Shown here: positions 1 to 15,144 of the stretch, in pieces | Layout: every line of letters begins with the position of its first letter | How positions within the stretch are numbered: position 1 is the first letter of the stretch | Source: Gloeopeniophorella convolvens | Taxonomy: Eukaryota; Basidiomycota; Agaricomycetes; Russulales | Length of the DNA: 15,144 nucleotides | Direction of reading: 5' to 3' | Assembly (NCBI GenBank): GCA_022496205.1 | Contig: WTXD01000243.1 | Span: 1-15,144 of the forward strand | Translations under genes and position numbers: made by a program | Notes under the pieces: generated by a model | What the model was told of the DNA's origin: nothing | The model's database searches: none | What the model saw: the letters and a program-made list of their open reading frames with translations, nothing else

Positions 1-1478
1 TGCGCATGCGCATCCTCAGGTTCCAGATCGGGAGCAGACTGCGTTGGGGAAGACGTGCGGGAAGATGCAGGGAAGGACATGGGGGGGGTGATGACACCGG
101 GTGTTGGCGGTTCCGAGGGCAGTGCAGGGGTGGTGGTGAGTCGAGGCGGGTGGTCAAGGTGGTCAAAGAGGAGTTTAAGCACCGCATCGAGCTTGTTGAC
201 CATCTCTGTAATCCGGTCGACGTCGACCGGTGCTTCAACGGGCGGTGCATCATCGTCGTCTTGGCCACCTGCATCAGAGGATAGGTCGGAAAACGCGTCG
301 CCTTCAGAGCCGTCATCATCCTCGGGGTCACTCTCGGCCTCTTGGCCAACGACAACGTCGAAGGGGTCTAACTCGAACAGCTCGGCTTGCTCTTGCGCTG
401 CGCCTGACGCCTCCAGCTCTTCAATCTCGACTTGAATCTCGACCTACGACGAGATGTCAACGGGTATCTAAAGGCTGTGGCGTAGACTTACGTCGATTTG
501 GATAGCACGATCGATGATAGTCGAAAGTAACTTGTCCGCTATCTCCGGGCAGTACTCCGATACGCGCAGTATATTGCGGATATATGTGACTTGCGCTGCC
601 TGGCTCTGCCGTTTGTGGGGGAAGTTCTGGGCGAGGAGCGGTTGGAGGGTGGATGATAGGGTCGGCACAAGTGCTAATAGATGCCGTAGAAGGTGGTGTA
701 TGCGGTCATAAACGGTGCGTCTGGTGAGGGGTGCTGAGGAGCTCTCAGGCAATCCAGCTTCCAGGGCCTGAAGACCGGATTCTGCAGTCTATCAACAAGA
801 CGATGCATAGACAAGAACACAACAACGCACGGTACGTGAATCCATGAGCGATGCGTCCAAGGACTAGCGAAAGATACTCGGGCCGCGCACTGACAAGGAT
901 CTCTATAAAGGAGGTGTACGTCTTGACGAGGCTCGAGTCCATCGTCATCCAGGGCATGCGCACAATGGCCTCGATGAGCGTGGCGTGCGTGCGGTCAAGG
1001 CGCGAGACGACGTGCATGAGCGCGTGTAGCCACAGACGCAGCTGCGGGATCGGCGATGGGCCGTCCGTCGCCATTTTCTTGATATTGAACTGGTCGATCA
1101 GCGCGTCGTACGGGTCAGTGTTTCCCTGCCCACCCGCGCGGCCACGGTCAGCACCGTTCTCGGGGAGCAAGATGCAGTGGCACGCACGACGGTTTTTTGC
1201 TGCAAGGCGTTGTTCACGAACGCGAGGTACATGTCTTTCCGGAAACGCTCGTCTTGTTTGATACGTTCGTTGGTGGCGATGGGTCGCTGTGCATCGGGAA
1301 GTGTACCAGACGACGCGGAAGCCTTGCGTGAGCGTGTGGCAGTGGGACGCCTGGCGAAGCCGTCGAGAGAAGGCGACTTTGGATGCGGCGTGTCCATCAT
1401 CTGGCGCGAGGGGAGGGCAGCGGGTCCGGCCTTTGGAGGGCGCTGGTTGAACTGTGAGAGGCGCGAGTGCGGGTCCAT
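1..1478 (-). CDS. RRN3: RNA polymerase I-specific transcription initiation factor RRN3 (partial, C-terminus off the left edge)
   Basis: RRN3 (TIF-IA in animals) bridges RNA polymerase I to the core factor at rDNA promoters in the nucleolus. Four exons on the minus strand join in frame: 1478-1188, 1125-831, 781-492 and 443 to the edge, with GT-AG introns of 62, 49 and 48 bp. This gives 439 residues without a stop. The start is the ATG at 1478, followed by a Ser/Pro/Arg-rich tail. Family hallmarks seen: PWMTMDSSLVKTYTSF then a conserved LVSARPEYLS-type helix in exon 2; the YIRNILRVSEYCPEIADKLL helical repeat in exon 3; the DPFDVV segment and acidic run ESDPEDDDGSEGD near residues 329-341 in exon 4, followed by the EMVNKLDAVLKLLFDHL helix. 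RRN3 proteins are usually about 600 residues or more, so the C-terminal part is missing here only because the window ends. It is divergent with the complex I gene at 1697. The recognition rests on remembered family sequence; exon joints are inferred but frame-consistent. Confidence 0.9.
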
Positions 1479-1696
1479 AAGTGCACAACCACGAAGTGCG
1501 AGTTGACTCGAGAACTGTCTCTGGGTCCGCTGTGCGCCTTTTTTTCTTTCCCTGGAAGCCCGCGAATATAAGTAATCGAGGAGTGAGTAAAGCGAGACTC
1601 GGAAGCGAGTGGGGATGATTTTCGCTTACATCAGCAGCGCCAGCCAGTGTCCGCTTGTCGCAACCGCGCTCACCACAACACACCGCGACGTTGACC
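1479..1696. promoter_or_regulatory. Shared 218 bp divergent promoter between RRN3 and the complex I subunit gene
   Basis: This gap separates two oppositely oriented start codons (1478 minus, 1697 plus), so it must hold both 5' leaders and core promoters. A pyrimidine-rich tract on the plus strand (about 1538-1551) lies closer to RRN3. I see no convincing TATA box. The extent is inferred from the gene starts only. Confidence 0.5.
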
Positions 1697-2254
1697 ATGT
1701 CCGCCTCGCCCTTCACCGCCGCCCACAGGCGCTACGTCAAGTCCCTTTACAAGCGCATCCTTGTAAACGAGCGCAACTGGGTCGTCCGCTACGACCTCTG
1801 GCGTGCCCGCGCTGTCGCCGTCCGCGCAGAGTTCGAACGCAACCGGCGAGTCGCCTTCCGTCCCTGTCCCCCTCCCAGCTGTTCGTACTGATGATATATG
1901 CATCTCAGTGACGTCTCGGACCCCCGCGCTCTTGCTGCGATATTTGAGAAGGCGGAGGCAGACCTCGCGCATAAGCGCCATCCCGATCCTTACATCCGTG
2001 CGTCCCCGCACCTTCTCCGCCTTGATATTCCTCACTCGCGCCCGTACTTTTCCAGCCGCTATGTTCCCCGGTGGCACGAAATGGTGCGTACTGTCTGCAT
2101 TGCGAGTTCTCAAATCTTACTGGATGTCTCGCCGCGCCCAGGGAGCGCAACCTACCGGTACGTGTCGGCTCGTCCTTGTTAGTACCCAACCCGCTCACCG
2201 CGGCCGTTGCAGCCCCCGCTCGGCCCCATTTTCGACCACGAAGCGCACCACTGA
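1697..2254 (+). CDS. NDUFB9: NADH:ubiquinone oxidoreductase subunit, NDUFB9/B22 (LYR) family
   Basis: This is an accessory subunit of mitochondrial complex I, a small LYR-type helical protein of the membrane arm. Five exons join in one frame: 1697-1845, 1909-1997, 2056-2083, 2142-2157 and 2213-2254, giving 107 residues, a plausible length for a fungal member. The N-terminus MSASPFTAAHRRYVKSLYKR carries the LYR-family helix with K in place of R (LYKR). It is followed by NWVVRYDLWRARA, EFERNRDVSDPRALA, KAEADLAHKRHPDPYI, FPGGTKWERNLPPPLGP and a short end FDHEAHH. Three introns are GT-AG (58, 58 and 55 bp). The first (63 bp) fits the frame and the conserved protein only with a GC donor at 1846. 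Exon 4 is 16 nt. It shares a divergent promoter with RRN3. I am sure of the family; the GC donor is the least certain joint. The gene symbol is that of the human orthologue. Confidence 0.9.
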
Positions 2255-2804
2255 GTGCTTCTTGTACTTTTCTACGTACCGCGAATCCAATATCATTAGA
2301 CTTGCGCGTTTTACGCTTAACACGACCCGGCGGTGCCATGGCGCCGACTGCCTCGTCGACTGCCGCGGAGGGACCAATGGAATAGAGCTGAATGGGCAAA
2401 GGCAACCCACAGACGCAACGCAACGCAAAGCACACAGACCCTGACGTTTACCGACGCTGGCCCGGATCAAGCGAAGCGCCGACCTGACCTACAACTTCGT
2501 GAACGTCGTGGCTTCGAGCTTATCTTTGTTGACGGGGTTAATTACAGCCAGGACGGCAAACTGGTGATGACGACCTGTTCACTTTAACATCTGAGACTCA
2601 AAAAGGGCGGATTCGAGGAAAGGTTGGAGAGAAGCTGGCCTAACCCGCGGCCGGACCGCCGTTAAATGTCACCCTTGGGTCACCGATGGAAGCAAGGTGG
2701 AACCTGACTTGATCAGACACAGCTGTAAACATACTCAAAGGCCACCGGCCTAGCTCTTCCCTGCGGCCGACGTTTCAATCCAATCCAGCCTACCTCAGCA
2801 CACA
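2255..2804. other. Intergenic stretch, no recognisable gene
   Basis: This holds the 3' flank of the complex I gene and the former upstream region of the hydratase pseudogene. Short open frames occur on both strands (for example an Arg/Lys-rich one on minus near 2338), but none resembles a known family or keeps reading through plausible introns. I see no RNA gene or repeat here. Confidence 0.4.
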
Positions 2805-4220
2805 ACGACCTCCGTCGAACAACTCGAAAAGATCGTGGAGTATCAGTACGCGACTGAGTCTGTGAGCCTCTACCCACCAAGTCACGCTTTTATCAACTCG
2901 TAGATCTGCACAATGTAGTCTGCCTAGAACAAGCGGGACTTGCCACGTATGCCCTTGAAATCGGTGCGAGAGCGCCCGAGAACTAGTTTGTAGATGGTAA
3001 GCCGGCTCTTCTGTCTCGAGGCTTTTTGCCTGACTTTATTGTACCCTTCAGAGCAAGGTACGAGTCCACAGCCTCTCATCATTGCGTGCACTCATGTCCA
3101 GATCCCAGACCCTTCATTTGCCGCGCTTCCGACGTATCCAGTCGCGCTCTTCCTCGAGGGTGTCCCATCCACATTTGGTCTGTCATTCACTCAATGCAAA
3201 TCATAGGTGATGACCAGGATATCAGCAATCTCAACCGGGTCGTCTCGAAAAGCAGCACTATCGAAGGTCTCCCCACATTTGACCCGAGACGTGTCGTGCA
3301 CGCATTTCAGATTATTGCGATTCTGAAGCCATCTCCACACGTCAGCGGACCTGGCTGGAAGTTCAAGAAGCGCCTCACAATTCGTGAGAACAGTGCGTAC
3401 TATCTCGTGTCGGCTTGCCCCGGGTTGGAATGCTCACAATGAACTACAGAACCCGGCGTCATCATTGAGAATAAGTTCTTTCTCGTCAACCCCAACGACA
3501 CGCCCTAGGCGTCTTTTCGTACGCCGTTCCATCATCTTCTGAGTGATAGGCTACCTGCACGTTCTGACGTAGCTTACCTAGTCTGCGTCCTGCAACGTGC
3601 TGTGAGATTTACGGGAAATCGCTTCCTCCGGAGCGTCTCCTCTCCACATACGCCGACGCTACAGGACCGCAAGCCAGACCAGATCATCCGAGATCAGACA
3701 TCGCTTGAGCAGGTGACACTGACCCAACACCGACCTACTGCCTCTCGGGCGACAATCAAACAGATCGACTATCATCTGTGATTACTGAGGTCTGCACGTG
3801 GAGACTACAACCCACTTCACATTGGTACGTCTCCTCGAATTTGCCCTTTCACATCCTTATCTTTTCTGATAGATATGTTTGCGTTACTCTAGACGGTAGA
3901 CCCTGCATCAGTTCAGAAGCCGGTTTCGGAAGTGTGACCATGCACGGTCTGCCAATGTACGGCTTCGCAGCGCGCGTGATCTTGCGTGCCGTCGGAGGCG
4001 TGTCCACCAGTTTCCATAATCGGTTTGTTTGTCCTTTCGATCGCAGCTGTCCACTCCCGGCCTCCATAGTGCTATGGTGGCAGATAGTGGCATGTGCTTC
4101 ACGGCACCTGTCTCGCCAAGCGGCGAACTCAGGATCAGGGCATGGATTGGGTCCCGATGGAGCGACGGAGGTCTCGACGTGAACAATACGACAACGAACA
4201 CAGGGCAAACAGACAATGTT
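2805..4220 (+). pseudogene. Decayed MaoC-like (R)-specific enoyl-CoA hydratase (hydratase-2, hot-dog fold)
   Basis: In intact form this family hydrates trans-2-enoyl-CoA in peroxisomal beta-oxidation or a related step. Family blocks occur in order but in different frames: VEQLEKIVEYQYATES (from 2811), NKRDL then TYALEIGA (2928-2970), PSFAALPTYPVALFL (about 3110), GLPTFDPRRVVHAFQ and HVSGPGWKFKKRL (3260-3380), GVIIENKFFLVNPNDTP (about 3455-3506), DRKPDQIIRDQTSLEQ (about 3665-3712), the hydratase-2 signature GDYNPLHI (about 3803), then after an intron GFGSVTMHGLPMYGFAARV (about 3925-3980), FTAPVSPSGELRIRAW (about 4099) and GPDGATEV (about 4151). The expected start codon is ACG (2805-2807). The block after NPNDTP meets TAG, and a one-base shift separates DPASVQK from GFGSV. 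Old intron signals remain (for example GTACGT after PLHI). It is clearly non-functional as written. The 3' limit is approximate. Confidence 0.85.
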
Positions 4221-4651
4221 CATGCTCGATCGATCAGGTACACGCAATAAAAATACTAGATAATAGTGTAACACTACACAAGTCCAGACGCATTTGGCTG
4301 TTGACTGTGTGACAGTCTCACATAAAATCCCTGGTGCGATAGAGTGGCGAGCTCGATCGAGACAGGGGGATGCGGGCGGCAATGGTACAGAGTCGGGGTT
4401 GTCAGGACGAGGTCGCTCGGAAGCCTGTACTCTCGGCATCGTCATGCCATTTGAAGTTGAGGCTGGGGCCGATTTTCGGATGCGAGAGCTAGAGAGAATT
4501 GAGGCGAGCGGTGCGGAAGTGCGAGTGGACGGGGGCATCGGGATAGGGTCCGGGGGAGCGGCCCGGCTGGAAGTTGGAGCGCGGAACGCGCCTTCTCGCG
4601 ACTTGCGCTCGACTCGAACAGCATCTGCCTACACTGCCAATCCCATGACCG
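4221..4651. other. Intergenic stretch before the transposon, no gene seen
   Basis: The sequence is GC-rich in its right half and contains overlapping open frames on both strands with low-complexity Gly/Arg/Ser/Pro translations. None matches a family I know and none shows splice-supported extension. It is the left flank of the insertion at 4661. Confidence 0.4.
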
Positions 4652-4660
4652 ATAATTTCC
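4652..4660. repeat. Left 9-bp target-site duplication (ATAATTTCC)
   Basis: The 9 bases directly outside the left TAGTCTCG terminus are identical to those directly outside the right terminus at 10817-10825. The match runs on for four bases (TAGT) because the element happens to begin with the same letters as the right flank. The symmetrical reading is a 9-bp duplication with TAGTCTCG termini. Confidence 0.85.
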
Positions 4661-4770
4661 TAGTCTCGGATCCAGCCGTTGTAGCGCCCAGTCAGGCACG
4701 CCTGCACAAGGTCGCTACAACGTCTGGGGCATTTCGTCCAGGCACGGGGGCTCGGTGACAGGGTGTCACA
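4661..4770 (+). repeat. Left terminal inverted repeat of the DUF6589/RecQ transposon
   Basis: It begins TAGTCTCG (4661-4668), followed by a hairpin (4677-4722) and then the 50-bp block at 4721-4770, which is the reverse complement of 10604-10653 apart from five mismatches. The core CCAGGCACGGGGGCTC (4738-4753) is identical at both ends. At its inner edge lies GTGAC-N5-GTCAC (4755-4769). A TCACATGACT motif (4772-4781) follows and recurs at 10572-10581 on the other strand. Confidence 0.88.
4677..4722. repeat. Hairpin within the left transposon terminus
   Basis: The arms CGTTGTAGCG (4677-4686) and CGCTACAACG (4713-4722) are perfect reverse complements around a 26-bp loop. It lies at the same place in the terminus as the larger hairpin at the right end, whose arms have a different sequence. 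Confidence 0.8.
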
Positions 4771-4939
4771 TTCACATGACTTCACCTGACTTCCCATCAT
4801 CGCTTGTAATACATATTTTCTAATGTGGACACATCGTTGTCAGCAAATATGTGTCAGAGTTCGGACCAGATGAGCCGGACCAGTGCAAAATGCCGAAGTC
4901 AGGTTGAATGGTGGACGCTTGCAGGCAACGTGTGCAAAA
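4771..4939 (+). promoter_or_regulatory. Subterminal region and probable promoter of the DUF6589 gene
   Basis: This is the sequence between the inner edge of the left terminal repeat and the chosen ATG at 4940. It is AT-richer than the flanks around 4800-4830 and contains the related motifs TCACATGACT and TCACCTGACT (4772-4791), which could be transposase-binding repeats. No clear TATA box is seen. The role is inferred from position. Confidence 0.35.
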
Positions 4940-7650
4940 ATGCCCCGAGAAGTCCCTCAAATACACTTCTCAGAAGACATTTTCGACTATGACTCAGACG
5001 ATGATCCAGATTTTGTTCCTTATGAGGACCTGGATGCGTCGGATGAGGAGACGGACGACATGGACATTGATTCAGACTCGGAATCTATCAACCCACCAAT
5101 TCAGGAGGCCGCGAGGCGGGCTAGCAACCTTAGGAATCAAGGTAGAAGCTTGCTACCAAAAGTACGGGCAGTTTGCAAGCTTCTGATGGACCTGGACCTC
5201 AATATCGGCGACTTTCTCCATGCTTTGAGCTGGGGAGACCCGGAATGCATCGCGGATGATGTTGTTCGCTACCATAGGACCGCACTCTTCCAAAATGACT
5301 TGCTATTGGCCACGCTGCGTAATTGGAACAAGCCACCGCATGTCCAAGAGCACCGAGGGACCGAGATTATGAAGACTTTTGCAGCAGAGTGTATTGTCGA
5401 GGAAACACAGGACGAAATGAAAGTGATCGCCCAACACTTTCACGCGGACTCGGATCCCCTATCCCTACCTTCATTGACCTCCTTCAGCTTCTCTGATATC
5501 GCCGCAAAGCTTCAGAATGACGCACCTATCCTCTGGCGCATCTTGAAGAAGGCTGGGTGGAGTGCACGTCAGGCACGCTGAAACACGCACAAGACTCCGA
5601 AGAATGTGAGTTCTGTGGGTGAAATGTTTGTAGCCGGTGCTAAAATATTACAGGTTATAACTCACCTTCTTGGAATGCTCTCGTTCTGCTGTTCACATCA
5701 CCGCAGTCGTCTCGCGGCACTGTGGGCAATCCATCTCAAGTCTTGTGGCCTCTCATCACGTGCTTTCGACGCGCTCCATGCCGCGGGACTCACCATGAGC
5801 GTCAAGTGGACTTCCGAGGCCTTCAAGAAGATTTCAAGCCGCGAGCTAGAGGCTGCATGGGTGGCAATGCAGAATCAAGTTTGTTTTTGGTCCTATGACA
5901 ACGTCAACATCCCAAAACAGGTATTCTCAATGTGGGTTGACAAAGAGAATCATTTTTACAGCGTGAGCACGGGAACCGTCTGGGTGCTACCAGAATCCTT
6001 CACAGTTTTGCCGCAGATGGTCAGAGAGCATCAGCGGGTGCGTCGGGAGGGTGCAGATGAACATTTCAACCTCGGATCATTCCTTAGCGGCAAAGATGAC
6101 GGAGGGGCGGCGGACTCACGCATGAAGGCACAGGCCAAACACCGGATCTTGCGGTTTCTACTTGAAAGCCCTGCATTCGGGGCATACGAGGGGCGCAATG
6201 ACCCGATCCTAGCACCCCCACCACCTACAGATCAGCTTCCATGCAGAGTAGAGAATGCTATAAAGCAATTCATCCTCCATACCGCAGACATCGAGGAAGC
6301 AAGCTATGAAGGGAACGTGAAGGTAGTAGAAGAGTGGCTTCGACAGCTCAAGATGGATACCCTAGAGGAGAAGAAAGGATTGGCGGGGCGGCTCATTCCT
6401 ATTGTCGGAGATCAACTCACCATTGATCGCCTTCGCAAGTTGGCCGGCTTCCGGCACAAAGACTACAACACTTACGAGCGGATGGACTACATCATCCCTG
6501 TCCTCGGATGGTTTCATCTCCTCGTTATGTTCACCCACTCACTCTTAAAGCAGTATATTGGTACATCTGGCGGGATCGGCTTGCGGCGCGCGTTCGACCT
6601 GATGAATCGGAAGAACCTATCGAAAGCGCAAGTCAAAGGACCATTCTGGCATCATCTTGATGAAGCCCTGTGGCACGTTGCTGAAGCACTCATCCTTGCC
6701 AGCTGGCTGGAGGTCTCCGGGGCTGAGAAGCTTGAGGATCTTACCTCAAAATCACCGGGACAGCTGATCTTGCTTGCTGACCAGGTGCATGCCGAGTGCG
6801 CCTCCCGAACAGCCCTGCAGAAGATGAAACGTGGAAGAAAGGAGGAAATGGACGAATACCGCTATAACTCAGTTATGTTCCTGATGGATATTCTCGTCTA
6901 CTGTGATCTGCGCGAGGCGATCAAGATCGGGGACGTGGGCCGCATGGAGGATCTTCTCAAGCCGATCTTGCTTCGGTTTGCGGGTGGAGAAAACCCAAAG
7001 TACACGATTGAGGTTCTTGAGGTGGTACAAGGTCTAAAACGGGAGTGGACACCTGAGATCAGGTGCGTGCACAGTGCATCGTGGATGCACCACGAATCTC
7101 GCCGCCAAGCTGATCTTGCAACTGCTAGACATCTTGTTCGGAACCGTTGTTGGCTTGTCAACCATTCTGGAAAGCAAGGTGGGTTTGTGGCAACTGATCA
7201 AGCACAGGAGCATAACATTAGAGATATCAAGGTGCACTTGAAGCTCGAGGTCGAAATGTCATACGTGCGTGACATACGTTATCTAATCAGGTTACGTATC
7301 GCTCCATTGGGCCGGGTGCGACGCTAGAGCACTTATCGAGCATCTCCCCGGGAATTCCAGTGTTCTGCGCGGTTGCGAAACACATGGCATGGCAGCATCA
7401 GAACGTGATATCGTGAGGCAGTCGCCATACAACACCTGGCAAAGTCCAAGACGTCGAGCGCGAGATGAAAATAGCCCTGGAAGAAAAATGGTTTTGTCAG
7501 ATCAATGGTCGGAAGTTGCGATCCGCAGACGACCGCGTGAAAGATATCGTGACGAAGGGGATACAGAACCTCTCGCAAAAAGGCGTGTTCAAATGCTGGT
7601 GGTTGGCACGATCCTTCAAACGGTCGTTGGAGGAAAAATGGCTAAAGTAG
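4940..7650 (+). pseudogene. DUF6589-domain protein, probable transposase, with two in-frame TGA codons
   Basis: The DUF6589 family is abundant in mushroom genomes and has no assigned function known to me. Three exons join in one frame: 4940-5605, 5654-7231 and 7291-7650 (introns 48 and 59 bp, both GT-AG), 902 codons. The ATG at 4940 is the first in frame and gives MPREVPQIHFSEDIFDYDSD. An acidic stretch follows (about residues 15-55), then an N-terminal helical region ending DAPILWRILKKAGW. The family core runs from LLGMLSF through VGDQLTIDRLRKL (about 473-485), GWFHLLVMF and QEHNIRDIK (740-748). Exon 3 starts VTYRSIGPGATLEHLSSISP and ends with the usual tail (KDIVTKGIQNL, RSFKRSLEEKWLK). TGA at 5579-5581 and TGA at 7414-7416 each replace an expected Arg codon and are one C-to-T step from CGA. 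With both read as Arg the frame is complete. It converges on the helicase gene. Transposase function is inferred from its position in a TIR/TSD unit. Confidence 0.85.
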
Positions 7651-7666
7651 TATATTACGTCCAGAC

Positions 7667-10409
7667 TCATGGCGCGTTCGGGGGATACGACAAATATACG
7701 ACATGTGGCTGCGAAGAGGATGCTGAAAGAGGGGCGGGTTGATGGGAAACGTGCTGTGAGCTGTACTGGCTCGTCGAGGCCGGTCCAGTGGTGGTGGGAT
7801 TCGCCGGCGCGGTGGGGTTTGCAAAGATCGGCCGGGGCTTGATACGTCGCGGCGGAACGGGGGCACTCGAAAGGGGGGTCTGATAGATATTGTAAGTGAA
7901 TCAGCAGCGCGGAAGAGGTGGTAGTGCACGCACCATAGCTGCAAGTCGTTTTGCCTCCTTCCTCTGCGCAGTCTCCTCATCCTTCGCCGCCTTCGCAGCT
8001 GCTTTCGCCGCGCATTCCTCTGCCTTTGCGGCCTTCTTCCGCGCAGCTTTCTTGGCCTTTTGCGCTGCTGCGAGTTTACGCGCCGCTGCCGCCTCCCACT
8101 TCCTCTCGGTCTCCTCGAGTTTCTGCTTCCTTTTGACCTCGGCTTCCTGCTGGCGTCGTGCAAGCTTGGCCTGCTTCTTCTGTGCCTCCTCCTCCTTGAT
8201 TCAGGTCTTCTCTGCCTCCTGCTCGGCTTCAATCTTTCGGCGCTTGGCATCATTTTCTGCCCGCACGCGCGCGTCTGCCTCGTTCACGCGGTCTAGCAGC
8301 TCCTGGCCATGGTCCTCCAGCCACAACCAGTTGACTGCTGCAGCGTTTCTGGAGGATTTGACGTTGTCGATGGTCTTCCAGCGGCCATGTGAGACAAACA
8401 CGATGAGAATGCGGTCGGGAAGAAGTCCCTCGGCACCCCAGGGATAGTGTGAGTAAGATGTCTCCCAGGTAGAGTCACACCACTCGGTCAGTTCATCACA
8501 GACCTTCTTCCTAATCTCGCCGCGACGGATCCCAGACCCTTTTCCCAACGGACGCTTGCCAGCTTCGTTGAGTTCATCGCTCGGTGTAACGTTGTTATCA
8601 GACAGGTCCAATGGATCTAAATCCGGAGATGGAGATCGGGATGCAAAGAGCTGAGAAATGGTGGTGGCGGGGTACTGCGGAGGCGATACGGCATCCACCA
8701 TGGCGTGAGGGTCTTGAGTATCAAAAAGATCGCTGGTTGAGGGCGTGGGCAGGGGTGTGTGGGAAGGCAAAGTTAACCACGGCTGCATGCCGGAAGTCAC
8801 GTTGCCGCTGTTAGACGCTGGCTTGGCAGACCGCGAGTTCGAATCTAAGTCCTGTTGCGCGCAGTTATCACAACAACCGCCGGTAGGTGCTGGAAAACAG
8901 GTAAGACGTACGTTCGTTACTTTGAGACCCTACTTACCTTCGCGCGGAACAGGGTTTCGAAAATGTCTGTCAGCAACATCGCGCTGGCAACCCATAGTTT
9001 TGATCCACTCCTGCAAGTCATCCTCCACCTCCTTCACATGTTTAACGGCCTCCCCTCGTTTCCTCTTTGATTTCCCCTTTTCCTGGAAGACTGTGGGTTG
9101 AACCAGCAGGTATGCCTTGGCTTGGCTTCCCCTTTGGCATCCTGCACGCCCTGCGTGCTGTAACCAAACACCAAGTGAGTCCGGCACCATGAATTGCATG
9201 ATGAAATCAACGTTCGCAAGGTCACAGCCCTGATTTTGCCACAGAAAGGTCAGTAACAACTCGCAGTAAAGGGTTTTCGATCTCACCATTCCGGCAGCTT
9301 CGCTCGCGAAGATGATATCAATATCGCCACGATTAAACTTGTCAAGCACTCGCAGCTTGCTCTCCTCCCCGCGACGCGAGTTGTAACACTTGACGCGGTC
9401 ATGCAGGTGTGACGGAAGACGCATCACAAACCAACGGCACGCATGCATTGACAGGGAGATGTCGTCGAAGAACACGATGCCGCGCTCGAGTTTTCGATTG
9501 CACACAGGTAAGCTGCCCGGTATCAGGAATGACAACGCCTGCAGATCCGACTTCCCCGCCTGCATGCAATGGACGCTCCAGAAGATATTCGGCCGATCGT
9601 TCCCAAGATTAAGGTGGAAGGTAGAGTCCTCTTGCATATGAACACATTTCCGGATCGCGGTAAGATCTTTTGGTGTTAGCGTCGCTGATGTGACTAGAAA
9701 CGGCACTTTCGCTGGTACGAATGCCCGCAATGTTCCGATGGCAGTATATGCCTCTCGAAACTTGTCCCCCCAACGCGTGATGCAGTGAGCCTCATCTATA
9801 ATGAATGCGGCGATTTTTTGCGAGACTGATGGATCCTGAAGCGTTTTGCAGAATTCTGGGTGCCTTAAGCACATCTCAGGCGACGTTATCACGACCTGAT
9901 AGACCCCCTGTTCGAATTGCTGCCATGATTTTACGTGAGTCCTTGCGCACTGTCCCCAGAATACTAACACAAACCTTTCTCACAGTCTCATTATATGTTT
10001 GTCCATTCATGGCTTTCGCGCGCAGGCCCATCTGCAGAAATCGATGTTGCTTTGCGGTCATGTGCTGAAATCAGTGACTTGTACTCTGATGGTAATGTGA
10101 CCGCACCTGATCTAATTCGAGAGCATTGAGCGGAGACAGGATGATTATCATCATGTCTGGTTTGACTAAGAGTGGAAGCACGAAGGGTAGGGTTTTCCCT
10201 GCACCTGTAGCTGCAATCACCTCGCAGTCTAGACCGAGCAAGAGGCACTCAGCGACATCAAGCTGCCATTCGCGAGGAGAAATCTCTCCTTGCGACATTT
10301 TTTTGCACGCGTCAGACATGCACTTCCGTAGTTCAGCAGGCTTGTGGTCAGCCCCTGCTGCATCCCGAGCCTGTTGTAGCACCCTGTTGGTTGCGGGTGT
10401 GGCTGGCAT
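7667..10409 (-). pseudogene. RecQ-family DNA helicase with coiled-coil tail, interrupted by a nonsense codon
   Basis: RecQ helicases are 3'-5' DNA unwinding ATPases. Minus-strand exons 10409-10107, 10064-9975, 9919-9287, 9229-8938, 8889-7934 and 7879-7667 join in frame to 829 codons. Motifs in order: motif 0 WQLDVAECL (about residue 48), Walker A ATGAGKT (67-73), DEAH (173-176), TSATL (208-212), EAAGM joined across a 57-bp intron to GCDLANVDF, motif VI region QHAGRAGCQRG (366-376) and zinc-ligand motif CCDNC (445-449). A Ser/Pro-rich linker and a Lys/Glu/Ala/Arg coiled coil (about 640-760) follow. TGA at 8203-8201 (about residue 669) cuts the coiled coil and is one C-to-T step from CGA. Motif VI, usually QR.GR.GR, has H and C in place of two Arg. 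ATG 10409 is the first ATG in frame; an upstream exon is possible. The last intron and exon are less sure: without them the frame ends at 7901. Confidence 0.85.
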
Positions 10410-10603
10410 TGATGCATGCTCTGCCAGGAAGAACTGAACACTGCTTGAGGGACTAGAATGACGATTTTGCACCCAGCAACCATGACCGCGTCGGCAATGG
10501 TTGCAATTGTTTCAGGTTGAGTCAGACTTGGTCAGTCATAGCAGGTCCTAGCACGCGTCGAGGGCGCGTTGAGTCATGTGATTAAGTTACTAAGCGCACG
10601 CGC
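10410..10603 (-). promoter_or_regulatory. Subterminal region and probable promoter of the helicase gene
   Basis: This lies between the right 50-bp terminal block and the helicase start on the minus strand. It contains the inverted copy of TCACATGACT (10572-10581) also found inside the left end. An open frame on minus near 10530-10450 reads TIADAVMVAGCKIVILVPQ and could be an extra 5' exon, but I found no splice that joins it in frame. The promoter role is inferred from position. Confidence 0.35.
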
Positions 10604-10816
10604 TGTGACTGCTTGTCACCGAGCCCCCGTGCCTGGACCAAATGCCCTAGACGCTGTGGAGGAGGTTGTGCAAGGGGTGGAGGGGGGCGGCATCTTCGGC
10701 ATCAAAACTTTATTCCCGTAGCCAATGAGATTCGATTATTTTCCGGCTTCCCCCGCTGGTTCAGCTGCCCCCCTCCCCCCTTGCACACCTCCTCCACAGC
10801 GGCAGGAACGAGACTA
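10604..10816 (-). repeat. Right terminal inverted repeat of the DUF6589/RecQ transposon
   Basis: Read on minus from 10816 it begins TAGTCTCG, continues through a large hairpin (10653-10800) and ends with the 50-bp block at 10604-10653 matching 4721-4770 at 45 of 50 positions. The inner GTGAC-N5-GTCAC motif is kept (10605-10619) with a different 5-bp centre. It is longer than the left end (213 against 110 bp) because the hairpin arms and loop are larger. Confidence 0.88.
10653..10800. repeat. Long hairpin within the right transposon terminus
   Basis: The arms at 10653-10691 and 10764-10800 are inverted copies of each other, with GCTGTGGAGGAGG perfect at the base and a one-base indel plus a few mismatches further in. 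The loop is 72 bp. The arms are G-rich on one side and C-rich on the other. This is the counterpart of the 4677-4722 hairpin. Confidence 0.85.
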
Positions 10817-10825
10817 ATAATTTCC
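10817..10825. repeat. Right 9-bp target-site duplication (ATAATTTCC)
   Basis: It directly follows the right terminus CGAGACTA (10809-10816) and is identical to 4652-4660. Confidence 0.85.
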
Positions 10826-10836
10826 TAGTGTGTGAG

Positions 10837-10841
10837 TCTCA
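10837..10841. repeat. Left 5-bp target-site duplication of the solo LTR (TCTCA)
   Basis: TCTCA here is repeated at 11327-11331 immediately after the LTR. Five bases is the usual duplication length for Ty1/copia integration. Confidence 0.85.
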
Positions 10842-11326
10842 TGTTGAAGCGCAGCAGAGGGTGGAGTGACAACTGAAGGACACAGAGTGACGCTCAGTCA
10901 GAGAAGGTCAAAAGACTGATACATTAGTGCAATACCTGAAGGACACAGAGTGACGCTACAAGGTAAGGTAAGCATAAGGTAGAAGTGAAAGGAGTGTAAG
11001 TGTACTTGCCTCAGTCAGAGAAGGTCAAAAGACTGAGGCTACAGAGGCGAAGAAAGAGGTCCTTATATACAGTAAGGAGCGACAGATAGCATGTGATAAA
11101 CACTGCTTAGAAAGCCTAAGAGACCCACATGAAACGGAGTAAGAGTGGGTACCGGAGTACAAGGTGGGTCATAGAATGCCCTAGAATAGTCCAGAACATG
11201 GAAACGAATGTGGGGCTAAACACAGCCTTAAGTCTAGAACATTATGTACACTAGATAAGATAGTCCTTGATCATTAGGTCTATATCTAATCTAATCAGAG
11301 CCGCCAGGACACTGTCCGTCTCAACA
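10842..11326 (-). mobile_element. Solo LTR of a Ty1/copia-type retrotransposon (485 bp)
   Basis: On the plus strand it begins TGTTGAAG and ends TCAACA, giving the TGTTGA/TCAACA terminal inverted repeat, and it is flanked by TCTCA on both sides. Its reverse complement aligns along its length with the LTR at 12386-12911. Shared landmarks on minus are the CTCTGATTAGATTAGATA tract, TGTTCTAG, GACCCACC and TTTATCACATG motifs, a TATA box (about 11061-11072), the hairpin just downstream and the CTGCGCTTCAACA end. No internal region is present, as expected after LTR-LTR recombination. The two LTRs are clearly diverged, so they do not belong to one recent element. Confidence 0.88.
11008..11072 (-). promoter_or_regulatory. 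TATA box and downstream hairpin of the solo LTR
   Basis: Read on minus, CTGTATATAAGG (11072-11061) is a TATA element. About 25 bp downstream is the stem GCCTCAGTC / GACTGAGGC (11039-11008). The same arrangement is present in the plus-strand LTR at 12686-12746, which marks the start of the R region by position. Confidence 0.6.
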
Positions 11327-11602
11327 TCTCATGTAAGTTTACCAGTGGTGCGTTATGCGGATTTCAACGGTTCACACGACCGAAATCCACCAGTCCAGCG
11401 GTCGTTCGGATACCGTGTGGCTCTTCTCCTTGACCGCGTGAATGCACATGGTCTTTTTTCTACCACTGTTTTCCAGTAGACACCTCACAAGGAATCCATC
11501 GGTGCGTGACACATCAATGCTGTCGACCTCTGCTCGAGCTCGACTTGAGAGAAATTGCTTTGTGTGTCCAACCGCTTGTCTCTACAGTCAGCTCCCGGCG
11601 AC
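11327..11602. other. Region between the solo LTR and the zinc-finger ORF
   Basis: It starts with the TCTCA duplication (11327-11331) and includes a small inverted repeat, GGATTTC / GAAATCC, at about 11358-11389. It probably holds the 5' flank of the zinc-finger ORF. I see no gene in it. Confidence 0.35.
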
Positions 11603-12385
11603 ATGTCTTCCGCTCAACGCTCCTAGCCCTTCGACCCTCCTTCGAGCGACGGTCCCATACCCTCAGTGTTGAATCCCAGTGGTAAGCCGCCTGATCCAAG
11701 AACATTTTGCATTCTGTGACCGCATGCCCCTGCAGTGTTCAAGTATAGGCCCAACACCTCACATTATAAGTGCACTCTCTGTGACGGGGCTTCGTGGGCT
11801 CCCCTATGGCAGACACGTAGGCATGAGAATACTCGCAGTCACCAGAGGCGTGTGTTGCGTGCGGGAGTGATACCGTGTTCTGACAGCTATGAGATCCCGG
11901 ACAACCTGCCATCCCCGCGCGCTTGTACGCCGTCCTCTCCAAATCAGATTCCAGATGATCTCTTTGCACCCGTGCATGCCACTGGTGCCTACAGCACGCT
12001 GCCTTCCTTGTCCCCTCAGAGCCAGACGTCATCCCTGCATCATGAGGTGCAGCTTCCCCCCCTTCCCCTGCCCAACTATGCACGCTGTGATCACGAACCG
12101 GAAAAAGATCCAAGTAGCTCTCAATATGGGGCATACGACAATTCCACTTGGGATGACAGCGCATCAACGCGGGATGCGTTCGAGGACTCGGTCTTGATTG
12201 GTGATGCGACTGAAAGCCTGGAGTCTCTAGATCTCTCATCAGACGATGACGAGCCTTCCGAATCTCAAGACCCTGGATGCGTGCCTGACTCTTTGGAAGA
12301 TTCAGGTTGTGATCCTGAATTTGACTTCTTAGCGGCATTCACCAAGACGGCGCGCCCCATACCAGCCTCTTACAGGGCATCTACA
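11603..12385 (+). pseudogene. Zinc-finger ORF, N-terminal part only, cut off by a copia insertion
   Basis: Two exons (11603-11681 and 11736-12385) are joined by a 54-bp GT-AG intron after NPS. The ATG at 11603 gives MSSAQRS, then TAG (11624-11626), then PFDPPSSDGPIPSVLNPS. The reading continues VFKYRPNTSHYKCTLCDG with a CX2CX13HX5H finger (Cys39, Cys42, His56, His62). A Ser/Pro-rich region and a long acidic stretch (ESLESLDLSSDDDEPSESQD) follow. The frame is cut exactly where the LTR at 12386 begins and stops 6 bp inside it. From memory, such N-termini occur in large basidiomycete ORFs linked to Plavaka or KDZ-type transposons; this assignment is tentative. It could also be a host gene of unknown function. 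It is broken twice: early nonsense and insertion. Confidence 0.65.
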
Positions 12386-12685
12386 TGTTGAGATGGACAG
12401 GACTCAGGACAGGAAGGACATCTCTGATTAGATTAGATAAGGGACTCGGTGATCTGTGAGCTATCTGATCTACAATATATATGACATCATTATGTTCTAG
12501 CCCCTAAGGCTGTACCTACTTTCGTTCCTGTTCTAGATTCTTCCAGGCTCTTCCATGACCCACATGCAGTTCCGGGTTGACCCACCTGCAGTTCCGGTCG
12601 ACCCACTTTAGTTCCGCTTTCACATGGGTCTCTGGTTATCACATGTTGCTGTTGTTTATCACATGCAAACCACACTCCTTTTGTG

Positions 12686-12746
12686 TATATAAAGGACACT
12701 GTTTTTGCCCTTGTAGCCTCAGTCTGTTGACTTCACTGACTGAGGC
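12686..12746 (+). promoter_or_regulatory. LTR TATA box and start-site hairpin
   Basis: TATATAAA (12686-12693) lies about 25 bp before the stem GCCTCAGTC (12716-12724) / GACTGAGGC (12738-12746). Transcription should start near 12716-12720, so the hairpin would form the very 5' end of the genomic RNA. Confidence 0.65.
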
Positions 12747-12881
12747 AAGTACTTTACTTCCGGAACTTCCGGACTTGCACTTACCTAGTTACTTTAGCTT
12801 TGCTCTTGCTTGCCTAGGTATTGCGCCAATGACATTCAGTCTGTTGACTTCACTGACTGAGCTTTGCTCTTGCTTGCCTAG
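12719..12881 (+). repeat. Duplicated 26-bp and 22-bp segments within the LTR
   Basis: A 26-bp segment starting TCAGTCTGTTGAC occurs identically at 12719-12744 and 12836-12861. AGCTTTGCTCTTGC and the following 8 bases (22 bp in all) occur identically at 12796-12817 and 12860-12881. The solo LTR has the same architecture with its own variant repeats (10894-10919 and 11011-11036; 10873-10894 and 10936-10957). Confidence 0.85.
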
Positions 12882-12911
12882 TTGGCACCCTGTTTCTGCT
12901 GCGCTTCAACA

Positions 12912-12926
12912 GGTTATGGGCCCTGG
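12912..12926 (+). other. Primer-binding site for a half initiator tRNA-Met
   Basis: GGTTATGGGCCC directly after the LTR end is complementary to the anticodon stem-loop of initiator tRNA-Met, including the CAU anticodon (read as ATG in TTATGGG). Drosophila copia is known to prime from such an internal tRNA-iMet fragment rather than the tRNA 3' end. There is no gap between LTR and site. Confidence 0.8.
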
Positions 12927-13807
12927 CCTTTAACTTTTTAGCAAGTCTTACTTCCGCACTCGCAACTCCCATTGTGAGTATCCTCCTCAGCGACAAGGTG
13001 TTAACCCTGTCAGCACCTATGCGAGGCATAGGGGCTGTGCCTAGCACTTGGGCCTTGATGGCTTCCATGCGAGCATGTGGGAAGGAGCCAGGCGTGGCAG
13101 AACCACTGTAAGCTTCTCCATCCCACCGTGCGCATCATGGTCTCTGTACATATCTATACTATACCAGTACTATACTTGTTCCTGGGGAAACCCCAGCAGC
13201 GTGCAGTAATTAGCCGCTGTCTGTGGAGCCAGAAGAGCGGCCTTATGCCCCTTAGGCAAGCAGGGGGGAAGCCCCTTGTGATGCTATTTGGCTAGTGAAT
13301 GGTTGGCTGTCTGCCCTTCAGTGGGAGCGGTTTAGGCGTATAACAAGGCAGGGAACACCACCCTAGACCTTGCATCTGTTACAACTGCACTACCCTACTT
13401 ACAGTAGTACATAGGGATGAGCCTCATAGTTCCGCTCTTGCATGATTTTTGCGTCAGTACCAGGTCTTTATGACCATTGGGAAACAGAGCGCCATGCATG
13501 ATGAACAAATTGGACCCCCTTATCCATTGCCCCAATCATCTAGGGCTTAAGTAGAAGTTCCCCCATAGCGCACAGATGGGCTATTTCAATGCTGTCTCTG
13601 TGGTTGTGCCGGGCAGCTCACTTCTACGGTGGATTAGTTACAAATTGTACTATACCAAGTCGCACTAAAGGGCTCTGGAGACTGGTCCAATTGGATCAGA
13701 GGTACAAGTTCACAGGCATGGGGGTTACGCTACAACCACAACTATTCTTGCTACCAGCAACACCTGTTGCTGACTGCTCCGCAACGACAGTGTAAATCAT
13801 CGCAACT
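12927..13807 (+). other. Long untranslated leader of the copia element
   Basis: About 880 bp separate the primer-binding site from the first gag-like ATG. No conserved coding block is seen. It contains several self-complementary pieces, such as GGGGAAACCCC near 13182 and AGGCATAGGGGCTGTGCCT near 13023, so it may fold for packaging or translation control; that is speculation. Confidence 0.5.
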
Positions 13808-15144
13808 ATGCCAACTTCGTCAGGCAACCCCTCGCCCCCTCAGGGCAACACCCCAGTCCAGGGAACACTCCTCTTCCGCCAGCGCAAGGCGCAACTGGCA
13901 CCACATCCATTTCCCAAAATGTTGCCACCACTCACCAGACCAACTTCTCCTTCGTCATGCCCTCTTTCCTGCGCATTCCAGAGCTGGAAGAGACAAACTG
14001 GGCGGCATGGAACCAAAATTCCTATCTGCCCTTGGCATGAACGACTGCGCCATCCTCCTTGTTCACACCTCTCCCCCTCCCGGAACTGATGCCTTCGACT
14101 GGGAACTCATGACCGCCGGGTTACTGCATTCATGATGGGGTGCATCACCCCGGAAGTGTACTCGCAAGTCCCGGATGTCGAGTTTCCCTCGGTCAAGGAG
14201 AAATATGACCAGTTGCGCGTCCTCTACGGCGGCAACACAGTCATGAGAGGCTGGAACTTGTGGCGCGAGTTTAATGCGTGGCGCATTGACGACTCCCAAC
14301 CCCTCAGTCCGCAGATCAGGCATCTGAAGGAGTTGCGCAAGCAACTTGCGGAAGTTGGCCTTGGCAAGTCGGAACTCGAGGTTTGCCTCACCCTTGTCGA
14401 CGCTCTTGGTGGTACCAAGTACCAGGGGACTCAAGACGTCCTCTTGGCAACTCATGACCCCAAGACTTTCGTGCTCAAAGATATTGAGCCCCTGATCCAA
14501 AACGCTGAAGAGATCAGGGAAGGTCCTGCTGGTGGTGCACTCAATGCCACCAGGAAGCTTTCTTCCGGCAAGAGAGCGGAACCCTTTGACGGGGAATGCT
14601 TCTACTGTCACAAGAAAGGCCACAAAGCCGACACTTGCCGCAAGAAAAAGGAGGACCTGAAGAAGAAGCGTCGCGAGAAGAAGGAGGCAGACAAGGGACA
14701 GAGTTCTGGAACTTCCGGAACTGCTGGGAACTCGGGGGGAACTGGAGGGAACTCCAACAAAGCGACCAACGTACTTGCCGCTGTAGATACTTCTGCACAT
14801 ATCTCAGATGTGGAATCAGAAGTTGGAGTTTCCCTTTACTTGTTGGTTTCCTCCCGCTGGATGATGGACTCTGGTGCCACACACCATATTACGCCACACC
14901 ATTCTGACTTCAAAGATTATACCCTATCAGCAGGCAGCATTAGCCTAGGGGATAAGTCGTCGGTTCACCAAGTTGGCTATGGCACCGTTGTCTTGCGGAC
15001 TCCGGAAGAAAAGATCACGTTGTTGCATGTACCGCATGTTCCGGGTGTTTCAGGTCGCTTCCTGTCGACCAGAGCACTCACGCAACTCGGCGCAACTGTA
15101 TCTTTTGGAGACCGTGGCTTTCAAATCGCTGTTAAGCAGCGTTG
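13808..15144 (+). pseudogene. Copia gag-protease region, frameshifted at the N-terminus, partial at the right edge
   Basis: Gag coats the retrotransposon RNA and the protease processes the polyprotein. The likely start is ATG 13808 (MPTSSGNPSPPQGNTP). The gag reading then moves to a second frame (TNFSFVMPSFLRIPELEETN, TNWAAW, around 13951-14015) and a third (KFLSALGMNDCAILLV, around 14018-14110). From 14111 it is open in the first frame to the edge (VTAFMMGCITPEVYSQVPDV onward). Features seen: zinc knuckle CX2CX4HX4C at 14597-14638 (C-FY-C-HKKG-H-KADT-C), a Lys/Arg/Glu-rich and Gly/Ser/Asn-rich spacer, protease WMMDSGATHHIT with the catalytic Asp at 14867-14869, and a conserved flank (VPHVPGVSGRFLS). 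Three net one-base losses destroy the gag N-terminal part; the protease part is intact as far as it goes. The minus-strand open frame over this region is a shadow. Confidence 0.88.

Follow-up and report, generated by a model that had tools for sequence, protein, structure and literature searches.

A DNA transposon of Gloeopeniophorella convolvens that carries a DUF6589 gene and a convergent RecQ-family helicase gene

The AcademH lineage of the Academ superfamily was reportedly described by Kojima in 2020 (Mob DNA 11:15). Passages of PMC10045372 state that AcademH elements encode a helicase and are flanked by duplications of 9 or 10 bp, and Basidiomycota appear among the known AcademH hosts in the published excerpts available. 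A RecQ helicase occurs in Academ according to part of PMC3627910, and in excerpts of PMC6416283 fungal Academ proteins carry recQ_fam domains and are annotated as host genes. As far as these passages go, earlier work already covers AcademH elements that bear a helicase and make 9-10-bp duplications, the presence of RecQ in Academ, and host-gene annotation of fungal Academ proteins; the mis-annotation of RecQ helicases as host genes is not new (PMC6416283). A second fungal group, KolobokH, has a RecQ gene downstream of its transposase gene, and Kolobok elements are described with 4-bp TTAA duplications (both from portions of PMC9587614) and with RR/YY ends.

The DNA analyzed here is a stretch of 15,144 nucleotides from the wood-rotting mushroom Gloeopeniophorella convolvens (GCA_022496205.1, contig WTXD01000243.1, 1-15,144, forward strand), referred to as the window.

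Boundaries, copies and insertion sites

Positions 4661-10816 of the window form one transposon of 6,156 bp that holds two convergent genes. It begins with the octamer TAGTCTCG at 4661-4668 on the plus strand and ends with the same octamer on the minus strand at 10809-10816, where the plus strand reads CGAGACTA. A perfect 9-bp target-site duplication, ATAATTTCC, flanks the element, with identical left (4652-4660) and right (10817-10825) copies. The termini, duplication and length had been proposed in an earlier note on this DNA, and all were confirmed in the sequence. The 50-bp inverted block with 45 identities described in the same note is also present and slightly longer than given there: its arms at 4717-4770 (plus strand) and 10604-10657 (minus strand) are 54 nt each and 89% complementary, and the block is subterminal rather than terminal. 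Each end additionally contains a subterminal foldback. The left one spans 4672-4727 on the plus strand with 15-bp arms at 4672-4686 and 4713-4727, while the right one spans 10650-10803 on the minus strand with 17-bp arms at 10787-10803 and 10650-10666 and adjoins G-rich runs. Most element ends tested had a foldback of their own; the left foldback of C374 did not rise above controls.

Copies, termini, gene pairing and insertion sites were tested within one genome, the 36.7-Mb assembly. The terminal pattern TAGTCTCGN{0,2}TCCNGNNNNTG occurred 35 times, compared with once for the reversed pattern, and 20 of these 35 termini had no DUF6589 match. TAGTCTCG is also the left end of the other DUF6589 elements read from the clade of 50-60% identity. 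Three more copies are ~98% identical to the window element over 6.0-6.2 kb, each with a different 9-bp duplication, and one of the three is interrupted by a nested insertion. At all nine insertion sites where both ends were read, the 9-bp duplications were perfect and mutually different, and none was TTAA, which bears out the earlier expectation of shared termini with such duplications at other loci. These sites are the window, C163, C251, C290a, C290b, C323, C168, C13 (a 1,105-bp element) and C372/C237 (a 193-bp element); C372 and C237 have identical flanks and were counted as one site. In C323, C168 and C290b, which belong to other sub-lineages, both genes lie inside one duplication, and C290b is nested within C290a with a duplication of its own. 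No octamer was found within the 801 bp read at the right end of C342.

Uninterrupted matching sites with one target copy were found in the same assembly for 4/8 insertions tested (4/7 excluding the window), on C79 (100% of 300), C49 (100% of 300), C146 (100% of 285) and C94 (99% of 300). The assembly held no such site for the C251 or C13 insertions, nor for the window insertion, whose right flank from ~10839 is a high-copy repeat. An empty site, which the earlier note sought in orthologous strains, was absent from this assembly for the window insertion itself, with matches for four of the seven others and a nested insertion in addition. At the right end of C374, a different high-copy repeat starts at ~118428. 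The 193-bp element arose by internal deletion, and its ends are shared by the 1,105-bp element; both are taken to be non-autonomous and mobilized in trans.

At independent sites, both genes lie together in one complete unit that is bounded by TAGTCTCG ends and enclosed by 9-bp duplications. Existing annotation lists the proteins as hypothetical host proteins, as would be expected of an ancient host gene pair that was segmentally duplicated and bears terminal repeats by chance. That explanation is contradicted by the nine different perfect duplications, the uninterrupted sites, the nested insertion and the deletion derivative; we consider it extremely improbable and rejected it.

The DUF6589 and helicase genes

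The two convergent genes of the earlier note were found as two gene-sized convergent coding units, neither of which is open from start to stop in the window copy. The DUF6589 gene, a predicted DDE transposase gene, lies at 4940-7650 on the plus strand (exons 4940-5605, 5654-7231 and 7291-7650; ATG at 4940), matches Pfam DUF6589 at E=2.9e-102 and has GT-AG introns in 4/4 copies. The RecQ-family helicase gene lies at 7901-10409 on the minus strand (exons 10409-10107, 10064-9975, 9919-8938 and 8889-7901) and encodes DEAD/Helicase_C domains of RecQ type (Pfam). Premature in-frame stops in the window copy comprise two TGA in the DUF6589 gene, at codons 214 and 790 (ATG counted), and one in the helicase gene, at codon 688, where the C290 copy likewise has a stop. 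The window copy is an insertion that has decayed through CpG mutation and probably makes neither full-length protein.

DUF6589 was the sole Pfam family matched at E<=1 in the exon-2 frame. Comparison of the DUF6589 profile with PDB sequences gave nothing useful (best E 2.2), and predicted folds were therefore compared. AlphaFold models of DUF6589 (pLDDT 84.8 and 90.4) show an RNase H core with a helical insertion. In the structural comparisons, the first 11 and first 22 rows were all DDE transposases or RAG1. Transposases of the P element, Hermes and ISCth4 gave the best alignments, and sequence identity over aligned rows was 7-11%. Foldseek searches with the DUF6589 model gave no match at E<=0.001 to PDB or to viral structures, and a viral-contig scan for DUF6589 gave 37 pattern matches, of which none was confirmed.

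Two acidic residues fall in the predicted core: D82 (frame 5654-7324; D304 from the ATG; 5897-5899, plus strand) in strand b1, and D253 of GDQLT (D475 from the ATG; 6410-6412, plus strand) directly after strand b4. The proposed third catalytic acid is E519 of QEHN (E741 from the ATG; 7208-7210, plus strand), in the helix after the helical insertion. Only D82, N83, G252, D253, H288 and L310 were invariant across 19 DUF6589 proteins with identities down to 13%; H288 of GWFH (6515-6517, plus strand), after b5, was invariant in alignments A1, A2 and A3, and E519 was invariant in sets of 42 and 48 DUF6589 sequences. Overall, D82 and D253 are near-invariant. Since the predicted fold matches DDE transposases and the conserved D, D and E stand in DDE order, DUF6589 is very probably the transposase of the element, as the earlier note had proposed, with the third acid uncertain. 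Among the papers searched, none linked DUF6589 to transposase function.

The helicase has an SF2 core with a DEAH box, in common with WRN, RecQ5, BLM and bacterial RecQ. Its top PDB sequence match was WRN (E=1.5e-13), and the 37 distinct PDB sequences matching at E<=0.001 were WRN, BLM, RecQ1/Q4/Q5, RecQ or plain ATP-dependent DNA helicases. A Pfam scan of four exon frames gave no RQC or HRDC match at E<=1, and a long, K/A/E-rich C-terminal tail sets the protein apart from the RecQ helicases named above. RQC and HRDC domains occur in many, not all, RecQ helicases. Beyond the core, WRN gave a second, weak domain alignment.

Throughout the assembly, a helicase lay within 5 kb of DUF6589 at 16 of 21 loci, tail to tail every time. 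Fifteen of the 16 pairs were within 4 kb, against 0.026 expected under random placement, where the pairs are not mutually independent and the expectation carries a range. The convergent co-occurrence predicted by the earlier note therefore holds in this genome, and the pairing, shared termini and duplications together support its claim that DUF6589 and RecQ are parts of one transposon type. Judging by the 193-bp derivative, the ends may suffice when enzymes are supplied in trans, which would also suit an element whose RecQ is essential and DUF6589 accessory, or one that captured both as host cargo and is moved by a transposase encoded elsewhere. We regard this as very unlikely, given that the DUF6589 models and conserved acids point to a DDE transposase, that no third gene was seen between the ends of the window element, and that the pairing is retained across lineages in which DUF6589 is ~13-27% identical to the window protein, which would be unexpected for cargo.

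Proposed mechanism and implications for annotation

In the proposed mechanism, the putative DUF6589 transposase would bind each end at its subterminal repeats and cleave beside the octamer; the ends would be joined to target strands with a 9-bp stagger. With less confidence, the convergent RecQ may play an accessory role as a helicase, by opening folded ends or clearing them, or by aiding repair after strand transfer. A rather doubtful extension makes RecQ and the end foldbacks one device, in which the ends must form a hairpin or be cleared of one and the helicase unwinds them, so that the transposase could pair, cut or copy the ends; transposition would then be helicase-assisted and possibly replicative, unlike simple cut-and-paste. 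In the window lineage such hairpins would adjoin G-rich runs.

DUF6589 relatives recur in many agaricomycete species in protein searches, one of which gave the best 120 of 167 matches. Named matches among those listed were 'hypothetical', 'uncharacterized', 'unnamed' or 'DUF6589 domain-containing', with one 'transcriptional regulator'. Distant-homologue searches aimed at animals (13 and 75 proteins) returned only fungal names or nameless proteins; DUF6589 proteins probably occur in animals as well. Because the window element is a transposon with DUF6589 and a helicase, many genes now annotated as the mushroom's own probably belong to transposons. If so, the Pfam 'unknown function' family DUF6589 would be a DDE transposase and adjoining RecQ genes would be transposon genes, which would change mushroom genome annotation and correct host RecQ helicase counts. 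The DUF6589 profile, TAGTCTCG and the 9-bp duplication would then provide a handle for finding such elements, and insertions seemingly polymorphic in one strain would be material for testing the need for the helicase.

Comparison with known transposons

The predicted DUF6589 fold resembles those of the P element, hAT (Hermes), ISCth4 and RAG1 at 7-11% sequence identity, and none of these elements is known to have a helicase partner. Target-site duplications of P and hAT elements are 8 bp; identity with either was rejected given 9-bp duplications at 9/9 sites. MULE identity was likewise rejected, as PF10551 had no match at E<=1 in the exon-2 frame, though the fold resembles ISCth4. A fungal Kolobok transposon of the KolobokH type, with RecQ downstream of the transposase, would share the fungal host, the transposase and the RecQ helicase with the window element (passages of PMC9587614). 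Its expected TTAA duplications and RR/YY ends are contradicted by 9-bp duplications at every site read and by TAGTCTCG ends; this identity is highly improbable and was rejected.

The element could instead be a two-gene DDE transposon whose superfamily is distinct and gained its RecQ gene separately from Academ, with convergence on a helicase and a 9-bp duplication. A fold comparably near to the P element, Hermes and ISCth4, and the presence of RecQ in fungal KolobokH as well (portions of PMC9587614), are consistent with such an origin. We consider it unlikely, as the two published AcademH traits in the excerpts available, the helicase and the 9-10-bp duplication, both match, and part of PMC6416283 reports recQ_fam domains in fungal Academ proteins.

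By comparison with the published description of AcademH, the element is likely to be an AcademH-type cut-and-paste DNA transposon or to belong to the basidiomycete branch nearest to it. The DDD/E RNase H-fold transposase of AcademH is matched by DUF6589 in predicted models, with some uncertainty in the third acid, and in the published passages AcademH shares with this element a helicase gene, a duplication of 9 or 10 bp compared with 9 bp here, and a host among the Basidiomycota.

Boundaries, genes and decay of the element

The element at window positions 4661-10816 is a genuine helicase-bearing DNA transposon. It runs from the left terminus TAGTCTCG to the right terminus CGAGACTA, with a 9-bp target-site duplication, ATAATTTCC, directly outside each end. 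Within it, a plus-strand DUF6589 gene (exons 4940-5605, 5654-7231 and 7291-7650; Pfam DUF6589, E=2.9e-102 in the second exon) converges on a minus-strand helicase gene (exons 10409-10107, 10064-9975, 9919-8938 and 8889-7901) with DEAD and Helicase_C domains; among proteins of solved structure, RecQ helicases match its product best in sequence, WRN first. These termini, the 9-bp duplication and the two convergent genes had all been proposed in an earlier note on this DNA; the inverted block it described is also present, with a size here of 54 nt at 89% complementarity (4717-4770 against 10604-10657) instead of 50 bp with 45 identities.

The Gloeopeniophorella convolvens (Russulales) assembly (36.7 Mb, 404 contigs, written here as C plus a number) was searched with the 5' 449 bases of the element, and three further copies were found with 97.9-98.1% identity over 6,024-6,170 bp. 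Each of the four subfamily copies has the GT-AG introns of both gene models. In the window copy, in-frame TGA codons interrupt DUF6589 twice and the helicase once. The remaining three copies each have their own lesions, and in none of the four are both genes open. Of 79 C-to-T changes private to the window copy (both strands counted), 69 are at CpG, affecting 7.9% of CpG sites versus 0.1-0.7% of other C. Such a bias resembles the decay of methylated C and points to methylated cytosines in this transposon. Given its own stops and these private changes, the window copy is the most decayed of the subfamily. The C163 and C251 copies differ at only 26 of 6,163 positions.

The sequence just right of the element (10839-11125) is a high-copy repeat, and the element therefore adjoins another mobile element; of 377 candidate places 40 were scored, and outside the window's contig there were 42 matches, 39 of them at least 95% identical. 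A copy of this repeat at C2:151333-151703 adjoins the C2 DUF6589 match (151617-151703), as if inserted into the gene. Farther right, a long open frame at 14090-15142 looks by eye like the start of a Ty1/copia gag-protease, with an apparent zinc knuckle and protease motif.

Target-site duplications and uninterrupted sites

At all nine insertion sites with both ends read, the 9-bp duplications are perfect and mutually different: ATAATTTCC (window), ACTGCCTCC (C163), ATATAGACG (C251), GAGTGGGGC (C290a), TGGAGGAGG (C290b), CCTGAATCT (C323), GGGGCCTTC (C168), GTTTCGCCC (a 1,105-bp element on C13) and ACCGATTAC (a 193-bp deletion derivative on C372 and C237, counted as one site for its identical flanks). 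This count leaves out C374, C342, C235, C57, C68, C88 and deeper lineages, where both ends were not readable. The intervals bounded by duplications on C323, C168 and C290b are 6.8-7.0 kb long and hold both genes, bearing out the shared ends that the earlier note had expected at other loci. The 193-bp derivative (C372:541931-542123 and C237:6467-6659) has an internal deletion and the same near flanks on both contigs, inside a dispersed repeat. The C374 copy shares 99.95% identity with the C235 copy over 4,038 bp, and the two have different left flanks.

At C290:135010-148197, one DUF6589-RecQ element (C290b) lies within another of a different sub-lineage (C290a), each with its own 9-bp duplication; the C290b target site is uninterrupted in the window copy, with a single TGGAGGAGG. 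Seven other insertions were tested together by joining their flanks with one target copy and matching them against the rest of the assembly. Uninterrupted matches were found for four: C290a (C79, 100% of 300), C323 (C49, 100% of 300), C163 (C146, 100% of 285) and C168 (C94, 99% of 300). The C372 derivative sits in a repeat that has many uninterrupted copies. No uninterrupted match was present elsewhere in the assembly for C251, C13 or the window insertion, so that the empty site anticipated earlier was seen at other insertions and not at the window's own. The matches may be paralogous loci; the simplest reading is that they are the other haplotype of a dikaryon, in which these insertions are still polymorphic.

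Pairing of DUF6589 with the helicase

A DUF6589 profile search of the assembly gave 34 matches at 21 loci, and a helicase search gave 31 matches at 23 loci. At 16 of the 21 DUF6589 loci a helicase on the other strand lies no more than 5 kb downstream, and all 16 pairs are thus convergent, as the earlier note had suggested. Fifteen of these pairs are within 4 kb, against a random-placement expectation of 0.026, the pairs being partly dependent in that several are near-identical copies (about eight sub-lineages by our own grouping). At the nested C290 locus, the other element's helicase is also near each DUF6589, in another orientation. Pairing persists at C2 and C342:144k, whose DUF6589 shares only about 25% identity with that of the window. 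A very divergent DUF6589 lineage with GDGKT and ELWH motifs (C334:658965-660572 and C356:144837-146444) is convergent with a distant helicase, 34% identical to the window's; the two loci share 99.9% identity across all 3,642 bp compared and may be alleles, or one insertion seen twice.

Among the five unpaired DUF6589 loci, C68 and C88 are cut off by contig ends, C10 begins where its contig begins, its downstream side being included, and for C105 and C4 the helicase search detected no partner. Seven helicase loci have no DUF6589 within 7 kb (C46:562857, C55:13431, C55:23836, C342:106242, C344, C349 and C395); these may include genuine host RecQ genes as well as remnants.

Terminal foldbacks and relation to known transposons

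The terminal pattern TAGTCTCGN{0,2}TCCNGNNNNTG occurs 35 times in the assembly, versus once for the reversed control; C374, C235 and C168, with left ends that deviate slightly, escape it, and those ends were read directly. Fifteen occurrences have a DUF6589 match within 8 kb. The remaining 20 do not, as would be expected of non-autonomous or broken copies, and a few may be chance. Foldbacks were measured as the longest inverted repeat with at most one mismatch in the first 80 bp (left) or the 170 bp at the right end. Left-end repeats are 15 bp in the window and C163, 21 bp in C68, C323, C88 and C290b, 14 bp in C57, 12 bp in C13 and 9 bp in C374, C168 and C342; right-end repeats are 17 bp in the window and C163, 34 bp in C323 and C290b and 21 bp in C168. 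Apart from the 9-bp cases, they start at position 12-14. Seven ends were compared with 60 shuffles and 60 random windows; six had a longer inverted repeat than any of these controls, and the left end of C374 did not. Across the three lineages read, the right-end arms differ in sequence and keep their self-complementarity; at most ends, including window 4672-4727 and 10650-10803, foldback position is conserved and sequence is not. G-rich runs come after the window's right foldback. RecQ enzymes unwind hairpins and G-quadruplexes, hence the proposal that the helicase might act on the foldback ends; that helicase and foldbacks would work as one device seems to us unlikely.

Published accounts describe traits of this system. 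A RecQ helicase in Academ was cited in 2013 (PMC3627910), fungal Academ copies have DEAD/recQ_fam domains and are often annotated as host genes (PMC6416283), and AcademH, the helicase-bearing Academ lineage, is low-copy in Basidiomycota, Ascomycota and Mucoromycota (PMC10799480). Given these accounts and that of AcademH duplication length, this kind of element is known, and half of the inference in the earlier note was already in print. For the other half, DUF6589 as the transposase, none of the papers searched made the link, and the primary AcademH paper may show the protein under another name. What is gained is a set of new family members and a useful name for a DUF; the kind of system itself is not new. 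KolobokH likewise bears RecQ, whereas Kolobok duplications are TTAA (PMC9587614) and those here are 9 bp. In AcademH, duplications are 9 or 10 bp, a length that has been linked to its helicase (PMC10045372), and the elements here have 9 bp at every site read. Most probably, the transposon belongs to AcademH and DUF6589 is its DDE transposase.
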